This document shows, in pieces, positions 1 to 64,000 of a stretch of DNA of 64,000 nucleotides (position 1 is its first letter; each line of letters starts with the position of its first letter). Position numbers and translations under genes: made by a program. This DNA comes from Bacteroidota bacterium (lineage in GTDB: Bacteria > Bacteroidota > Bacteroidia > CAIKAF01), in the NCBI GenBank assembly GCA_016866335.1, contig VGMT01000012.1, positions 1 to 64,000 on the forward strand, read 5' to 3'. The notes beneath the pieces were generated by a model, which was not told where the DNA came from, ran no database searches, and saw only the letters and a program-made list of their open reading frames with translations.

Positions 1-140
1 CCCAGTTTCATAGGTAAGAAGTTAAATTAAGCTCTAAATTAAACCATAAACAGCAGGCCGGCCTCCCTATACTTAAATTTAACACCGAATTTCTAAGATT
101 AGGCCCTAAACAGCCCCAATTCCAGCTGCTCTGCCCCAGC
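1..140. other. Non-coding left edge downstream of the porin
   Basis: No gene is seen. Bases 75-171, covering this stretch and the last codons of the porin, match 41561-41648 on the opposite strand with few differences, so this is one half of a dispersed duplication described under that feature. Confidence 0.6.
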
Positions 141-2171
141 TTAATTCACAAACCCCCAAATCAAGCCAAGCTGTATATACCGATCGCGCAAGGGATACCC
201 TGGAACCAACATGTGCGGACTCCCCAACAATCCCTGGGCCGCATTCCGCAGCCGCACAAAAAAATCCACCGATTTTATGCGGCCATGTACATACACATCG
301 GCCAATACAAATCCGCCCCGAACCGCCCCCGAACCCACAAAAAACCGGTCCACCGCCGGCGCGTATTCCAAGGACCTAAATTCCGACACATACGAGGCAT
401 CAACCCCCGCCCGAACATGCAGGTTTTTCTTAAACAACTTGGCCTCTACCCCCAAATCCAACTCCCCCAGCAAAAGCGGCAAGGGCAAGCGCTCCGTACT
501 GCTGTAATTTACATTCAAATTTAAGCGGGGCTGAAACACCCCGAATTTCCATTCGCTCCGAATTCCCCCCATAGCCTGCATGGCTGCATCTCCATTTTGA
601 AGCGGCAACAGCTGTTGGTCAAACCACACAAATTGATTCATGCCCCTCCACTCGGCCCAAACCGTTAACCTCAGCTTTTCTTTGTTTCCCTTTTCCAGAT
701 TCCGCCCCCAAAACTGGGTGTGGAGCAACAACATCAGATTTGCCCGCTGTTCTTTTTGCTGGTTCTGGGCCCATTGATGAAAATGGGTGTTCATTTCCCG
801 GTCAAAATACGAGGGCTGCCTTAATTCGGCCCCCGCATGCAGGTGCAAATCTACCCCCCTGTAGTCGCCGAATCGACAATGCATGCTGCCCTGGGCCGAC
901 ACATCGCCTTGCCGGTATCCGCTGAAAAATCCTTGGCCCTGCGCATCAAAGCCAAACCGCCCAGCCTCTAGCCTTAGCCTGCCCCGCACGCTTAAATGAT
1001 GCCCCGAAATTTCGCTGCCCACAGCCCGAACATAGCTGGTGTCTATGGACTGCAAGGTATCGGTTCCGCTGCCCGCACTGTAGTATTCGTGAACCAGCAA
1101 AACCGCCCCCCTGGCTGGTTTTGAAGCATGGGAACCAGCCCAAAACACCCCCGCCTCTTGAACCACATTCTCGCTGTTTCTATAGGCCTGCGCATCGGGC
1201 CTGGCAAACAACAACTGCGCATAGTATAGGCTGTCGGGCTGTAAATCGGTATAGGTATCGCTGCTGCGCCTCCACTCAACCCCATGCACCAAACCCAAGG
1301 GAAAGGCCTTGCCGCTGCTGTCGGCCTTGGCCTGCCAACGCTGCCCAAACCGAATTCCCGAATGAACTCCTGTACGCCCCGCCGCATTCAACCGCACCGG
1401 ATAGGTGGCCCGATTTAAGTTGGGAATAAAGCTGTTCCCATTCAACAATCCTCCTTTTATAAAGGTGGAATCGTTGAGCAATCCCCCGTTCTCTTGCCCC
1501 GAATAATCGTTGTGGGTCAACACCAAATAGGCTTGATAGCGCTGCGAAGGCGAAGCATACCGCACAAACATGCGCCCATTATGAAACACTTTGTCTTGAC
1601 ACTGATAGGCTCCCTTGGAGTTGATGTGCCGGTAGCTAAACCCGGCATACAAGCCTTTGGCAAAGGCCTGGGCATGGTCGGCCTGAAACCAGTGTTCCTC
1701 AAACGAGCCCAATTGATAGGCCAATTCGGTGTACGGCCTGGCCAATTCGCGCAAAGGTGTAGTCTCCGTTAGGTACAAAAACGAATTAAAATGCTGAGGC
1801 CCGCTCAGCAATCCAGGCCGATCGCTTTCAGGGTTAGAATACAGCGGATACACCGCGCTGCCTAAATTTCCTAAATTCAAGGGCAAAGACGGGAAATACA
1901 AAGCCGCATCAAGCATGGGCATTTGATGCAGCTGATTCGAATAAACAGTCCGGCCAAAGCCCATCTCTCGGCTAAATTCCCAAGGGTAAGAATGAAACCG
2001 ACGCAAGGAATCGGTTTCGCTGCCCGGCACCCGTATCCCATCTATCAAAATTCCATTGCTTGCGTTATTTAGGCTATCGTTTTGAATCGGAACCGGATTT
2101 TGCCCCTGAACAGCCAATCCACACAGGCCCCAAAGGCCAAACACCGCAACCGCTAAACGCAAAACCTGCAT
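141..2171 (-). CDS. Putative outer-membrane porin (Porin_10 type)
   Basis: A 676-residue protein with a signal peptide (about residues 1-23, cut near QGQ). The body is rich in aromatic and alternating polar/hydrophobic stretches typical of a beta barrel, and it ends in a short strand closing on aromatic residues (IWGFVN). Length and layout fit the Bacteroidota putative porin family; the substrate cannot be told. A TACCTTTG box lies only 4 bp before the ATG, suggesting a very short or absent leader. The gene is divergent from the TauE/SafE permease, and its final codons plus 3' flank recur at 41.6 kb. Family assignment is by overall appearance rather than a diagnostic motif. Confidence 0.7.
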   Translation of the reverse strand: MQVLRLAVAVFGLWGLCGLAVQGQNPVPIQNDSLNNASNGILIDGIRVPGSETDSLRRFHSYPWEFSREMGFGRTVYSNQLHQMPMLDAALYFPSLPLNLGNLGSAVYPLYSNPESDRPGLLSGPQHFNSFLYLTETTPLRELARPYTELAYQLGSFEEHWFQADHAQAFAKGLYAGFSYRHINSKGAYQCQDKVFHNGRMFVRYASPSQRYQAYLVLTHNDYSGQENGGLLNDSTFIKGGLLNGNSFIPNLNRATYPVRLNAAGRTGVHSGIRFGQRWQAKADSSGKAFPLGLVHGVEWRRSSDTYTDLQPDSLYYAQLLFARPDAQAYRNSENVVQEAGVFWAGSHASKPARGAVLLVHEYYSAGSGTDTLQSIDTSYVRAVGSEISGHHLSVRGRLRLEAGRFGFDAQGQGFFSGYRQGDVSAQGSMHCRFGDYRGVDLHLHAGAELRQPSYFDREMNTHFHQWAQNQQKEQRANLMLLLHTQFWGRNLEKGNKEKLRLTVWAEWRGMNQFVWFDQQLLPLQNGDAAMQAMGGIRSEWKFGVFQPRLNLNVNYSSTERLPLPLLLGELDLGVEAKLFKKNLHVRAGVDASYVSEFRSLEYAPAVDRFFVGSGAVRGGFVLADVYVHGRIKSVDFFVRLRNAAQGLLGSPHMLVPGYPLRDRYIQLGLIWGFVN

Positions 2172-2175
2172 AATT

Positions 2176-2183
2176 CAAAGGTA
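2176..2183 (-). promoter_or_regulatory. -7 promoter box of the porin gene
   Basis: TACCTTTG on the minus strand fits the Bacteroidota TAnnTTTG box. A weak TTCG sits 19 bp upstream where TTTG is expected. Only AATT separates the box from the ATG, so the transcript would start at or next to the start codon. Confidence 0.45.
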
Positions 2184-2297
2184 AGGCTTGAAACGGAACT
2201 TCCGAAGGGCCAAGCAATTTCCATGCCTGCCCGGGGTTGCTTCTGTTTGTACCTAAGGTTACCCCTATTTAGCTTCAAAAACCCGTACTTTGGCACC

Positions 2298-3088
2298 ATG
2301 CTTGAACTTTTGGGTTGGTTCTCGGCTCTGCTCATTGGAATTTCCTTGGGCCTGATTGGCGGTGGTGGAAGCATTCTTACCATTCCTGTTTTGGTGCATT
2401 TGCTGGGGTTCGACATGCTAAGCGCCACCTCGTACAGCTTGTTTATAGTAGGCAGCAGCAGCTTGGTAGGCGGCAGCTTGGCCCTGAAAAAAAGCAGGCC
2501 GACCTGCGCATTGCGCTCGCCTTCGGCGCGCCGTCCATCGTTTCGGTTTTTTTAACCCGTTATTGGTTGCTTCCCCTGCTGCCCGAGGCCGTGCTAGGCA
2601 TAGCCAAAGGCGCTTGGCTCATGGGCTTGTTCGCCCTTTTAATGGTTTTTGCTGCCCGGTCCATGATCCGCGGCAGCAGCGCCAAAGTAGCCGAAACCAG
2701 CGGGAACTTCAGCCTTAAAAAGACCGGACTTGTGGTAGCTCAAGGACTGGGCGTCGGGCTTTTAACCGGACTTTTGGGCGCGGGCGGGGGCTTCATTATC
2801 ATTCCCGTTTTGGTTCAGGTTACGGGTTTGCCCATGAAAAAGGCCATCGGCACAACCTTGGTTATAATTGCGGCCAACAGCTTGATTGGCTTCGGCGGCG
2901 ACCTATCAAATTTTAGCCCCAACTGGCCTTTTTTGCTGCTGTTCAGCGGACTTTCCATACTGGGCATCTTCATCGGAATCGGCCTAAGCCAGCGCATTCC
3001 CGGTGCAAAACTCAAAAGCGCATTCGGCTGGTTTGTCCTGATAATGGGCTTAGGAATGCTTGTAAAACAGGGATTGGAACTTTTGTAA
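2298..3088 (+). pseudogene. TauE/SafE family permease, interrupted by a frameshift
   Basis: A membrane permease of the TauE/SafE (sulfite/organosulfonate exporter-like) family with hydrophobic segments throughout. The N-terminal half starts at ATG 2298 (MLELLGWFSALLIG, then GLIGGGGSILTIPVL) and runs to SLALKK. The rest (QADLRIALAFGAPSIV, then GLLGAGGGFIIIPVLV) continues in the -1 frame to 3088. The switch occurs at a run of seven A at 2487-2493; one more A would restore a protein of about 263 residues, the family's normal length. The two glycine-rich motifs typical of the tandem-duplicated fold lie one on each side of the break. It may be a real mutation, a homopolymer sequencing error, or slippage. 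TACTTTG lies 6 bp before the ATG. Confidence 0.75.
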
Positions 3089-3106
3089 AACAGGGTGTTG
3101 ATTTGG

Positions 3107-3255
3107 GCGGTTGCGGGCTTTCACAGGTAGTCCGCGGCCAGGGGCTTTATGCCCAGCGGCTTTGCGGTGGCTCCTAAAGTCGCCTCCGCAGCACGCGGGC
3201 ATTAAAGCCCCCGGCCTTGCGGGCAACCTTGTTCAATCCCTACCGCAGGCGGCGG
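3107..3255 (+). repeat. Hairpin element R1 (eight-copy family)
   Basis: Copy 1 of a dispersed ~145-bp element. Outer ends pair (GCGGT with ACCGC), the apical part reads GCGGTGGCTCC, TAAA, GTCGCCTCCGC, and the copy-specific arms (CCAGGGGCTTTATGCCC; GGGCATTAAAGCCCCCGG) are complementary. The right end runs into the fic gene and supplies its last codons and stop. It lies between convergent genes. Confidence 0.85.
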
Positions 3256-4361
3256 GGTAGTTCTTTTAGTTCATAATTTGTACTTCGCCCTCCACTTGCT
3301 TCTTTTTGCAATACATCCTTCTTTATTAAATCTTGAATATCTCGAAGAGCCGTATCTTGCGAGCATGTATTGATTTTGCCCCATTTCGAGGTTGTTAACT
3401 TTCCATCAAATCCATCAAGAAGCCTATTTATTATTTTTTGTTGCCGATCATTGAGAATTGTGGTGGAATGTATTTTCCAAAATTCTGCTTTATGGAGTAT
3501 TTTCGACAAGGTCTCATCCGTGGAGTCAATAGCATTTATTAAACATTGCAAAAACCACAAAATCCATTCTGTTATATCTGAATTTCCCTTTTGTGTTTTT
3601 TCAAGTTTTTCATAATACAGTTTCCTGTCCACTCTAATTTGCGCCGACATACTGTAGAATCGCCTGATGCTTTTGTCAGAACGTGCCAAAGTCATATCTG
3701 TGATTGCTCTTGTAATTCGCCCGTTTCCATCGTCAAATGGATGAATTGTAACGAACCATAAATGAGCAATAGCGGCTTTTAGAACCAAATCTGTTTCTTT
3801 CTCGTTTTCAAACCATTCAAAGAATTTTTTCATTTCTGGTTCTATCCTGTCTGAGCTTGGAGCTTGATAGTGAACTTTTTCTTTTCCCATAGGTCCAGAT
3901 ACAACTTGCATTGGACCAATCGTGTCTTTTCTCCAGTCTGCAACGGTTAATTTAATTAGATTGCTCCAACCGGAGGGGAACAACGCGGCATGCCAACCAA
4001 ACAATCTGTCTTTAGTTAAAGGCAATTCATACCTCTGTGTAGCATCAAGCATCATTTCAACGATTCCGTCAACATGGCGTTCCGATTCCACTGCCCCAGC
4101 AATGTCAATTCCTAGTCGACGAGCGATGGAGGAACGTACTTGTTCAATTTCTAAAAACTCACCTTCAATCTCAGATGATTTTATAACATCCAAAGTAAGC
4201 GTATTCAAAACCGCTTCATTCTGCAAATCAAAACCCAGTGATTCCATTTTACCAAGAATTCTGCCCTGTTGATTTCTAGCTTCACCAAGTTTTATCATCA
4301 CTTTTTTAGTATCCCAAGTGAAGTCGGTCCAATTCTCTTTTTCGTGGATATAAATTTTCAT
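3240..4361 (-). CDS. fic: Fic family protein with N-terminal inhibitory motif (class II)
   Basis: A 373-residue Fic-domain protein, probably transferring AMP or a related nucleotide to a target protein. The core motif HPFDDGNGRITR starts near H207. The class II auto-inhibitory signature SSEIEG is at residues 62-67. The C-terminal third looks like a winged helix (an ALRDIQDLIKKDVL-like segment), giving a plausible DNA-binding end. The start at 4361 is preferred over 4382 because a TATATTTG promoter box and an operator array lie just upstream. The final PRRLR and the stop lie inside repeat R1, so the original C-terminus has probably been replaced. The gene is visibly AT-rich compared with the chromosome around it. 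It is the left-most gene of the accessory island. Confidence 0.85.
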   Translation of the reverse strand: MKIYIHEKENWTDFTWDTKKVMIKLGEARNQQGRILGKMESLGFDLQNEAVLNTLTLDVIKSSEIEGEFLEIEQVRSSIARRLGIDIAGAVESERHVDGIVEMMLDATQRYELPLTKDRLFGWHAALFPSGWSNLIKLTVADWRKDTIGPMQVVSGPMGKEKVHYQAPSSDRIEPEMKKFFEWFENEKETDLVLKAAIAHLWFVTIHPFDDGNGRITRAITDMTLARSDKSIRRFYSMSAQIRVDRKLYYEKLEKTQKGNSDITEWILWFLQCLINAIDSTDETLSKILHKAEFWKIHSTTILNDRQQKIINRLLDGFDGKLTTSKWGKINTCSQDTALRDIQDLIKKDVLQKEASGGRSTNYELKELPRRLR

Positions 4362-4455
4362 TCTCCGCAATTTATGCGTCAAATATACGCATTATTCTCC
4401 GCAAATAAAACTTTCTCCGCATAATATGCTTAGATTAAAGCGGTTAATCTCCGCA
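4362..4455 (-). promoter_or_regulatory. fic promoter with four-copy operator array
   Basis: On the minus strand TTTT (4407-4410), 19 bp and TATATTTG (4387-4380) form a Bacteroidota promoter. Four direct copies of TGCGGAGA lie at 4362-4369, 4396-4403, 4414-4421 and 4448-4455, with start-to-start spacing of 34, 18 and 34 bp. They flank or sit between the promoter boxes, and one abuts the ATG. An inverted repeat ATGCGT/ACGCAT (4374-4379, 4387-4392) overlaps the -7 box. This is a repressor-like layout; the Fic C-terminal winged helix is the obvious candidate binder. Confidence 0.6.
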
Positions 4456-4483
4456 CTGTCGTTTTTTTAGCTTGGAGGCACAT

Positions 4484-4609
4484 GTTGTCCCGATGCGACA
4501 ATGTTTCCCCGAATAGGTCAATCCGACAAACCTCATTATCGGCATCGACATGCGCATCCAGGCAATACATCTCCCACTGATTTCGGGGTTTTCCTTGGAT
4601 ATATTTCAT
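4484..4609 (-). pseudogene. Remnant of an IS1182-like transposase N-terminus
   Basis: About 42 codons read MKYIQGKPRNQ, then DADNEVCRIDLFGETLS, which resembles the start of IS1182/DUF772-type transposases (MKxIQG..R.Q, DxDNEVRxIDLFVxSL). The similarity stops after RDN, and nothing downstream continues the protein. No terminal inverted repeats were identified. It is a decayed insertion sequence fragment just upstream of fic. Recognition is by motif memory only. Confidence 0.5.
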
Positions 4610-4700
4610 AAATAAAAACACCGATTTTCAGGGAAAACCATTAATAAACAGCCTGAGATTTATTAACAATTGCAATGTTTAATTGGGGTGTTGTTATGCG

Positions 4701-4878
4701 GCCTGACGTTTGAGGCTAAAAGCTGGCGGGCATTTACTCACAAAATAATTAATTTAAAAGGTGTTCGTGAGGGCTTCGCCGTTCTGAGCACTTCATTGTC
4801 AACCTGCAATAAAGTTTAAAGATGTACTGCCCTTCAAAATGGCACTATCAGCCCGCTTGATTTTAGCCTTTGTTAGCG
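4701..4878. repeat. attC-like palindrome S1
   Basis: The left end GCCTGAC and right end GTTAGCG resemble integron R boxes (RYYYAAC, GTTRRRY) with mismatches. Inside, AGGCTAAAA plus GCGGGC on the left pairs with GCCCGC plus TTTTAGCCT on the right. A 5-base spacer (GTTTG) follows the left box but only AA precedes the right one, the same asymmetry as in S2 and S3. It lies 18 bp beyond the stop of the Bro-N-Fic gene, as attC would follow a cassette gene. Confidence 0.5.
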
Positions 4879-4896
4879 TTTCGTTGTTTTTATCTT

Positions 4897-5778
4897 TTAA
4901 TCATTTTCTTCATAGTAATAGGAATAGTCAATACCTTTCATAAACATTTCACGATCATTTATTTTGGTAGTGAGTGCACTATTCAATAAAGTCTTTAGAG
5001 TATAACTTTTTGTTGGACTTAGCATCATTGCATTCATATAGTCACGTTTACTTATTTTACTCCAATCAACGCACTTTTTTAGGCGTTTTTTTAGCATCAG
5101 ATCCAACCATATTCGTGTGCTTCTGCCATTACCTTCCATAAAAGGGTGTGCAATGTTCATTTCTACATATTTGTTTACAATTTCCTCAAATGTAGTTTCG
5201 GGCATTGATTCTATTTGCTTTAATGTCTCACCCAAAAAGCGTGATACGGCAAATTGAAAACCGCCTTTTGAAATGTTTTTCTGCCGGATTTGTCCTGCAA
5301 AATCATACAAGCCGCCAAACAGGTAAGCGTGTATTTGTTGCAAACCTTTAGTTGTACCAACTTCAATACTCTTGATGAAAGAACTTTCAAACAAGGCATA
5401 GGCTTTTGTTTTACTTTTACCATCTATACTTTCGTCACTGAATGTGAACCAGTCAATAAATCGGTTTGCCTTTTTGCCCGGAAATTCTTTTCCCAAGGCA
5501 ATAATACCGTTGTAGTCCAGCATGTCGGTTAAATACCGTTTGCCATCACTTGCCAAAAGTTTCAGTTGGGTAGTGGTGCTAACCAACTTGCTGTTTTCTT
5601 TCTTCAACTTGGCTTTAAGGTATTTCCAATAGTTGCGAGTTTTGGTGTAGTTGTCTTGGTCAGTTAACACTGCCACAACATCTAGCACACTAAAAAGCCA
5701 CTTGGCGTTTTGCTCGTCCCAAATGGCTCGTACTTCGCGGTCGTCAAAAAAGCGTATGGATATTTGAGCATTACTCAT
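4897..5778 (-). CDS. Bro-N/RhuM-like plus Fic domain fusion protein
   Basis: A 293-residue protein. Residues ~1-115 resemble the Bro-N/DinD-RhuM type domain found in phage antirepressors and accessory DNA-binding proteins ([29 protein letters not shown]-type end). Residues ~125-265 form a Fic domain with [12 protein letters not shown] from H211, so the catalytic His, acidic residue and GNGR loop are intact. No clear [S/T]xxxE[G/N] inhibitory motif is seen and no adjacent small antitoxin gene is present. Likely activity is transfer of a nucleotide to an unknown target, with DNA or partner recognition by the N-terminus. It sits as a single-gene cassette between attC-like sites S1 and S2, transcribed toward S1. 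AT-rich codons mark it as foreign. Confidence 0.75.
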
Positions 5779-5876
5779 ATGGTATATTTCAGCTACTCTG
5801 CCAATCTATAATTTATGTCAAAAGTTACAAAATTTTAATCTCATGGTGCTATTTGCTTTGCTATCTAACAATGAAG

Positions 5877-6055
5877 GCTAACGTTTGTCAAATAGACCCA
5901 AGCGGGCTTTTGAAACATCCTGTGGCTATAAACCCAAATGTTTATTTAAAGATAAATGATTATTAGCGAGGTGCAAAATAAAATTCGCGAAGCGGCAACT
6001 GCTTCGCACCGAGCGATGACCGAGTCCGTCCGCTTGGGTTTATTTGCTGTTAGGT
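5877..6055. repeat. attC-like palindrome S2
   Basis: Left GGCTAAC and right GTTAGGT match the integron R boxes (the right one exactly, GTTRRRY). The adjacent arms AAATAGACCCAAGCGGGC and GTCCGCTTGGGTTTATTT pair almost completely. The central 100 bp contains a further hairpin (CGAAGC/GCTTCG). Total length of 179 bp is long for attC. Spacers are GTTTGTC on the left and GCT on the right. It separates the Bro-N-Fic gene from higBA. Confidence 0.6.
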
Positions 6056-6103
6056 GCTGGCCTTCTTATAAAATGTCATGCCGTCATAAATATTTGTTAA
6101 AAA

Positions 6104-6135
6104 GTTCTCAATTTGAGAACCTAATTTTATGTTTG
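6104..6135 (+). promoter_or_regulatory. higBA operator and promoter
   Basis: A perfect 17-bp palindrome, GTTCTCAA-T-TTGAGAAC (6104-6120), is followed by TATGTTTG (6128-6135), a -7 box. The palindrome covers the expected -33/spacer region, as expected for autorepression by HigA or the HigBA complex. Confidence 0.6.
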
Positions 6136-6182
6136 TCGTACAATATATACTAACCGAACATTAAAGCCATGGTAAAAAGAAA

Positions 6183-6476
6183 ATGCACGTAATTTCACGT
6201 CTAATGCTTATTAAATTCTGGAAGAAACACCCGGATGCTGAGACACCACTTCGAGTTTGGTTCAAAAAAGTTGAACAAGCCAAGTGGAGGAGTGTCAATG
6301 AACTCAAAGCTGAGTTTTCAACTGCTGATTATGTTGGAAATGATAGAGTTGTATTTGATATTAAAGGAAATAAATACCGCATTGTTGTCCTTGTGTTTTT
6401 TGCTGGGCAGAAAATGTTCATACGGTTTGTAGGCACACTTGCAGAGTATACTAAAATTGATGCGAAAAAAGCCTGA
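6183..6476 (+). CDS. higB: HigB-type mRNA interferase toxin
   Basis: A 97-residue toxin of the HigB/RelE fold, predicted to cut mRNA at the ribosome. Typical features are the N-terminal MHVISR..L..FW, the central NDRVVFDIKGNKYRIV, and a late FIRFVGTLAEYTKID segment, which together match HigB family toxins over full length. It precedes the antitoxin, the usual hig order, with a 72-bp gap. The palindrome at 6104-6120 lies upstream. It lies in reverse orientation relative to the other cassette genes, between attC-like sites S2 and S3. The low GC content supports horizontal origin. Confidence 0.85.
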   Translation: MHVISRLMLIKFWKKHPDAETPLRVWFKKVEQAKWRSVNELKAEFSTADYVGNDRVVFDIKGNKYRIVVLVFFAGQKMFIRFVGTLAEYTKIDAKKA

Positions 6477-6548
6477 TGACACAACCAATAAAAGCCAATT
6501 GAAGAAACAAACAGAAAACAATACAATTAACCATTCAACTCCTCGAAA

Positions 6549-6908
6549 ATGAAAAATGTTAAACCAGTACGCACAAAAGCAGATTATAAAGCTGCTCTAG
6601 AAAGGATTGAGGAATTAATAGCCCTTAATCCTAAAAAAGGAACAATGGCTTACGACGAACTCGATGTAATCGGTACGCTCGTGTCTGCATATGAAGATTT
6701 ACATTATCCAATTGAAGCCCCTGACCCAGTAGAGGCTGTAAAGTATATGATGGAACAGGAAGGTTTAAAACCAAAGGATCTCATAATTTACTTCGGTAGT
6801 AAAGGGAATGTCTCCGAATTTTTTAGTCGTAAAAGAGGATTGTCTTTGCGCGTCATTAAAGCACTTCATGATGATTTTAATCTTCCTTATGAAGTTCTGA
6901 TCGCTTAA
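6549..6908 (+). CDS. higA: HigA-type antitoxin with helix-turn-helix
   Basis: A 119-residue antitoxin. The N-terminal half (ERIEELIALNPKKGTMAYDELDVIGTLV) is the toxin-binding helical part. Residues ~65-119 form a Cro/CI-like helix-turn-helix (EAVKYMMEQEGLKPKDLI, then SRKRGLSLRVIKALHDDFNLP). It should neutralise HigB and repress the operon through the upstream palindrome. It is full length for the family. A strong terminator follows at 6934-6958 and attC-like site S3 lies 75 bp downstream. Confidence 0.88.
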   Translation: MKNVKPVRTKADYKAALERIEELIALNPKKGTMAYDELDVIGTLVSAYEDLHYPIEAPDPVEAVKYMMEQEGLKPKDLIIYFGSKGNVSEFFSRKRGLSLRVIKALHDDFNLPYEVLIA

Positions 6909-6933
6909 AATAACGTTTTTGTATAATTTAAAG

Positions 6934-6958
6934 TCCCGATGTAAAGTCGGGATTTTTT
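6934..6958 (+). terminator. Rho-independent terminator after higA
   Basis: TCCCGA, a 7-nt loop and TCGGGA are followed by six T. It closes the higBA transcript before site S3. Confidence 0.8.
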
Positions 6959-6983
6959 GTTTTCTGTTCGTCCCCAGGATTGC

Positions 6984-7063
6984 ACCTAACGGTTTCGCAG
7001 TAGGCGATGTGGCGCTTTCTCTCGAGTATGTTCGGGCGCCATTTTGCTGACTGCGTGTTAGGT
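6984..7063. repeat. attC-like palindrome S3
   Basis: The best of the three sites. It has ACCTAAC at the left (exact RYYYAAC), GTTAGGT at the right (exact GTTRRRY), and a total of 80 bp, within the usual attC range. Inner arms CGCAGT/ACTGCG and GGCGC/GCGCC pair. The left spacer is GGTTT and the right only T. The hicB stop lies 13 bp to its right, so in minus orientation the site directly follows the hic genes as attC follows a cassette gene. Confidence 0.65.
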
Positions 7064-7075
7064 GGCGTTTATTTT

Positions 7076-7465
7076 CTATACGAGGCTTATATCTGCTAGT
7101 TCCTTACCGATACTTTGAATACCTCTGATTATCTTATCCGTTTGTCTGGAAGATGGATGTTTTTTTCCTCGCACGTATTGAGATAAAAGTGTTGGGTTCA
7201 TTCCGATTCTCTTAGCCAAGAAGTTCGCGTTCAAAACCTTATAGTATTGAAAAAACTGTTGTAAATCCAAATTTAGTTTTAGATTTTCAGCGGTTACTTC
7301 ATATCCCAACTCTTCATAAGCCAAATTTAGCGCTTCAATTAAATTTGCGTAAAGTTCTGGAATATCTTTACCAGTTGTGAAGACACTCATATCTTCAGTA
7401 TAAGCTGAGTAGCCAGTGTCTGTTTTTTCAACTGTGATGTCTATTTTTTTCTTCAAATTTTTCAT
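7076..7465 (-). CDS. hicB: HicB-type antitoxin with C-terminal HTH
   Basis: A 129-residue protein. The N-terminal partial RNase H-like HicB fold (KIDITVEKTDTGYSAYTEDM, then TTGKDIPELYANLIEALNLA) is followed by an HTH of the Cro/CI kind (AKRIGMNPTLLSQYVRGKKHPS), which would bind the operon promoter. It begins 4 bp after the damaged hicA frame, the normal hicAB order. If HicA is inactive, HicB remains only as an orphan regulator. It lies immediately beside attC-like site S3, transcribed toward it. Confidence 0.85.
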   Translation of the reverse strand: MKNLKKKIDITVEKTDTGYSAYTEDMSVFTTGKDIPELYANLIEALNLAYEELGYEVTAENLKLNLDLQQFFQYYKVLNANFLAKRIGMNPTLLSQYVRGKKHPSSRQTDKIIRGIQSIGKELADISLV

Positions 7466-7469
7466 GGCT

Positions 7470-7659
7470 CTAAATTTTAATTCCTGCTTGTTTGAAAAGT
7501 TTTATCTCTAAACCTTTACCTATATTCTTGGCTACCGTGATTCGGAAAAATTATAACCCCATCTTTTGATTTATGTTTGAGTTTAACATGAGATCCTTTC
7601 TGTGAAACGGGGTGCCATCCATCTTTCTGAAGTATTCGATAAGCCTCAGAGCATTTCAT
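7470..7659 (-). pseudogene. hicA: HicA toxin gene with a frameshift
   Basis: HicA is a small double-stranded-RNA-binding-like mRNA interferase. The frame starting at ATG 7659 gives MKCSEAYRILQKDGW and the catalytic GSH of the motif SQKGSHVKLKH, then PNHGSQEYR and a stop (47 residues). In the neighbouring frame the sequence continues IGKGLEIKLFKQAGIKI to a TAG at 7470, exactly the usual HicA ending. Removing one base near 7520-7526 joins them into a normal protein of about 62 residues. The last helix is therefore lost or the base is an error. The longer frame starting at 7746 is not needed for a HicA domain. Confidence 0.8.
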
Positions 7660-7746
7660 AAGCAAAGGTAAATTATTATTTACTTTTATGCAATTTTTAC
7701 GCCATGTTTTTATGACACTTAACGTCGGTTCGTCTAACAACCCCAT

Positions 7747-8021
7747 CTCAACCCCAATTCCCAGTCTAAATTACCCATTTTATTCGCTACGGTAACCCAA
7801 AACAAAAAGGCAAGAAAATTCCCTGCGCCAAATCGCAACGAAATCTAAGACTAAAAATGGCCTTAAAGGGCTGCTGAGAGGTCGAAAAAGAGGGCCCAAT
7901 GCCTTTAGGTAGGCTTTGTGGCACGTGGGCATAATACAGGGAGCAGCGGCTTTCGCAACGCGGTTTTAACGCGCATGGATTAGGGTCGGAGCTGAAAACT
8001 TGTTATTGTTTCGTTAAGAAT
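7747..8021. other. Intergenic right edge of the accessory island
   Basis: No gene is seen. Bases 7870-7947 can fold: GCTGCT pairs with AGCAGC and, inside, GCCCAATGCC with GGCACGTGGGC. It does not share the R1-R8 core or attC boxes. No fourth attC-like site was found here to close the hicAB cassette. Confidence 0.35.
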
Positions 8022-8053
8022 TTTGCTCAGGTTTTTTTGACATCGTACATTCG
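8022..8053 (+). promoter_or_regulatory. Promoter of the DoxX/MauE-like gene
   Basis: TTTG (8022-8025), 20 bp, then TACATTCG (8046-8053). Only 5 bp separate the box from the ATG at 8059, implying a leaderless or nearly leaderless mRNA. Confidence 0.5.
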
Positions 8054-8058
8054 TAGCT

Positions 8059-9492
8059 ATGAAAATACTATTGTGGACCTCGCGCCTGATTGTAGGCACC
8101 ATTTTCATTTTGTCGGGCTTGATTAAGGCCAACGACCCCCATGGATTTTCGTACAAACTGCGGGAGTATTTTGAGGTTTTCGCCCACGACCTTACCCATA
8201 AAACAGAAATGGTTTTAACCGAAGACGGGGAAAAAATGGAAAACGAGCCCTGCGCCAAAGCCTTTAAAGATGCCCTCTATTCCAAAGAAGAGGTGCGCAT
8301 GGAGGAATCGGAATACGCCGCAGGGGTGCCCTTTTTGTTGACCGTGTTTTCGCTGTTCCAGAAAAACGCGCTGGCCTTGGCCATTTTCATTTGTGTGCTC
8401 GAAATTGCCTTGGGCTTGGCCCTGCTGCACGGGGTGTATTTGCGGTGGAGCGCTTGGTTGCTGCTGCTGCTCACCGTTTTCTTCTCCTTCCTTACCTTTT
8501 ATTCGGCGTACTTTGAAAAAGTAACCGATTGCGGCTGCTTTGGCGATGCCCTGAAACTGACGCCCTGGCAGTCCTTTTACAAGGACATCTTTTTGCTGGT
8601 CTTTATTTTACCCTTGTTTATTAAGCAGTCGACTTTGGCCAAGGCAAAAGAAGGCAACGCTTCACGCCTTGCTATGCTGTCGGCCTCGGCCTTAGGAATG
8701 GCAGCCCTGTGTGGATTGCAGTTCGATTGGTGGCTGCCCGCCGTTTTGTTGGGCGTATTTCATTTGATGTTTGAAGCCAGCAGGGCCTGGAAACCGAAAA
8801 ATGGGGCGCATTGGGGCATGATCGCTGCCTTGGTGCTTTCTACGGGATTTTCTCTTTACTGCTCTGCCTACGAACCCCTGAAAGATTACCGCGCTTGGGC
8901 CATTGGAAAAGACATTCGCGAAGGCGCCGACGAAACTACCGACCGGGTTGCCGTTCAAATGGTGTACATTCGCAAAAGCGATTGCCTTGAAGTGCGGCAA
9001 CCCACCGACAATTGGGATTGGTTTGATTCGACCTTCGAGGCCAACCATTTGTTTTGGAAGCAAGACCAAACCGTACTTGAAAAAGGAAAAGAGCCGGGCA
9101 TTAAAGACATTACCCTGCGCGACCCCTACACCGGCGAAGAATTCCGCGACAGCCTTTTTAATTCAAAAGGATTTGTGCTGCTGGGCGTGTTTAATCACCT
9201 GACCGAAGCCTCTGAATCGGTTATCGAAGCTCAAAAAGCCTTGATTCCTGTGGCACGAAACAGCGGTGTGCTCTATTTGTTGGCGGCTCCAGAATTTGAC
9301 GAGGTGTTGAATGAGTATAAAAACGAGAATCAAGTGGACATTCCCGTTTGCTTTAACGACGAAAAAGCCTTGAAAACCATTTTGCGCAGCAACGGAGGAT
9401 TGGTGTTGATTCAAAACGGCAAGGTGGTTGGAAAATGGGCGGCCCGCAGCCTCCCTTCGCCCGAAGCCTTAACCAGTTTGCTGCAACGTTGA
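8059..9492 (+). CDS. DoxX/MauE-like membrane protein with thioredoxin-like C-terminus
   Basis: A 477-residue protein resembling the Bacteroidota BT_3928-type family. The first ~270 residues hold several membrane segments of the DoxX/MauE fold (IVGTIFILSGLIKANDPHGF; a conserved CGCFGDALKLTPWQSFYKDI segment typical of MauE-like redox membrane proteins). The C-terminal part (~380-477) looks like a thioredoxin-like domain without a CxxC pair. A role in periplasmic redox or quinone-linked electron transfer is inferred from the family; no substrate is known. The next gene overlaps its stop codon (TTGA), so the two are probably co-transcribed. Confidence 0.75.
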   Translation: MKILLWTSRLIVGTIFILSGLIKANDPHGFSYKLREYFEVFAHDLTHKTEMVLTEDGEKMENEPCAKAFKDALYSKEEVRMEESEYAAGVPFLLTVFSLFQKNALALAIFICVLEIALGLALLHGVYLRWSAWLLLLLTVFFSFLTFYSAYFEKVTDCGCFGDALKLTPWQSFYKDIFLLVFILPLFIKQSTLAKAKEGNASRLAMLSASALGMAALCGLQFDWWLPAVLLGVFHLMFEASRAWKPKNGAHWGMIAALVLSTGFSLYCSAYEPLKDYRAWAIGKDIREGADETTDRVAVQMVYIRKSDCLEVRQPTDNWDWFDSTFEANHLFWKQDQTVLEKGKEPGIKDITLRDPYTGEEFRDSLFNSKGFVLLGVFNHLTEASESVIEAQKALIPVARNSGVLYLLAAPEFDEVLNEYKNENQVDIPVCFNDEKALKTILRSNGGLVLIQNGKVVGKWAARSLPSPEALTSLLQR

Positions 9493-10508
9493 AACGCATC
9501 GCCGGCATATTCGGTAAAAGCCTATTGTATGCCTTAGGAAGTGCTGTCTTGCTTTCCTTTTTGTTTTTTGGACTGCTGAACAGCCGCGATCAAGCAGTAT
9601 ATGAATTGGCAGGACAGCAAACCGATTCGGTTACCATTGCCGCCCTAAAAAAGGAAATGCGCATGGATTTGCCTCTTTGGAAACAGGTGGCTTGGTACGT
9701 GAACGACCTAAGCCCTGTGGGACTTCAGTGCGGTACCGGCCAAACCTGTTCCTGGAGTTTAAAGTGGCCGTCCTTAGGAAAAAGCTACCAAACCGGCCGG
9801 CAGGTGGGCGACATTATTGCTTCGGCTTTTCCGGCCACCCTAATCTTGGCATTGGCTTCGATGCTGATGGCGGGGCTGCTGGGCATTTCATTGGGTTATG
9901 TGGCGGCCCGAAACCAAAACAAATGGTGGGAAAAAGGGTTGCTTGGCTTAAGTACGGCGGGCATGGCTCTGCCCAGTTTTTTTTCGGCCATCTTGGTGGC
10001 CTGGCTGTTTGGATATGTGCTAAAGGAGTTTACAGGCTTGCCGCCTTGGGGCAGTTTGTACAGCATTGACAACCTAACCGGAGAACGGCATTTGGCTCTG
10101 CAACACCTATTGCTGCCCGCCATTACCTTGGGAATTCGGCCCTTGTCGGTAATGCTGCAAATGACCAAAAACACCTTGCTTTCCAATAGGTCGGTTCTGT
10201 TTATTCGCACAGCCGAAGCCAAGGGTTTAACTCAAGGTCGAGTTTGGTTTGTGCATTTGTTGCGGGCCTCGCTGGGGCCAGTTTGGACCTCGTTTACCGG
10301 TTGGTTTGGCAGTTTGCTTGCCGGTGCCGTTTTTGTGGAATACATTTTTGGCTGGAAAGGAATTGGAAGGGAATTGGTGGTGGGCATTCAAACCATGGAT
10401 TATCCGGTGGTGATGGGTTGCATTGTTACCACATCGGCTTTGTTTGCTGTGCTGAATGGCCTTGCCGATTTGGGACATGAATGGCTGGACCCGCAGCGGC
10501 GTAAGTAG
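9489..10508 (+). CDS. ABC transporter permease, DppB/OppB type
   Basis: A 339-residue inner-membrane permease of the peptide/nickel (DppB/OppB) class, which moves oligopeptides or similar solutes with a second permease, ATPases and a binding protein not seen here. The permease signature is visible as an EAKGLTQGRVWFVHLL-like EAA loop. There is an N-terminal membrane anchor, a periplasmic loop with two Cys (LQCGTGQTCSW), then five membrane segments. The start is most likely TTG 9489, which overlaps the TGA of the upstream gene (TTGA); the upstream extension to 9435 lies inside that gene. The stop codon is the first three bases of a palindrome. Confidence 0.85.
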   Translation: MKRIAGIFGKSLLYALGSAVLLSFLFFGLLNSRDQAVYELAGQQTDSVTIAALKKEMRMDLPLWKQVAWYVNDLSPVGLQCGTGQTCSWSLKWPSLGKSYQTGRQVGDIIASAFPATLILALASMLMAGLLGISLGYVAARNQNKWWEKGLLGLSTAGMALPSFFSAILVAWLFGYVLKEFTGLPPWGSLYSIDNLTGERHLALQHLLLPAITLGIRPLSVMLQMTKNTLLSNRSVLFIRTAEAKGLTQGRVWFVHLLRASLGPVWTSFTGWFGSLLAGAVFVEYIFGWKGIGRELVVGIQTMDYPVVMGCIVTTSALFAVLNGLADLGHEWLDPQRRK

Positions 10509-10532
10509 AGACGCCATATTTTGCGTCTATAC
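10505..10532. repeat. Palindromic TAGAGACGC repeat, possible bidirectional terminator
   Basis: GTAGAGACGC, 8 bp, GCGTCTATAC: a 10-bp stem with one mismatch, lying between two convergent genes. The upstream gene's TAG stop is inside it. A diverged copy lies at 32190, also beginning at a stop codon. Confidence 0.6.
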
Positions 10533-10543
10533 CCCCAGCGGTT

Positions 10544-10792
10544 CTACCGTCCTTTTAAACTCCGAACCGCAGGCAAAAAAATGCCGTGCATGGCATCGAA
10601 TTGGATTTTCACCTTTTCTAAAAATTCGGGGCTGGCCAGGCGCTTAATTTCATCGGTGTCGGCAGCCATTTCGGTGGTGAATTTGTACACCTGCTCGTAA
10701 GGGCCCGCCTCGATGCGCAGCAGCCATTTGTCGTTCATTTTTAGAATGGAAATTCGGTATTCAGCGTGGGGAATGGTGTCAACGATTCTCAT
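10544..10792 (-). CDS. Small conserved-looking protein of unknown function
   Basis: An 82-residue acidic/basic mixed soluble protein starting MRIVDTIPHAEYRISILKMNDKW and containing an ethanol-soluble-looking beta-rich first half (WLLRIEAGPYEQVYKF) and a helical second half. I do not recognise a family. Its ATG overlaps the stop of maf (4 bp), so it is translated from the same operon ubiA-maf and is very probably a real gene. It has no signal peptide and no membrane segment. Confidence 0.7.
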   Translation of the reverse strand: MRIVDTIPHAEYRISILKMNDKWLLRIEAGPYEQVYKFTTEMAADTDEIKRLASPEFLEKVKIQFDAMHGIFLPAVRSLKGR

Positions 10793-11394
10793 ACAACAGG
10801 GTTAAATTCAAGCAAAGCCCGGTACAGTTTGTTGGTGGGCAATCCCATTATGGTGTAAAAATCTCCTTCAATGCGTTCGATGCAAGCCATGCCAAACCAT
10901 TCTTGGATTCCATAGGCTCCGGCTTTGTCAAAGGGCTGGGCGGCATCCACATAGTATTCAATTTCAGCCAGGTTCAAGCTACGTACGCTGACCTTTGCCG
11001 TATCGGTAAAGCTATGCAATCCGCTTTTGTGGCCCAAACAAACGGCGGTACTTACCTGATGGGTTTGTCCTTGCAAGGCCATCAGCATGTCTATGGCCTG
11101 CTGCCGATCGGCAGGTTTCCCAAACAGGGTGTTGTCTTTCCAAACCACAGTATCGGCCGTTATGATTAGTAGCTTTGGGTCGGCATCAAGCACATCTTGA
11201 AAAGCCTGGGCTTTGCTTCGGCACAGCCATTCTGCCACTTCGTTCACGGGCATAGCAGGCAAATTTTCTTCGTCGATGGGGCGCACCAAAACCTGGAAGC
11301 CAAATCCCAATTGCTGCAGCAGTTCTTGGCGGCGGGGCGAGGCAGAACCCAAAACCAAGGAAAAGGGAAAAGAGGACAGGGCGGGGTTTTTCAT
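10789..11394 (-). CDS. maf: Maf family nucleotide pyrophosphatase
   Basis: A 201-residue house-cleaning nucleoside triphosphate pyrophosphatase of the Maf/YhdE family, which removes non-canonical or excess nucleotides. It shows the N-terminal signature LVLGSASPRRQELLQQLG, the catalytic ITADTVVWKDN segment, GKPADRQQAIDMLMALQGQTHQV, and the C-terminal DKAGAYGIQEWFGMACIERI. The start at 11394 (MKNPAL) leaves a 4-bp gap to the ubiA stop; the alternative at 11412 would overlap it. It lies in an operon with the upstream UbiA gene and the 82-residue protein. Confidence 0.93.
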   Translation of the reverse strand: MKNPALSSFPFSLVLGSASPRRQELLQQLGFGFQVLVRPIDEENLPAMPVNEVAEWLCRSKAQAFQDVLDADPKLLIITADTVVWKDNTLFGKPADRQQAIDMLMALQGQTHQVSTAVCLGHKSGLHSFTDTAKVSVRSLNLAEIEYYVDAAQPFDKAGAYGIQEWFGMACIERIEGDFYTIMGLPTNKLYRALLEFNPVV

Positions 11395-11398
11395 GGCA

Positions 11399-12196
11399 TT
11401 AAGGCAATACATAGCAAAGGTACAGCACCAGCAGCCCCAACAACATAAAGGCCTTTAGCAGGAACGACAGCCGTTTGTAGTTTCGGTCAAACAAAACAAA
11501 GGGCAAAGGCAAAACAAAGGCCAGTCCAAAAATGACGGGCGATTTTTCGCTGCGCCAAAGCAAATCCGACAAGGCCGCCAGGCCCAACAACGAAAGAGCG
11601 GCCAACAGGCGGTACAACCAAACCGGAGGCAAGGAATACCGAAGGGGTTTGTGCTTTGCATCGCCGGCTTGGTCTTGCAGGCTTTTTACCAACTCTCGAG
11701 CAAAATGCACAAGAGCTACGGCGGTGTAGGCCCATATTTTTTGCTGAAATGCAAGGGGGCCTGTATGAATCAACAAAAACAAGCAGAATCCCATAATGCC
11801 TGCCAGCCAAGCATTGCCCAGAAGCGGAAAATATTGAAGCCTAGAATTGTAAAGCCAAAGAGCCAGAGCAACAGCCACCAAACCCAACACATGGGCTGTG
11901 GAATCAAGCATGCCCAGAAAAATCAGGAACATTGCCAAAGCCAACAACAAAAGAAGAACGCCCAAGCGGCGGTTTTCTTTGCTTTGAAAGGGATTGGTGT
12001 TTGGGCGGTTTAGGGCATCGGCCCGAAAATCGCCCAGGTCGTTGTGCAGGTTGCCCATAAGCATTAACATCAGTAGGCCCGCGAACAAAGGACTGCCCAG
12101 CTGGGAAGGCGAAACAATCCAAGCCGTAAGGGCCAAAAAACCAAGGTTGATGGGCCTAAGGCTCGAAATCCAGGGAAGTGGGGGGAATAATTTCAT
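11399..12196 (-). CDS. UbiA family prenyltransferase
   Basis: A 265-residue integral membrane protein with about eight hydrophobic segments. The first prenyl-diphosphate/Mg motif is NLHNDLGDFRADALNRP (NDxxDxxxD type). The second, RELVKSLQDQAGD, keeps the downstream DxxGD, but Ser stands where many relatives have the first Asp. In Bacteroidota such proteins are often annotated geranylgeranylglycerol-phosphate transferases or quinone prenyltransferases; the exact acceptor cannot be told. The start at 12196 (MKLFPPLPW) is chosen because the longer frame to 12433 runs through repeat element R2. TATCTTTG at 12225-12218 is the likely -7 box, which places the rest of the promoter within R2. Confidence 0.85.
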   Translation of the reverse strand: MKLFPPLPWISSLRPINLGFLALTAWIVSPSQLGSPLFAGLLMLMLMGNLHNDLGDFRADALNRPNTNPFQSKENRRLGVLLLLLALAMFLIFLGMLDSTAHVLGLVAVALALWLYNSRLQYFPLLGNAWLAGIMGFCLFLLIHTGPLAFQQKIWAYTAVALVHFARELVKSLQDQAGDAKHKPLRYSLPPVWLYRLLAALSLLGLAALSDLLWRSEKSPVIFGLAFVLPLPFVLFDRNYKRLSFLLKAFMLLGLLVLYLCYVLP

Positions 12197-12235
12197 GGGT
12201 TTGCCTTCACAAAGAAACAAAGATAAAAGACTTGT

Positions 12236-12386
12236 GCGGCCGCGGGCGGGATTGAAGAGGCTAGCACGCAACGGCAAGGGGCCGGGCGGCGCGCGCAAAA
12301 AAGAGCGACCTTGGGAGCTCCTTTTTTGCCGCTGCCGCCGGGCCCCTTGACGGCGGACTAGCCCTGAAAGCCCGTAACCCGCCCCC
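12236..12386 (-). repeat. Hairpin element R2 (A/T-rich apical stem variant)
   Basis: Minus-strand copy in the divergent gap between ubiA and the subtilase. The usual apical GCGG/CCGC stem is replaced by GCAAAAAAGGA on one side and TCTTTTTTGC on the other, while the loop GCTCCCAAGGTCGC is kept. The outer arms (CAAGGGGCCCGGCGGC and GCCGCCCGGCCCCTTG) also pair. Confidence 0.85.
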
Positions 12387-12455
12387 CAAAAAAACCAGAA
12401 CCGTACACCTAAAGTAAATTCGCTATCTTGCACGGAAATTTACACATCAACTACC

Positions 12456-14066
12456 ATGAATACGCGTTTTGCAAAGCTTAGTATTGCTTTATTTTATGCC
12501 CTTTTGTTGGCCGTTTTGCCGCTTTCGGCGCAGACCGATACGCCCCCCAAAGATTGGTTTCATTTGAACCAAGAAGCCGATGGATATGCCGGGGTTAGTT
12601 CGAAAAAGGCCTATGAATTCTTAAAAAATAAAAAAAGCCGTACCGTTGTGGTGGCTGTCATCGACTCGGGCGTGGACATTGAGCACGAAGATTTGAAAGG
12701 GGTGATTTGGGTGAATCCCGGCGAAATTCCAGGAAACGGTAAGGACGACGACAACAACGGCTATGTGGACGATGTGAACGGTTGGAATTTTATTGGCGGC
12801 AAGGATGGTTCTCAAATCAACCAAGATGCCTTGGAAATGACCCGCATTGTGGCAGCTTACGGCCCTGCATTTGAAGGGAAAACCGAGAAAACCGTAGCCA
12901 AAGCCGATTTGGCTAATTTTAAAAAATACAGCGCCGCCAAAGCCGTTTTAGATGCCGATTTGGCAGAAGCTCAGGGCGGTTTAAAGCAGTACCAAGGCAT
13001 TGCCGATATGCTAGACAAGGTTTTGGCCGAGGCCAAAAGCCAAGGCATTGATGAAATCAAAGGCTCAAACCTTGCCTCTTTGGCCGTGGCCGAAGGCAGC
13101 GAGGTGGCGGAAGCCATGGGAATGGTGAAAATGATTGCTACACGAAATCCCGATGTTCCCCTGGCCGATATTCGCCGCAGCTTAGACCAGGCATTAGACT
13201 ATTTTGGAGGACAGGTGAACTTCCATTTAAACGTAAATTTTGACCCCCGCGCTATTGTGGGCGACAACTATGCCAACAGCGACGAACGCTTTTATGGAAA
13301 CAACCTGGTGGAAGGTCCCGATGCATTCCATGGCACCCACGTAGCGGGCATTATTGCCGCCGTACGCAACAACGGAATTGGTATGGACGGCATTGCCGAC
13401 AACGTGCGTATCATGGTTTTGCGTGCCGTACCCGATGGCGATGAGCGCGACAAAGACGTTGCCAACTCCATTCGCTACGCCGCCGACAACGGAGCGAACA
13501 TCATCAACATGAGCTTTGGAAAAGGATTTTCGTGGGACAAAAAAGTGGTGGACGATGCCGTGGCCTATGCCACCGCCAAAGGAGTTTTGCTGGTGCATGC
13601 CGCCGGCAACGAGTCCATCAACGTGGACAAAGAAGACCGCTTCCCAACCAAATACTATCAATCCGGTGGTGCCAGCAGCACCTGGTTCAACATCGGAGCT
13701 GGTTCCTGGAAAAAGGCCCCAAAGCAAGTCGGCGGTTTTTCAAACTACGGCAAAAAGAACGTGGACCTGTTCTCGCCCGGAGTAGCCATTTACAGCACCA
13801 TTCCCGACAGCAAGTACGATAACGCACAGGGAACCAGCATGGCGGCCCCCGCGGCGGCTGGTGTTGCGGCAGTGCTGATGAGCTATTATCCGAAGATGAC
13901 GGCTCAAGATGTGATTTCAGTCCTGATGAAATCGGCGGTAAAAACCAAAGAAAAAGTGGTGCTTCCTGGCGACGAAAAAACAGTGAAATTTAGCAGCTTG
14001 TCGAAATCAGGCGGACGCATCGACCTGCATCGGGCAGTGCTAATGGCCGACAAAACATTTCAATAA
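12456..14066 (+). CDS. Secreted S8 family (subtilisin-like) serine protease
   Basis: A 536-residue secreted protease. A signal peptide (residues ~1-25, ending LSAQ) precedes the catalytic domain. The triad is visible as D70 (AVIDSGVDIEH), H292 (FHGTHVAGI) and S461 (GTSMAAP). Between Asp and His there is a long helical insert (residues ~130-240, Ala/Glu/Lys-rich), longer than in classical subtilisins and common in Bacteroidota S8 enzymes. No T9SS C-terminal domain follows, so it is probably periplasmic or surface-exposed by another route. It lies just upstream of, and in line with, the DUF5686 protein. Confidence 0.92.
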   Translation: MNTRFAKLSIALFYALLLAVLPLSAQTDTPPKDWFHLNQEADGYAGVSSKKAYEFLKNKKSRTVVVAVIDSGVDIEHEDLKGVIWVNPGEIPGNGKDDDNNGYVDDVNGWNFIGGKDGSQINQDALEMTRIVAAYGPAFEGKTEKTVAKADLANFKKYSAAKAVLDADLAEAQGGLKQYQGIADMLDKVLAEAKSQGIDEIKGSNLASLAVAEGSEVAEAMGMVKMIATRNPDVPLADIRRSLDQALDYFGGQVNFHLNVNFDPRAIVGDNYANSDERFYGNNLVEGPDAFHGTHVAGIIAAVRNNGIGMDGIADNVRIMVLRAVPDGDERDKDVANSIRYAADNGANIINMSFGKGFSWDKKVVDDAVAYATAKGVLLVHAAGNESINVDKEDRFPTKYYQSGGASSTWFNIGAGSWKKAPKQVGGFSNYGKKNVDLFSPGVAIYSTIPDSKYDNAQGTSMAAPAAAGVAAVLMSYYPKMTAQDVISVLMKSAVKTKEKVVLPGDEKTVKFSSLSKSGGRIDLHRAVLMADKTFQ

Positions 14067-14087
14067 TTTCAACGATAGCCCTGAGGG

Positions 14088-16502
14088 ATGCAGGAGCGAA
14101 GCCGTTGGATTTTAACCCTTTTTTTGGCATTGATGGGCCCCTTGGGTCTAGTAAGCCAAGCGTTGGTTTCGGGCAAAATCGTGGACGAGCGCACCGCGGC
14201 ACCCCTGCCTTTTGCTTCGGTGGTGATACAAGGGAGTGGAAAAGGCGTGGCGGCCGATATTGATGGGCGGTTTCAATTAAATTTGCCCAGCGGCAGCAAA
14301 TACCTGGTGTTTTCGTGCATTGGCTACATCAGCGATACCATTCTGGTAGAAGGTTCTGCCCCATTGCGTGTAGCCCTTAAGGCCTCGTCGGTGCGCTTAA
14401 ACGAGGTCAAGTACCTGGCCGAGATGTCGGAAGCCGAAAGCTGGGTGCGCAAAATATTGGCCAAACGCGACAGCTTAAATCCCTTGTCGCTGCCCAAATG
14501 GAAAGCCACCGTATATCAACGCATTAGTTTAAGCCCGCAAGCCGATAGCCTGTTGGCCATGACCGACAGCCTGCGGATGAAAAAGCCCGACAGCGCACTG
14601 CTTGAAGTCAAAAACATGGCCGAAAAGCAGTATTTCTTTTTAAATGAATCGGTGATAGAACGCCGGTATTTAAAACCCGGGCGCTTTCAAGAAACCATCA
14701 AAGCCAGCCGCACCTCGGGGCTACAAAATCCAATCATTTCAACCCTGACCACCCAAATGCAAAGCTTGTCTTTTTACGAAGACCGCTTTGAAATCTTGGG
14801 CGTATCGTACCAAAACCCCATCAGCAAAGAGGGCCTAGGAATGTACTATTACGATATTGCCGACACCTTGGTTCAGGGAATCGACACCCTGCTTTTGATT
14901 CAATATTATCCCTTAAAGTCCAAAAACCCCCGAGGCATTCAAGGGCAATTGTTCATCAATGCCAGTCAGGTGGCGCTGCAAAGCGCCGTAGCCTCGCCGG
15001 TCGATTCAACCGGAAATCGGGTGGCCATTGTTCAGCGCTATGAGCCTTGCGACAGCCTGGCTTGGTTCCCTGTACAGCAGCAATTGGACCTGCATTTGCG
15101 CAGCGCCAGCATCAACGGAGTCCCTATGGTGGTGCAAGCCAGAACCTATTTAAGAAACATAGAACGCAAAGAGCGGATTCGGCCTTCTGATTTTAGTGCC
15201 ATGGCGGTGGAGCTAGATGAACAATGGGAAAAAAACAGCGAAGGATTGCTGAACACCTTTGGAGGAGAAGAGCGGGAGAGCAAAGATTCCCTAACCTACC
15301 ATGTGATGGACAGCGTGGGCAAAGAAATGAAGTTAGACAAGCGTTTGAAGGGATTGGAGGCGCTGGTTACCGGAAGATTCAGGACAGGGATTGTTGATTG
15401 GAATTTGAATGAATTGATGCGGGCAAACCAATACGAAGGGTTTCGGTTGGGGCTGGGTTTGCAAAGCAACGAACGGTTGATTTCGTGGTGGCAAGTGGGG
15501 GGCTATGTGGCCTATGGGTTTAAAGACATGGCCTTGAAATGGGGCGTGTTTTCAGAATGGCCCTTGCACCGAAAATCGGCCACCAAACTTCGGCTGGGTT
15601 ATCGGCAAGATGTAATTGAGCGGGCGGCCACCGACATGGCCATTGTGCCGCCTCTGCAATTGAACGATTTAAACAGGCAGTTGGCGGTTTCGGTGTTCGA
15701 CAGCATACAAGAAACCCGAATAAGTTTGGAAAGCAGTCCGGTGGCGAATGTGCAGATTCAGGTGTATGGTCAGCACCGCTGGCAAAACCCCACCGATGGA
15801 TACCGGTATGCCCAAGGCACCGATAGCCTTAGGCGGTTCAATTTGACCGAAGTAGGTTTGAGTCTGCGTTGGGGTTTGGGCGAAAAGTACATACCGTTTG
15901 GCGGAACCCGCTTGGCCTTGTCCACCGACAAGCCCGTATTGTGGTTTCAGGTGGGTCGGGGAATTTCCTGGCCCGTGGGCGGACAGGAATACACCCGGAT
16001 TCAGCTGAAAGTCGAAGAAAAGTACAGTTGGAAAAAATGGGGGCGCATTCAAGCAACCTTAATGGCGGGTTGGGTTCCGGAGCGGGCTCCTGCTCAAGTA
16101 TTGTTTAATGGTCGGGGAAGTTATACCGATTTTTCGTTGGTAAGCCGGAACGCCTTTGAAACCATGATGCCGGCTGAATTTATTGGGAATTACTATGTGT
16201 ATGGGTTTATCAACCATACCTTCCCGAATTGGGTAAAGTGGAAAAAAGTGTTTAGGCCGAATTTGTCTTTGTTCCACAACATGGGTTGGGGTGGTTGGTC
16301 AAACAGAGAGGGGCATGCGGGTTTGTTGGGTGCAACCTTAGAGCGGGGGTATTTTGAATCGGGTTTGAGCGTTGACAACCTATTGGTGTTGAACAATTCC
16401 GGATTTGGAGTTGGGGTGTTTTATCGGTATGGGCCGAATGCTTTGGTTGGGGGGCCGGGCAATAACCTGTTTGTAAAAATGAGCATTTCGTTTTTGTTTT
16501 AG
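14088..16502 (+). CDS. DUF5686 / carboxypeptidase-regulatory-like outer-membrane protein
   Basis: An 804-residue protein. The N-terminal signal peptide is followed by a CarboxypepD_reg-like beta-sandwich (residues ~28-105: SGKIVDERTAAPLPFASVVI, then GRFQLNLPSGSKYLVFSCIGY). A long DUF5686-like middle part and a C-terminal beta-barrel-like region ending in Phe (SISFLF) follow. The family occurs at the outer membrane of Bacteroidota with no firm biochemical role. It starts 21 bp after the protease stop, so the two form an operon. It has no TonB box or plug domain, so it is not a TonB-dependent receptor. Confidence 0.8.
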   Translation: MQERSRWILTLFLALMGPLGLVSQALVSGKIVDERTAAPLPFASVVIQGSGKGVAADIDGRFQLNLPSGSKYLVFSCIGYISDTILVEGSAPLRVALKASSVRLNEVKYLAEMSEAESWVRKILAKRDSLNPLSLPKWKATVYQRISLSPQADSLLAMTDSLRMKKPDSALLEVKNMAEKQYFFLNESVIERRYLKPGRFQETIKASRTSGLQNPIISTLTTQMQSLSFYEDRFEILGVSYQNPISKEGLGMYYYDIADTLVQGIDTLLLIQYYPLKSKNPRGIQGQLFINASQVALQSAVASPVDSTGNRVAIVQRYEPCDSLAWFPVQQQLDLHLRSASINGVPMVVQARTYLRNIERKERIRPSDFSAMAVELDEQWEKNSEGLLNTFGGEERESKDSLTYHVMDSVGKEMKLDKRLKGLEALVTGRFRTGIVDWNLNELMRANQYEGFRLGLGLQSNERLISWWQVGGYVAYGFKDMALKWGVFSEWPLHRKSATKLRLGYRQDVIERAATDMAIVPPLQLNDLNRQLAVSVFDSIQETRISLESSPVANVQIQVYGQHRWQNPTDGYRYAQGTDSLRRFNLTEVGLSLRWGLGEKYIPFGGTRLALSTDKPVLWFQVGRGISWPVGGQEYTRIQLKVEEKYSWKKWGRIQATLMAGWVPERAPAQVLFNGRGSYTDFSLVSRNAFETMMPAEFIGNYYVYGFINHTFPNWVKWKKVFRPNLSLFHNMGWGGWSNREGHAGLLGATLERGYFESGLSVDNLLVLNNSGFGVGVFYRYGPNALVGGPGNNLFVKMSISFLF

Positions 16503-16573
16503 GGGCTTGGATTGTGGGGATAAACCGCTGGGGCGGCGACACTGGCGCAAGGCAATTAGGCCGCAGCTAGCTT

Positions 16574-17380
16574 AGCCACGAATGCACGAATGGTATGTTT
16601 TTGGGCTAGATTGGCGTGGTATTCATAATCGGTGGTTATTGGAAATGCGTAATTAGGGTAGCCACGAATGCACGAATGGTATGTTTTTGGGCTAGATTGG
16701 CCTGGTTTTCATAATCGGTGGTTATTGGAAATGCGTAACTAGGGTAGCCACGAATGCTCGAATGGGTGCATTCGTGGCTAAAACCCCATACACCCAAAGC
16801 CTATCCCCATATTTTCCTGCATGCGTGGCTTCAGCCACAACCACGCCCATTCGTGCATTCGTGGCTAAAAACCTAGCCGCAAAAAGCGTAGCCACATTTT
16901 TTCCTTCTTGCGTGGCTTCAGCCACAGCCACACCCATTCGTGCATTCGTGGCTAAAAACCTAGCCGCAAAGAGCGTAGCCACATTTTTTCCTTCTTGCGT
17001 GGCTTCAGCCACAACCACACCCATTCGTGCATTCGTGGCTAAAAACCTAGCCGCAAAAAGCCTATCCCCATATTTTCCTGCATGAGTGGCTTCAGCCACA
17101 GCCACAACCATTCGTGCATTCGTGGCTAAAACCCCATACACCCAAAGCATAGCCCCATATATTCCTGAATGGGTGGCCACAGCCACAACCACACCCATTC
17201 GTGCATTCGTGGCTAAAAACCTAGCCGCAAAAAGCGTAGCCACATATATTCCTGAATTAGTGGCTAAGGCCAAAGCCACACCCATTCGTGCATTCGTGGC
17301 TAAAAACCTAGCCGCAAAAAGCGTAGCCACATTTTTTCCTTCTTGCGTGGCTTCAGCCACAACCACAAGAAAAGAAGAGC
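16574..17380. repeat. 86/87-bp tandem repeat array
   Basis: Two 86-bp units start at 16574 and 16660. They are followed by six units whose ATTCGTGCATTC landmark falls at 16849, 16936, 17023, 17110, 17197 and 17284, an exact 87-bp period, with a partial unit at 16762. Units contain the hairpin GTGGCT-TC-AGCCAC and vary by several substitutions. Single relatives lie at 38.7 and 41.2-41.8 kb. Because 87 is a multiple of three, frames stay open on both strands; these are not taken as genes. Confidence 0.9.
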
Positions 17381-17453
17381 GGAGTCGGGGTTAGTCCTTA
17401 AAACGCTAACCAACAGCTTTACTTGCCCTTAGAAATCCCTTAAAAACGAAAAA

Positions 17454-18224
17454 TCAGGGCAGAATATTAAACTCAATCACCGACAATGCCTTTACGTTTC
17501 CCCCGGCTTGAAGGGTAGTGCCCGCCGGCAGCCACATGGGCAAAGAGGTAGAGATTTGAGGGCGGGTTCGATCCATTCGGGAAAGGGCAACCGTACTGCT
17601 GGAATTCCCCACAAAATTTGCCCAAACATCACCGACATTCCAGCAGCAAGCGCAACTACTGCTAGTGTTGTACGTTTCAACAATTTGAGCCCCGTTGGCC
17701 AAATTCACAACTATCCTAAATTCGGGAGTTCCCCTTGTTGTTTGATTTCCCGCCGCCAACCAAAAATTCCATCGGTCAATCTCGTTGTTCCCCGGCGAAG
17801 GCGGGGTAAAGGTCGCCACCGTAGTAAATTGATTGTAGGTGCTATTTAAATTGGCACTGGAATTGTCTTGGTCAATGGCCGAGCCGCCGCCGCTGCCCAA
17901 AAAGCGCATCCGCACCACGGTGTTGCAAAGTTGACCACGAACCTGCACCACCACCGAGGTAACATTCTCCCACCTACTTACATTGTACGAATCGTAACCC
18001 AACACCACGGTATCGCCATTGATGTAAAAAGTAGGCGAAACCCGAATGCCCTGCGAAATGCCCAGCACCGCAGTTTCAACTTTCCATACCTTATTGGCCG
18101 GCACCGAGTCGATGGCCTGAACCAACTTAACCTGATTAAACTGCAAGGTGCCTTGAGCGCTAAGCCCCAAAGCGAACAAACTGGCCAAACCAGCCTGTAT
18201 AAAACGAAAAAATAGGCAATTCAT
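17454..18224 (-). CDS. Secreted protein of unknown function
   Basis: A 256-residue protein with a signal peptide (~1-24, ending LSAQ). The rest is beta-rich and Thr/Ser/Asn-rich with a short Cys cluster (SSSCACCWNVGDVWANF) near residue 190. I do not recognise a domain. No T9SS C-terminal domain is present. It stands alone between the tandem repeat array and a divergent T9SS protein. A TATATTTA box lies just before the ATG on the minus strand. Confidence 0.7.
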   Translation of the reverse strand: MNCLFFRFIQAGLASLFALGLSAQGTLQFNQVKLVQAIDSVPANKVWKVETAVLGISQGIRVSPTFYINGDTVVLGYDSYNVSRWENVTSVVVQVRGQLCNTVVRMRFLGSGGGSAIDQDNSSANLNSTYNQFTTVATFTPPSPGNNEIDRWNFWLAAGNQTTRGTPEFRIVVNLANGAQIVETYNTSSSCACCWNVGDVWANFVGNSSSTVALSRMDRTRPQISTSLPMWLPAGTTLQAGGNVKALSVIEFNILP

Positions 18225-18342
18225 ACCCTAAATATACAGATAGCTTCCAAATTAAATTTCAGTATTAAGCTCTTACATTGCAAATTAACATTTGGCTAAT
18301 AATAGGAATAATTCGTACCTTGCTCCAAATAACCGTTTAACC

Positions 18343-20391
18343 ATGCTTAAAAATTACATTTTACCCGTAGCTCTTCTTGCCGTTGCAGGATTAGCACAAG
18401 GCCAAAAAGCCAGCCCCGAGCGGACTGTTGCCGGCCTGTATGAACTGCCCTTTACTGGTGGAAATCATTCTACAGAAGGTGCTTCAAATTTCTTCTCTAG
18501 TGTTGTGTATTCTGAAACTTGGAGTTTTGGATTCGCAGGAGAAATGGGCCCATGGACCAACCCGCTAAAACAGGCTACCGGTCAGAATGGTCTTCAAAAC
18601 GACAACGACGCCGCTTGGGAATACCGCGGGCCTAACACTGTGCCTGATGTTACCGTAGGTGGCCGAGGCGCTTGCGAAAACTCGTTAATCACTTCAACTA
18701 CCGCATCCAACGGATTTGTGATTTTTGACTCTAACTGGCTAGATGACCAAGGTTCTTCTTGCGCTGGCGCCCTAGGCTCAGGCCCCGCTCCTGCTCCTCA
18801 GCGCTCCATCCTAACCTCGCCCGTTATCAACCTTTCCAACAACCCCGTTGTAGGTCTTGCCTTCGAGCACTATTCTCGGGTGTTCCAAGGAAACCGCGTG
18901 GTAGAAATCTCGACCAACAATGGCACCACTTGGACTCAAGTTTGGGCTGCCGGAACTACCCCCAACAGCATTGATTCTGGCACCAAATACGTTCCATTGA
19001 CTGTAGGCGGTTCTCCCAACTTCCAGTTCCGCTTCGTTTGGGATTCCGATTACTACTCTTGGATGATCGACGATATTTACATCGGCGTTCCTTTGAACTA
19101 CGAAATCGCTCAAGCCGATGCTCAGTTCTCATTTGATTACTTGAATGCAACTGCTTTCACCAGCGGCGACACCCTGCACACAAAATTGTTCATGGCTACT
19201 CCAACCACCACCGCTGGTTTGGACTCTATGTACTGGGGAACCACCGTTTCTAACATGGGTGGTATGAACCAAAACGTTATCGTTTCCGTAAAATTGCTTG
19301 ACAACGCCAATACGGTTCTTGGTCAAGATTCACGCAGCTTTAACCTTCCCGCCGGCGCTACCAGCGTTGTTCGTGGCTATTCTGGTATCGCTGCTCCCAC
19401 AGCTCTTGGAAGCTACAAAGTGGTTATCGAGTCTCAAGGCGCCAACCCCGACATGATTAACCCCAACGACAACGTTTTCCAACATCCTGTTATTATCAAC
19501 GATACCCTGTATGCTATGGAAGGTTTGCCTAAGGTAAATCCCGTAGCTGGAACCGACTTCCAATTTGTTTTCCACAACAACACGGCTGCCTCGATTCCAA
19601 ATGCTCCCACCGAGCAGAAATACCACCTAATGACCAAGTTTGAATCGGTAAACGACGACACGGCTTATTTTGTCGAGACCTATTTGATTGCTGACATTGG
19701 CCAAGGTCGGGTTTCTACTCCTGGCACTCAATTGTCTGGATTCCTTTCCAACCGCAGCCAGACTGGTCTAGATATCTTTGGATTCCCCGACGATATTCAC
19801 ACCATTGCTCCTTGGGCTCAAGGCGAAACAGGTCGTTACATCCGCATGAAAATTTTCCCAACACCCATTCCTCCTACCGATAGTACTACTCAGTTCTACG
19901 CAGGTGTTATGTTGGAATCAACTCAAACCCCAGTAAACGATCCTGCTGGCAAATTCGTAATTCCAGGTATTTCTGGCGACCGCCACCAAGGTCAAACCAC
20001 CTTGTACTGGGCTCCTGCCGATTACACCTATTACATTTACTCTGGAAACGCTGTGGCCACAGTTCGTATGGGTCTTAAGCCTTTGGGAAGCAGCAACGCT
20101 ATTCCTACCGAAATCGGCGACTTTAGCAGCTTCTTGTTGAGCGAAATGTACCCCAACCCTGCTCAAGATGTGTCAAACCTAGAGTTTACCTTGAACGAGC
20201 CAGGAATGGTTGAAATCTATACCCGCGACTTGAACGGACGCGATATCGCAGCTCCTGTAAAAGGCATGATGCAGGTTGGCACGCACCACCACATTGTAAA
20301 CACTTCGGCTCTTTCGGCTGGCGTTTACCACGTAACTTTCTCTGCCCATGGCAAAACGGTTACGCGCAAACTGGTTGTTGCAGCCAAATAA
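18343..20391 (+). CDS. T9SS-exported protein with MAM/choice-of-anchor-J-like domain
   Basis: A 682-residue exported protein. The signal peptide (MLKNYILPVALLAVAGLAQG) fixes the start at 18343 rather than 18292. Residues ~60-260 resemble a choice-of-anchor-J/MAM-like beta-sandwich (ILTSPVINLSNNPVVGLAFE, VVEISTNNGTTWTQVW, WMIDDIYIGV). The last ~75 residues form a type A T9SS sorting domain (LSEMYPNPAQDVSNLEF to KLVVAAK). Codon choice is more uniform than in its neighbours (many GCT, ACC, AAC), as often seen in highly expressed genes. A strong terminator follows at 20416. Its function beyond surface or secreted location is unknown. Confidence 0.85.
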   Translation: MLKNYILPVALLAVAGLAQGQKASPERTVAGLYELPFTGGNHSTEGASNFFSSVVYSETWSFGFAGEMGPWTNPLKQATGQNGLQNDNDAAWEYRGPNTVPDVTVGGRGACENSLITSTTASNGFVIFDSNWLDDQGSSCAGALGSGPAPAPQRSILTSPVINLSNNPVVGLAFEHYSRVFQGNRVVEISTNNGTTWTQVWAAGTTPNSIDSGTKYVPLTVGGSPNFQFRFVWDSDYYSWMIDDIYIGVPLNYEIAQADAQFSFDYLNATAFTSGDTLHTKLFMATPTTTAGLDSMYWGTTVSNMGGMNQNVIVSVKLLDNANTVLGQDSRSFNLPAGATSVVRGYSGIAAPTALGSYKVVIESQGANPDMINPNDNVFQHPVIINDTLYAMEGLPKVNPVAGTDFQFVFHNNTAASIPNAPTEQKYHLMTKFESVNDDTAYFVETYLIADIGQGRVSTPGTQLSGFLSNRSQTGLDIFGFPDDIHTIAPWAQGETGRYIRMKIFPTPIPPTDSTTQFYAGVMLESTQTPVNDPAGKFVIPGISGDRHQGQTTLYWAPADYTYYIYSGNAVATVRMGLKPLGSSNAIPTEIGDFSSFLLSEMYPNPAQDVSNLEFTLNEPGMVEIYTRDLNGRDIAAPVKGMMQVGTHHHIVNTSALSAGVYHVTFSAHGKTVTRKLVVAAK

Positions 20392-20415
20392 TGTACCAAT
20401 CCAACGGTTAAAAGA

Positions 20416-20439
20416 GGGGGCTTCGGCCCCCTTTTTTTT
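20416..20439 (+). terminator. Rho-independent terminator
   Basis: GGGGGC, TTCG loop and GCCCCC followed by eight T, 24 bp after the T9SS gene stop. Confidence 0.9.
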
Positions 20440-20467
20440 GCCCAATTTTAGGCTGGTTTTGATTGGG

Positions 20468-20615
20468 GCGGCAGCCGGGCTTTCACCGGTAGTCCGCGGT
20501 TGTGGGGGCTTGGCCCAGCGGGCTTGCGGGGGCTCCTAAAGTCGCCTCCGCGCCGCGCGGGCCATTGCCCCAACACCCTTGCGGGCAACCCGGTTCAATC
20601 CCTGCCGCAGGCCGC
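20468..20615 (+). repeat. Hairpin element R3
   Basis: It has outer GCGGCAG/CTGCCGC, apical GGCTCCTAAAGTCGCC, and copy-specific arms GGTTGTGGGGGCTTGGCCC and GGGCCATTGCCCCAACACC that pair with each other. It lies between two genes on the same strand, after a terminator. Confidence 0.88.
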
Positions 20616-20671
20616 ATCGTTTCAATTACCCCTACCAAGCATGATAGGATTTCGTATTTTTATGCCCTATT

Positions 20672-21730
20672 ATGAAGGACTTTTCTACCCTGCCCGGCAA
20701 CAAATACGACCGTGAAACCCTACGCCAAAAATTGGAATCAGAAGGGTTTCCCCGCGTTACCCTTTCCTTTTATAAATATGCCCATATTCTAAACCCCGTT
20801 GAATTCAGAAACACCCTGTATCAACAATGGAATGAACTTGGAGTACTGGGCAGAACCTATGTGGCTTCCGAAGGCATAAACGGACAAATCTCTGTGCCCG
20901 AAAACCAATTCGAAGCCTTCAAGCAAAAACTCTATGGCTTCGATTTTTTACAGGGAATTCGTCTCAACATTGCCGTAGAATCTAAGCCCAATTCTTTTTT
21001 AAAACTTATCGTGCGGTTGCGCGATAAAATCGTTGCCGACGGGCTTCAAGACCTGAGCTTCGACGTTACGCAACCCGGACCGCATTTAAAAGCCCGGGAA
21101 TTCAACGACCTGTTGCAGCATCCCGATGCCGTTGTGGTTGATATGCGAAACCACTATGAATCGGAAGTAGGGCATTTTGAAGGAGCCATTTGCCCTGATG
21201 TAGATACCTTTCGCGACAGCTTACCTATCGTAGAGGAAATGTTAAAAGGCCACGAACAAAAACCCGTTTTGCTCTACTGCACCGGAGGCATACGCTGCGA
21301 AAAGGCCTCGGCCTATTTTCGCCACAAAGGTTTTCAGCAGGTATTTCAACTGGAGGGCGGTATAATTGAATACACCAGGCAAGCCAAGGCCGAAAACCTG
21401 CCCAATAAATTTATTGGAAAGAATTTTGTTTTTGATGATCGGCTGGGCGAACGAATCAGCCCTGACATTATTGCCCATTGCCACCAATGTGGGCAGCCTT
21501 CTGACGACCACACCAATTGCCGCAACGAGTCTTGCCATTTACTGTTTATTCAATGCAGCAATTGCGCCGAGGCCAACAAAGGATGTTGCTCGGAAGAATG
21601 CCAGAATGAACTTGGTTTGCCCATTTCAGAACGCAGGGTGCGACGCAAAGGGAAAGAAGCCAAACGCACCTACCAAAAGGCCCGCTTACGTCCCAAACTG
21701 CAAGTTCAATCAAGCAGCCTAAAGCCTTAG
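20672..21730 (+). CDS. trhO: tRNA uridine(34) hydroxylase TrhO / rhodanese-domain protein
   Basis: A 352-residue protein of the YceA/TrhO family, which forms 5-hydroxyuridine at position 34 of tRNA using oxygen. The N-terminal domain (LSFYKYAHILNPVEFRNTLY, then RTYVASEGINGQIS) precedes a rhodanese domain (residues ~120-225) with the active-site loop YCTGGIRCEKAS. The C-terminal part carries a Cys-rich segment (CHQCGQPSDDHTNC, then CSNCAEANKGCCSEEC) consistent with metal binding. Length and order are normal for the long bacterial form. Confidence 0.92.
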   Translation: MKDFSTLPGNKYDRETLRQKLESEGFPRVTLSFYKYAHILNPVEFRNTLYQQWNELGVLGRTYVASEGINGQISVPENQFEAFKQKLYGFDFLQGIRLNIAVESKPNSFLKLIVRLRDKIVADGLQDLSFDVTQPGPHLKAREFNDLLQHPDAVVVDMRNHYESEVGHFEGAICPDVDTFRDSLPIVEEMLKGHEQKPVLLYCTGGIRCEKASAYFRHKGFQQVFQLEGGIIEYTRQAKAENLPNKFIGKNFVFDDRLGERISPDIIAHCHQCGQPSDDHTNCRNESCHLLFIQCSNCAEANKGCCSEECQNELGLPISERRVRRKGKEAKRTYQKARLRPKLQVQSSSLKP

Positions 21731-21733
21731 CGT

Positions 21734-22387
21734 TTACAATGTATACAGGCGCTCGGCATCGAAATAATGCACCCCGGGCTCCAAGCGCATATCGGCCAGG
21801 CGAACAAAGCGTTGAAAATCTTCGGGATTCTTCACAAAATCAACTCCACTCGCATCGACCAGTGCCACGGGCAGGGTTTCAAGGCTTTTTAGCAATCCAA
21901 AATACCCGTTTTGTATTTTCTCAAGGTATTCATCTTGGATGTTTTGCTCATACGACCGTCCTCGTTCTTGGATGTTGGATTTTAAACGCTCGCGGTTGCT
22001 GTGCAAAAAAATAATTTTGTCGGGCAAAGGCAAACTGTCGCGAATGATTTTAAACAAGCGCGAAAACAACTCAAATTCGTGTTGTTCTAGGGTAATCTGA
22101 GCAAAGATCAAGGATTTAAGCACAAAATAATCGGCCACAATCAAAGGGCGAAACAGATCGGGCCGGCTCAATTCGTCTTTTAATTGCTGATACCGTTCAG
22201 CCAAGAATGACAATTCCAGTGGAAAGGCAAATTTGTTGGGGTCTTCGTAAAATCCAGGCAAAAAAGGGTTGTCGGAAAATTGTTCTAATACTAAGCGGGC
22301 AGAAAAGTGCTCAGACAACATGGTTGACAGGGTTGTTTTCCCTGCCCCGATGTTGCCTTCAACCACCAAATATCGCCAGTGCTGCAT
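21734..22387 (-). CDS. Deoxynucleoside kinase family protein
   Basis: A 217-residue deoxyadenosine/deoxyguanosine-kinase-like enzyme that phosphorylates deoxynucleosides for salvage. The P-loop GNIGAGKTTLSTML is at residues ~11-24. It also has EQFSDNPFLPGFYEDP (substrate pocket), DRER-like HSNRERLKSNIQERGRSYEQNI (lid), and a typical C-terminus. Its start overlaps the 3' end of folK by 29 bp, so the two are co-translated. This folK-dNK pairing is common in Bacteroidota. Confidence 0.9.
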   Translation of the reverse strand: MQHWRYLVVEGNIGAGKTTLSTMLSEHFSARLVLEQFSDNPFLPGFYEDPNKFAFPLELSFLAERYQQLKDELSRPDLFRPLIVADYFVLKSLIFAQITLEQHEFELFSRLFKIIRDSLPLPDKIIFLHSNRERLKSNIQERGRSYEQNIQDEYLEKIQNGYFGLLKSLETLPVALVDASGVDFVKNPEDFQRFVRLADMRLEPGVHYFDAERLYTL

Positions 22388-22889
22388 ATTGATTTGTCAA
22401 CCGTTTTATTTCAGATGGGTCTGTGCAGCCGGCCAGAAGTTCCAGCGTGGTTTTTCCGAGAATCGGGTGAACCCATTGGGCTGCAATTTGGCTAAACGGT
22501 TGCAGTACAAAGTTGCGTAAATGTAGCCGTGGATGCGGCAGAATTATTGTTTTTTTATTCACAATTTGTTCACCTAAGGCCAACACATCTAAATCGAGTA
22601 TTCGGCTTTCATAACCCTTTTCGGATTTGCGGTGCCTTCCTGCTTTTTTCTCGATACGCAGCAAGGTCTGCATAAGCTGTTCCGGGCTCAAATCGGTTTC
22701 AACCGCAACAACGGCATTCAAGAATCGATCGGGGCTATCAAAACCCCAGGGTTCTGTTTCGTAGCAAGAAGAAAGTGCTGTTATTTTGCCCAATAGGGGA
22801 ATTTCTTCCGAAACGCAGCGAAAAAACCAGTCGGGCGTATCGGGTTTGTTCCCCCCCAATTGAATGTACGCCGTTTCGACCCTAGGCAT
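22359..22889 (-). CDS. folK: 2-amino-4-hydroxy-6-hydroxymethyldihydropteridine diphosphokinase
   Basis: A 176-residue folate-biosynthesis enzyme (HPPK) that transfers pyrophosphate from ATP to the pterin. Visible motifs are YIQLGGNKPD at the start, SSCYETEPWGF, FLNAVVAVET, then GRHRKSEKGYESRILDLDVL with the Mg-binding DLD, and the ATP-site HPRLHLRNFVLQP. It is of normal length. It is first gene of a two-gene unit with the deoxynucleoside kinase, which overlaps its end. Confidence 0.94.
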   Translation of the reverse strand: MPRVETAYIQLGGNKPDTPDWFFRCVSEEIPLLGKITALSSCYETEPWGFDSPDRFLNAVVAVETDLSPEQLMQTLLRIEKKAGRHRKSEKGYESRILDLDVLALGEQIVNKKTIILPHPRLHLRNFVLQPFSQIAAQWVHPILGKTTLELLAGCTDPSEIKRLTNQYAALAIFGG

Positions 22890-22926
22890 GTTGCCTGTGG
22901 TTAAGCTATGCGTTCAGAACGCTGAA

Positions 22927-23640
22927 TTAAAAAGTAAAGGTAAATTTGCCGCCCAACTGAAAGGCCTCGTGGCGCATGCTGTACATGGCATAACTACCAA
23001 GAGTGCAAATACCAAAGCGAAAATCAAAGGCTCCGTAGGGGCCGTGGGTAAAGGGGCCCACTCCAGCAAAATCGCTTCCCGGAGCAATGGCCATCATATA
23101 TCCCCCGCCCAATCCAAGGCCTGCGCCTTTTACCCCTGCCAAGGCATTTCGCCCCACGTTTACGTTCAAGGTTACCGGGATGAATACGCTAATGTCCATT
23201 GGGCCAATGTCTTTAACTCGAGTAATGTACACACTGCTGTTGGAAGTGCCTGTTGCGTCAGATAGAACAGGAACACCTACGTGCAAAGGCACATTTAAAC
23301 TCAACGAACTTTTATAACCAATGGGCAAAAAATTGTAACGGAACTCATAGTGCAGGTTTGCCATTAAAATGGTGCCTTTAACATTGGCGGTAACGTCGTT
23401 TATTACCAAGGTAAAATCGTTCATGCAATAGGTTGCACCCACTCCGAAGCTGTGCATCATATCGGAGTAATAGCCGGTTTTTGACCTGCCGTTGGCAATC
23501 ATATCGGAACTGCGGCTAGGCGTACCTAAGGTTGCCTTGCGGTAAACCTTGATTTTCTGAGCATAATGGTAGCTGCAGGACGAAAGCCCTGTAAGCATAA
23601 TTGCCATGGCTAAAAGGAATGGAATATAGCGTTTTTGCAT
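22927..23640 (-). CDS. Outer-membrane lipoprotein, small beta-barrel-like
   Basis: A 237-residue protein with a lipoprotein signal (lipobox LSSC, Cys22). The remainder is rich in alternating hydrophobic strands and glycine (GAGLGLGGGYMMAIAPGS) and ends in a Phe (GGKFTFTF), resembling small Bacteroidota outer-membrane proteins. No catalytic motif is seen and I cannot name a family. It stands as a single gene with its own upstream region. Confidence 0.7.
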   Translation of the reverse strand: MQKRYIPFLLAMAIMLTGLSSCSYHYAQKIKVYRKATLGTPSRSSDMIANGRSKTGYYSDMMHSFGVGATYCMNDFTLVINDVTANVKGTILMANLHYEFRYNFLPIGYKSSLSLNVPLHVGVPVLSDATGTSNSSVYITRVKDIGPMDISVFIPVTLNVNVGRNALAGVKGAGLGLGGGYMMAIAPGSDFAGVGPFTHGPYGAFDFRFGICTLGSYAMYSMRHEAFQLGGKFTFTF

Positions 23641-23692
23641 ACGACCGATAGATATACAGAGGGTAAATTTAGGAAATTATTCTAATTATTGG

Positions 23693-24235
23693 CTAATCAG
23701 GGTTAACTTTCCAATAAGACCTTGACCATTCCCACATAGCCATGGCCACAGCGGTGGCAATATTGAGGGAATGTTTGCTGCCCTGCTGGGGTATTTCGAC
23801 GGCTCCTTGGCATTTTTTTAGGGCAAATTCTGAAACCCCGTCCAATTCATGCCCAGCGATCAACAGTGTTTTTTGGGGCCAAAAACAAGGCCATTCATGC
23901 AAGGGTTTGCTTCCATGAACCTGCTCTAGTGCCCAAATTTGGTAGCCCTGTTGGGCATAAAAATCCAAGGCCTGTTCTACCGATTCCCAGTGTTTCCATG
24001 GCACGGTAGATTCGGCTCCCAGCGAGGCCTTAAGTATATCTTTAGAAGGCGGACAGGGCGTGTAGCCCAGCAAATCGAGCCCTTCCAATCCCAAACCGTC
24101 GGCGGTGCGAAATGCCGAGCCGACGTTGTGGGCGCTCCGTACATTTTCAAGCAGAAGCCGAAGGGGAAGGCGCGGAGCCCTTCGAGCCTCTTCAGGGCTC
24201 AGCCGCATCAGCTCTGGCATTGTTTTCTTTTGCAT
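23693..24235 (-). CDS. TrmH/SpoU family RNA methyltransferase
   Basis: A 180-residue SPOUT (trefoil-knot) methyltransferase, methylating a ribose in tRNA or rRNA with S-adenosylmethionine. The three family motifs are visible: LLLENVRSAHNVGSAFRTAD, LLIAGHELDGVS, and VEIPQQGSKHSLNIATAVAM. It lacks an N-terminal substrate-binding domain, like minimal TrmL/TrmH-type enzymes, so the exact target base is open. TATCTTTG lies only 4 bp before the ATG, again suggesting a leaderless message. It is divergent from mutS. Confidence 0.87.
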   Translation of the reverse strand: MQKKTMPELMRLSPEEARRAPRLPLRLLLENVRSAHNVGSAFRTADGLGLEGLDLLGYTPCPPSKDILKASLGAESTVPWKHWESVEQALDFYAQQGYQIWALEQVHGSKPLHEWPCFWPQKTLLIAGHELDGVSEFALKKCQGAVEIPQQGSKHSLNIATAVAMAMWEWSRSYWKVNPD

Positions 24236-24263
24236 AGGTCAAAGATAGCTTGCTCCTTAGGTT

Positions 24264-24293
24264 TTTGTATCCGTAGCGGATTGTGTACCTTCG
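24264..24293 (+). promoter_or_regulatory. mutS promoter
   Basis: TTTG (24264-24267), 18 bp, TACCTTCG (24286-24293). It overlaps the possible GTG start at 24283 and therefore argues for the GTG at 24310. Confidence 0.55.
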
Positions 24294-24309
24294 GAAAAAA
24301 TCTTTAGGG

Positions 24310-26928
24310 GTGGCAACAGCACCGCAGGAAACACCATTGATGAAGCAGTATTATGAGGTAAAGGCAGCCCATCCAGATGCCCTTTTGCTGTTCCGTGTAG
24401 GTGATTTTTACGAAACTTTTAGCGAAGATGCCATTAAAGCTTCAAAGGTGTTGGGCATTACCCTAACAAAGCGAAAAAACGGGGGAGCTGCCACGGTTGA
24501 ATTGGCTGGATTTCCTTACCATTCGCTGGACGCCTATTTGCCTCGCTTGGTGCGTGCCGGATTGCGGGTGGCTATTTGCGAACAACTTGAAGACCCCAAA
24601 TTGGTTAAGGGCATAGTGAAACGAGGCGTAACCGAACTGATAACCCCGGGCTTAACACTAAACGAAAAAGTACTGGACTCGGGCAGTGCTCATTTTTTGG
24701 CTTGTGTAGGAACCGAACACCAAGGCCAGTCGGGTTTGGCATTTCTGGATATTTCGACCGGCAATTTTTTTGCAGGGCAGGGCGATGCGGCCTTCTTGAA
24801 GCAAATGATTTCGGCTTTTCAACCCCGTGAAATTCTTTTGCCCCGTGGCCGAATGGATTGGGGCAGGTCTATGTGGGCAAACACCTATTTGTACCCGCTC
24901 GAGGAGTATGTGTTTCAATCTGGTTTTTGCGAAGAAAAAATACAGCGCCAATTTGGAGTGGCCAGTGTTAAGGGTTTTGGCTTAGAAAATTTGCCTTTGG
25001 CAAGCATTTCGTCGGGAGTGATTTTGCATTATCTTGAGCAATCCAGGCACCAAAACCTGCCTCACATAAACACCATACAACGGCTGAATCAATCGGCCTA
25101 CGTTTGGATGGACGATTTTACCATCCGCAATTTGGAACTGGTGCAATCGGTGGCACCTGGAGGCAGATCTTTGTTTCAGGTGATGGACCACTGTGTAAGC
25201 CCCATGGGCTCGCGCCTGCTGCAGCGTTGGCTGCTGATGCCCTTGCGCAACAAAACCGAGATTGAACAGCGCTGGAACATGGTGGGAGCCCTCATTGCCG
25301 AGCCCCAACGCATTGAAGTTTGGAAAAACGAACTAAAGCAGGCCGGCGACTTGGAACGCATTGTGGGGCGTTTGGCCACCCTAAGGTTGTCGCCCCGCGA
25401 AATGCCGCGCTTAGCTCAGGCATTGGAAACCGCCCAGGCCCTTGCCGACGACGTACACAGCAAAGGTCCAGAAGCCTTTGTTTCATGGGCACAAAACCTG
25501 CCCGAAGTGGGAACCCTGGCCGATACCTTGCGCCGCGATTTTGAAGAAGAACCCGCAGTTCAGGCCGGGAAAGGCCCTATTTTTAGTGCCGGCTACCATG
25601 CCGAACTCGATGAATACAGGCAGTTGGCCTATTCTGGAAAAGATGTTCTGCTGAACATCCAACAGCGCGAAATAGAAGCCACCGGAATTGGTTCATTAAA
25701 AATAGGCTTCAACCAGGTGTTTGGTTATTACCTTGAGGTAACCCATGCCCATAAAGAGAAGGTTCCTGATTCTTGGATTCGCAAGCAAACCTTAGTGAAT
25801 GCTGAACGCTACATTACGCCCGAATTAAAAACCTACGAAGAGAAAATTTTAGGCGCCGAAGAAAAAATCGTTGGTTTAGAAAGCCAACTGTACCAATCGT
25901 ATTTAACGGCTTTGCACCCGATTATTCCGAAATTGCAACAGGTGGCCCAGGCCTTGGCCATGGCCGATGTGCTTCTGAATTTTGCCCAATTGGCTTTAGA
26001 AAGAGGCTACCGCCGCCCCGAATGGGCCGAAAACCACAGCATAACTTTGGTTGACGGAAGGCATCCGGTAATAGAGCAAGGGCTACCACCGGGCGAAAAA
26101 TACATACCCAACAGCGTTCATTTGGACGGGGAACAGCAGCAAATACTAATTATAACCGGACCCAATATGGCGGGTAAAAGTGCCTTGCTTCGGCAAACGG
26201 CTCTAACCGTTATCCTAGCACAGGCGGGGTCTTTTGTGCCCGCCGTTCAGGCCCGACTGGGAATGACCGACCGCATTTTTACTCGGGTAGGAGCCAGCGA
26301 TAACCTAAGCCAAGGGGAATCGACGTTTATGGTGGAAATGAACGAAACCGCCGCCATTATGAACAACCTGAGCGACAGCAGTTTGGTCTTGTTGGATGAA
26401 ATTGGCCGGGGTACCAGTACCTACGATGGCATTTCCATTGCTTGGAGTTTGGTGGAATATTTGCACAACTACCCAGGGGGAAAAGCCAAAACCCTGTTTG
26501 CTACGCATTACCACGAACTAAACGAATTGCAAGGGCAGCTGCCTAGGGTAAAAAACTACCATGTTTCCATTCAAGAAAAAGAGGGCAAGGTGGTGTTTTT
26601 GCGCAAATTGCTGCCGGGTGGCAGCGAACACAGTTTTGGCATTCATGTAGCAAAAATGGCCGGCATGCCCCTGACAGTGGTTCGAAGAGCCGAAAAAATA
26701 CTGTCAGAATTGGAATCCAGCCGAAAAAAAGACAAACCAACCGAGAAAATGGAGGCCGAAAAAAGCATGCAGCTCAGCTTTTTTCAATTGGACGATCCGG
26801 CCTTGGAGTCCATACGCGATGAGTTGGAAACGCTGGATGTTGACAACCTAACCCCCGTTCAGGCCCTACTAAAACTAAACGAAATAAAGCGAATGGTGGG
26901 CTTAGAGAAAAAAACAGGGCGAAAATAA
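24310..26928 (+). CDS. mutS: DNA mismatch repair protein MutS
   Basis: An 872-residue mismatch sensor that binds mispairs and recruits MutL. The mismatch-binding phenylalanine motif is FRVGDFYETF. The ATPase has GPNMAGKS (Walker A, ~617-624), STFMVEMNE, LVLLDEIGRGTSTYDG (Walker B and signature) and ATHYHEL. Connector, core, clamp and C-terminal helix-turn-helix parts are all in order. GTG 24310 is preferred as start because a promoter covers the earlier GTG at 24283; ATG 24340 (MKQYYEVK) is a third option. It is of normal length with no defect. Confidence 0.96.
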   Translation: MATAPQETPLMKQYYEVKAAHPDALLLFRVGDFYETFSEDAIKASKVLGITLTKRKNGGAATVELAGFPYHSLDAYLPRLVRAGLRVAICEQLEDPKLVKGIVKRGVTELITPGLTLNEKVLDSGSAHFLACVGTEHQGQSGLAFLDISTGNFFAGQGDAAFLKQMISAFQPREILLPRGRMDWGRSMWANTYLYPLEEYVFQSGFCEEKIQRQFGVASVKGFGLENLPLASISSGVILHYLEQSRHQNLPHINTIQRLNQSAYVWMDDFTIRNLELVQSVAPGGRSLFQVMDHCVSPMGSRLLQRWLLMPLRNKTEIEQRWNMVGALIAEPQRIEVWKNELKQAGDLERIVGRLATLRLSPREMPRLAQALETAQALADDVHSKGPEAFVSWAQNLPEVGTLADTLRRDFEEEPAVQAGKGPIFSAGYHAELDEYRQLAYSGKDVLLNIQQREIEATGIGSLKIGFNQVFGYYLEVTHAHKEKVPDSWIRKQTLVNAERYITPELKTYEEKILGAEEKIVGLESQLYQSYLTALHPIIPKLQQVAQALAMADVLLNFAQLALERGYRRPEWAENHSITLVDGRHPVIEQGLPPGEKYIPNSVHLDGEQQQILIITGPNMAGKSALLRQTALTVILAQAGSFVPAVQARLGMTDRIFTRVGASDNLSQGESTFMVEMNETAAIMNNLSDSSLVLLDEIGRGTSTYDGISIAWSLVEYLHNYPGGKAKTLFATHYHELNELQGQLPRVKNYHVSIQEKEGKVVFLRKLLPGGSEHSFGIHVAKMAGMPLTVVRRAEKILSELESSRKKDKPTEKMEAEKSMQLSFFQLDDPALESIRDELETLDVDNLTPVQALLKLNEIKRMVGLEKKTGRK

Positions 26929-26959
26929 TTTGCGAAAACAGAAAATCAATGTAAATTTG
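26929..26959 (+). promoter_or_regulatory. tRNA-Gly promoter
   Basis: TTTG (26929-26932), exactly 19 bp, then TAAATTTG (26952-26959), a perfect match to the Bacteroidota sigma-A consensus. It overlaps the mutS stop region and ends 11 bp before the tRNA. Confidence 0.8.
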
Positions 26960-26970
26960 CCTCCCATTCT

Positions 26971-27046
<76 letters not shown>

Positions 27047-27074
27047 AAGCCTCGACACGGGTCGGGGCTTTTTT
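27047..27074 (+). terminator. Terminator after tRNA-Gly
   Basis: AAGCCTCGAC and GTCGGGGCTT form a stem followed by a run of T. Confidence 0.8.
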
Positions 27075-27100
27075 CTTTTATGGCGTTGGGCATTCGGGTT

Positions 27101-27246
27101 GGCCGCGCCCCCGATTGAGGCGGCAGGCGGCAAGGCGGCGGGCCACAGGCCTGCGCTGAGGAGGCGACCTTGGGAGCCACCGCAAGCGCCTAGGCCTGTT
27201 GCCTGCCGCGCGGCCGACTACAGCCGAAAGCGGGATAAGGCGCCCA
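27101..27246 (-). repeat. Hairpin element R4
   Basis: Minus-strand copy with the core GGAGGCGACCTTGGGAGCC. Its arms GGCGGCGGGCCACAGGCCT and AGGCCTGTTGCCTGCCGC are largely complementary. It lies between tRNA-Gly and the convergent kynureninase. Confidence 0.85.
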
Positions 27247-27261
27247 AAAAAAGAAATCAAA

Positions 27262-28548
27262 TTACATGCTAAGCCCTTGTCGGACCAAATCGAGGAAGGT
27301 CCAAACCTCTAGATGCGTGTTGTAGAGCGGCACCGGGGCGATACGCACCACATTGGGCTCGCGCCAATCGGCGACTACTCCGGCTTGGCTTAGCCAATCG
27401 AAAAAGCGTTTGCCGCGGCCCGGAAACACCAAGCTGGACTGACAACCGCGGTCGGATATGGATTCTGGTGTTAAGCAATCTAGGCTGCCCGCGGGCAATT
27501 CCTGCTGCAGCGCCCGGTACCCTTGAAGAAAAAACCGCACCAAACTTTCGCGCTTGGCGTGCAATCGGTCCTGACCTGCCTCGGCAAACAAAGCCAACGA
27601 AGCGCGCTGAGCCGCCATGTTCATAACCGGGGCGTTGCTGTGCTGCCAAGCCTCGGCGGTTTGGGCAGCCTGCATGTGCCGACCCATTAAAAAACGAGTC
27701 TCAGGCCTATGCCCCCACCAGCCTTCCAAGCGCGGAATGTCGGATTTTCCCAGGTGTTTTTCGTGCACAAAAATGCCTGCCGTAGCTCCGGGCCCACTGT
27801 TCAAGTACTTGTACGAGCACCAGGCAGCGAAATCAATATCCCAGTCGTGCAGTGACAGCGGCACGTTGCCAATGGCATGGGCCAGATCGGTTCCCATGCA
27901 GGCGCCAACGCCATGGGCTGCTTTGGCGATGCTTTTAAGGTCGAAAAATTGGCCGGTTAGGTAGTTTACTCCCCCCAACATGACCAAGGCCAGGGAAGAA
28001 CCCAAATTTTCGATTTGAGCCAGAATATCTTCGGTGCGCAGGGTGTGTTCGCCTGGGCGGGGATGCAATTCCACTACAGCTTGGGCCGGGTCAAAACCAT
28101 GCCAACGGGCTTGAGAATCAAGCGCGTAAACGTCGCTGGGAAAGCTGCTGCCCTCGCAAAGGATTTTATAACGCGAGGAACTGGGCCGATAAAACGAGGC
28201 CAGCAGAAAATGAAGGTTTGCGGTAAGGCTGCCCATGGCGACCAGCTCTTGGGTCTGGGCGCCGAGCAAAGGGGCTAGCCAGTCTGAAAACGGTTCGTGG
28301 AAAGACACCCAGGGCTGTGGGCCTTCAAAATGCCCTTCAACCCCATACCGGCTCCAGGTATCAAGTTCTTGCATCAAACTTTCGCGGGCCGCCAAAGGCA
28401 TAAGGCCCAGCGAATTTCCAGTAAAATATAGGGTGTTGGACTCGTGCAGTTTCGGATAAGCAAAACGGGAACGAAAGGAAGCAAGAGGATCGGCCTGATC
28501 ATGGTGCAGGGCGTCCTGTTTCAGCAAAGCAAAGGGAGATGGACTCAT
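27262..28548 (-). CDS. kynU: Kynureninase
   Basis: A 428-residue PLP enzyme that cleaves kynurenine or 3-hydroxykynurenine to anthranilate or 3-hydroxyanthranilate plus alanine, in tryptophan breakdown or de novo NAD synthesis. Seen: YFTGNSLGLMP near the N-terminus, GEGSSFPSD-like CEGSSFPSDVYAL, GTDLAHAIGNVPLSLHDWDIDFA, and the PLP lysine K247 in CSYKYLNSGPG. It is full length for the family. Its ATG overlaps the stop of the upstream secreted protein (ATGA). No other kynurenine-pathway gene is present in the window. Confidence 0.94.
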   Translation of the reverse strand: MSPSPFALLKQDALHHDQADPLASFRSRFAYPKLHESNTLYFTGNSLGLMPLAARESLMQELDTWSRYGVEGHFEGPQPWVSFHEPFSDWLAPLLGAQTQELVAMGSLTANLHFLLASFYRPSSSRYKILCEGSSFPSDVYALDSQARWHGFDPAQAVVELHPRPGEHTLRTEDILAQIENLGSSLALVMLGGVNYLTGQFFDLKSIAKAAHGVGACMGTDLAHAIGNVPLSLHDWDIDFAAWCSYKYLNSGPGATAGIFVHEKHLGKSDIPRLEGWWGHRPETRFLMGRHMQAAQTAEAWQHSNAPVMNMAAQRASLALFAEAGQDRLHAKRESLVRFFLQGYRALQQELPAGSLDCLTPESISDRGCQSSLVFPGRGKRFFDWLSQAGVVADWREPNVVRIAPVPLYNTHLEVWTFLDLVRQGLSM

Positions 28549-29228
28549 TGAATAAAATAGTAGCGAACAACCATTCCGGTAGCAATGGCAGGAACAGCGG
28601 TAATTAAGGCGTTGCGGAGTTTTCGTTTGCCGGCTTGAAGGCGGTAGCCCTCTTGGAAAAGGGTGTCGTTCACAAAGGCTGCGTCTTCAGGACCAATGGC
28701 CTGAATGCCGGGCGGCAGTGTGTCGGCCGAATAGGGGCCAAACATATTTCCGGGACCGTGTTCCAGAACCCGTTCGGCCTTTGGAGGCATGTAGGCCTGA
28801 CCAACCATAAACAAAAGGGCCGGGCCAGGCGCCCAGAAATAATTCAAAAGGAGAGAAGCCGAGCCAAACAACCCCCCGCCAATGTAAGAATACACCGATT
28901 CATAGTGCCGGCGGGCAGAACGGCGGCCGTACACAAAAGCCCTGATTTCGGCTTCGCTCAATTCGTAGCCCCGAAGTGTGGTGTCTTGCCGGTACACCAC
29001 CTGCTCGCCTTTTGAATCGGTAAACGAAAAAACGGAGTAGGCGGGTATGGCCTTGATGGGGCCTTTGCCTGATTTTTTTTGGTAATAAAGTACGCCTGCT
29101 GAGGGCTTAAACTCTAAAAATCCTGCTTGGATTTCGCGTCCATTCATGCGCAGGATTTGGCCCTGAGAAAAAAGAACAGAAGCTGGAACCAGGCCAATAA
29201 TGAATAGAAATAGAAAGAATGAGCGCAT
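28545..29228 (-). CDS. Secreted or membrane protein of unknown function
   Basis: A 227-residue protein with a signal peptide (~1-22). A beta-rich segment follows (ILRMNGREIQAGFLEFKPS, then VFSFTDSKGEQVVYRQD), then a hydrophobic stretch (SYIGGGLFGSASLLLNYF) and a C-terminal hydrophobic tail (NALITAVPAIATGMVVRYYF). I do not recognise a family. Its stop overlaps the kynU start by 4 bp, so it shares that transcript, but a functional link is not evident. Confidence 0.7.
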   Translation of the reverse strand: MRSFFLFLFIIGLVPASVLFSQGQILRMNGREIQAGFLEFKPSAGVLYYQKKSGKGPIKAIPAYSVFSFTDSKGEQVVYRQDTTLRGYELSEAEIRAFVYGRRSARRHYESVYSYIGGGLFGSASLLLNYFWAPGPALLFMVGQAYMPPKAERVLEHGPGNMFGPYSADTLPPGIQAIGPEDAAFVNDTLFQEGYRLQAGKRKLRNALITAVPAIATGMVVRYYFIQ

Positions 29229-29285
29229 GATACAAAAAGGTTAAAGCTAAGACGCAGAACCGCGTTTTCCACCAACAAATATGTT

Positions 29286-29293
29286 TAATTTTG
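29286..29293 (+). promoter_or_regulatory. -7 box of gcvP
   Basis: TAATTTTG fits TAnnTTTG; a weak TTTT lies 17 bp upstream. It leaves a 28-base leader before ATG 29322. Confidence 0.4.
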
Positions 29294-29321
29294 CGTTCAT
29301 TAAAAACATATTGTCAATTGT

Positions 29322-32192
29322 ATGCCGAACGCCACCTTTGTTGACCGACATTTAGGCCCCGATTCTGGGGAATTGCAAAGCATGTTAAAAGCCGTTCAAG
29401 CGGCTGATTTAGAGGGGCTTGTGTCAGAGGTCGTGCCTCCGGCCATTCGCTTGAAAAAGAAATTGGAATTAGATCTTCCACTGACCGAGGCTGAGTACCT
29501 TGGTCATGCACGTGAATTGGCAAGCCAGAACGTGGTGGCCAGAAATTTTTTAGGGCAGGGTTACTACAATAGCTACACTCCATCGCCCATTTTGAGGAAT
29601 ATTTTTGAAAACCCGGGGTGGTACACGGCCTATACTCCGTATCAGGCCGAAATTGCTCAGGGCCGCATGCAAGCCATTTTGAATTACCAAACCATGGTAA
29701 TGGATTTGACGGGCATGGATTTGGCCAATGCTTCGTTGTTGGACGAAGCCACGGCAGCAGCTGAGGCCATGTCGATGGTTTTAGGGCTGCGCAGCCGAGA
29801 CCAAGTGAAGGCCGAGGCCATGAAGTTTTTTGTGAGCGATACCGTGTATGCCCAAACCTACGATGTGCTTTTGACACGTAGCCAACCTTTGGGCATTGAA
29901 TTGGTGGTGGGACCGGTTTCAGAATTCACACCAAGTCCTGAATATTTTGGAGCCTTATTTTGCTACCCCGATACGTGGGGAAGCGTAGGGCGTTTTGCCG
30001 AGTTGGCAAAAGCCTGTGCCGAGCAATCGGTTAAGGTTGTGGTAAGCGCCGATTTGTTGGCCTTGACATTGCTTACGCCTCCCGGAGAATGGGGCGCCGA
30101 TGTAGTGGTGGGAAATTCCCAGCGCTTTGGCGTACCCATGGGATTTGGGGGTCCGCATGCGGCGTTTTTTGCCTGCCGAAAAGAATATTCGCGCCAAATT
30201 CCAGGGCGTATCATTGGGGTTACCGTAGATGCTCAAGGAAAACCGGCTCTGCGTATGGCCTTGCAAACGCGCGAGCAGCACATTCGCCGCGATAAAGCCA
30301 CCTCAAACATTTGTACGGCTCAAGCCCTGCTGGCTATTATGGCTGGAATGTATGCCGTGTACCACGGCGCCGAAGGGCTTAAAGCCATTGCCCATGAATC
30401 GGCAAGCAAGGCTGCTGTGCTAGGAAACGCCCTTGAAGGCCTGGGTTATACCCTAATGGGTGGGCCCCGTTTCGACACCTTGGCTGTGGTAGCCGATGCT
30501 AAAACAGAACAGGTTTTTCATCAATGCCGGGAACAAGCCATTAACATTTACCGCCACAGCAACGGATACCTAACTGTTTCGGTTGATGAAACCACGGGCA
30601 CCGAAGATTTGAACGCCCTGATTCATGTGTTTGCTGAAGTGGCTGGGTTGGCGGCTCCTGTTTTAACCAACAGGTCTTTTCAGAACGTTGACCTATCTAT
30701 TCCCGAAGATTTGCGGAGAAGTTCAGAATTCTTAGCCCACCCTGTATTTAGACAGCACCGTTCTGAATCCGAATTGATGCGCTACATCAAGCAGCTTGAA
30801 CGGAAAGACATTGCCTTAAACTTCAGCATGATTGCTTTGGGTTCTTGCACCATGAAGTTGAACGCAGCATCGGAGCTGATGCCATTGAGTTGGCGCGAAT
30901 TTCAGGCCATTCACCCCTTTGCCCCAGCAGAACAAACCCAAGGATATCAGGCCATGATTGACAAATTGGCCACGGATTTGGCCGAAATTACAGGTTTTGA
31001 TGAGGTTTCATTGCAACCCAACAGCGGGGCACAAGGAGAATACGCAGGGTTAATGGTGATTCGGGCCTATCATTTGAGCCGAGGCGATGAACAACGAAAA
31101 GTAGCATTGATACCTTCTTCGGCCCATGGCACCAATCCGGCCTCGGCGGTGATGGCCGGCATGAATGTGGTGGTGGTGGCCTGCGACGAAAAAGGCAACA
31201 TTGACCTTGCCGATTTGCGTGCCAAAGCCGAAAAACACAGCCATGAACTATCTTGCCTAATGATTACCTATCCATCAACCCACGGGGTTTTTGAAGAAGG
31301 GGTTATTGAAGTAACAAAAATCATTCACCAGCACGGTGGGCAAGTGTACATGGACGGAGCCAACATGAATGCCCAGGTAGGATTAACCTCGCCAGCCAAC
31401 ATTGGCGCCGATGTTTGCCACCTGAATTTACACAAAACCTTCGCTATTCCGCATGGCGGTGGCGGCCCTGGAATGGGTCCCATTGGGGTAAAAGCGCACT
31501 TAGCGCCCTTTTTGCCCGGCCACCACGAACGCCGTGTAGGCGGAGAGCAAGCCATTCCGGCGGTGTCGGCGGCACCTTGGGGAAGCACCTTGATTTTGTT
31601 GATTTCGTATGGGTACATTCGGATGCTAGGTGCTGAGGGGCTTACTCGCTCAACTCAGGTTGCCATATTAAATGCCAACTACATGAAAGCCGTTTTGGAG
31701 CCGCACTACCCGGTGCTGTACAGCGCTGATAACGGCAGGGTTGCCCACGAATTTATTTTGGATTGCCGTGGGTTTAAAAAGGCAGGAATTGAAGTGGTTG
31801 ATATTGCCAAACGCTTGATGGATTATGGATTTCACGCCCCTACGGTAAGTTTCCCTGTGGCCGGCACCTTAATGATTGAACCTACCGAGAGCGAAAGCAT
31901 GGAAGAAATGCAGCGGTTCTGTGATGCCCTGATTCAAATTCGGCAGGAAATCAAAGAAATCGAATTGGTATTGGCCGACCCACAAGACAACGTACTGAAG
32001 CACGCTCCCCACACCTCGGCTGTTGCAACTCAAGACGAATGGACACGTCCTTACAGCCGCAGAAAAGCCGTGTTCCCCTTGCGCTATGTGGAAGAAAATA
32101 AATTTTGGCCCCCCGTAAGCCGGGTGGACGATGCCCACGGAGATCGTAATTTGGTTTGTTCCTGTTTGCCGATGGAGGCATATATGGAATAG
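29322..32192 (+). CDS. gcvP: Glycine dehydrogenase (decarboxylating), P-protein
   Basis: A 956-residue single-chain P-protein of the glycine cleavage system. It decarboxylates glycine through PLP and passes the aminomethyl group to the lipoyl H-protein. Both halves are present. The N-terminal half has FIGxGYYNSYTPSPILRN-like FLGQGYYNSYTPSPI, and the C-terminal half has the PLP lysine K705 in NLHKTFAIPHGGGGPG. It is full length. It stands alone; gcvT and gcvH are not nearby. Its TAG stop begins a diverged copy of the TAGAGAYGC palindrome. Confidence 0.97.
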   Translation: MPNATFVDRHLGPDSGELQSMLKAVQAADLEGLVSEVVPPAIRLKKKLELDLPLTEAEYLGHARELASQNVVARNFLGQGYYNSYTPSPILRNIFENPGWYTAYTPYQAEIAQGRMQAILNYQTMVMDLTGMDLANASLLDEATAAAEAMSMVLGLRSRDQVKAEAMKFFVSDTVYAQTYDVLLTRSQPLGIELVVGPVSEFTPSPEYFGALFCYPDTWGSVGRFAELAKACAEQSVKVVVSADLLALTLLTPPGEWGADVVVGNSQRFGVPMGFGGPHAAFFACRKEYSRQIPGRIIGVTVDAQGKPALRMALQTREQHIRRDKATSNICTAQALLAIMAGMYAVYHGAEGLKAIAHESASKAAVLGNALEGLGYTLMGGPRFDTLAVVADAKTEQVFHQCREQAINIYRHSNGYLTVSVDETTGTEDLNALIHVFAEVAGLAAPVLTNRSFQNVDLSIPEDLRRSSEFLAHPVFRQHRSESELMRYIKQLERKDIALNFSMIALGSCTMKLNAASELMPLSWREFQAIHPFAPAEQTQGYQAMIDKLATDLAEITGFDEVSLQPNSGAQGEYAGLMVIRAYHLSRGDEQRKVALIPSSAHGTNPASAVMAGMNVVVVACDEKGNIDLADLRAKAEKHSHELSCLMITYPSTHGVFEEGVIEVTKIIHQHGGQVYMDGANMNAQVGLTSPANIGADVCHLNLHKTFAIPHGGGGPGMGPIGVKAHLAPFLPGHHERRVGGEQAIPAVSAAPWGSTLILLISYGYIRMLGAEGLTRSTQVAILNANYMKAVLEPHYPVLYSADNGRVAHEFILDCRGFKKAGIEVVDIAKRLMDYGFHAPTVSFPVAGTLMIEPTESESMEEMQRFCDALIQIRQEIKEIELVLADPQDNVLKHAPHTSAVATQDEWTRPYSRRKAVFPLRYVEENKFWPPVSRVDDAHGDRNLVCSCLPMEAYME

Positions 32193-32214
32193 AGATGCGC
32201 TATTTTGCGTTTCA
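32190..32214. repeat. Diverged TAGAGAYGC palindrome at the gcvP stop
   Basis: TAGAGATGC, 8 bp, GCGTTTCA: the same arrangement as at 10505, with wobble pairs. The first three bases are the gcvP stop codon. Confidence 0.4.
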
Positions 32215-32319
32215 AATCGCAGCATTTTAGGCTCTGAAATTTAGCTCGGAATGCACGCATGGTTGCGTATGCGGGGCCATCAACCTGGTAGTATAAAATT
32301 AGCCATTCCTAATCTAGGT

Positions 32320-32460
32320 GCGGCAGGGATTGACGAGGCTACCCCGCAAAGTTGCCGAAGCCTGGCCTGCTAGGTGCGGAGGCGACGTTAGGAGCCCCCG
32401 CAAACCAGCTGGGCCTGCCTTTCGGCAACTGCGGAGTAGCCCGGAAAGCCCGGCTGCCGC
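32320..32460 (-). repeat. Hairpin element R5
   Basis: Minus-strand copy. The ends GCGGCAG/CTGCCGC pair, GGCTAC pairs with GTAGCC, the core is GGAGGCGACGTTAGGAGCC, and the private arms AGTTGCCGAAGCC and GGCCTGCCTTTCGGCAACT match each other but no other copy. It lies between gcvP and the cry gene. Confidence 0.88.
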
Positions 32461-32520
32461 CCCCAAATCAATTATTTTTAAAATGCTGTAACCATTTCCC
32501 TTCTGGCTTGTTTCAGTAGC

Positions 32521-33822
32521 ATGAGTTCACCGCAAGGAAGCCTTCTTTGGTTTCGGACCGACCTTCGTTTGCACGACCATCCAGGGCTGGAAGCTGCAGA
32601 AATGCAGACCGGACCTTTGCTTTGTGTTTATTTTTCTGAAAATGACAACCGCCCCATGGCTCCCCTTGGATTTTCAAGACTTGGGCCTTTTCGCGCTCGG
32701 TTTATTGAGCAAGCTTTAGACGACCTAAAATCCAATTTGCAAAAAAAAGGTCAACAGCTTTTCGTTTTTTCTGAAAATCCTGCCCAGGCCATTCCAGAGC
32801 TTATGCTTCGATTTGGCCTGAAAACCTGCCGTATGGAGGAGTCAAAAGCTCCATTCGAGAAGCGCGACGAGGCAGAAGTGCGCGCACAACTGGGCAAACT
32901 TGGCTTGGAATGCGAAACATACAGTTCTCACCCCCTTCTTGCCGCCCAGCAACTTCCCTTTGAATTAAATCGCCTTCCCGATGTGTTTACTGCTTTTCGG
33001 AATAAAGTTGAGGCCCAGTTCCCTACAATTAAGGCTCATCCACCCGCCACGAATTTGCCTGCTCCTCCCCTGGGCTCTGCGGCACTCGAATCACAAGAGG
33101 TTCACCCAAAAAAGGCCATGGAATCAAATCGTATTCAGGATTTTCAGGGGGGTGAAACGGCAGGTCTTTTGCACCTATCAAATTATTTTAGCGGAAATTG
33201 GGCTTCAGAGTACAAAGAAACCCGGAATGGGCTTCAGGGTTACAGGTATTCAACCCGATTTAGTCCTTGGTTGGCCCAAGGGAATTTATCGCCCCGAAAA
33301 ATATGGACCGAATTGAAACGGTATGAGGCCAGTGTTGGGGCCAACGAAAGCACCTATTGGATTGGTTTTGAACTGCTTTGGAGGGATTATTTTTACTTTG
33401 CCATGCAGAAGTATGGGGATTCCTTTTTTAGGCTGGGGGGGATTCGGCAGCAGCCCCCTGAATGCCAGGCCGACTTGGATCGGTTTGAATCGTGGAGGTT
33501 AGGAAAAACCGGTCAGCCATTCATTGATGCCTGCATGAAAGAACTTTACCAAACGGGTTTTTTAAGCAATCGAGGCCGACAAAACGCCAGCAGTTATTTG
33601 GTTCATTACCTAAAACTGGATTGGCGTTGGGGAGCCGCTTGGTACGAAAACAGATTGATTGATTACGACCCTTGTTCCAATTACGGGAATTGGGCCTATG
33701 TAGCTGGTGTGGGGAACGACCCCCGGCCCAATCGGGTATTTAATCCGGAACGGCAAGCAGAAATGTACGACCCAGATAAAGCCTATCAAAACGCATGGAG
33801 CCAAGTATGCATATCGGAATAG
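32521..33822 (+). CDS. DASH-family cryptochrome/photolyase
   Basis: A 433-residue flavoprotein. The N-terminal antenna domain begins LLWFRTDLRLHDHPGL. The FAD domain has RFSPWLAQGNLSPRKIW, YWIGFELLWRDYFYFAMQKYG, and the DASH-like NRGRQNASSYLVHYLKLDWR and DYDPCSNYGNWAYVAGVGND. Such proteins repair UV-induced pyrimidine dimers in single-stranded DNA or act in light signalling. The last 16 bp overlap the DUF429 gene, and that gene overlaps a second photolyase gene, so the three form one light-response unit. Confidence 0.92.
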   Translation: MSSPQGSLLWFRTDLRLHDHPGLEAAEMQTGPLLCVYFSENDNRPMAPLGFSRLGPFRARFIEQALDDLKSNLQKKGQQLFVFSENPAQAIPELMLRFGLKTCRMEESKAPFEKRDEAEVRAQLGKLGLECETYSSHPLLAAQQLPFELNRLPDVFTAFRNKVEAQFPTIKAHPPATNLPAPPLGSAALESQEVHPKKAMESNRIQDFQGGETAGLLHLSNYFSGNWASEYKETRNGLQGYRYSTRFSPWLAQGNLSPRKIWTELKRYEASVGANESTYWIGFELLWRDYFYFAMQKYGDSFFRLGGIRQQPPECQADLDRFESWRLGKTGQPFIDACMKELYQTGFLSNRGRQNASSYLVHYLKLDWRWGAAWYENRLIDYDPCSNYGNWAYVAGVGNDPRPNRVFNPERQAEMYDPDKAYQNAWSQVCISE

Positions 33823-34382
33823 ATTTTGGGTCAAAATTGGCCGGGACCACAGCCCTTTGCATAGGGGTATCGGGGGAAGTCCTTCGGATATTTTCATCTG
33901 AAAAAGGGCAAGATGCCGACCTTTTCTTGAATGCCGCACTAGAGGGGCAGGCTCCGGCCACCCTTTGCATTGATGCCCCCCTTTCTCTGCCTTTGGCCTA
34001 CCGCCAACCCAATGAAAATTCGGACTTTTTTTACCGGAAAGCCGACCGGCAAGCTAAGGCCATGAGTCCGCTCTTTTTAGGGGGGCTCACCGCCCGAGCC
34101 TGCCGACTGGCCCAGCAGTGGACAAAGCAAGGATTTGTTGTTTTCGAGGGCTACCCGGGTGGTTTTATAAAAACCTTGAACCGGGTTCCGGCGTACAAAA
34201 CCACCAAATCCGAGCTTCCGGCTTTTAGGGCGTTTTTAGAAAGCACCATAGGCCAAGCGATTCCCGAGCTAAAGAGTTGGCACGAGGCCGATGCGGTACT
34301 CGCTTGGTGGATTGCCTGCCGAATCGACCGTCAACTTGCTCAGCCTATCGGCGACCCAAATGAAGGATTAATATGGATATAA
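33807..34382 (+). CDS. DUF429 family protein
   Basis: A 191-residue predicted RNase H-fold nuclease-like protein (DUF429). Seen: the opening GIDFGSKLAGTTALCIG with the first Asp, CIDAPLSLP with a second, then FEGYPGGFIKTL, and near the end WHEADAVLAWWIACRI with Glu and Asp, which together could form a metal-binding acidic set. The start at 33807 (MHIGIDFG) is preferred; 33795 would add four residues. The gene overlaps both neighbouring photolyase genes, which suggests a role in the same DNA-repair or light response, but no experiment is known to me. Confidence 0.8.
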   Translation: MHIGIDFGSKLAGTTALCIGVSGEVLRIFSSEKGQDADLFLNAALEGQAPATLCIDAPLSLPLAYRQPNENSDFFYRKADRQAKAMSPLFLGGLTARACRLAQQWTKQGFVVFEGYPGGFIKTLNRVPAYKTTKSELPAFRAFLESTIGQAIPELKSWHEADAVLAWWIACRIDRQLAQPIGDPNEGLIWI

Positions 34383-35920
34383 ACCGCACGCAAATTCAAC
34401 GCCTACGGTTCATTTTGGGCGATCAACTGAACGAAACCCATACTTGGTTTGCAGAACCTTGTGGGCAGACGCTATACCTTATGGCCGAAATGCGTCAGGA
34501 AACCGATTATGTAACCCACCATGCCCAAAAGGTTTTGGGCATTTTTGCGGCCATGCGTTTGTTTGCAGAACGCCTGCGCAGCAAGGGGCATCGGGTTCAA
34601 TACCTTTCTATTTTAGACTCCCAAAACCAGCAAGCCGCAGCCCTGAATCTGCGGCATTGGCAAACATTAACGGGGGCAAGCTGCGTGGAATACTTGGAGC
34701 CAGACGAGTACCGGCTAGACCAGGAATTGGGGAAAGCCGCCCAAGAATACGGCTGGACCATGTGCAGCACCGAACATTTTTTGACCGACAGAAGCACCTT
34801 AAGCGGCATGTTTACGGGTAAAAAAACCTACTTAATGGAACGTTTTTATCGGCAAATGCGGGTAAACCACGGGGTATTGATGCAGGGAAATGCGCCATTG
34901 GGTGGGCAATGGAATTATGATGCTCAAAACAGAAAGCCCTACAAAGGGTCGCCCCCCTTGCCCGCCCTTCCGGAATCCAAGCTTCTTTTAACTCCGCTGT
35001 GGACCGAAATTCAGCAGGCTGGAATTCAAACCTTGGGCGAGCCAAGTTCTGAGGCCTTTCCTTGGCCCATTACCCGCCTTGAGGCCCTTGATTTACTAAA
35101 GCAGTTCGTTGAACATAGGCTTACTTGGTTTGGCGATTTTCAAGATGCCATGAATACCTCAGAACCATTCTTGTGGCACAGCCGCCTGAGCTTTGCCCTG
35201 AACATAAAATTGATTGGTCCCTTGGAGGTTGTTCGGGCCGCCGAAGCCGCTCACAAAGCCAATCCTGAAGCCTATCCTTTGCATGGTGTTGAAGGATTTA
35301 TTCGTCAAATTTTGGGTTGGCGCGAATACATGCGCGGTATTTATTGGGCAGAAATGCCTGAATTTGGACTGAAAAATTACTTTGACCACCAACGGCCCTT
35401 GCCAAATTGGTTTTGGACCGGAAAAACAAAGATGCACTGCCTAAGCCAAGCCATTGGACAGTCGCTGCAGCACGGCTACGCCCACCACATTCAACGGCTT
35501 ATGGTAACAGGGGCTTTTGCCCTGATGGCGGGAATCGACCCCAACGAACTAGACCGCTGGTATTTAGGAATTTACATTGATGCCTTTGAGTGGGTTGAAA
35601 TCACCAATACCCGAGGTATGAGCCAATTTGCAGACGGCGGAATTGTTGGCACCAAACCCTATTTGGGGTCGGCTGCCTACATTCATAAAATGAGCAATTA
35701 TTGTGGGAGCTGCCAATACAACCGGCAGGAAAAATTGGGCGACAATGCCTGCCCGCTCAACAGCTTGTATTGGCATTTTTACCACCGGCATCGGGAAAAA
35801 CTTCGCAACAATCCCCGCATTGGCATGATGTATCCTACTTGGGACCGAATGGGAGAGGAACAACAGGTGGCCATTTTGGCTCAGGCCGAACGCAATTTAA
35901 AACGGATAGAGGACCTTTGA
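34373..35920 (+). CDS. Iron-sulfur bacterial cryptochrome/photolyase (FeS-BCP)
   Basis: A 515-residue member of the bacterial (6-4)-photolyase-like FeS-BCP family. Seen: LRFILGDQLNETHTWF at the start, GFIRQILGWREYMRGIYW, the FAD region ending ITNTRGMSQFADGGIVGTKPY, and the cluster cysteines NYCGSCQYN plus NACPLN (CxxC-x12-C); MHCLSQAIGQ probably supplies the fourth ligand. FAD, a lumazine-type antenna and a 4Fe-4S cluster are expected from the family. It starts inside the DUF429 gene (10-bp overlap), so it is translated from the same operon as the DASH cryptochrome. Confidence 0.92.
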   Translation: MDINRTQIQRLRFILGDQLNETHTWFAEPCGQTLYLMAEMRQETDYVTHHAQKVLGIFAAMRLFAERLRSKGHRVQYLSILDSQNQQAAALNLRHWQTLTGASCVEYLEPDEYRLDQELGKAAQEYGWTMCSTEHFLTDRSTLSGMFTGKKTYLMERFYRQMRVNHGVLMQGNAPLGGQWNYDAQNRKPYKGSPPLPALPESKLLLTPLWTEIQQAGIQTLGEPSSEAFPWPITRLEALDLLKQFVEHRLTWFGDFQDAMNTSEPFLWHSRLSFALNIKLIGPLEVVRAAEAAHKANPEAYPLHGVEGFIRQILGWREYMRGIYWAEMPEFGLKNYFDHQRPLPNWFWTGKTKMHCLSQAIGQSLQHGYAHHIQRLMVTGAFALMAGIDPNELDRWYLGIYIDAFEWVEITNTRGMSQFADGGIVGTKPYLGSAAYIHKMSNYCGSCQYNRQEKLGDNACPLNSLYWHFYHRHREKLRNNPRIGMMYPTWDRMGEEQQVAILAQAERNLKRIEDL

Positions 35921-36019
35921 TGGGGGGACACCGCTCCATTGCTAATGTCGTAGGGACCTAAGACCGTTTGCCGTTTGGGATTGGCGAAACGGCATGAGCC
36001 ATATTGGGACTTTGGGTTG

Positions 36020-36748
36020 CTAGTTGCTGCCAAAAACCTTTTTTAGCAGTTCAGAACTGCGAGCCAAAGGGTCTTTACGAATTTTTCGTTCTTCTTCTGC
36101 CACCATTGTAAAAAGGCCATCCACGGCTTTTTGGGTAGCAAAATCGACCAGGTCGGGGTTCACCTTCTGAACCAGAGGAATCTTATTGTAGGTTTCCATT
36201 GTTTGTGTCCAAAAACGGGTAGCCCCTACTTTGTCGAGCGAAGTTTGAACAATGGGTTTAAACGCATTGACCAAATCTGTTCGGGTAGATTTTTTAAGGT
36301 AGTCGGTGCCGGATTGTTCACCTCCCTTTATCAGTTGAATGGCGTCGTTCAAGGTCATGGATTGAATGGCTTTGAGAAAAATGGCTTTGGCTTGAGGCCC
36401 GGCATCCTCGGCCGCACGGTTCACCGAAAGCACTACATTGTCGCACAAGGCGTTCATGCCCATGGAACGCAACCTTGATTCTACCTGTTGGGCATCGGGC
36501 GGAAAGGGAATTTTAATCTTGGGGTTCCCAAAGTAACCGTTCTCTTTTGAAACCATGGCGACCCCCCATTCTGTGCCTTTTGAAAAGGCCTCTTTTAGGG
36601 CGCGCGCCGCCTCTTCTTCGGTAAATCCAGTTGCAGTTCCAGCGCCTTTTACCATTCCAGAGGCCTTTTTCTGCAAATCTTTTAATCCTTGAGCAGAAAG
36701 GGCGCAACCAAGCGCTAACGAAAAAAGAAGAGCAAGGGTAGGCTTCAT
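36020..36748 (-). CDS. DUF4197 domain-containing exported protein
   Basis: A 242-residue protein with a signal peptide (~1-19, ALSAQG). The rest is a helical DUF4197 domain: EEAARALKEAFSKGTEWGV, IPFPPDAQQVESRLRSMG, SMTLNDAIQLIKGGEQSGTDYLK, and DFATQKAVDGLFTMVAEEE. The family is widespread in Bacteroidota and Gammaproteobacteria with no assigned function. It is a single gene facing the photolyase operon (convergent). Confidence 0.88.
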   Translation of the reverse strand: MKPTLALLFSLALGCALSAQGLKDLQKKASGMVKGAGTATGFTEEEAARALKEAFSKGTEWGVAMVSKENGYFGNPKIKIPFPPDAQQVESRLRSMGMNALCDNVVLSVNRAAEDAGPQAKAIFLKAIQSMTLNDAIQLIKGGEQSGTDYLKKSTRTDLVNAFKPIVQTSLDKVGATRFWTQTMETYNKIPLVQKVNPDLVDFATQKAVDGLFTMVAEEERKIRKDPLARSSELLKKVFGSN

Positions 36749-36932
36749 AATTTGTATGGATTGGGTGAAGGCTTTGGTGCAATAAAGATACGGGTTATTT
36801 TATTGAAGCAGGTCTATGCGCCTGCCCCAACCTCTCCGCCTGCCCCCTGCCGCCCATTAATAATCATTAAAACTGCCGTCCATTTTTGCGAAATACAAGC
36901 AATTTCATACATTTACTTTAAAATTACGCCCT

Positions 36933-38657
36933 ATGCGCAAAACAATTATTCTTAGCCTAACCCTTTTAGGTTCGCTATTGTGCACTTCGCTAACAGCCCA
37001 GCAAGTGTATTTTGAGAATTTTGAGGGGAATCAACCGATGGTGTCGATGAACACCAACGATGTGAACAGCAGTTCCACCTTTGATAACAACTGGATAATC
37101 AACAACAAATATACCGGAGGGCAATTCACCCCCATCAGTGGAACTTGTTTTAATACCCTAAACATTCCCAACACCGCGGCTCAGCCCAATTCCATGAGCA
37201 CGCCAAACGGAAAATACATGCACATTGCCTCTTCGCAATCTCAGCTGGGCATGAATCCGATAGACAATTGCCACTACACGGCTGCCGATAACGCATGTTA
37301 TTATGCGGGGAACTATTTTACCCGCACAACAGCCATCAATACTTCGGGCCTAACAGGGGTTACCTTAAAATTTTGGTGGATTTCGGGAGGCTCACCCAAT
37401 GCTTTTGGTGAAATGTATTACAGCACCAATGGCGGTTCAACTTGGACTCAATGGCCTGGATTAAATTTGGCAAATCAATCCAGCTGGACCCAAACCGTTA
37501 TTTCTTCAAATCTTTTTGACAACCGTCCAAGCCTTATGATTGGTTGGAGGTTTGTAAACAACAATGGACAGTCAGGAACCTTGCTTGCCATGGGAATCGA
37601 CAACATTGAATTGTCGGCACCGATTGTAACGCCAAACTTAGCTACAGGTGACCTTACCACGGGTAACGTGTTGTGTCCTGGCATGAGCGTCACCGTTCCA
37701 TTCACCGTAACGGGTGGTAGCTTCCAAGGCAACAACAACTACGCCCTTGAAATGTCGGACGGTGCTGGAGTGTTTTCTGGAAACATTATTGGAACACAAT
37801 CTGGAACGGGCAGCGGCAGCATTACTGCAACCTTGCCGGCAAACCTTCCAGGTGGCAACGGATACAAATTCCGTGTTAATGCCTCCAACCCTATTGTTCA
37901 AGGAACAGCTACCCCTGGAACCTACCAAGTTCCCGATGCGCTTAACTTAAGTTTCACCCACACCATCAGCAGCCTTACCGTAAACGTAACCAATACCTCG
38001 TTGGTTTCTCCTGGAGCGCAATGGTTGTTTTGCCCCAATAATGCAACAGGTCAGGGAATCAATTACTCCCACACCTTTGCCGCAAGCGGCACCTATTGCG
38101 TTTGTTTGACCGCCAACAATGGCTGTGTTGCAGACACCATTTGCCAAGACGTTACTGTTTGTGCCGATGTAATTGCCGATTTGTTGCCATCGGTGAGCGG
38201 CCCTGTTGTAACCATTCCAAACAACGTAAGTGGGGCTGATAGCGTGGTTGTGATTTTTGTAGGTTTAGATACCGCCTACAACCCCGTTTTCCCATATCAA
38301 TACACCTACACCACATTGGGTCCTAAAACCATTTGCATGTATGCCTACAACGATTGCGGAAACAGCGACTCAAGTTGTGTTGATATCACCATTAGCTCTA
38401 CCCAAGGGCTAAACACTTCCATTGATGGAATACGGATTTCACCCAACCCCGCCAATCAGAATGTGCACATCAATGCAAGCAACATGAAGAGTTTGCGTTT
38501 GATCAACATGACAGGACAAACCGTTCTGCGGCGGCATTTTGATAGCCCAAAACAGGAAACGGAACTGGATTTAGGCGCTTTGGCTAACGGAGTTTACATC
38601 CTAGAGATTCAGGCGGATCAAAAATCCATAAATCAAAGGTTGTTGATTCAGCATTGA
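36933..38657 (+). CDS. T9SS-exported protein with PKD-like region
   Basis: A 574-residue exported protein. It has a signal peptide (~1-22, LTAQ), an N-terminal beta-sandwich with choice-of-anchor-J-like phrases (YSTNGGSTWTQWPGLN, MGIDNIELSAP), a middle region rich in Thr/Asn, and PKD-like stretches (THTISSLTVNVTNTS, YTYTTLGPKTICMYAYND). The last ~75 residues are a type A T9SS sorting domain (ISPNPANQNVHINAS, GVYILEIQADQKS). A strong terminator follows. It is predicted to be cell-surface or released. Confidence 0.85.
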   Translation: MRKTIILSLTLLGSLLCTSLTAQQVYFENFEGNQPMVSMNTNDVNSSSTFDNNWIINNKYTGGQFTPISGTCFNTLNIPNTAAQPNSMSTPNGKYMHIASSQSQLGMNPIDNCHYTAADNACYYAGNYFTRTTAINTSGLTGVTLKFWWISGGSPNAFGEMYYSTNGGSTWTQWPGLNLANQSSWTQTVISSNLFDNRPSLMIGWRFVNNNGQSGTLLAMGIDNIELSAPIVTPNLATGDLTTGNVLCPGMSVTVPFTVTGGSFQGNNNYALEMSDGAGVFSGNIIGTQSGTGSGSITATLPANLPGGNGYKFRVNASNPIVQGTATPGTYQVPDALNLSFTHTISSLTVNVTNTSLVSPGAQWLFCPNNATGQGINYSHTFAASGTYCVCLTANNGCVADTICQDVTVCADVIADLLPSVSGPVVTIPNNVSGADSVVVIFVGLDTAYNPVFPYQYTYTTLGPKTICMYAYNDCGNSDSSCVDITISSTQGLNTSIDGIRISPNPANQNVHINASNMKSLRLINMTGQTVLRRHFDSPKQETELDLGALANGVYILEIQADQKSINQRLLIQH

Positions 38658-38675
38658 TTGAAATAACTTAATTGA

Positions 38676-38711
38676 AAAGGCTGCTCTGAAAACAGAGCAG
38701 CCTTTTTTTGT
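38676..38711 (+). terminator. Rho-independent terminator
   Basis: AAAAGGCTGCTCTG, AAAA loop and CAGAGCAGCC followed by seven T: a perfect long stem. Confidence 0.93.
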
Positions 38712-38734
38712 TTAGGAATTTTTGGCGGGCTTTT

Positions 38735-38830
38735 GGTGTATGGGGTTTTAGCCACGAATGCACGAATGGGTGTGGTTGTGGCTGAAGCCAGCCAAGAAGG
38801 AAAATATGGGGATAGGCTTTGCCCCATTCG
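38735..38830. repeat. Single copy of the CACGAATGCACGAATG repeat
   Basis: It has TGTATGGGGTTTTAGCCACG, then AATGCACGAATGGGTGTGG and the tail AGGAAAATATGGGGATAGGC, matching units of the array at 16.6-17.4 kb in reverse orientation. The 80 bp to the next gene hold nothing recognisable. Confidence 0.8.
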
Positions 38831-38913
38831 CAGCCTTTGGAAGCAAAACCTTGTCTTCAAATAAATTCCATGAAAACTTGCTTTAAAAGGCGGTTTTTAA
38901 TAGTTTTAACCCT

Positions 38914-41229
38914 ATGTTACCGAGACGATTCTTTTTCATTCTTGGCTTTAGTGCCAGTTTTTTGGGTGCCCGGGGACAAATGCCTTCTTTGCCGCTCAAT
39001 GAAACAGGAACGGCATCAAATTTTGAGCCATGGAACGAAGCCATGGTGGCTAAAAAAGAATTGAGCGACGCCTTTCGAAGAACGTATTATTTAACCAACG
39101 GAAGAGTCGTTGGGCAAACTTCGAGAACAGCTATTAATTACAAAACAGCGGCGGAGAACTGGGCTGAGATTGAGGCTTTGCCTACAACAACCGATGGCCT
39201 TGTTTACACAGCAAAAAGACAATCGTTTCCAGTTGAACTTGAATTAAATACCGGCTGGGCTAAGGTTGGGCATATGCGGTACCGGGCCTTGAAAGTATTG
39301 GGCAAAGAACTTCCTGAATTAAAGCAAGGGGCCAGCCCAGGCATCTTTGAGCAGCAGGTTTCGGTGGGAATAATCCGAACGACAGAATTTAAGCATAACG
39401 CATTGAAAACAAGCGTTTGGTTGAACAATGTACCCACTGGGGTTCAAACTTGGTCAATCGAGGAGCAGCTTGAACTTCCTATGGGAGCCACGTTGGTTCC
39501 CGACAAAGAAATGCCGGGCTTGTTGCGGGTCGAGGTTCAACAAGAGGTGCTGGGATTAATCTATCCCGCATGGCTTAAAGATGCTCAAGGGCAATTTGCC
39601 TCTGCCGAATTTGAATTTCGTGTTGATGGCCAACAGGTATCGTTGAAGACGGTGCTACCTAAAGACTGGATAAATGATCCTTCCAGGGTTTTTCCCATCG
39701 AAATAGATCCTTTGGTAACCGGGCCTACCTCGGTGTTTGGGGGCGGCTTTATGCCCTCGTGCGATATGCCCAATTTTTATGTTGACAGTATTTTGGTAAG
39801 TGTACCTGCCATGATTACCATCACAGGGGCTTTTGTAACGGGAAGCTATTTTGCAAGTCCATTTACCGGAGCCACCATGGCGAATGGAACGATGTTTTTT
39901 AGTTCATCTTGCGGGAATTCACCCCAATTAACCGTTGCCCCTCCGATAGGCAATACCGCCGGAACTGCCTATTGTGCAAATCAGGATTACCGCAGCCCAT
40001 TAACCTGTTGTTTGCCCTCGGCCTGTACTACTCAAACCTTTTGGGTAAAAATGCATATTGGCCGCAATATTGGAGGGCCCGGCTGCAATTACAGCTATAT
40101 TTATTACGACATGAATTCGCCTTGGCCGTTTTCGGTTTACATAGAGGGAAGAACCATTGAAACGGCAAGTTCTGGCTGGATTTTAACGCCCAGTGAACAG
40201 TGTTCGGACGATTGCGAAGTTAAAATCAGGGCTTTTGCCCGCTATGGTGTTCCTCCATATTCCATTGTTCATCCCTGGCTTCAAGGGGTTGAGTCAATGG
40301 GTAATCCCAACATAGGCTGCCAAACCCCTTTGGTAAATAAAGAGGTTACAGCCACCCGTCCTAATTGCCCCGACTTTTGCGTAGAAAACCCAAATCTGCC
40401 TGTTCCTGCTCCTGTTGTGCGAGACCAATGCAACAATGGAATCCAAGGATTTGCATCTAAACTCTTGTCTATCAAACCCACTCCTGAAATTTCAGCCTCG
40501 ACCAACCTCGTTGAGCTATGCAGTGGGGAATCTGCAAGTATCTTATTTGATGCATGCCCCGATGGGGTTGATGTGAACTGGTCTGGAGGAGGTTTTCAAG
40601 GTCAAAATCAGTTGGATACCACCATGGTAAATACCGGAAACGACACCTTAACCGTAGTTTATCAGGCTACGGCTTCATTAAATGGATGTACGGCTCCGCC
40701 AATTGGTGCAACCATTCACACCTATCCACTACCCGATGCATCGATGGTATTGCCGCAGGTGGCCATCATCAATACAGATGTTCCATTGTTGGACTCATCC
40801 GATTACAGCGGCGGCTTGCCACAAAACATAGAATGGCTTCTGCCTGGCGGAAGTTCGGTAAATGGCAGTCCCGCCACCTTCGCGTTTAGCTCGGTTGGCG
40901 AACAAGAGGTTTGCCTGGTTGTAGAAACCAATTATGGCTGTAGAGATACCACCTGCAAAACAATCATGATAATACCTCCAGATGTGCCCTCTCCGAATGT
41001 GGTTACTCCGAACGCCGATGGAGAAAACGATGCTCTGGCCTTTGAATATTTAAGCTTTTTCGGTCCCGCACGTTTGACTGTTTTTAATCGTTGGGGCGTT
41101 GTTGTGTATTCAAACTCTGATTATCAAAACGATTGGATTCCAACGGTTAACGACGGCACCTATTTTTATGAATTGATCTTGGCCGACGGAAAAACCAAAA
41201 CGAGCACCTTGCTTGTGGTTCGGCCTTAG
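38914..41229 (+). CDS. T9SS type B protein with gliding-motility-like C-terminal domain
   Basis: A 771-residue exported protein. The start MLPRRFFFILGFSASFLGARG is a signal peptide. There is no recognised enzyme domain in the first 500 residues. A central Cys-containing beta-rich region and a PKD-like part (residues ~590-690) come before the C-terminal ~85 residues, which form a CHU_C/type B sorting domain (PNVVTPNADGENDALAFEYL, RLTVFNRWGVVVYSNSDYQN, DGTYFYELILADGK). It is exported by the type IX system and probably attached to the surface. Copies of the CACGAATG repeat lie on both sides of the gene. Confidence 0.85.
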   Translation: MLPRRFFFILGFSASFLGARGQMPSLPLNETGTASNFEPWNEAMVAKKELSDAFRRTYYLTNGRVVGQTSRTAINYKTAAENWAEIEALPTTTDGLVYTAKRQSFPVELELNTGWAKVGHMRYRALKVLGKELPELKQGASPGIFEQQVSVGIIRTTEFKHNALKTSVWLNNVPTGVQTWSIEEQLELPMGATLVPDKEMPGLLRVEVQQEVLGLIYPAWLKDAQGQFASAEFEFRVDGQQVSLKTVLPKDWINDPSRVFPIEIDPLVTGPTSVFGGGFMPSCDMPNFYVDSILVSVPAMITITGAFVTGSYFASPFTGATMANGTMFFSSSCGNSPQLTVAPPIGNTAGTAYCANQDYRSPLTCCLPSACTTQTFWVKMHIGRNIGGPGCNYSYIYYDMNSPWPFSVYIEGRTIETASSGWILTPSEQCSDDCEVKIRAFARYGVPPYSIVHPWLQGVESMGNPNIGCQTPLVNKEVTATRPNCPDFCVENPNLPVPAPVVRDQCNNGIQGFASKLLSIKPTPEISASTNLVELCSGESASILFDACPDGVDVNWSGGGFQGQNQLDTTMVNTGNDTLTVVYQATASLNGCTAPPIGATIHTYPLPDASMVLPQVAIINTDVPLLDSSDYSGGLPQNIEWLLPGGSSVNGSPATFAFSSVGEQEVCLVVETNYGCRDTTCKTIMIIPPDVPSPNVVTPNADGENDALAFEYLSFFGPARLTVFNRWGVVVYSNSDYQNDWIPTVNDGTYFYELILADGKTKTSTLLVVRP

Positions 41230-41560
41230 GTAGGCCACGAATGCACGAATGGGTGTGGTTGTAGCTGAAGCCACGCAATAAGGAAAATATGGGGTTAGGC
41301 TTTGGGGGTATGGGGTTTTAGCCACGAATGCACGAATGATTGTGGTTGTGGCTTTAGCCCCAAAAACAAAACAATCGTGCATTCGTGGCAAAGCTATCTG
41401 CGGCTTAAATTCCTTGCGCCAATCTCGCCCCAATACATACCATTCGTGCATTCGTGGCTACCCCCTTACAACGTAATTCCAATAATAACCCATTATGAAA
41501 ACCACGCCAATCTCGCCCCAATAACAAAACATTCGTGCATTCGTGGCTAAGCTATCTGCG
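41230..41560. repeat. Cluster of CACGAATGCACGAATG-type repeats
   Basis: It has landmarks in both orientations (41236, 41324, 41375, 41446, 41530). The 41440-41550 part is homologous to the 86-bp units at 16574-16745, in inverse orientation. Frames crossing this stretch are repeat artefacts. Confidence 0.8.
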
Positions 41561-41648
41561 GCTTGGGTTGATTTGGGGGTTTGTGAATTAAGCTGGGACT
41601 GAGCTGCTGGAATTGGGGCTTTTTTTTTAGAATTTCAGTGTTAAATTT
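41561..41648 (+). pseudogene. Degraded duplicate of the porin 3' end
   Basis: Reading forward, CTTGGGTTGATTTGGGGG, then TTTGTGAATTAA encodes LGLIWGFVN and a stop, identical in protein to the end of the porin at 141-171 (one synonymous base in the first codons). The non-coding 3' flank also matches as far as TGTTAAATTT, with small gaps. No further upstream porin sequence remains; repeat copies border it on both sides. Confidence 0.75.
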
Positions 41649-41834
41649 GAGTGCTTAGCTATCCGGGGCTAGGGTTTTAGCCACGAATGCACGAATGATT
41701 GTGGTTGTGGCTGAAGCCACCCAAGAAGGAAAATATGGGGCTGGGCTTTTGGTGTATGGGGTTTTAGCCTCAGATTCGGGATTCTAAAATCCATCAAACC
41801 TTTTTATTCTTGCTACCTTTGCAAGGTAAATCTT
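41649..41834. repeat. Further CACGAATG repeat copy and nfu upstream region
   Basis: Another unit in the same orientation as at 38.7 kb lies at about 41675-41768. After it TACCTTTG (41814-41821) is a likely -7 box for nfu, with no clear TTTG upstream. Confidence 0.6.
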
Positions 41835-41864
41835 GTGTCTAAACCCAACACAAAAGCCCAAACC

Positions 41865-42461
41865 ATGAGTAGTCCATTGCAGGTATACGCCGAAACAACT
41901 CCCAACCCCGCCACCATGAAATTTGTGGTCAATCTTCCCTTGCTTCCCAACCAGAGTGCCGAATTCAGTAGCCCCGAAATGGCAGGAACCGATGATTTAA
42001 TAGGGGCGTTATTTCGCTTTTCGTACATTAAGTCGGTTTACATCGCTTCCAATTTTGTTACCTTAACAAAAATTGAGGGGGTTGAATGGTACGAGCGCAT
42101 GAATGAAATCCGGACTTACATTCGTGATTTTTTGGAGGCGGGAAACCCCGTCATCACAAAAATGCCCCCTAAGAAGCAAGCCATTCAACCACTTGGCCAA
42201 GAGCCCTTGCTTGAGTCAGAGGTCGATGCGAAAATAACCGAGATATTGGATGAATACATTCGGCCTGCGGTTGAACAAGATGGGGGGGAAGTTGCCTACC
42301 GGGGTTTTAAAGAAGGCACAGTGTATGTGGCTATGCGCGGTTCTTGTGCGGGTTGTCCAAGTTCTACTTTGACTCTTAAAGCGGGTATTGAGCAACTCTT
42401 AAAGCGCATGGTCCCCGGGGTTGAACAGGTGGTAGCCGAAAACGATTTAGAGGAAGTATAG
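41865..42461 (+). CDS. NifU/Nfu-type iron-sulfur scaffold protein
   Basis: A 198-residue Fe-S cluster carrier. The N-terminal Nfu_N domain (YAETTPNPATMKFVVNLPLL, ESPLIGALF-like TDDLIGALFRFSYIKSVYIA) is followed by the NifU C-terminal domain (LDEYIRPAVEQDGGEVAYRG) with the cluster-binding CAGCPSSTLTLKAGIE. The start ATG 41865 is preferred; GTG 41835 would add ten residues that begin soon after the -7 box. It is full length for Bacteroidota homologues. Confidence 0.9.
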   Translation: MSSPLQVYAETTPNPATMKFVVNLPLLPNQSAEFSSPEMAGTDDLIGALFRFSYIKSVYIASNFVTLTKIEGVEWYERMNEIRTYIRDFLEAGNPVITKMPPKKQAIQPLGQEPLLESEVDAKITEILDEYIRPAVEQDGGEVAYRGFKEGTVYVAMRGSCAGCPSSTLTLKAGIEQLLKRMVPGVEQVVAENDLEEV

Positions 42462-42483
42462 TTTTTTGAAACCCGCCTGTTTT

Positions 42484-44148
42484 CTACCAACGGGCCTGAT
42501 AACCAATGTGGATTTTTGATTGCCCAAACCCAGGGCTTTCCCCCGGAATTATTCCTAAGGCATAAACCACAGAGAACGAACCCGCTTGAGTCAAAAATGT
42601 CAATCCCCCTCCTAACCCTATTTGCCATTGACTGCGCTTTACTTGGTTTAATTCAAGCCCAAAGCGACCCAGATCAAAAAGCACCTGAAACCATGAGCCC
42701 CGGTCAAAAACATACCGAATTTCAGTGTTGGCATAGGTAAACCAGGTGGAATAAAGAGATTCTTCGTCAACCCCGCGCAAGCTATGCAATCCCCCTAGCC
42801 TTCGAGTTTCACTCATCAGCAAATTCGAACTGTTCAGCCACCAAGCATGTGCCCTTAAATAGGCAATCCACCGTTTGTATATGGGCTGAATTAAAGCCGC
42901 CTCGGCTTCAATTTCAAAAACCAAGGCTTTGTTGGCAGCCCCTATGGTGTCGGTGCGAAATGTGCGTTCCCCTGTATTGGTCATAAACCTTAAAAGATGC
43001 CCCTTCATGGGCGTAATCGGATTGTCGGTGAATGCATGTTGCCATTTTAAACCAGCAGAAACGGCCGAGGCTTCAAGCCAACCCAGGCTCGGATTTTCGG
43101 CCCCCGGCGCTACCGTACTTTGCCGAAATTGAACAAACCCGGCTAGAACAGACATTCCCGATGGTTTCCAAGTAAGCCCCGTTCTCCCTTCAATTTGGGT
43201 AAAGGCTGAATCAATGCGAAACAAGCTAAAGTCGCCCATCCACCCAAGGCGCGTACCCAAAAGATAGGGCCAAGCGGCTTGAACCTTCAATTGTTAGGTC
43301 GAGGTTTGAAGGCGCTGCCACTTCAAGTTCAGTTGCTCGGTATATCCTAATACATTTTCCAAAGCCAAGTCCAATTCTCCCGTAAAAAGAAAGCCCCCCG
43401 TTTGGTTGTTTTCGGGCATAAGCCCTAGAATTCCAGAAAAACGATTTGTTTGGGCTTTTCTTAGTGGCCATTCCACATCTACTTTTCTACCTCTTTGGGT
43501 TATTTTGGCAACGCTTCCGGGCTGCAGCAACCCTGCCGATGACAGCGACCGACTTCCCTCTTCAATTTGTCTTCGATCTGCCGGACTTCCTGGATACACC
43601 CCACTCAAATGATGAAGCACTTTTGCCGAAAGAATAGTGGCAGGCATACACTGGACAGAATCGTAATGCAACTTTGGACCTAAATCAATAATGGCTTCAA
43701 TGGTTAAAAGCCCTGGCCCTTCGGATTCCGGTTTGGGTCGAAGATGGATTTTCGCTTGGGCATAACCCGCCTTTTGAAGCTCTTTCAGCTTCTTTTCCTT
43801 TATCTCTGACCACATTCCTGCACTTAAGCGCTGAGGCGTCGTGGGTAATTCGGAAAACATGCCTGGGTTTTCAACCAGAACATAATCCCACCTCATTCCC
43901 TTGTGAAGATTTACCCAAAGGGTGTCTCGAAGCAAAAGCAGGGAGTCGACCGAAGCAAGTACATAGCCCCTTTTTTGCAAACGATTCAATTCGGTTTGAA
44001 CCTTCTGCTGAGCTTCTGAGGAATCTTTACAGACACTATGTTGGCCTGGCCATTCGCTGTTTTTCAGGGGCGACAATACAACCTGAGCGGACAATGAAAA
44101 AGCAAAAGTCCAAACCAGAGCTACCCAAAAAATCGTTGGCATGAACAT
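42484..44148 (-). pseudogene. Omp85/BamA-like outer-membrane protein with an in-frame stop codon
   Basis: A ~554-codon reading frame for an Omp85-superfamily protein: signal peptide, POTRA-like repeats (residues ~45-270, e.g. KELQKAGYAQAKIHLR), then the barrel (KWQRLQTST ... VQAAWPYLLGTRLGW ... RLGGLHSLRGVDEESL with the conserved RG loop ... IHIGYQARW). One TAA at 43294-43296 interrupts it in the same frame, where CAA or GAA would restore the sequence. The second half could begin at a TTG three codons later but would lack any export signal. The start at 44148 overlaps the ung stop as TGATG. It may be a nonsense mutation or a sequencing error. Confidence 0.82.
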
Positions 44149-44825
44149 CAGTTGCTCAATTGCCAAGGTATGGGTAACAGACCATTGTCTTCTAAAAAGG
44201 AATTTGCCAACGAAAAATGCCGGCAGCCGAAAAACCCTTGATAGGCCGACAAGGGAGAAGGGTGAGGGGCTAACAGAACGAGGTGTTTTTTTTCGTCAAT
44301 CAGACTTCTCTTTTGCTGGGCAAATTTGCCCCACAACAAAAAGACCACCGATTCCTGTTCTCGGCTTACCGTGGCCAAAACGGCATCGGTAAAATGCTCC
44401 CAACCCAGATTTCGGTGCGACCCCGCCAATCCTGGAGCTACCGTTAGAACCGAATTTAAAAGTAAAACGCCCCGCTGAGCCCATTCCAACAGGTTGCCAT
44501 GGGTTGCAGGGGCAATTCCCAAATCGTCTTGCAGCTCTTTATAAATATTTCTTAACGATGGGGGAACGGGAATGCCACGTGGCACTGAAAAAGAAAGCCC
44601 CTCGGCTTGCTCAGGACCATGGTAGGGGTCTTGGCCCAAAACAACCACTTTAACCCGGTGCAACGGGGTTTCGTTCAGGGCGCGGAAAATCTTATTTGAT
44701 GCAGGATAAAACCCCGTAGTAGCACGCGCTTCAAGTAGCTTTTTTCTTAAATCTATCAAGTATGGCTTTTGAAATTCAGCCTCAAGGTGACGAAGCCAAG
44801 TACCATTCAATTGAATCGATTTCAT
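44148..44825 (-). CDS. ung: Uracil-DNA glycosylase, family 1
   Basis: A 225-residue base-excision repair enzyme that removes uracil from DNA. The catalytic water-activating motif GQDPYHG and the leucine-loop HPSPLSAYQGFFGCRHFS are intact, and there is LLWGKFAQQKRSLI between them. The start at 44825 (MKSIQLNG) is preferred over 44849. It is co-transcribed with the downstream Omp85 gene (TGATG overlap). It is divergent from the tiny lipoprotein gene. Confidence 0.96.
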   Translation of the reverse strand: MKSIQLNGTWLRHLEAEFQKPYLIDLRKKLLEARATTGFYPASNKIFRALNETPLHRVKVVVLGQDPYHGPEQAEGLSFSVPRGIPVPPSLRNIYKELQDDLGIAPATHGNLLEWAQRGVLLLNSVLTVAPGLAGSHRNLGWEHFTDAVLATVSREQESVVFLLWGKFAQQKRSLIDEKKHLVLLAPHPSPLSAYQGFFGCRHFSLANSFLEDNGLLPIPWQLSN

Positions 44826-44902
44826 TCCCTTTGCTTTGTTTCTATTCAAAGGAACAACACTTATTGTTAATAACCGAATGATTTTTTAACGCTTTATGCC
44901 TT

Positions 44903-44931
44903 TTTGAGCCAAGAAATTTCATCTACTTTTG
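44903..44931 (+). promoter_or_regulatory. Promoter of the tiny lipoprotein gene
   Basis: TTTG (44903-44906), 17 bp, TACTTTTG (44924-44931), 15 bp before ATG 44947. Confidence 0.5.
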
Positions 44932-44946
44932 ATAAAAATAAAGCGA

Positions 44947-45072
44947 ATGAAACGCTCATTAATTCTGTTGGCCGGCACTCTATTGGTGATGGCATTGCTG
45001 TTTGCCTCATGCAAATCAGGTGAACATTGTCCAGCTTATGGAAGTTTGTTGCTGCCCGTTCAGGTAGGTTGA
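44947..45072 (+). CDS. Very small lipoprotein (41 residues)
   Basis: ATG 44947 opens MKRSLILLAGTLLVMALLFA, followed by SCKSGEHCPAYG and a short tail to TGA 45072. The hydrophobic signal and the lipobox LFASC predict a lipid-anchored peptide of about 20 residues after cleavage. Tiny lipoproteins with a C-PAYG/CGAY-like motif occur in Bacteroidota. It has its own promoter and lies between divergent ung and convergent tadA. It is easily missed by length cut-offs. Function is unknown. Confidence 0.65.
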   Translation: MKRSLILLAGTLLVMALLFASCKSGEHCPAYGSLLLPVQVG

Positions 45073-45091
45073 TTGGTCCCGAAAATTCGGG

Positions 45092-45547
45092 TTACCTGCT
45101 GCCTTGCCGTTTTTCCTTGAAAAATTGGCTCAATAATTTTCCGCATTCGTCGTTTAACACGCCGCCCTGAATCTGGGTTTTTGGATGCAACCTACCCTCA
45201 GAGGTAGAATCAAAACCGTATTTCAAATCTGCCGCCCCAAAAACAACGGCATCAGGCCTTGCCCATCGAAGCGCCCCCGCACACATCATGCAGGGTTCAA
45301 GGGTAATATAAACCCTACAGCCTTCTAAGAACTTTGATCCCAAGAAATTCGCAGCAGCTGTAATGGCTTGCATTTCGGCATGAGCTGTAACGTCCAACAA
45401 ACGTTCCGTTAAATTATGCCCCCGGGCAATAATCCGATTTCGAGAAACAACGACGCAACCCACGGGAACCTCATCTAATTCGTACGCCTTTTGGGCCTCT
45501 TTTAGGGCCTCCGTCATAAACCACTCGTCGCTACATGTTTCTAACAT
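45092..45547 (-). CDS. tadA: tRNA-specific adenosine deaminase
   Basis: A 151-residue zinc deaminase converting A34 to inosine in tRNA-Arg(ACG). The zinc site is HAEMQAI (His, catalytic Glu) plus PCMMCAGAL (two Cys). VPVGCVVV and the C-terminal GGVLNDECGKLLSQFF fit TadA. The start at 45547 (MLETCSDEW) is chosen because TATCTTTG, a -7 box, lies 5 bp upstream (45560-45553); the longer frame to 45655 would run through this promoter and the divergent nagZ start. A leaderless message is implied. Confidence 0.93.
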   Translation of the reverse strand: MLETCSDEWFMTEALKEAQKAYELDEVPVGCVVVSRNRIIARGHNLTERLLDVTAHAEMQAITAAANFLGSKFLEGCRVYITLEPCMMCAGALRWARPDAVVFGAADLKYGFDSTSEGRLHPKTQIQGGVLNDECGKLLSQFFKEKRQGSR

Positions 45548-45643
45548 AAGGTCAAAGATAAATATCTGTACTTTTTTTTGGTGATGCAGCCTATCTAGCC
45601 TACAATTAACATCGGATGGTGCAAGAAGATTTGACCTTTGCCG

Positions 45644-45674
45644 TTTATGTACCAAGGAAAGAAAACTACCTTTG
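45644..45674 (+). promoter_or_regulatory. nagZ promoter
   Basis: TTTA (45644-45647), 19 bp, TACCTTTG (45667-45674), then 5 bp to ATG 45680. It excludes the earlier ATG at 45638 as the start. Confidence 0.5.
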
Positions 45675-45679
45675 AAGCC

Positions 45680-48598
45680 ATGCGCAAACTGTTTTTAATC
45701 GTTTCAATTTGGACTTGTTTTGCTGGGCTTCAGTCCCAGTCCTTGCATCCCACGGCTGCAGCTTGGAACTGGGCCGATTCGGCAATGAGGGAATTGAGCC
45801 CCCGACAACGTGCGGGCCAGCTTTTTATGGTGGCGGCCTATTCTACAAAGGGTGCAGAACCTCAAGGACATGTGATGGATTTAATTCAAAACCATGGGAT
45901 TGGTGGCCTTATTTTTATGCAAGGTGGACCAGGAAGGCAACTCTTGCTTACCCGTCAATACCAAGCCGCATCTTCGTTGCCTTTGCTCATTTCTGCCGAC
46001 GCAGAATGGGGATTGTCTATGCGCCTAGATTCTTCCTTCTCTTTCCCCTATGCCATGACCTTGGGTGCGATTCAAGATGTTCAATTGGTCAGAAAAACCG
46101 CAGAACACTTAGCCTTTCATTGCCGCAGAATCGGGATTACCATGAATATGGCTCCGGTTGTAGATGTAAACGTTAACCCAAAAAATCCCATTATCAATGG
46201 GCGGAGCTTTGGCGAAAACCCTAAACGGGTGGCCAAATTGGGGGTGGCATTTATGCAGGGTCTGCAAGCAGGCGGCGTAATGGCCTCGGCAAAGCATTTT
46301 CCAGGACATGGCGACACAGAAAAAGACAGCCACCTTACCCTACCCGAAGTTCCGCATCAACGCCCGCGCCTTGATAGCATTGAACTGTTGCCCTTCCGTG
46401 AACTAATCAAGCAGCGGTGCGCCTCGGTGATGGTTGCCCATTTATCGGTCCCCGCTTTAACAGGCAAAACCGGCGAACCCACGACCCTTTCTAACAAGGT
46501 GGTAACCCAATTGCTAAAAAAAGAATTGGGTTTTGATGGCCTGGCCATTACCGATGCTTTAAATATGAAAGGGGTAGCCGAACAAAACCAGCCAGGTGCC
46601 GTAGATGTTGAAGCGCTTTTGGCAGGCAACGACATCTTGCTGTTTTCTGAAAATGTCCCCAAAGCCTTAAGCCTAATCGAGGAAAAACTTAAAAATGGAG
46701 CCCTGCAACAATCTGATATTGATGAAAAATGCAGAAAAATTTTGGCCTATAAGTATATGCTGGGATTAGCCCAAAACAAACTCCCTTCCATGACCGGCCT
46801 TTATAAGGACTTACATCAAGATAAAGACCGACGCCTAATGTTCGATATCTACGAAAAGGCCATTACATTGCTTCAAAATGAAGGCGATATTGTACCATTC
46901 AAGCGCCTTGATACACTAAAGCCAATACTGATTGAAATCGGCAAAACAGATGGGCCTGAGTTTTATGACCGCCTTAATGATTACATGCCCGTTCAACGAC
47001 TAAGCATTCCCGAAGACGCCAGTGCAGAACAAATTGACCAGGTGCTGCTGCAGGCAAGCCGCTGCAATTTAGCCATATTGGCCCTACATAGGCCAGGCGA
47101 AAAACCCTTTCGTACCAAAAACTGGTCGGCAGCAACCAAAAATATAACCGAGAGGCTGCAGCAACGCATGCCAACCGTTTTGGTGCACTTTTCTATGCCC
47201 TACCACTTGTTGAGCCTAGGAAACATTACCAAACACAAAGCCATTCTTCAGGCATTTCAAGACGTTCCCGCTGCACGAGATATGGCGGCTCAGGCCCTTT
47301 TTGGCGGCATTGGGTTGAGCGGGAAATTGCCCGTAAGCCTGCCCGGTCTTTTTGGCGAGGGTACAGGAATAGAAACCAAAGGAGGCCTAAGACTTAGGTA
47401 TGCTGAACCAGAAGACCTGGGCATAAGGCCAGAAGAGTTGTCGCCCCTAGATGCCTTTATGGCCGAATCCATTAAAAATGGCCACTTTCCGGGTGCACAA
47501 ATTTTGGCCGCAAAAAACGGCATCGTTTTTCTACGAAAAAGCTACGGCAAATTGGACCTTATTACCGGAACCCCAACGGCAAACAACCACCTTTATGACT
47601 TGGCCAGCATTACCAAAGTGGCAGGCTGCCTACCCCAACTAATGCGATTGGTAGATGAAGGCAAATTGGATTTAAATCAAACATTGGGGTTCTATTTGCC
47701 AGAGCTTGCCAATAGCAATAAAGCGGACTTAATTGTGCGCGAGGTTTTGAGCCATCAAGCCCGATTGAAAGCCTGGATTCCCTTTTACCAAAAAACCTTG
47801 GCCAACGGGGTGCCTCGAACAGAATTTTATAGGAACCAGGCCGAACCCGGATTCGAACTGCCTGTGGCAAAAAACCTTTTCTGCTTGAATTCAATGCCAG
47901 ACTCCATTCTTATCTGGGCCACCGAATCTGCTCTATTGCCTGAAAAAAAATACCTCTACAGCGATTTAGGTTACTATTTTCTAACCCGAATCGTAGAACG
48001 CCTCTCGCAGAATACCTCCTTGAGCTCCCTACATCGTCAAAAAATAGCCCTGCCCCTTGGTGCACACTCCTTAACCTACAACCCACACCTTTTAATGAAC
48101 GACACCTGTATTGCACCTACCGAAAACGACCAAGTTTTTCGAAAACAACTTGTTCGAGGCTTTGTACACGACCAGGGCGCCGCCATGTGCGGTGGTGTAG
48201 CCGGCCATGCCGGTCTGTTTTCAACCGCAAACGACCTGGCCAAATTGATTCAGATGTACTTGAACATGGGGGAATATGGCGGAGAGCGGTACATCCAAGA
48301 ATCTACCCTGAACGAATTTGTGAAATGTCAATTTTGCAAAGACGGAAACCGAAGGGGAATTGGATTTGATAAACCATCGCCCAATGGAAACGGTGGAACA
48401 GCTTGCGATTGCGTTAGCTATTTAAGTTTTGGGCACAGTGGCTTTACAGGCACCCTAGTCTGGGCAGACCCCCAATACAACATCCTTTTCGTTTTTCTCT
48501 CTAACCGAGTTCATCCCGACGCCGAAAACAAAGGAATTATTAAAGAGGAAATCCGCGCTAAAGCACAACAAATTATCTACAACGCCATTAACGGCTAA
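45680..48598 (+). CDS. Fusion of GH3 beta-N-acetylglucosaminidase (NagZ-like) and beta-lactamase-type serine hydrolase
   Basis: A 972-residue exported enzyme. A signal peptide (~1-20) precedes a GH3 N-terminal domain with the NagZ signature KHFPGHGDTEKDSH (residues 205-218) and the nucleophile segment FDGLAITDALNMKG. The second part (~from 580) is a class C beta-lactamase/PBP-like hydrolase with S643ITK, YSDLGY and HSGFTGT. The combination is common in Bacteroidota and suggests joint trimming of peptidoglycan glycan and peptide or ester bonds; the exact reaction of the second domain is unproven. It is monocistronic, with its own promoter. Confidence 0.9.
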   Translation: MRKLFLIVSIWTCFAGLQSQSLHPTAAAWNWADSAMRELSPRQRAGQLFMVAAYSTKGAEPQGHVMDLIQNHGIGGLIFMQGGPGRQLLLTRQYQAASSLPLLISADAEWGLSMRLDSSFSFPYAMTLGAIQDVQLVRKTAEHLAFHCRRIGITMNMAPVVDVNVNPKNPIINGRSFGENPKRVAKLGVAFMQGLQAGGVMASAKHFPGHGDTEKDSHLTLPEVPHQRPRLDSIELLPFRELIKQRCASVMVAHLSVPALTGKTGEPTTLSNKVVTQLLKKELGFDGLAITDALNMKGVAEQNQPGAVDVEALLAGNDILLFSENVPKALSLIEEKLKNGALQQSDIDEKCRKILAYKYMLGLAQNKLPSMTGLYKDLHQDKDRRLMFDIYEKAITLLQNEGDIVPFKRLDTLKPILIEIGKTDGPEFYDRLNDYMPVQRLSIPEDASAEQIDQVLLQASRCNLAILALHRPGEKPFRTKNWSAATKNITERLQQRMPTVLVHFSMPYHLLSLGNITKHKAILQAFQDVPAARDMAAQALFGGIGLSGKLPVSLPGLFGEGTGIETKGGLRLRYAEPEDLGIRPEELSPLDAFMAESIKNGHFPGAQILAAKNGIVFLRKSYGKLDLITGTPTANNHLYDLASITKVAGCLPQLMRLVDEGKLDLNQTLGFYLPELANSNKADLIVREVLSHQARLKAWIPFYQKTLANGVPRTEFYRNQAEPGFELPVAKNLFCLNSMPDSILIWATESALLPEKKYLYSDLGYYFLTRIVERLSQNTSLSSLHRQKIALPLGAHSLTYNPHLLMNDTCIAPTENDQVFRKQLVRGFVHDQGAAMCGGVAGHAGLFSTANDLAKLIQMYLNMGEYGGERYIQESTLNEFVKCQFCKDGNRRGIGFDKPSPNGNGGTACDCVSYLSFGHSGFTGTLVWADPQYNILFVFLSNRVHPDAENKGIIKEEIRAKAQQIIYNAING

Positions 48599-48638
48599 GA
48601 CAACAGGTTATCAACCTCCTTTTTACCCTTAACCCAGG

Positions 48639-49922
48639 TTATTTTACCAGGCGATAATGGCGGAGCCTATCTCCAATGGCAATTTGGACGGTGTACACTC
48701 CAGCCACCAGATCCGATGTGCCAATGGTATGGCCCTCCAAATTTATCGCTCCTTGCTTAACAACCCTTCCATACATATCTAAAACCAACCATGAACCGGG
48801 ACCATTGCCGTTTGTTTTTAGGTTGATGAATTCGGAAAACGGATTCGGAAAAACACCCACTTCTGCCCCACTTTCTTCCAAATTCCCCATTCCCCCACAA
48901 TCCTCCGTCACCAAATAGGTATGAACCGCTGTGCAGTTCATGTTGTAAACCCCAAACACTTTGTACGAACCTGGACCAACAATCGACACACAGGGGCTCA
49001 ATGGCAAATTGATCGTATTGTTCAAACTGTCGGTGTAACTCCAACCTTGAACCAGCATTGGACAATCCAAAATGCACACCGAATCGGGCAGGGTGCAATA
49101 GGTTTGCATAAACGTGTCAACAGGCATAAAAAATTCAATGGAGTCCGTCGCAACAGAGGTGCAGTTGTTGGAGTCAACCACATACACGCTGATGGTATGC
49201 CAGCCCGGCGAATTGGCCGAAATGACGGTCGTTGCCGACGTGGGCGAAACAACATTCAGCGTGGGCGAAACCCAGCTGTATTGATAGGGGCCAGGACCGC
49301 TTGCCGTGGCACTTACTTGGGGGCCAGTACAATTCGAAATGGCTTGACTTGGGGCTTGTATGCTGGCTGTACACCCCGACCCGCAATCTTGACTAACCAC
49401 ATAGGTATGAACAGCAGTGCAGTTCATATCGTAAATCCCAAACACTTTGTACGAACCAGGTCCAACAATCGACACACAAGGGGTCAATGGTAAATTGGTG
49501 GTGCCGCCCTGAATGTCGGTGTACGACCAGCCCTGAACCAACATAGGGCAATCCAATATGCACACCGAATCAGGTAGGGTACAATACGTTTGCACAAATG
49601 AATCAACAGGATGAAAAAATTGAATGGAATCAATGGTCATTGAGGTGCATAGGTTCGCATCGACAACCAAAACATTAAGGATATGCCAACCTGCTGTACT
49701 AGCCGAAACAACCGTAGTTGCCGAGTTGGGTGAAACAACATTTAAGGTGGGCGAAGTCCAAGAATATTGATATGGGCCAGTTCCGCTTGGAATTGCGGTT
49801 ACCTGTGGGCCTGTGCAATTGCTTATTGCTTGGCTTGGCCCTTGGATAAGCGAGAAACACTGAGAAACCAACCGGAGGTTTATCGCCCACAACAATAGGA
49901 TTGGAATAAGAAATCTGTTCAT
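48639..49922 (-). CDS. T9SS-exported protein with two near-identical tandem domains
   Basis: A 427-residue exported protein. A signal peptide (~1-21) is followed by two copies of a ~162-residue unit. Both contain PSQAISNCTGPQV, YQYSW, SPTLNVVSP, YCTLPDSVCILDCPMLVQGW, SIVGPGSYKVFG and NCTAVHTY. The offset is 486 bp and the DNA is still very similar, so the duplication is recent. The C-terminal ~75 residues are a type A T9SS sorting domain (VGVFPNPFSEFINL to RLRHYRLVK). Many paired cysteines suggest disulfides. Ligand and function are unknown. Confidence 0.88.
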   Translation of the reverse strand: MNRFLIPILLLWAINLRLVSQCFSLIQGPSQAISNCTGPQVTAIPSGTGPYQYSWTSPTLNVVSPNSATTVVSASTAGWHILNVLVVDANLCTSMTIDSIQFFHPVDSFVQTYCTLPDSVCILDCPMLVQGWSYTDIQGGTTNLPLTPCVSIVGPGSYKVFGIYDMNCTAVHTYVVSQDCGSGCTASIQAPSQAISNCTGPQVSATASGPGPYQYSWVSPTLNVVSPTSATTVISANSPGWHTISVYVVDSNNCTSVATDSIEFFMPVDTFMQTYCTLPDSVCILDCPMLVQGWSYTDSLNNTINLPLSPCVSIVGPGSYKVFGVYNMNCTAVHTYLVTEDCGGMGNLEESGAEVGVFPNPFSEFINLKTNGNGPGSWLVLDMYGRVVKQGAINLEGHTIGTSDLVAGVYTVQIAIGDRLRHYRLVK

Positions 49923-50067
49923 AATACAAGGTTTTTTGGAGTTCTACTTGATAGACCAATGGCATTCTCTTTGGCTGCAAATCAGCCCGCTATTTTTAAG
50001 CTTTTAACTTTTAACAGCCTTATTTCCAAATTTATGACAAAACGGACTACATGGTTGCGAATCAAAA

Positions 50068-50095
50068 AAAAGCCCGATAAAATCGGGCTTTACAT
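50068..50095 (-). terminator. Terminator of the Omp28-like gene
   Basis: On the minus strand AAGCCCGAT, TTT loop, ATCGGGCTT is followed by a run of T. It lies 16 bp after the stop. Confidence 0.85.
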
Positions 50096-50110
50096 GTTTA
50101 AAAAAAACTA

Positions 50111-50986
50111 TTATCGGTTGTTGGTGGCATTCACAAACTCAAACGTTCCGTCGGTCTTCTTTTTCCAGATAACGGCAACCACCTCAATTTTGTCTAAATC
50201 CCAGGTTGGATCGTAAGCAATGGCGCGAGCCCAATGGGTTGTTGCACCTTTGCTGCCTCCGTTTGGCAAAATCTCTTCGCCCCATGCACCACCTGAAGTT
50301 GCAGCACCCATCAACACGTGGTGGTGTACAAAATTAGGGTCGTTGGTGCTACCTACTTTCTGCGTTTCAACAATATCGCGAGCTAAGAAATAAATAGCTA
50401 AATGATGAGCTCCGCTAACATCAGCAAAGTTTTTAACGTAGGCGTCAATGTTAATTTTACCTGCGTTGGGGCCGGCACCAATGCTGGTACGCAAACCAAC
50501 ACCCATTTTGGGAGCCAATTGAGAGGCAGCATCAACAATACCCATGGCTTGGCCTACGCTGGTTCCTGTCATTTGCTCATTTGCGGCAAAGTTAGGAGTT
50601 CCGGTGTAAGCCCATTTGGCAGAAAATTGGTCAACCAAGGGGCCATTCGCTGGAGTGGTTAGGTTGTCAGAAACCTGGAACGACATTCCCAATAGTTTGC
50701 CTTTGTTACCATCTACGGCACCTGTAAAGGCAGTAGCTCCCCAATCACCGCAAGGACCACACCATGTGGCGGTAAACTTAACGAAAATGGAATTCTGCTT
50801 TTCTTCAATGTACACGCAAGAGGCATCATCTACCGTTGCATCTGGATTGAAGTTAACAGAGGCTGGATCTGTACAGCCTTTTACACCCGTGCCTCCACCG
50901 TCGGTAATTAGGCTGGGGTCAGTACAAGAGGCCATTGCAGCTAAAGCCACAAAAAATAGCCCTTTAAGAGTAATGCTCGTATTCAT
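50111..50986 (-). CDS. Omp28-related lipoprotein with thioredoxin-like fold
   Basis: A 291-residue lipoprotein (lipobox MASC, Cys21). A short Ca/Asp-rich linker motif common in Bacteroidota (GCTDPASVNFNPDATVDDAS) leads to an Omp28-like domain with a thioredoxin-type active site TATWCGPCGDWG. It is probably located at the outer membrane facing out or in the periplasm. The WCGPC pair is intact, so redox activity is possible; Omp28 relatives are mostly of unknown role. TACCTTCG at 51022-51015 is the likely -7 box. A strong terminator follows the gene. Confidence 0.85.
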   Translation of the reverse strand: MNTSITLKGLFFVALAAMASCTDPSLITDGGGTGVKGCTDPASVNFNPDATVDDASCVYIEEKQNSIFVKFTATWCGPCGDWGATAFTGAVDGNKGKLLGMSFQVSDNLTTPANGPLVDQFSAKWAYTGTPNFAANEQMTGTSVGQAMGIVDAASQLAPKMGVGLRTSIGAGPNAGKINIDAYVKNFADVSGAHHLAIYFLARDIVETQKVGSTNDPNFVHHHVLMGAATSGGAWGEEILPNGGSKGATTHWARAIAYDPTWDLDKIEVVAVIWKKKTDGTFEFVNATNNR

Positions 50987-51255
50987 GATTTTGATTTTTC
51001 TAGCGATTAGACATCGAAGGTAGCTAGGATGCTGCTTAAATGCAAGGGTTTTTAGATTAAATTTGTCTTGGCATAGGTTAAACCAAGATTCCCTTGATTT
51101 TGTTTATCCCAAAAGAAAGAAAAATCCTTAGTTGTGCTGACAATGAGCGCTTCCCTTCTGTTCTTTTAGCGGCTTTGTTTACCCAAGATGTTCCCTAAAA
51201 AAGTTCGGCTTTATGCCCTAAGTTTTGTTACTTTGTACTCAATTTAAGCAAAGAC

Positions 51256-52323
51256 ATGATCAGCAACGCGTTCCTAAGCATCGACGACCCTACCTACAGC
51301 CCCAATAAAAGGTACTCTTGGCTCGACAAGCTTTTCCTTCCCGCTATAAATGACCCGCGGGACCTCCCTTTTGTCCACTTAAGCCTTGCTCTTATTCTCA
51401 TTTTCCCTCCTTTGGCCTTATGGCTCTTTGTTGATTTTTCGTGGTGGATTGCTGGCATTTATTTATTCTTGAATTGGGCATTGTTCCTGGGCCCATTTAT
51501 TCTAATGCTCCACAACACTTCGCACCGCAGTTTATTCAAAAATAAATACAAACAATTCAACCAGTTTATTCCTTGGTTTATTGGTCCCTTTTTTGGTGAA
51601 ACCCCCGAAACCTACTACGGACACCACATTGCCATGCACCACCCTGAAAACAACCTTGAATCGGATCTAAGCACAACCATGAAATTCAGGCGCGACAGCA
51701 AATGGGGTTTTTTTCAGTATTTCAGTGAATTCTTTTTTATTGGTCTGATTGAACTTGTGCATTATTTGTTTGGTAAAAAACGCACCCCAATCATGCGCCG
51801 GGTAATTGTAGGCGAATTGTCGTTCATTGCTCTGGGCATTGCCTTAACCAGCTTGAATTTCCAAGCAGGATTGGTCGTTTTTTGGCTTCCCTTGTTTTTC
51901 AGCCGATTGATGATGATGGCCGGCAATTGGGCCCAACATGCTTTCGTTGATGCCCAAGCTCCCGACAATTGCTACCGAAACAGCATTACCTGCATCAACA
52001 GCCCCTACAATAAAAAGTGCTTTAACGACGGATACCACATTGGTCACCATGTGCGGTCAAGCCGACATTGGACCCAAATGCCCGAAGATTTTTTGAATAA
52101 TATTGAAACCTATGCCCGCGAAAAAGCCATTGTGTTTCGAAAATTAGATTTTACCTCTATTTGGTTCCTTCTGATGTGGAAACAATACAGCACCCTTGCC
52201 CGGTTTTATGTTCAACTGGACCCCGAAACCCCCTTGTCTGAAAAAGAAATCATTGCCCTGCTTAAACAACGTACCCGAAAAATTGTAGACCGCAATTACG
52301 TAGAGCAAATTTCTTTGGCTTGA
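51256..52323 (+). CDS. Membrane fatty-acid desaturase family protein
   Basis: A 355-residue membrane di-iron enzyme. Histidine boxes are HNTSHR, GHHIAMHH and GYHIGHH, in the order and spacing of fatty-acid desaturase/hydroxylase-type proteins. Hydrophobic segments flank them (ALILIFPPLALWLFVDFSWW; LNWALFLGPFILM). It should introduce a double bond or hydroxyl into a lipid acyl chain; the position cannot be told. It is monocistronic, with the -7-like TACTTTG 20 bp upstream of the ATG. Confidence 0.9.
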   Translation: MISNAFLSIDDPTYSPNKRYSWLDKLFLPAINDPRDLPFVHLSLALILIFPPLALWLFVDFSWWIAGIYLFLNWALFLGPFILMLHNTSHRSLFKNKYKQFNQFIPWFIGPFFGETPETYYGHHIAMHHPENNLESDLSTTMKFRRDSKWGFFQYFSEFFFIGLIELVHYLFGKKRTPIMRRVIVGELSFIALGIALTSLNFQAGLVVFWLPLFFSRLMMMAGNWAQHAFVDAQAPDNCYRNSITCINSPYNKKCFNDGYHIGHHVRSSRHWTQMPEDFLNNIETYAREKAIVFRKLDFTSIWFLLMWKQYSTLARFYVQLDPETPLSEKEIIALLKQRTRKIVDRNYVEQISLA

Positions 52324-52410
52324 TTTAATTTGGTTCTGTATTTTTGTTCATCCTGAACCAAATTCAGGGTTCCTCGGTTCTTTCTTTAATAACCTTTTAA
52401 TTCCATTCTT

Positions 52411-53019
52411 ATGCCTTTCGAATTAGCCCCTTTGCCATACGCATCAAATGCCTTGGAGCCTCATATTGACGCCCGTACCATGGAAATCCACCACGGCAAA
52501 CACCATGCAGCCTACACCACAAATTTGAACGCCGCTATTCAAGGCGGCCCGTTGGAAGGAGATTCCATTGAATCCATTCTATCTAAAATTTCATCTGCCG
52601 GCCCTGCCGTTCGCAACAACGGCGGCGGCTATTACAACCACAACTTATTCTGGAATTGCATGGGGCCAAACAAAGGAGGAACCCCCTCTGGCAACCTGGC
52701 AAGGGCCATCGATGCCGCTTTTGGCAGCTTTGAAACCTTTAAAGAGGAGTTTTCTAATGCCGCTAAAACCCGTTTCGGTTCAGGTTGGGCATGGTTGATT
52801 GTCCACGACGGTAAATTGGTCGTGTGCAGCAGCCCCAACCAAGACAACCCTCTAATGGACGACGCTCCTGTTAAAGGTACCCCCATTTTAGGTTTAGATG
52901 TGTGGGAACACGCTTATTACTTGAATTACCAAAACCGCCGGCCCGATTACGTTTCGGCTTTTTGGAATTTGGTAAATTGGGATTTTGTAGCACAACAGTA
53001 CCTTTTAGCAACCAAGTAA
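52411..53019 (+). CDS. sod: Superoxide dismutase, Fe/Mn family
   Basis: A 202-residue enzyme that converts superoxide to oxygen and hydrogen peroxide. Metal ligands are seen: H27 (IHHGKHH), the His in YYNHNLFW, and the Asp and His of [15 protein letters not shown]. It is of normal length and has no signal peptide, so it is cytoplasmic. The metal (Fe or Mn) cannot be decided by eye. A promoter may be TTTG (52314-52317), 21 bp, TATTTTTG (52339-52346). It is first gene of a close cluster with apaG and arfB. Confidence 0.96.
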
Positions 53020-53027
53020 TCGCTTCT

Positions 53028-53420
53028 ATGACTGCGGTCGAAAAAATTACCAATAACGTTAAAATTGCCGTTCGAATCCGTTACATCCACGAGGATTCCA
53101 GGCCCGAAGAAAATTATTTTCTCTTCGGCTACCGCATTTCCATTGAAAACTTAGGACACAGCCCCATTCAGTTGCTCAAGCGGAACTGGTTTATTTTTGA
53201 CTCCATTGGTGAACATCGAGAGGTCTCAGGACCAGGCGTGGTAGGACAACAACCCGTAATTGCTCCCGGAAAACAATTCACCTATGAATCTGCCTGCAAT
53301 CTGCGTTCAGAAATAGGCAATATGAAAGGGCTTTTTACCATGGAAAACCTTATTACCCAAAAAGCATTTCAGGTTGAGGTCCCAGAATTCCACCTGGTAA
53401 GCCCAAATAAAAAAAATTAA
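53028..53420 (+). CDS. apaG: ApaG-family (Co2+/Mg2+ efflux-associated) protein
   Basis: A 130-residue beta-sandwich protein of the ApaG/DUF525 family. Seen: YFLFGYRISIENLGHSPIQL, NWFIFDSIGEHREVSGPGVVGQQP, IAPGKQFTYESACNL, and MKGLFTMEN. The start at 53028 (MTAVEKIT) lies 8 bp after the sod stop; the longer frame to 52902 overlaps sod. It was named after a magnesium/cobalt phenotype in enterobacteria, but the biochemical role is unclear. It is likely co-transcribed with sod and arfB. Confidence 0.92.
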   Translation: MTAVEKITNNVKIAVRIRYIHEDSRPEENYFLFGYRISIENLGHSPIQLLKRNWFIFDSIGEHREVSGPGVVGQQPVIAPGKQFTYESACNLRSEIGNMKGLFTMENLITQKAFQVEVPEFHLVSPNKKN

Positions 53421-53421
53421 G

Positions 53422-53817
53422 GTGATCCGCCCCGAAGATTTGGAGGCCGAAGCAACCTTTAACTTTAGTCGAAGCTCTGGACCCGGTGGCCAACATGTAA
53501 ACAAAACGGAATCAAAAGTGCAGATGAAGTGGAACCCCATGGAATCTGCTCTGCTGACGCCTGCTGAGCGCGAACAGTTGCTAAACTCCTGGAAAGGAAA
53601 ATTGCTTTCCGACGGCACATTTTTGGTGGAATCCGAAAAAACCCGCTCCCAATGGCGCAATAAAAAAGATGCCATTGCCAAGCTCCTCCTTCTAATCCAA
53701 ACGGCTATTGCTCCGGTAATTCCTCGCAAACCAAGCCGAATCCCTAGGGCCGCAAAAGAAAAGCGAAGAAAAGAAAAGGAGCATCGATCCGAAATTAAAG
53801 CCGGCCGCAGGATGTAA
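53422..53817 (+). CDS. arfB: Peptidyl-tRNA hydrolase ArfB (ribosome rescue)
   Basis: A 131-residue release-factor-like hydrolase that frees stalled ribosomes. The catalytic GGQ is at residues 22-24 in SRSSGPGGQHVNKTESKVQ. A basic C-terminal tail (KEKRRKEKEHRSEIKAGRR) would enter the empty mRNA channel. It starts at GTG 53422, one base after the apaG stop. It forms the end of the sod-apaG-arfB cluster. Confidence 0.95.
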   Translation: MIRPEDLEAEATFNFSRSSGPGGQHVNKTESKVQMKWNPMESALLTPAEREQLLNSWKGKLLSDGTFLVESEKTRSQWRNKKDAIAKLLLLIQTAIAPVIPRKPSRIPRAAKEKRRKEKEHRSEIKAGRRM

Positions 53818-53853
53818 GCCCAAGCAAAATCCCTTTCCTTGTTTCATTTCTGG

Positions 53854-54000
53854 GCGGCAGCCGGGCTTTCACAGGTAGTCGGCCTTTGCCAGTCATTGGC
53901 CCAGCGGGCTTGCGGGGGCTCCCAAGGTCGCCTCCGCACCACGCGGGCCATTGCCTGCCAAACCGCCGAGCTACCTAGTTCAATCCCTGCCGCAGGCGGC
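53854..54000 (+). repeat. Hairpin element R6
   Basis: Outer GCGGCAG/CTGCCGC and AGGTAG/CTACCT pair. The core is GGCTCCCAAGGTCGCC, with private arms CTTTGCCAGTCATTGGCCC and GGGCCATTGCCTGCCAAACC. It lies between convergent arfB and atpG. Confidence 0.88.
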
Positions 54001-54104
54001 TTAATTAAGAAAAACGACAAAACGGCGAAATTGCCCCCTATCTTGTTGCCAACAAAAAACCATACCCTATGAAAACAAACCAAATGGGGTTTGCCAGCTA
54101 CGTT

Positions 54105-54977
54105 TTACCCGTTCAAGGCCTCTGCTCCCGCCACAATCTCCAAAATCTCATTGGTAATGGCCGCCTGACGAGCTTTGTTGTAACTCAACTTCAATGCCTT
54201 TAAAAGTTCGCCGGCATTGTCGGTGGCTTTGTGCATGGCTGTCATTCTAGCACCGTGTTCGGCAGCATGGCTATCTAAAACCACCTTAAAAAGCTGGGTT
54301 TTTAAGGTCAAGGGAATCATGTTTTCAATAATTTCAGCCTTGCCAGGTTCGTAAATGTACTCGGTCGAAACCTCTTGGGCCTGAACATCAGGGCTCAGAG
54401 GTAAAAACGTTTCTTCAATTACCTGCTGTGAGGCCGCTGTTAGAAAACGATTGTACAAAAAAACAATTTTATCTGTATTCCCCTGCCGGTATTCTGCCAT
54501 AAGGGATTCGGCTATTTTTACCGATTCGCTAAAGCTAAGGTGGTTGTACAATTCATCGTGGCTGGCCTGCAAGGTGTACCCGCTGCGAAGAACCCAAGCC
54601 GTAGCTTTTTTGCCTATGCAAACAAATTGAACCTTGCCCGTTTTGTGCAGTTCGGCAAGCTCACCATTCAACAAGGCGGTGGCCCGACGCAGCACCTGGG
54701 TATTGAAGGCTCCGCATAAACCCCGATTCGAGGTTACCAAAACCACCGTAACTGATTTCAATTCCCTTTCTACCAAATATGGGCTTTCGGCACCTTCCAA
54801 CGATTGGGCCACATTGCTCATAATGAACTGCAATTTTTCTGCATACGGGCGCATTTTCGTTACAGCATCTTGGGCCCGGCGTAATTTTGCTGCCGAAACC
54901 AACTTCATGGCGCTGGTAATTTGCCTTGTAGAGTTTACAGAGCTAATGCGGTTGCGGACTTCCTTTAAATTCGGCAT
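54105..54977 (-). CDS. atpG: ATP synthase gamma subunit
   Basis: A 290-residue central-stalk subunit that couples proton flow to catalysis in F1. The N-terminal helix MPNLKEVRNRISSVNSTRQITSAMKLV fits the family, as do LLVTSNRGLCGAFN-like VVLVTSNRGLCGAF and the C-terminal helix RMTAMHKATDNAGELLKAL. It is the last gene of the atpBEFH-x-AG operon; atpD and atpC do not follow and must lie elsewhere, as is common in Bacteroidota. Confidence 0.96.
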   Translation of the reverse strand: MPNLKEVRNRISSVNSTRQITSAMKLVSAAKLRRAQDAVTKMRPYAEKLQFIMSNVAQSLEGAESPYLVERELKSVTVVLVTSNRGLCGAFNTQVLRRATALLNGELAELHKTGKVQFVCIGKKATAWVLRSGYTLQASHDELYNHLSFSESVKIAESLMAEYRQGNTDKIVFLYNRFLTAASQQVIEETFLPLSPDVQAQEVSTEYIYEPGKAEIIENMIPLTLKTQLFKVVLDSHAAEHGARMTAMHKATDNAGELLKALKLSYNKARQAAITNEILEIVAGAEALNG

Positions 54978-54997
54978 AGTGGTTTTTGCGTATGGGC

Positions 54998-56575
54998 TTA
55001 AGCCATAGCGCTGCTAACTTCAGCGGCTACTTTTTCCAAAACAGCAGTTAATTCATCAGAAAATTCTCCCTTTCTTAGGCGTTCCAACACTTCGGCATGC
55101 GAGGCCTCAAGGGCGCTCAAATAGCGCTCTTGAAACTCTTTCACCTTCGAAATAGGCACAGAACGCAATAAGTTCTTAGTCCCAGCGTAAATAATGGCAA
55201 CTTGCTGCTCAACACGCATAGGTTGAAACTGTCCTTGTTTAAGAATTTCTACGTTGCGCGCACCTTTATCAAGAACCGATTTGGTTGAAGCATCCAAATC
55301 TGAACCGAATTTTGAGAAGGCTTCCAGCTCGCGGTATTGAGCTTGGTCAAGCTTCAAGGTGCCGGCCACCTTTTTCATGGATTTAATTTGAGCGCTACCG
55401 CCAACCCGCGACACGGAAATACCCACGTTGATAGCTGGGCGCACCCCTGAGTTAAACAAGTTTGATTCCAAGAAAATTTGTCCGTCGGTAATTGAAATTA
55501 CATTCGTAGGAATGTAGGCCGAAACGTCACCCGCCTGGGTTTCAATAATGGGCAAGGCCGTTAGGGAGCCTCCGCCTTTTACTACTCCTTTAAGCGATTC
55601 TGGCAAGTCGTTCATTCCCGAAGCAATGGCATCGTTTGCAATCACCTTTGCAGCGCGTTCCAAAAGACGGCTGTGCAAATAAAACACATCGCCAGGGTAG
55701 GCCTCACGGCCAGGAGGACGACGCAAAAGCAACGATACTTCGCGGTAGGCCACTGCTTGTTTTGACAAATCATCATACACAATCAAGGCCGGCCGACCTG
55801 TATCTCGGAAAAATTCTCCGATAGCGGCACCGGCAAACGGAGCGTAAAATTGCATAGGAGCAGGATCGGCAGCCGAAGCGGCTACGATTACCGTGTAAGG
55901 CATGGCCCCCTTTTCTTCAAAAACCTTGGCAATTCCAGCTACGGTCGATGATTTTTGACCAATAGCAACGTAAATGCAAAATACAGGCTCTCCCCGATCG
56001 TAAAATTCTTTTTGATTGATAATGGTATCAATGGCCACCGCCGTTTTCCCGGTTTGGCGGTCGCCAATAATCAATTCCCGCTGACCACGACCAATTGGAA
56101 TCATGGCATCTACTGCTTTAATGCCGGTTTGAAGGGGCTCGTTTACCGGCTGACGAAAGATAACCCCTGGGGCTTTGCGCTCCAATGGCATATCAAACCG
56201 CTCTCCTTCAATCGGTCCTTTGCCATCTAGAGGCGCACCCAAGGTGTTGATTACCCTGCCAAGCATGCCCTCTCCAACCTGAATCGAGGCGATTCTGCGT
56301 GTCCGCTTAGCGGTATCGCCCTCTTTTACCCCTTTGGATTCCCCCAACAATACGGCTCCAACATTGTCTTCTTCCAAATTTAATACGATGGCCTTCACGC
56401 CTCCCGCCAATTCAATGAGCTCTCCAGCTTCAACATTGCTAAGACCGTAAATGCGTGCAACACCGTCACCAACCTGGAGTACTGTTCCTACTTCTTCAAG
56501 TTCAGTGGCTTGATTTAGGCCAGCCAATTGTTGGCGCAATATCGCCGTTACTTCTGCAGGTTTAATCTCTGCCAT
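54998..56575 (-). CDS. atpA: ATP synthase alpha subunit
   Basis: A 525-residue non-catalytic nucleotide-binding subunit of F1. The P-loop GDRQTGKTA and the arginine-finger region ([17 protein letters not shown]) are present, with the N-terminal crown domain [19 protein letters not shown]. It lies 20 bp upstream of atpG and 7 bp downstream of the extra secreted-protein gene. Confidence 0.97.
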
Positions 56576-56582
56576 GGTTTAT

Positions 56583-57071
56583 TTATTTTATTATCACTTT
56601 TTTAATTCCGTATTTTCGAGCTACGCTGTCGCGCTGTGTCTTGTAAAGCATTCCACGGGTGGTATTAAACACCTCGGCCATGCCTTTGTCTAACCTACTG
56701 TCCCAAATTAAGTCATTGGCCACAATAACATCGTTTACGATGTGCCGTTTGCTGGGAACTTTCGGATACTCTATTTCGCAAATCTTTTTCAAACTGGGGA
56801 AACATACCACGTAGTATTCAACCCGCCCCGTAGGGTTTGACGGGGTATAAACCCCTGGGTCGCGAAACACGTGGTGGCGAATGGTCATCAGGGTGTCGTT
56901 GCCCTGAATGGGAAGAATGTCATAGCCGCCGTCTTGGTCATCAAGAATACGAAAAGACGTTATGCCGTCTAAGCTAACCTTGTCTTCGTTGATTTTGATT
57001 TTAATGCTTTGTGCGGACAGGGAGGCAGAGCCACAAACAAAAAGAAGAAGGGTGGAAAAAAGGATTTTCAT
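56583..57071 (-). CDS. Exported protein of unknown function inside the ATP synthase operon
   Basis: A 162-residue protein with a clear signal peptide (MKILFSTLLLFVCGSASLSA, cut near Gln). The mature part is beta-rich (GITSFRILDDQDGGYDILP; GRVEYYVVCFPSLKKICEIEY) and ends in a basic tail. No family was recognised. It sits between atpH and atpA, where no ATP-synthase gene normally lies, only 7 bp before atpA. The start at 57071 is preferred; the longer frame to 57176 has no upstream signal. A role in ATP synthase is unproven, and it may simply be a gene inserted in the operon. Confidence 0.75.
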   Translation of the reverse strand: MKILFSTLLLFVCGSASLSAQSIKIKINEDKVSLDGITSFRILDDQDGGYDILPIQGNDTLMTIRHHVFRDPGVYTPSNPTGRVEYYVVCFPSLKKICEIEYPKVPSKRHIVNDVIVANDLIWDSRLDKGMAEVFNTTRGMLYKTQRDSVARKYGIKKVIIK

Positions 57072-57176
57072 AGTAAAGGAATTTAAACAGCAATTCCGCC
57101 CAAAACTCTCCCGAAAATGAGAGGCGCTTATTTTGGTATGCGGGTTTTGTTTGTTCATGTTTCCTCTAAGGTACAA

Positions 57177-57749
57177 TTAATATTCGGCCACATATGGGTT
57201 GTCTTCAAACTCCCGCTTAAATGAATCCAGTTTGGTTTTAATGCTGGCATCCCATTGTTGGTCTTCAACACGAACCACAACCCCTCCAATCAATGTGGCA
57301 TCCACGCTCTCGTTCAATTGAATCTGATGCCGGCCTTTAAACAGCGACGATGCCTGAACCATTTCCTTGATTCGATTGCGCGAGGCATCGGTAAGGGGGG
57401 CCGAAGATTTAACCAATACCCGAACTACTCCCATTTGATCTCGGTAAAGCTCATCATAGGCCATAGCCACTTCACCAAGAATGTTGGTTCGGCGACCCTT
57501 AAGAAGTTTTTCAAAAAACTGAAAGGTCAATGGTTGAAACGCCTTTGAAAATGCGGCGCTAAAAAACGGGTGCTTTTTTCCAGGGGCAAGAACAGGATTG
57601 TTTAAAAATGCACGCACTTCGGCCTCGGCCACCCAAACTTGATGAAACCCAAGCAGGTCGGAATGCACCTTGTGGGCAATTTTTTGCTCATTAGCTAGAT
57701 CCAACAGGGCTCCGGCGTACCTCGACGCAACCATAGACAATCCGCTCAT
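57177..57749 (-). CDS. atpH: ATP synthase delta subunit
   Basis: A 190-residue peripheral-stalk subunit joining F1 to subunit b. It has the family start VASRYAGALLDLANEQ and the C-terminal DATLIGGVVVRVEDQQWDAS (usual GG...V..GD...DGS motif). It is positioned after atpF with a 4-bp gap. Confidence 0.93.
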   Translation of the reverse strand: MSGLSMVASRYAGALLDLANEQKIAHKVHSDLLGFHQVWVAEAEVRAFLNNPVLAPGKKHPFFSAAFSKAFQPLTFQFFEKLLKGRRTNILGEVAMAYDELYRDQMGVVRVLVKSSAPLTDASRNRIKEMVQASSLFKGRHQIQLNESVDATLIGGVVVRVEDQQWDASIKTKLDSFKREFEDNPYVAEY

Positions 57750-57753
57750 GTTC

Positions 57754-58248
57754 TTAGTTCAATGACATTTCGTTCAGAGCCTGCTCCACCACTTTGTCGT
57801 GTTGGCCACTATGCTCCAGCTTTTCTTTCAAAATGCGTTCGGCAATTTCAATTGAAAACTGAGCCACCTGATTTCTTAAATCAATAGCCACCCGGGCTTG
57901 TTCGTTTTTAATGGTTTCTCTGGCCTGAGCCAACAATTGAGCAGCCTGTTCTTTGGCTTGTTCTTTGGCTTCATTGATGATAGCATCTTTGGCTTCGCGT
58001 GCTTCTTTTAAAAGCTGATCGCGCTCCTTGCGCGCTTGCATTAGCAAGGCCTCATTGTCTGCCGTCAACTGAGCCAATTTCAGCTCAGCTTCTTTGGCCG
58101 ATTGAAGGGCTTTTTCAATTCCTGCTTCGCGCTCATGAAGAGCGTTCAAAATCGGCTTCCAAGCAAATTTGCGCAGCACAAAAAGCAGCACCAAAAATGA
58201 AATGGTCATCCAGACCAGCAAACCTATTGAAGGATTGAGTAAATCCAT
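57754..58248 (-). CDS. atpF: ATP synthase subunit b
   Basis: A 164-residue peripheral stalk. One N-terminal membrane helix (GLLVWMTISFLVLLFVLRKF) is followed by a long charged coiled coil (KEAELKLAQLTADNEALLMQ and onward, rich in Ala, Glu, Lys, Gln). Length and layout are typical. It lies between atpE and atpH. Confidence 0.95.
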   Translation of the reverse strand: MDLLNPSIGLLVWMTISFLVLLFVLRKFAWKPILNALHEREAGIEKALQSAKEAELKLAQLTADNEALLMQARKERDQLLKEAREAKDAIINEAKEQAKEQAAQLLAQARETIKNEQARVAIDLRNQVAQFSIEIAERILKEKLEHSGQHDKVVEQALNEMSLN

Positions 58249-58316
58249 GTTTATTTTTTTTCAATGAAGTTAAAAAAGACCTGCCGGCCAATCGCCAGCA
58301 GGTATCTTTTTAATTT

Positions 58317-59713
<1,397 letters not shown>

Positions 59714-59738
59714 TGGAACTACGTTAAATTTTCGAGGG

Positions 59739-59746
59739 CAAAGGTA
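59739..59746 (-). promoter_or_regulatory. -7 box of the atp operon
   Basis: TACCTTTG on the minus strand, 25 bp before the atpB ATG. No clear TTTG is seen at the expected distance. Confidence 0.35.
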
Positions 59747-59827
59747 GAAATTATCTGTAGCTCCACAGCCTTGTTGGTTAAAAAATTGGAGAAAAAGTTG
59801 AGGGCTGTTTTAGGCCTGTTGATGGTT

Positions 59828-59976
59828 GGGCGGGTTTCGGGCTTTCGTGGGTAGTCCGCGTTGGGCAGCTTCGGGCCCAGCGGCTTTACGGTGGCTCCCA
59901 AGGTCGCCTCCGCAGCTCGCGGGCCCGGTGCCGCCCCCCTTGCCGGCTACCCTACTCAATCCCGCCCGCAGCCTCG
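59828..59976 (+). repeat. Hairpin element R7
   Basis: It has outer GGGCGGG/CCCGCCC, core GGCTCCCAAGGTCGCC, and private arms GTTGGGCAGCTTCGGGCCC and GGGCCCGGTGCCGCCCCCC. It lies in the divergent gap between atpB and the SprB-repeat gene. The frames open here are repeat artefacts. Confidence 0.87.
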
Positions 59977-60099
59977 CATCAAAATGCCGGGGCGCGCCAA
60001 TGTGGGTCAATTTCTTACCCCCAAAGGGGCACCCCGCCCTATCCCTAAAATTTTTTTACCTTTAAAGTCCTTATATTGTATCTCCAACTCTATTTTAAT

Positions 60100-63000
60100 A
60101 TGAAAAACACCCTTATCCACATTAAAGCGGCGCTTCTTGCCAGCCTGTTCGGATTTTTATTAGCAGGCCCATCGCAGGCTCAATGTACGGGCGGAAGTGC
60201 CTACGGAACCCTAAGCCCAACTCAAAGTTGGCAGACGTTTTCTGGCGGTTGGGCCGGCGAATACCAAACATTTACCGCCATTGCCGGAGCCACCTATGAA
60301 TTTTCATACTGTGCCGCCGACGGAGGAAGTTCTTCCTACGACACCGAAATCACCCTTCAAAATGCAAACGGAACGCCTTTGGCCTACAACGATGACTTCT
60401 GTGGAGCCCAGTCTCGCTTAACCTGGACGGCCCCCTCGGCCGGAACCTATTGGGTTCACACGACTGAATATTTGTGTATGTTCAATTCCATTTCATCAAC
60501 CCTGGCCTACCGCATCTTATCGCAGCCCAACCCCAACAACGACGTTTACTTGTCGGCCAGTTATTATGCCAGCGAGTATTTGCAAATTCCGTTGCCTCAG
60601 GTTCAAGCCCAGGTATTTAGTGGACAGGTAACGAACGGAAGCACTTCAACAGCAAGTGGTTTTGGTTTAAAAGTTGATGTAATCAACGCAGGCAACAACA
60701 GCATTATTCAAACTTTTACCAGCGCCTTAAGCAACGCCCCAGGCGGAACCGTTCAGACTTACAACAATTTAGGCAGCTGGACACCCAGCGCCATAGGTCT
60801 TTATCGTATTCGCTATACCGCTTTGGCCAGCAGCCAAAACGGAAATGCGGCAAACGATACCGCTTCTTATTTATTAACCGTAACCGATACGGTGTATGGC
60901 CGCGACAACAACATCCCCCAAAGCACTTTAACCATTGGCAGCGTTACAGCCCCAGCACCAGGGGAACTTGGCGTGAATTATCAGTTGTTTGCAGCAGCCA
61001 ACCTTAAATCCATTGGAATTCGTGTTGACAACAGCACAGGGAACGCTACGGGATTCACCTTAAATGTTATCGTGCGTTCTGCCGCATTAAATGGAACTCC
61101 GGGGGCTGTTTTAGATACCACCGTTTCTTATACCGTACCCGCCAACCTAAATGGTTGGATCAATCTGCCCTTAAGGCATGGGGCTTTAAACCTTCCAACA
61201 GGAAAGGTGTTTGTTGGAATTTTAGAAGCCAACCAGCCTATTCCCGTTTCGGTTTTTGACAATATTTTCACCCTTAATTCCAATTGGGTGAACTCCCCCG
61301 GTTTAACCATAGGTTGGCAAACCATTGAATCGTTTCAATTTACCCGCACTTACGGGGCTCGCCTTAATGTTGGCCCTCCATGCCCCAACCTTAACCCCAA
61401 CATGACCGTTACTCAGCCTTCCTGCAATCAGCCATTGGGCAATGTAACAACGAATGTAAGCGGCGGCAATGGTCCATACACGTATGCATGGAGCAATGGC
61501 GCGTCCACCTCAGGATTAACAAACGTTCCTGCCGGAACCTACATTGTAACCATTACTCAGACCTCTACAGGTTGTTCCGTCATTGATACTGCCATTTTAA
61601 ATCCGCTTAACCTGCCGGTGGTCAATTTCCTTTTGCCAACGAATGCCTTGTGTTTCGGTCAAAACGGACAAATCACCGCCAACATCAGCGGCGGCACTCC
61701 GCCCTATACCTATTTGTGGTCCAACGGCAGCAACAACGACACCCTTTTCGCTACAGCAGGGGCCTACTCTTTAGGAATTACCGATGCCGCGGGTTGCCAG
61801 GCAAATTCACAATTGGCCACCATCGGCGGCCCCCAAGCGGCGTTAACGGCCACAGCAAACAGCAACAACCCCGCCTGCGGTCAAACCAACGGCAGCATTA
61901 ACCTAACCATTTCTGGCGGTACCGCTCCTTACTCTGTTTTATGGAACAACGGAAGCACTGGAACCTCCTTGGGCAATTTGCCCGCAGGTAGCTATGTGGC
62001 TACCATTACCGATGCCAACGGTTGCACCTCTTCAACTACGGTTACTTTGGTGAACCCCAACTCCCCAACCGCCACTACCCAAGCCATTGCTGCTCCAGCG
62101 TGCAATGGCGGCAACAACGGCAGCATTTCGTTGAATGTAAGCGGGGGTACGGCACCCTACTCTTATTCTTGGAGCAACGGCTCAACCACGGCAAGCCTAA
62201 GCGCCGCTTCAGGAACATACAGCGTTACCATTACCGACCAGGCCGGTTGCAGTACGGTTCTTTCCAACTTGGTTATTCCCGTTCAACCCGCCATTCAATC
62301 GAACATAAATGCGGTTAATGTGAATTGCAACGGCAACCCCGGTTCAGCTACGGTAACCGCCAGCGGTGGAGCCGGAGGCTTCACTTACTTGTGGTCCAAT
62401 GGGGCAACAACGGCCTCCATTAACAACCTGCAACCCGGTCAATATACGGTGGTTATCACCGACCAAAACGGTTGTACAAAATCCGATACAGCAACCATTC
62501 AACAGGCCGTTCCCGTTTCAATTACTCAGGTTAACGTCTCTCCGGCAGCTTGCGCCGGACAAAACGGCTCGGTTAGTTTGGTGATTAGCGGTGGTGTTTC
62601 TCCCTATACCTATTTATGGTCAAACGGAAGCACCAATGCTACCCTTACAGCCCCTGCAGGTTCAGGTTATTCCGTGGTGGTAACCGACGCTACTGGCTGC
62701 ACAGGTCAAGCAGGAAATATCACCATTACTGCTCCTGCTGCCATTACCACGACCTTTAGCGTTCAAGACGCCAACTGTGGAGCCAGCGATGGAAGCATTA
62801 CCGTAAACGGCTTAGGCGGCACCGGAAACTTAACGTATACCTGGGCCAACGGTACCATTGGAGCTACCAACTCCAATCTAAGCGCCGGATTCTATATGGT
62901 TACGGTTACCGACCAAAACGGTTGTTCTGTGGTTGATACCGGCATTGTTGGCAACATTGGTGCCCCTACAGGTACTGCAAGCGTTGCCAATGCAAATTGT

Positions 63001-63654
63001 AACGGCGACAATGGAACCATTACGCCCACAATTACCGGCGGCCAAAGCCCTTATTCCTTTGCCTGGTCAAACGGAAGCACAGGCCCCTCGCTTTCGGCTC
63101 CCGCTGGAACATACACGTTGGTCCTTACAGATGCCAATGGTTGTGTTTTGAACCTTGGACCTTACAGCATTACCGAACCGGCTCCTCTTAGCATTTCAGT
63201 AAGCACTACCGATGCCACCGGTCCAAATACTCCCGATGGCAGCGCTACGGCTACCGTTTCGGGCGGAACAGCCCCCTACTCCTACGCATGGTCGGGTGGA
63301 AGCAACACCAATTTGTTGCCCGGAAACTATACAGTAATTGCAACCGATGCCAATGGCTGCAAAGACACCGCTTCTTTCACCATTGGGTCAACCATGTCAA
63401 TGCAACCCGAAGCAGCAGGCTTTGGTCTTTATCCTAACCCTGCAAGCACTCAGGTTCAGGTTGACTTAAGCAGCCTAAGCGGTATTTGTCAACTGCGCAT
63501 TTTGGATTCCCGGGGCCGTACATTGACTTCGTTCAAGGTTGAAGGCGGCCAACGTCATGCGGTAGAAGTAGTAGGTCTTTCGGCTGGAGTGTACCTGGTG
63601 GAAATACAAAATGGAGAGAACAGCTACCGTCAGCGCTTGATTTTGCGTCCATGA
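60100..63654 (+). CDS. SprB-repeat T9SS-exported protein
   Basis: A 1184-residue exported protein. The start at 60100 (MKNTLIHIKAALLASLFG) is a signal peptide; the earlier TTG at 60076 adds nothing plausible. Residues ~35-130 look like a PPC-like domain (YEFSYCAADGGSSSYDTEIT). Residues ~430-1090 contain about nine or ten SprB-like repeats of ~70-80 residues (pattern NGSI.L.ISGGTAPY, then W.NGST...L..L.AG.Y.VTITDANGC). A type A T9SS sorting domain ends it (YPNPASTQVQVDLSSLSG to RLILRP). It is a likely long surface adhesin, possibly linked to motility or attachment as SprB-type repeats are in gliding relatives. Confidence 0.88.
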   Translation: MKNTLIHIKAALLASLFGFLLAGPSQAQCTGGSAYGTLSPTQSWQTFSGGWAGEYQTFTAIAGATYEFSYCAADGGSSSYDTEITLQNANGTPLAYNDDFCGAQSRLTWTAPSAGTYWVHTTEYLCMFNSISSTLAYRILSQPNPNNDVYLSASYYASEYLQIPLPQVQAQVFSGQVTNGSTSTASGFGLKVDVINAGNNSIIQTFTSALSNAPGGTVQTYNNLGSWTPSAIGLYRIRYTALASSQNGNAANDTASYLLTVTDTVYGRDNNIPQSTLTIGSVTAPAPGELGVNYQLFAAANLKSIGIRVDNSTGNATGFTLNVIVRSAALNGTPGAVLDTTVSYTVPANLNGWINLPLRHGALNLPTGKVFVGILEANQPIPVSVFDNIFTLNSNWVNSPGLTIGWQTIESFQFTRTYGARLNVGPPCPNLNPNMTVTQPSCNQPLGNVTTNVSGGNGPYTYAWSNGASTSGLTNVPAGTYIVTITQTSTGCSVIDTAILNPLNLPVVNFLLPTNALCFGQNGQITANISGGTPPYTYLWSNGSNNDTLFATAGAYSLGITDAAGCQANSQLATIGGPQAALTATANSNNPACGQTNGSINLTISGGTAPYSVLWNNGSTGTSLGNLPAGSYVATITDANGCTSSTTVTLVNPNSPTATTQAIAAPACNGGNNGSISLNVSGGTAPYSYSWSNGSTTASLSAASGTYSVTITDQAGCSTVLSNLVIPVQPAIQSNINAVNVNCNGNPGSATVTASGGAGGFTYLWSNGATTASINNLQPGQYTVVITDQNGCTKSDTATIQQAVPVSITQVNVSPAACAGQNGSVSLVISGGVSPYTYLWSNGSTNATLTAPAGSGYSVVVTDATGCTGQAGNITITAPAAITTTFSVQDANCGASDGSITVNGLGGTGNLTYTWANGTIGATNSNLSAGFYMVTVTDQNGCSVVDTGIVGNIGAPTGTASVANANCNGDNGTITPTITGGQSPYSFAWSNGSTGPSLSAPAGTYTLVLTDANGCVLNLGPYSITEPAPLSISVSTTDATGPNTPDGSATATVSGGTAPYSYAWSGGSNTNLLPGNYTVIATDANGCKDTASFTIGSTMSMQPEAAGFGLYPNPASTQVQVDLSSLSGICQLRILDSRGRTLTSFKVEGGQRHAVEVVGLSAGVYLVEIQNGENSYRQRLILRP

Positions 63655-63680
63655 TGCCGAGCGCGTTTGAATAGATTTGA

Positions 63681-63712
63681 AAGCCGGGTTTAAAACACTC
63701 GGCTTTTTTTTG
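63681..63712 (+). terminator. Rho-independent terminator after the SprB-repeat gene
   Basis: GCCGGGT and ACTCGGC pair (one G-T), flanked by AA and TT and followed by eight T. Confidence 0.75.
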
Positions 63713-63762
63713 CCCCGAAATAGGCTTTAAAACAAAAAGAGTCAATCGAGGACTCGGGGTGG

Positions 63763-63909
63763 TCTGCGGTAGGGATTGAACCGGGTAGCGCGCAAAGCAG
63801 CTGGCCATGGGCCCGCGTGGGGCGGAGGCGACTTCAGGAGCCCCCGCAACCCCGCTGGGCCCACAGGCAGCTGCTGCGTACTACCGGTAAAAGCCCGCAA
63901 CCGCCACCC
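63763..63909 (-). repeat. Hairpin element R8
   Basis: Minus-strand copy. GCGGT/ACCGC and GGTAG/CTACC pair, the core is GGAGGCGACTTCAGGAGCC, and the private arms GCAGCTGGCCATGGGCCC and GGGCCCACAGGCAGCTGC pair with each other. Confidence 0.88.
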
Positions 63910-63951
63910 AAAACATCAAACAAAAAAGCTGGGCTCTTTTGGAAAGGAAGA

Positions 63952-63981
63952 TTTGGTATAACAAAAAAAATGGTACATTTG
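63952..63981 (+). promoter_or_regulatory. Promoter at the right edge
   Basis: TTTG (63952-63955), 18 bp, TACATTTG (63974-63981). The window ends 19 bp later in GGGAGC, which could be the start of a tRNA; this cannot be confirmed. Confidence 0.55.
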
Positions 63982-64000
63982 CAACCCGGTTAATGGGAGC

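Follow-up and report, generated by a model that had tools for sequence, protein, structure and literature searches.

We found that R2, a hairpin in the gap between a UbiA-family gene and a subtilase gene, belongs to a high-copy family of elements that is conserved in shape, mostly retained by vertical descent, subject to cassette-like exchange of its inner part, and related to the Flavo-1 motif. We classify this family, from its sequences, as a probable interspersed palindromic element present in high copy number and representing an extended, genus-level form of the Flavo-1 superfamily. We lean towards reading the element as a DNA-level, REP-like hairpin or cruciform site bound by a putative protein, rather than as an RNA regulator. 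The window discussed here is the whole 64,000-nt stretch of DNA that was analyzed, and the own genome is the genome to which the window belongs (2.45 Mb, 99% complete). Features in the window are collected in Table 1.

Table 1. Location of R2, its parts, its neighbors, and further family members in the window.
Feature	Position	Strand	Evidence or remark
Family copy	3104..3249	+	
UbiA prenyltransferase family gene	11399..12196	-	Divergent neighbor; PF01040, E 4.3e-11
Candidate UbiA -7 box, TATCTTTG	12218..12225	-	Sequence
R2, whole ~146-nt hairpin	12239..12384	-	Motif orientation GGGCGG...GCTCC-loop...CCGC
Basal conserved motif, GA strand, GGGATTGA	12248..12255	+	Flavo-1 core, 5' side
A-T rich apical stem arm GCAAAAAAGA	12295..12304	+	Pairs with 12319-12329; conserved in orthologues
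Apical segment GCTCCCAAGGTCGC	12305..12318	-	+ strand: GC-GA-CCUUG-GGA-GC
A-T rich apical stem arm TCCTTTTTTGC	12319..12329	+	One C unpaired, complement of the other strand's extra-helical G
Basal conserved motif, GA strand, GAAAGCCC	12366..12373	+	Flavo-1 core, 3' side
A-run (motif strand: T-run) adjoining the base	12388..12394	+	Misplaced for an intrinsic terminator, whichever direction is read
Subtilase (peptidase S8) gene	12456..14066	+	Divergent neighbor; PF00082, E 1.7e-47
Family copy	20466..20611	+	
Family copy R4	27098..27243	-	Outer-stem variant GCGCC...CCCG / CGGG...GGCGC
Family copy	32316..32461	-	Carries the 13-member inner cassette
Family copy	53852..53997	+	
Family copy	59828..59973	+	
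Family copy	63762..63907	-	

The strict pattern GCTCCNAANGTCGC had 177 exact copies in the own genome, and the reversed control had none. In 850 kb of this genome, sampled in stretches, we counted 83 intact copies, which extrapolates to ~240 per genome, of an element roughly 145 nt long whose ends are T-run/GGGCGG and CCGC(A/G)GGC. None of these 83 copies lay within a convincing long gene, genes being called with an ad hoc ORF caller; the copies are intergenic and are not periodically spaced (CV 0.75). About two truncated remnants with half-element signatures were found in the same 850 kb, which indicates that decay of copies is rare. The element had no matches in the viral contigs and plasmids searched, which speaks against phage or plasmid cargo, and literature searches on Bacteroidota palindromic repeats brought up no description of it. 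Some copies form close inverted pairs ~200 bp apart on contigs of the own genome (C4:68255/68452, C5:113151/113348, C9:57723/57942), which recall BIME/REPIN doublets, and R4 follows a tRNA gene (26971-27043) at a distance of about 55 bases. Another, separate family of repeats in the window is based on GCCACGAATGCACGAATG (16568-17454, 38728-38840, 41211-41769) and includes 87-nt units in a tandem array as well as dispersed copies in inverted orientation. The window also contains repeated coding units (SGG..PY.Y.WSNG..; 61450-63150) that resemble extracellular PKD/gliding-type repeats.

The original prediction had placed R2 correctly, in coordinates as in letters, and its statement that the apical stem consists of A-T pairs around a preserved loop also holds: the loop GCTCCCAAGGTCGC lies between GCAAAAAAGGA and TCTTTTTTGC on the reverse strand. 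The stem was said to be fully paired; its only interruption is an extra-helical G on the GGA side. The pattern GCGG..GGC/GCC..CCGC, ascribed to seven copies, is approximate, as two copies depart from it by a single mismatch: in R4, GCGG faces CCTC, and in R7, ACGG faces CCGC. Folded as RNA, the two strands of R2 reached -90.0 and -93.9 kcal/mol (z -6.3 and -7.0), with 0 of 200 dinucleotide shuffles equally good, and DNA parameters gave z scores of -5.8 and -7.2. The overlap of R2 with the UbiA ORF is limited to a spurious GTG extension. Bacteroidetes promoters have the -7 consensus TAnnTTTG, with which TATCTTTG, upstream of the UbiA-family gene start at 12196 on the same strand, agrees. The putative -33 region of this gene would then lie within the base of R2, so that the earlier remark on a promoter overlap seems reasonable.

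Pairing is maintained throughout the family. In an alignment of 57 own copies with 56 base pairs, both sides had changed at 46 of the 56 pairs, two-sided cells numbered 566 against 209 after shuffling, and covariation was 0.423 against 0.137 in shuffled alignments (0/500), with slid controls at 0.163 or below. Compensatory change in the element family is thus far wider than had been claimed, with nearly all stem positions covarying among these 57 copies. The apical closing pair of the 75 loop-exact own copies was G-C in 60 and A-T in 15, and alignment column pair 70/85 was GC in 42 copies, AU in 15, and unpaired in none; a check for uncompensated variation of the apical stem found no broken closing pair among the 75. 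Loop-exact copies with an A-T closing pair had on average 4.8 of the next five pairs in Watson-Crick form, and isolated single mismatches occur lower in the stem, where they are scattered. The proposal that the A-T stem of R2 arose as an independent event did not survive. Fourteen other own copies fall in the same closing-pair class, and the orthologues of R2 in two related species, G009 (91% DNA identity) and G008 (~80-84%), share the A-T stem but show compensated differences at other stem pairs, indicating that this stem was inherited and is not new.

Two parts of the element are constant in their letters. The basal motif reads GGG-C-TT-TC ... TC-AA-T-CCC on the motif strand and GGGAUUGA ... 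GAAAGCCC on the other, here called the GA strand, where essentially all copies have the core GAUUGA / GAAAGC with a 1x1 A.G mismatch, UU/AA pairs, and tandem G.A. Also close to invariant are several bulges and, at column pair 31/126 of the motif strand, a U.G. The second constant part, the loop, had been singled out as the functional sequence. This holds within a subset of this genus, but not elsewhere: in G005, G007, G004, and other families, with lengths from 83 to 155 nt, the tip is wholly different and the basal motif is retained. Judged from these sequences, the base is the class-wide, universal part of the element, topped by a loop that is lineage-specific.

The basal motif also connects the family to Flavo-1 (RF01705), a Bacteroidota RNA motif of unknown function described in 2010 (Weinberg et al. 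2010, PMC2864571). R2 itself had no match to the RF01705 covariance model up to E 5; its sole permissive Rfam matches were plant and animal miRNA models, which we rejected as an artefact of any long hairpin, and at the gathering threshold the only match in the window was one tRNA. The best RF01705 score in the own genome was 30.1 bits, for short elements only and below the gathering cut-off of 42 bits. In the sister genera G012 and G013, RF01705 scored above the curated cut-off, up to 65.6 bits, including 138- and 150-nt forms. Short forms matched the full-length model, and did so on the GA strand, against the motif orientation. For L239, L185, and L242, matches to Flavo-1 and to our own model (R1) coincided in position but lay on opposite strands, and L181, a 148-nt element from a sister genus, matched Flavo-1 around an insert of 92 nt (E 0.004). 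Through these four intermediates, the element is homologous to Flavo-1. Since neither R2 nor the long own copies reach the cut-off, we treat them as an extended form of the Flavo-1 superfamily and not as members by the Rfam criterion.

A different explanation, in line with how Rfam files Flavo-1, is that the element is a true structured non-coding RNA of the GA strand, formed around the tandem G.A in the GGGAUUGA/GAAAGCCC base and a GGC-GA-C-YUUR-G-GA-GCC tip. Tandem G.A pairs are a typical RNA motif; both conserved sites are GA/GA on the GA strand, which is also the Rfam orientation, G.A-type mismatches are in excess on that strand, and the RNA fold is very stable. Nevertheless, we consider such an RNA unlikely, given that the placement of the element shows no orientation preference relative to transcription: in co-directional gaps, 25 elements were sense and 21 antisense (p 0.66). 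Flavo-1 matches in F. psychrophilum likewise occur sense and antisense alike and are often untranscribed (PMC9723704). The flanks were inspected for T enrichment at the 3' side and for promoter-like or terminator conservation, and none was seen; the T-run lies 5' of the element on the motif strand (an A-run 3' on the other strand). An intrinsic terminator was rejected, as the T-run comes before and not after the hairpin, and a riboswitch or UTR element is disfavored by the orientation neutrality. Element orientation was also uncorrelated with local GC skew, which is itself weak.

Mismatch statistics point in the same direction. For RNA from either strand, wobble pairs would be expected in excess, but isolated mismatches in variable stem columns comprised 27 G.T against 28 A.C, and one-sided changes between orthologues comprised 21 GU and 23 AC, next to 78 two-sided Watson-Crick changes. 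With no excess of wobble over A.C on either strand, and with orientation-neutral placement, the RNA function implied by the original prediction is not favored. On the motif strand, C.T mismatches numbered 82 against 22 A.G, so that there is some single-strand-specific constraint, which would be compatible with RNA too. Such strand-specific traits, with purine-purine mismatches favored on one strand and a fixed U.G, count against the DNA reading and could be explained by RNA, although folded DNA, like RNA, can accommodate G.A pairs.

We compared orthologous sites with three relatives at ~70-90% gene identity, the relatives being largely MAGs. Where both flanks aligned, the element was present in 19 of 24 cases, always in identical orientation (19/19), and four of the five remaining cases (L079, L116) were at rearranged double-element loci. 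At these loci, two opposed elements (L079:1616-1966, L116:6718-7068) lie between genes that the own genome has on different contigs, and the own counterparts, at 53852-53997 of the window and at C6:8053-8197, have one element each. This arrangement suggests a rearrangement breakpoint between the paired elements. The own copy at C4:97971 and its Erken orthologue L114 have outer stems identical letter for letter and unrelated inner hairpins, and a single inner cassette of 82 nt is shared by 13 own copies whose outer 5-mers come in nine versions. These comparisons of sequence show whole inner hairpins exchanged between loci, with the outer stems remaining locus-specific.

Elements also come and go, as shown by 121 element matches in G004 against 0-3 in G001-G003 of the same genus, and by a locus at which G002 is cleanly empty and G004 has a ~400-bp stretch with the element. 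This stretch (L189:1444-1843) holds two hairpins, the element and a second, oppositely oriented one (GGCGAGGAGGCGAGGGGC...), with no clear target duplication at the site. High copy number, presence or absence between close species, and this insertion would suit a selfish miniature mobile element (REP/MITE-like) without host function, whose hairpin is the substrate of a transposase acting in trans. We regard this as a doubtful reading, considering that a search for Y1 transposases (PF01797), which are found in some relatives, gave no matches in the own genome and G009 despite 177-200 exact-loop copies, and that no autonomous version was seen. Moreover, the copies are mostly old and orthologous, and almost none are decayed. 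That pairing is kept by mutation bias alone, through template-switch correction of quasi-palindromes in replication and without selection, is highly improbable even though two-sided changes exceeded one-sided changes about tenfold in the paralogue alignment, as correction would erase the unpaired positions (C x U, UC/UC, bulges) that recur in nearly all copies between long paired stretches, and as conservation between species extends to particular letters of the base and tip.

In the favored reading as a DNA-level site, constraint would act on DNA shape, as a hairpin on an exposed single strand or as an extruded cruciform, and a putative protein would recognize the mismatched base and the tip, in the manner of REP/BIME protein-binding and topology sites. 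Copies may arise through occasional dispersal followed by vertical retention, and their interiors may be homogenized or swapped by gene conversion. Gene conversion would replace both arms together and so produce apparently compensatory change without G.U intermediates. Elements were enriched in convergent gaps (20/52, against 44/234 co-directional gaps; OR 2.7, p 0.003), which fits a topology or nucleoid role, but could instead reflect tolerance of insertions there. More tentatively, Flavo-1 and its extended forms might together be class-wide, shape-coded DNA sites and not RNAs, with a putative Bacteroidota protein reading the mismatched base and a species-specific tip, the stem serving as a sequence-free spacer and the inner hairpins as cassettes. 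Flavo-1 has been listed as a non-coding RNA since 2010, and the copy number of the family is high enough to test statistically whether these supposed RNAs are in fact DNA elements. The family is also a clear natural experiment on whether pairing in long palindromes is due to selection, gene conversion, or palindrome correction, and its base and tip provide a concrete bait for the protein that reads the element.

Compared with known systems, the element resembles intrinsic terminators as a GC-rich hairpin close to gene ends, and differs from them in being orientation-neutral, preceded by its T-run, far too long, and position-specific in sequence. REPs are defined as palindromes of 20-40 nt with the tetranucleotide GTAG or CGTC at one end (PMC3733652); the ~145-nt element does not have this end tetranucleotide. 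A RAYT-associated REP was rejected, as the own genome is without a Y1/RAYT gene. The hairpin is much longer than in REP/RAYT systems, with a stem free in sequence and a fixed base and tip. With REP, BIME, and REPIN sequences it nonetheless shares the character of high-copy, extragenic, imperfect palindromes that have conserved defects and favor convergent gaps. Unlike Flavo-1 (~76 nt), R2-type copies are ~145 nt long with a ~90-nt inner hairpin and their own conserved tip, occur ~240 times per genome, and are below the gathering cut-off or undetected. Like Flavo-1, they are multicopy elements of unknown function in Bacteroidota with orientation-indifferent placement (PMC9723704), and they share with it the architecture of the base and the letters of the GA strand (GAUUGA-AGCGGA ... 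UAGCGGAAAGC).
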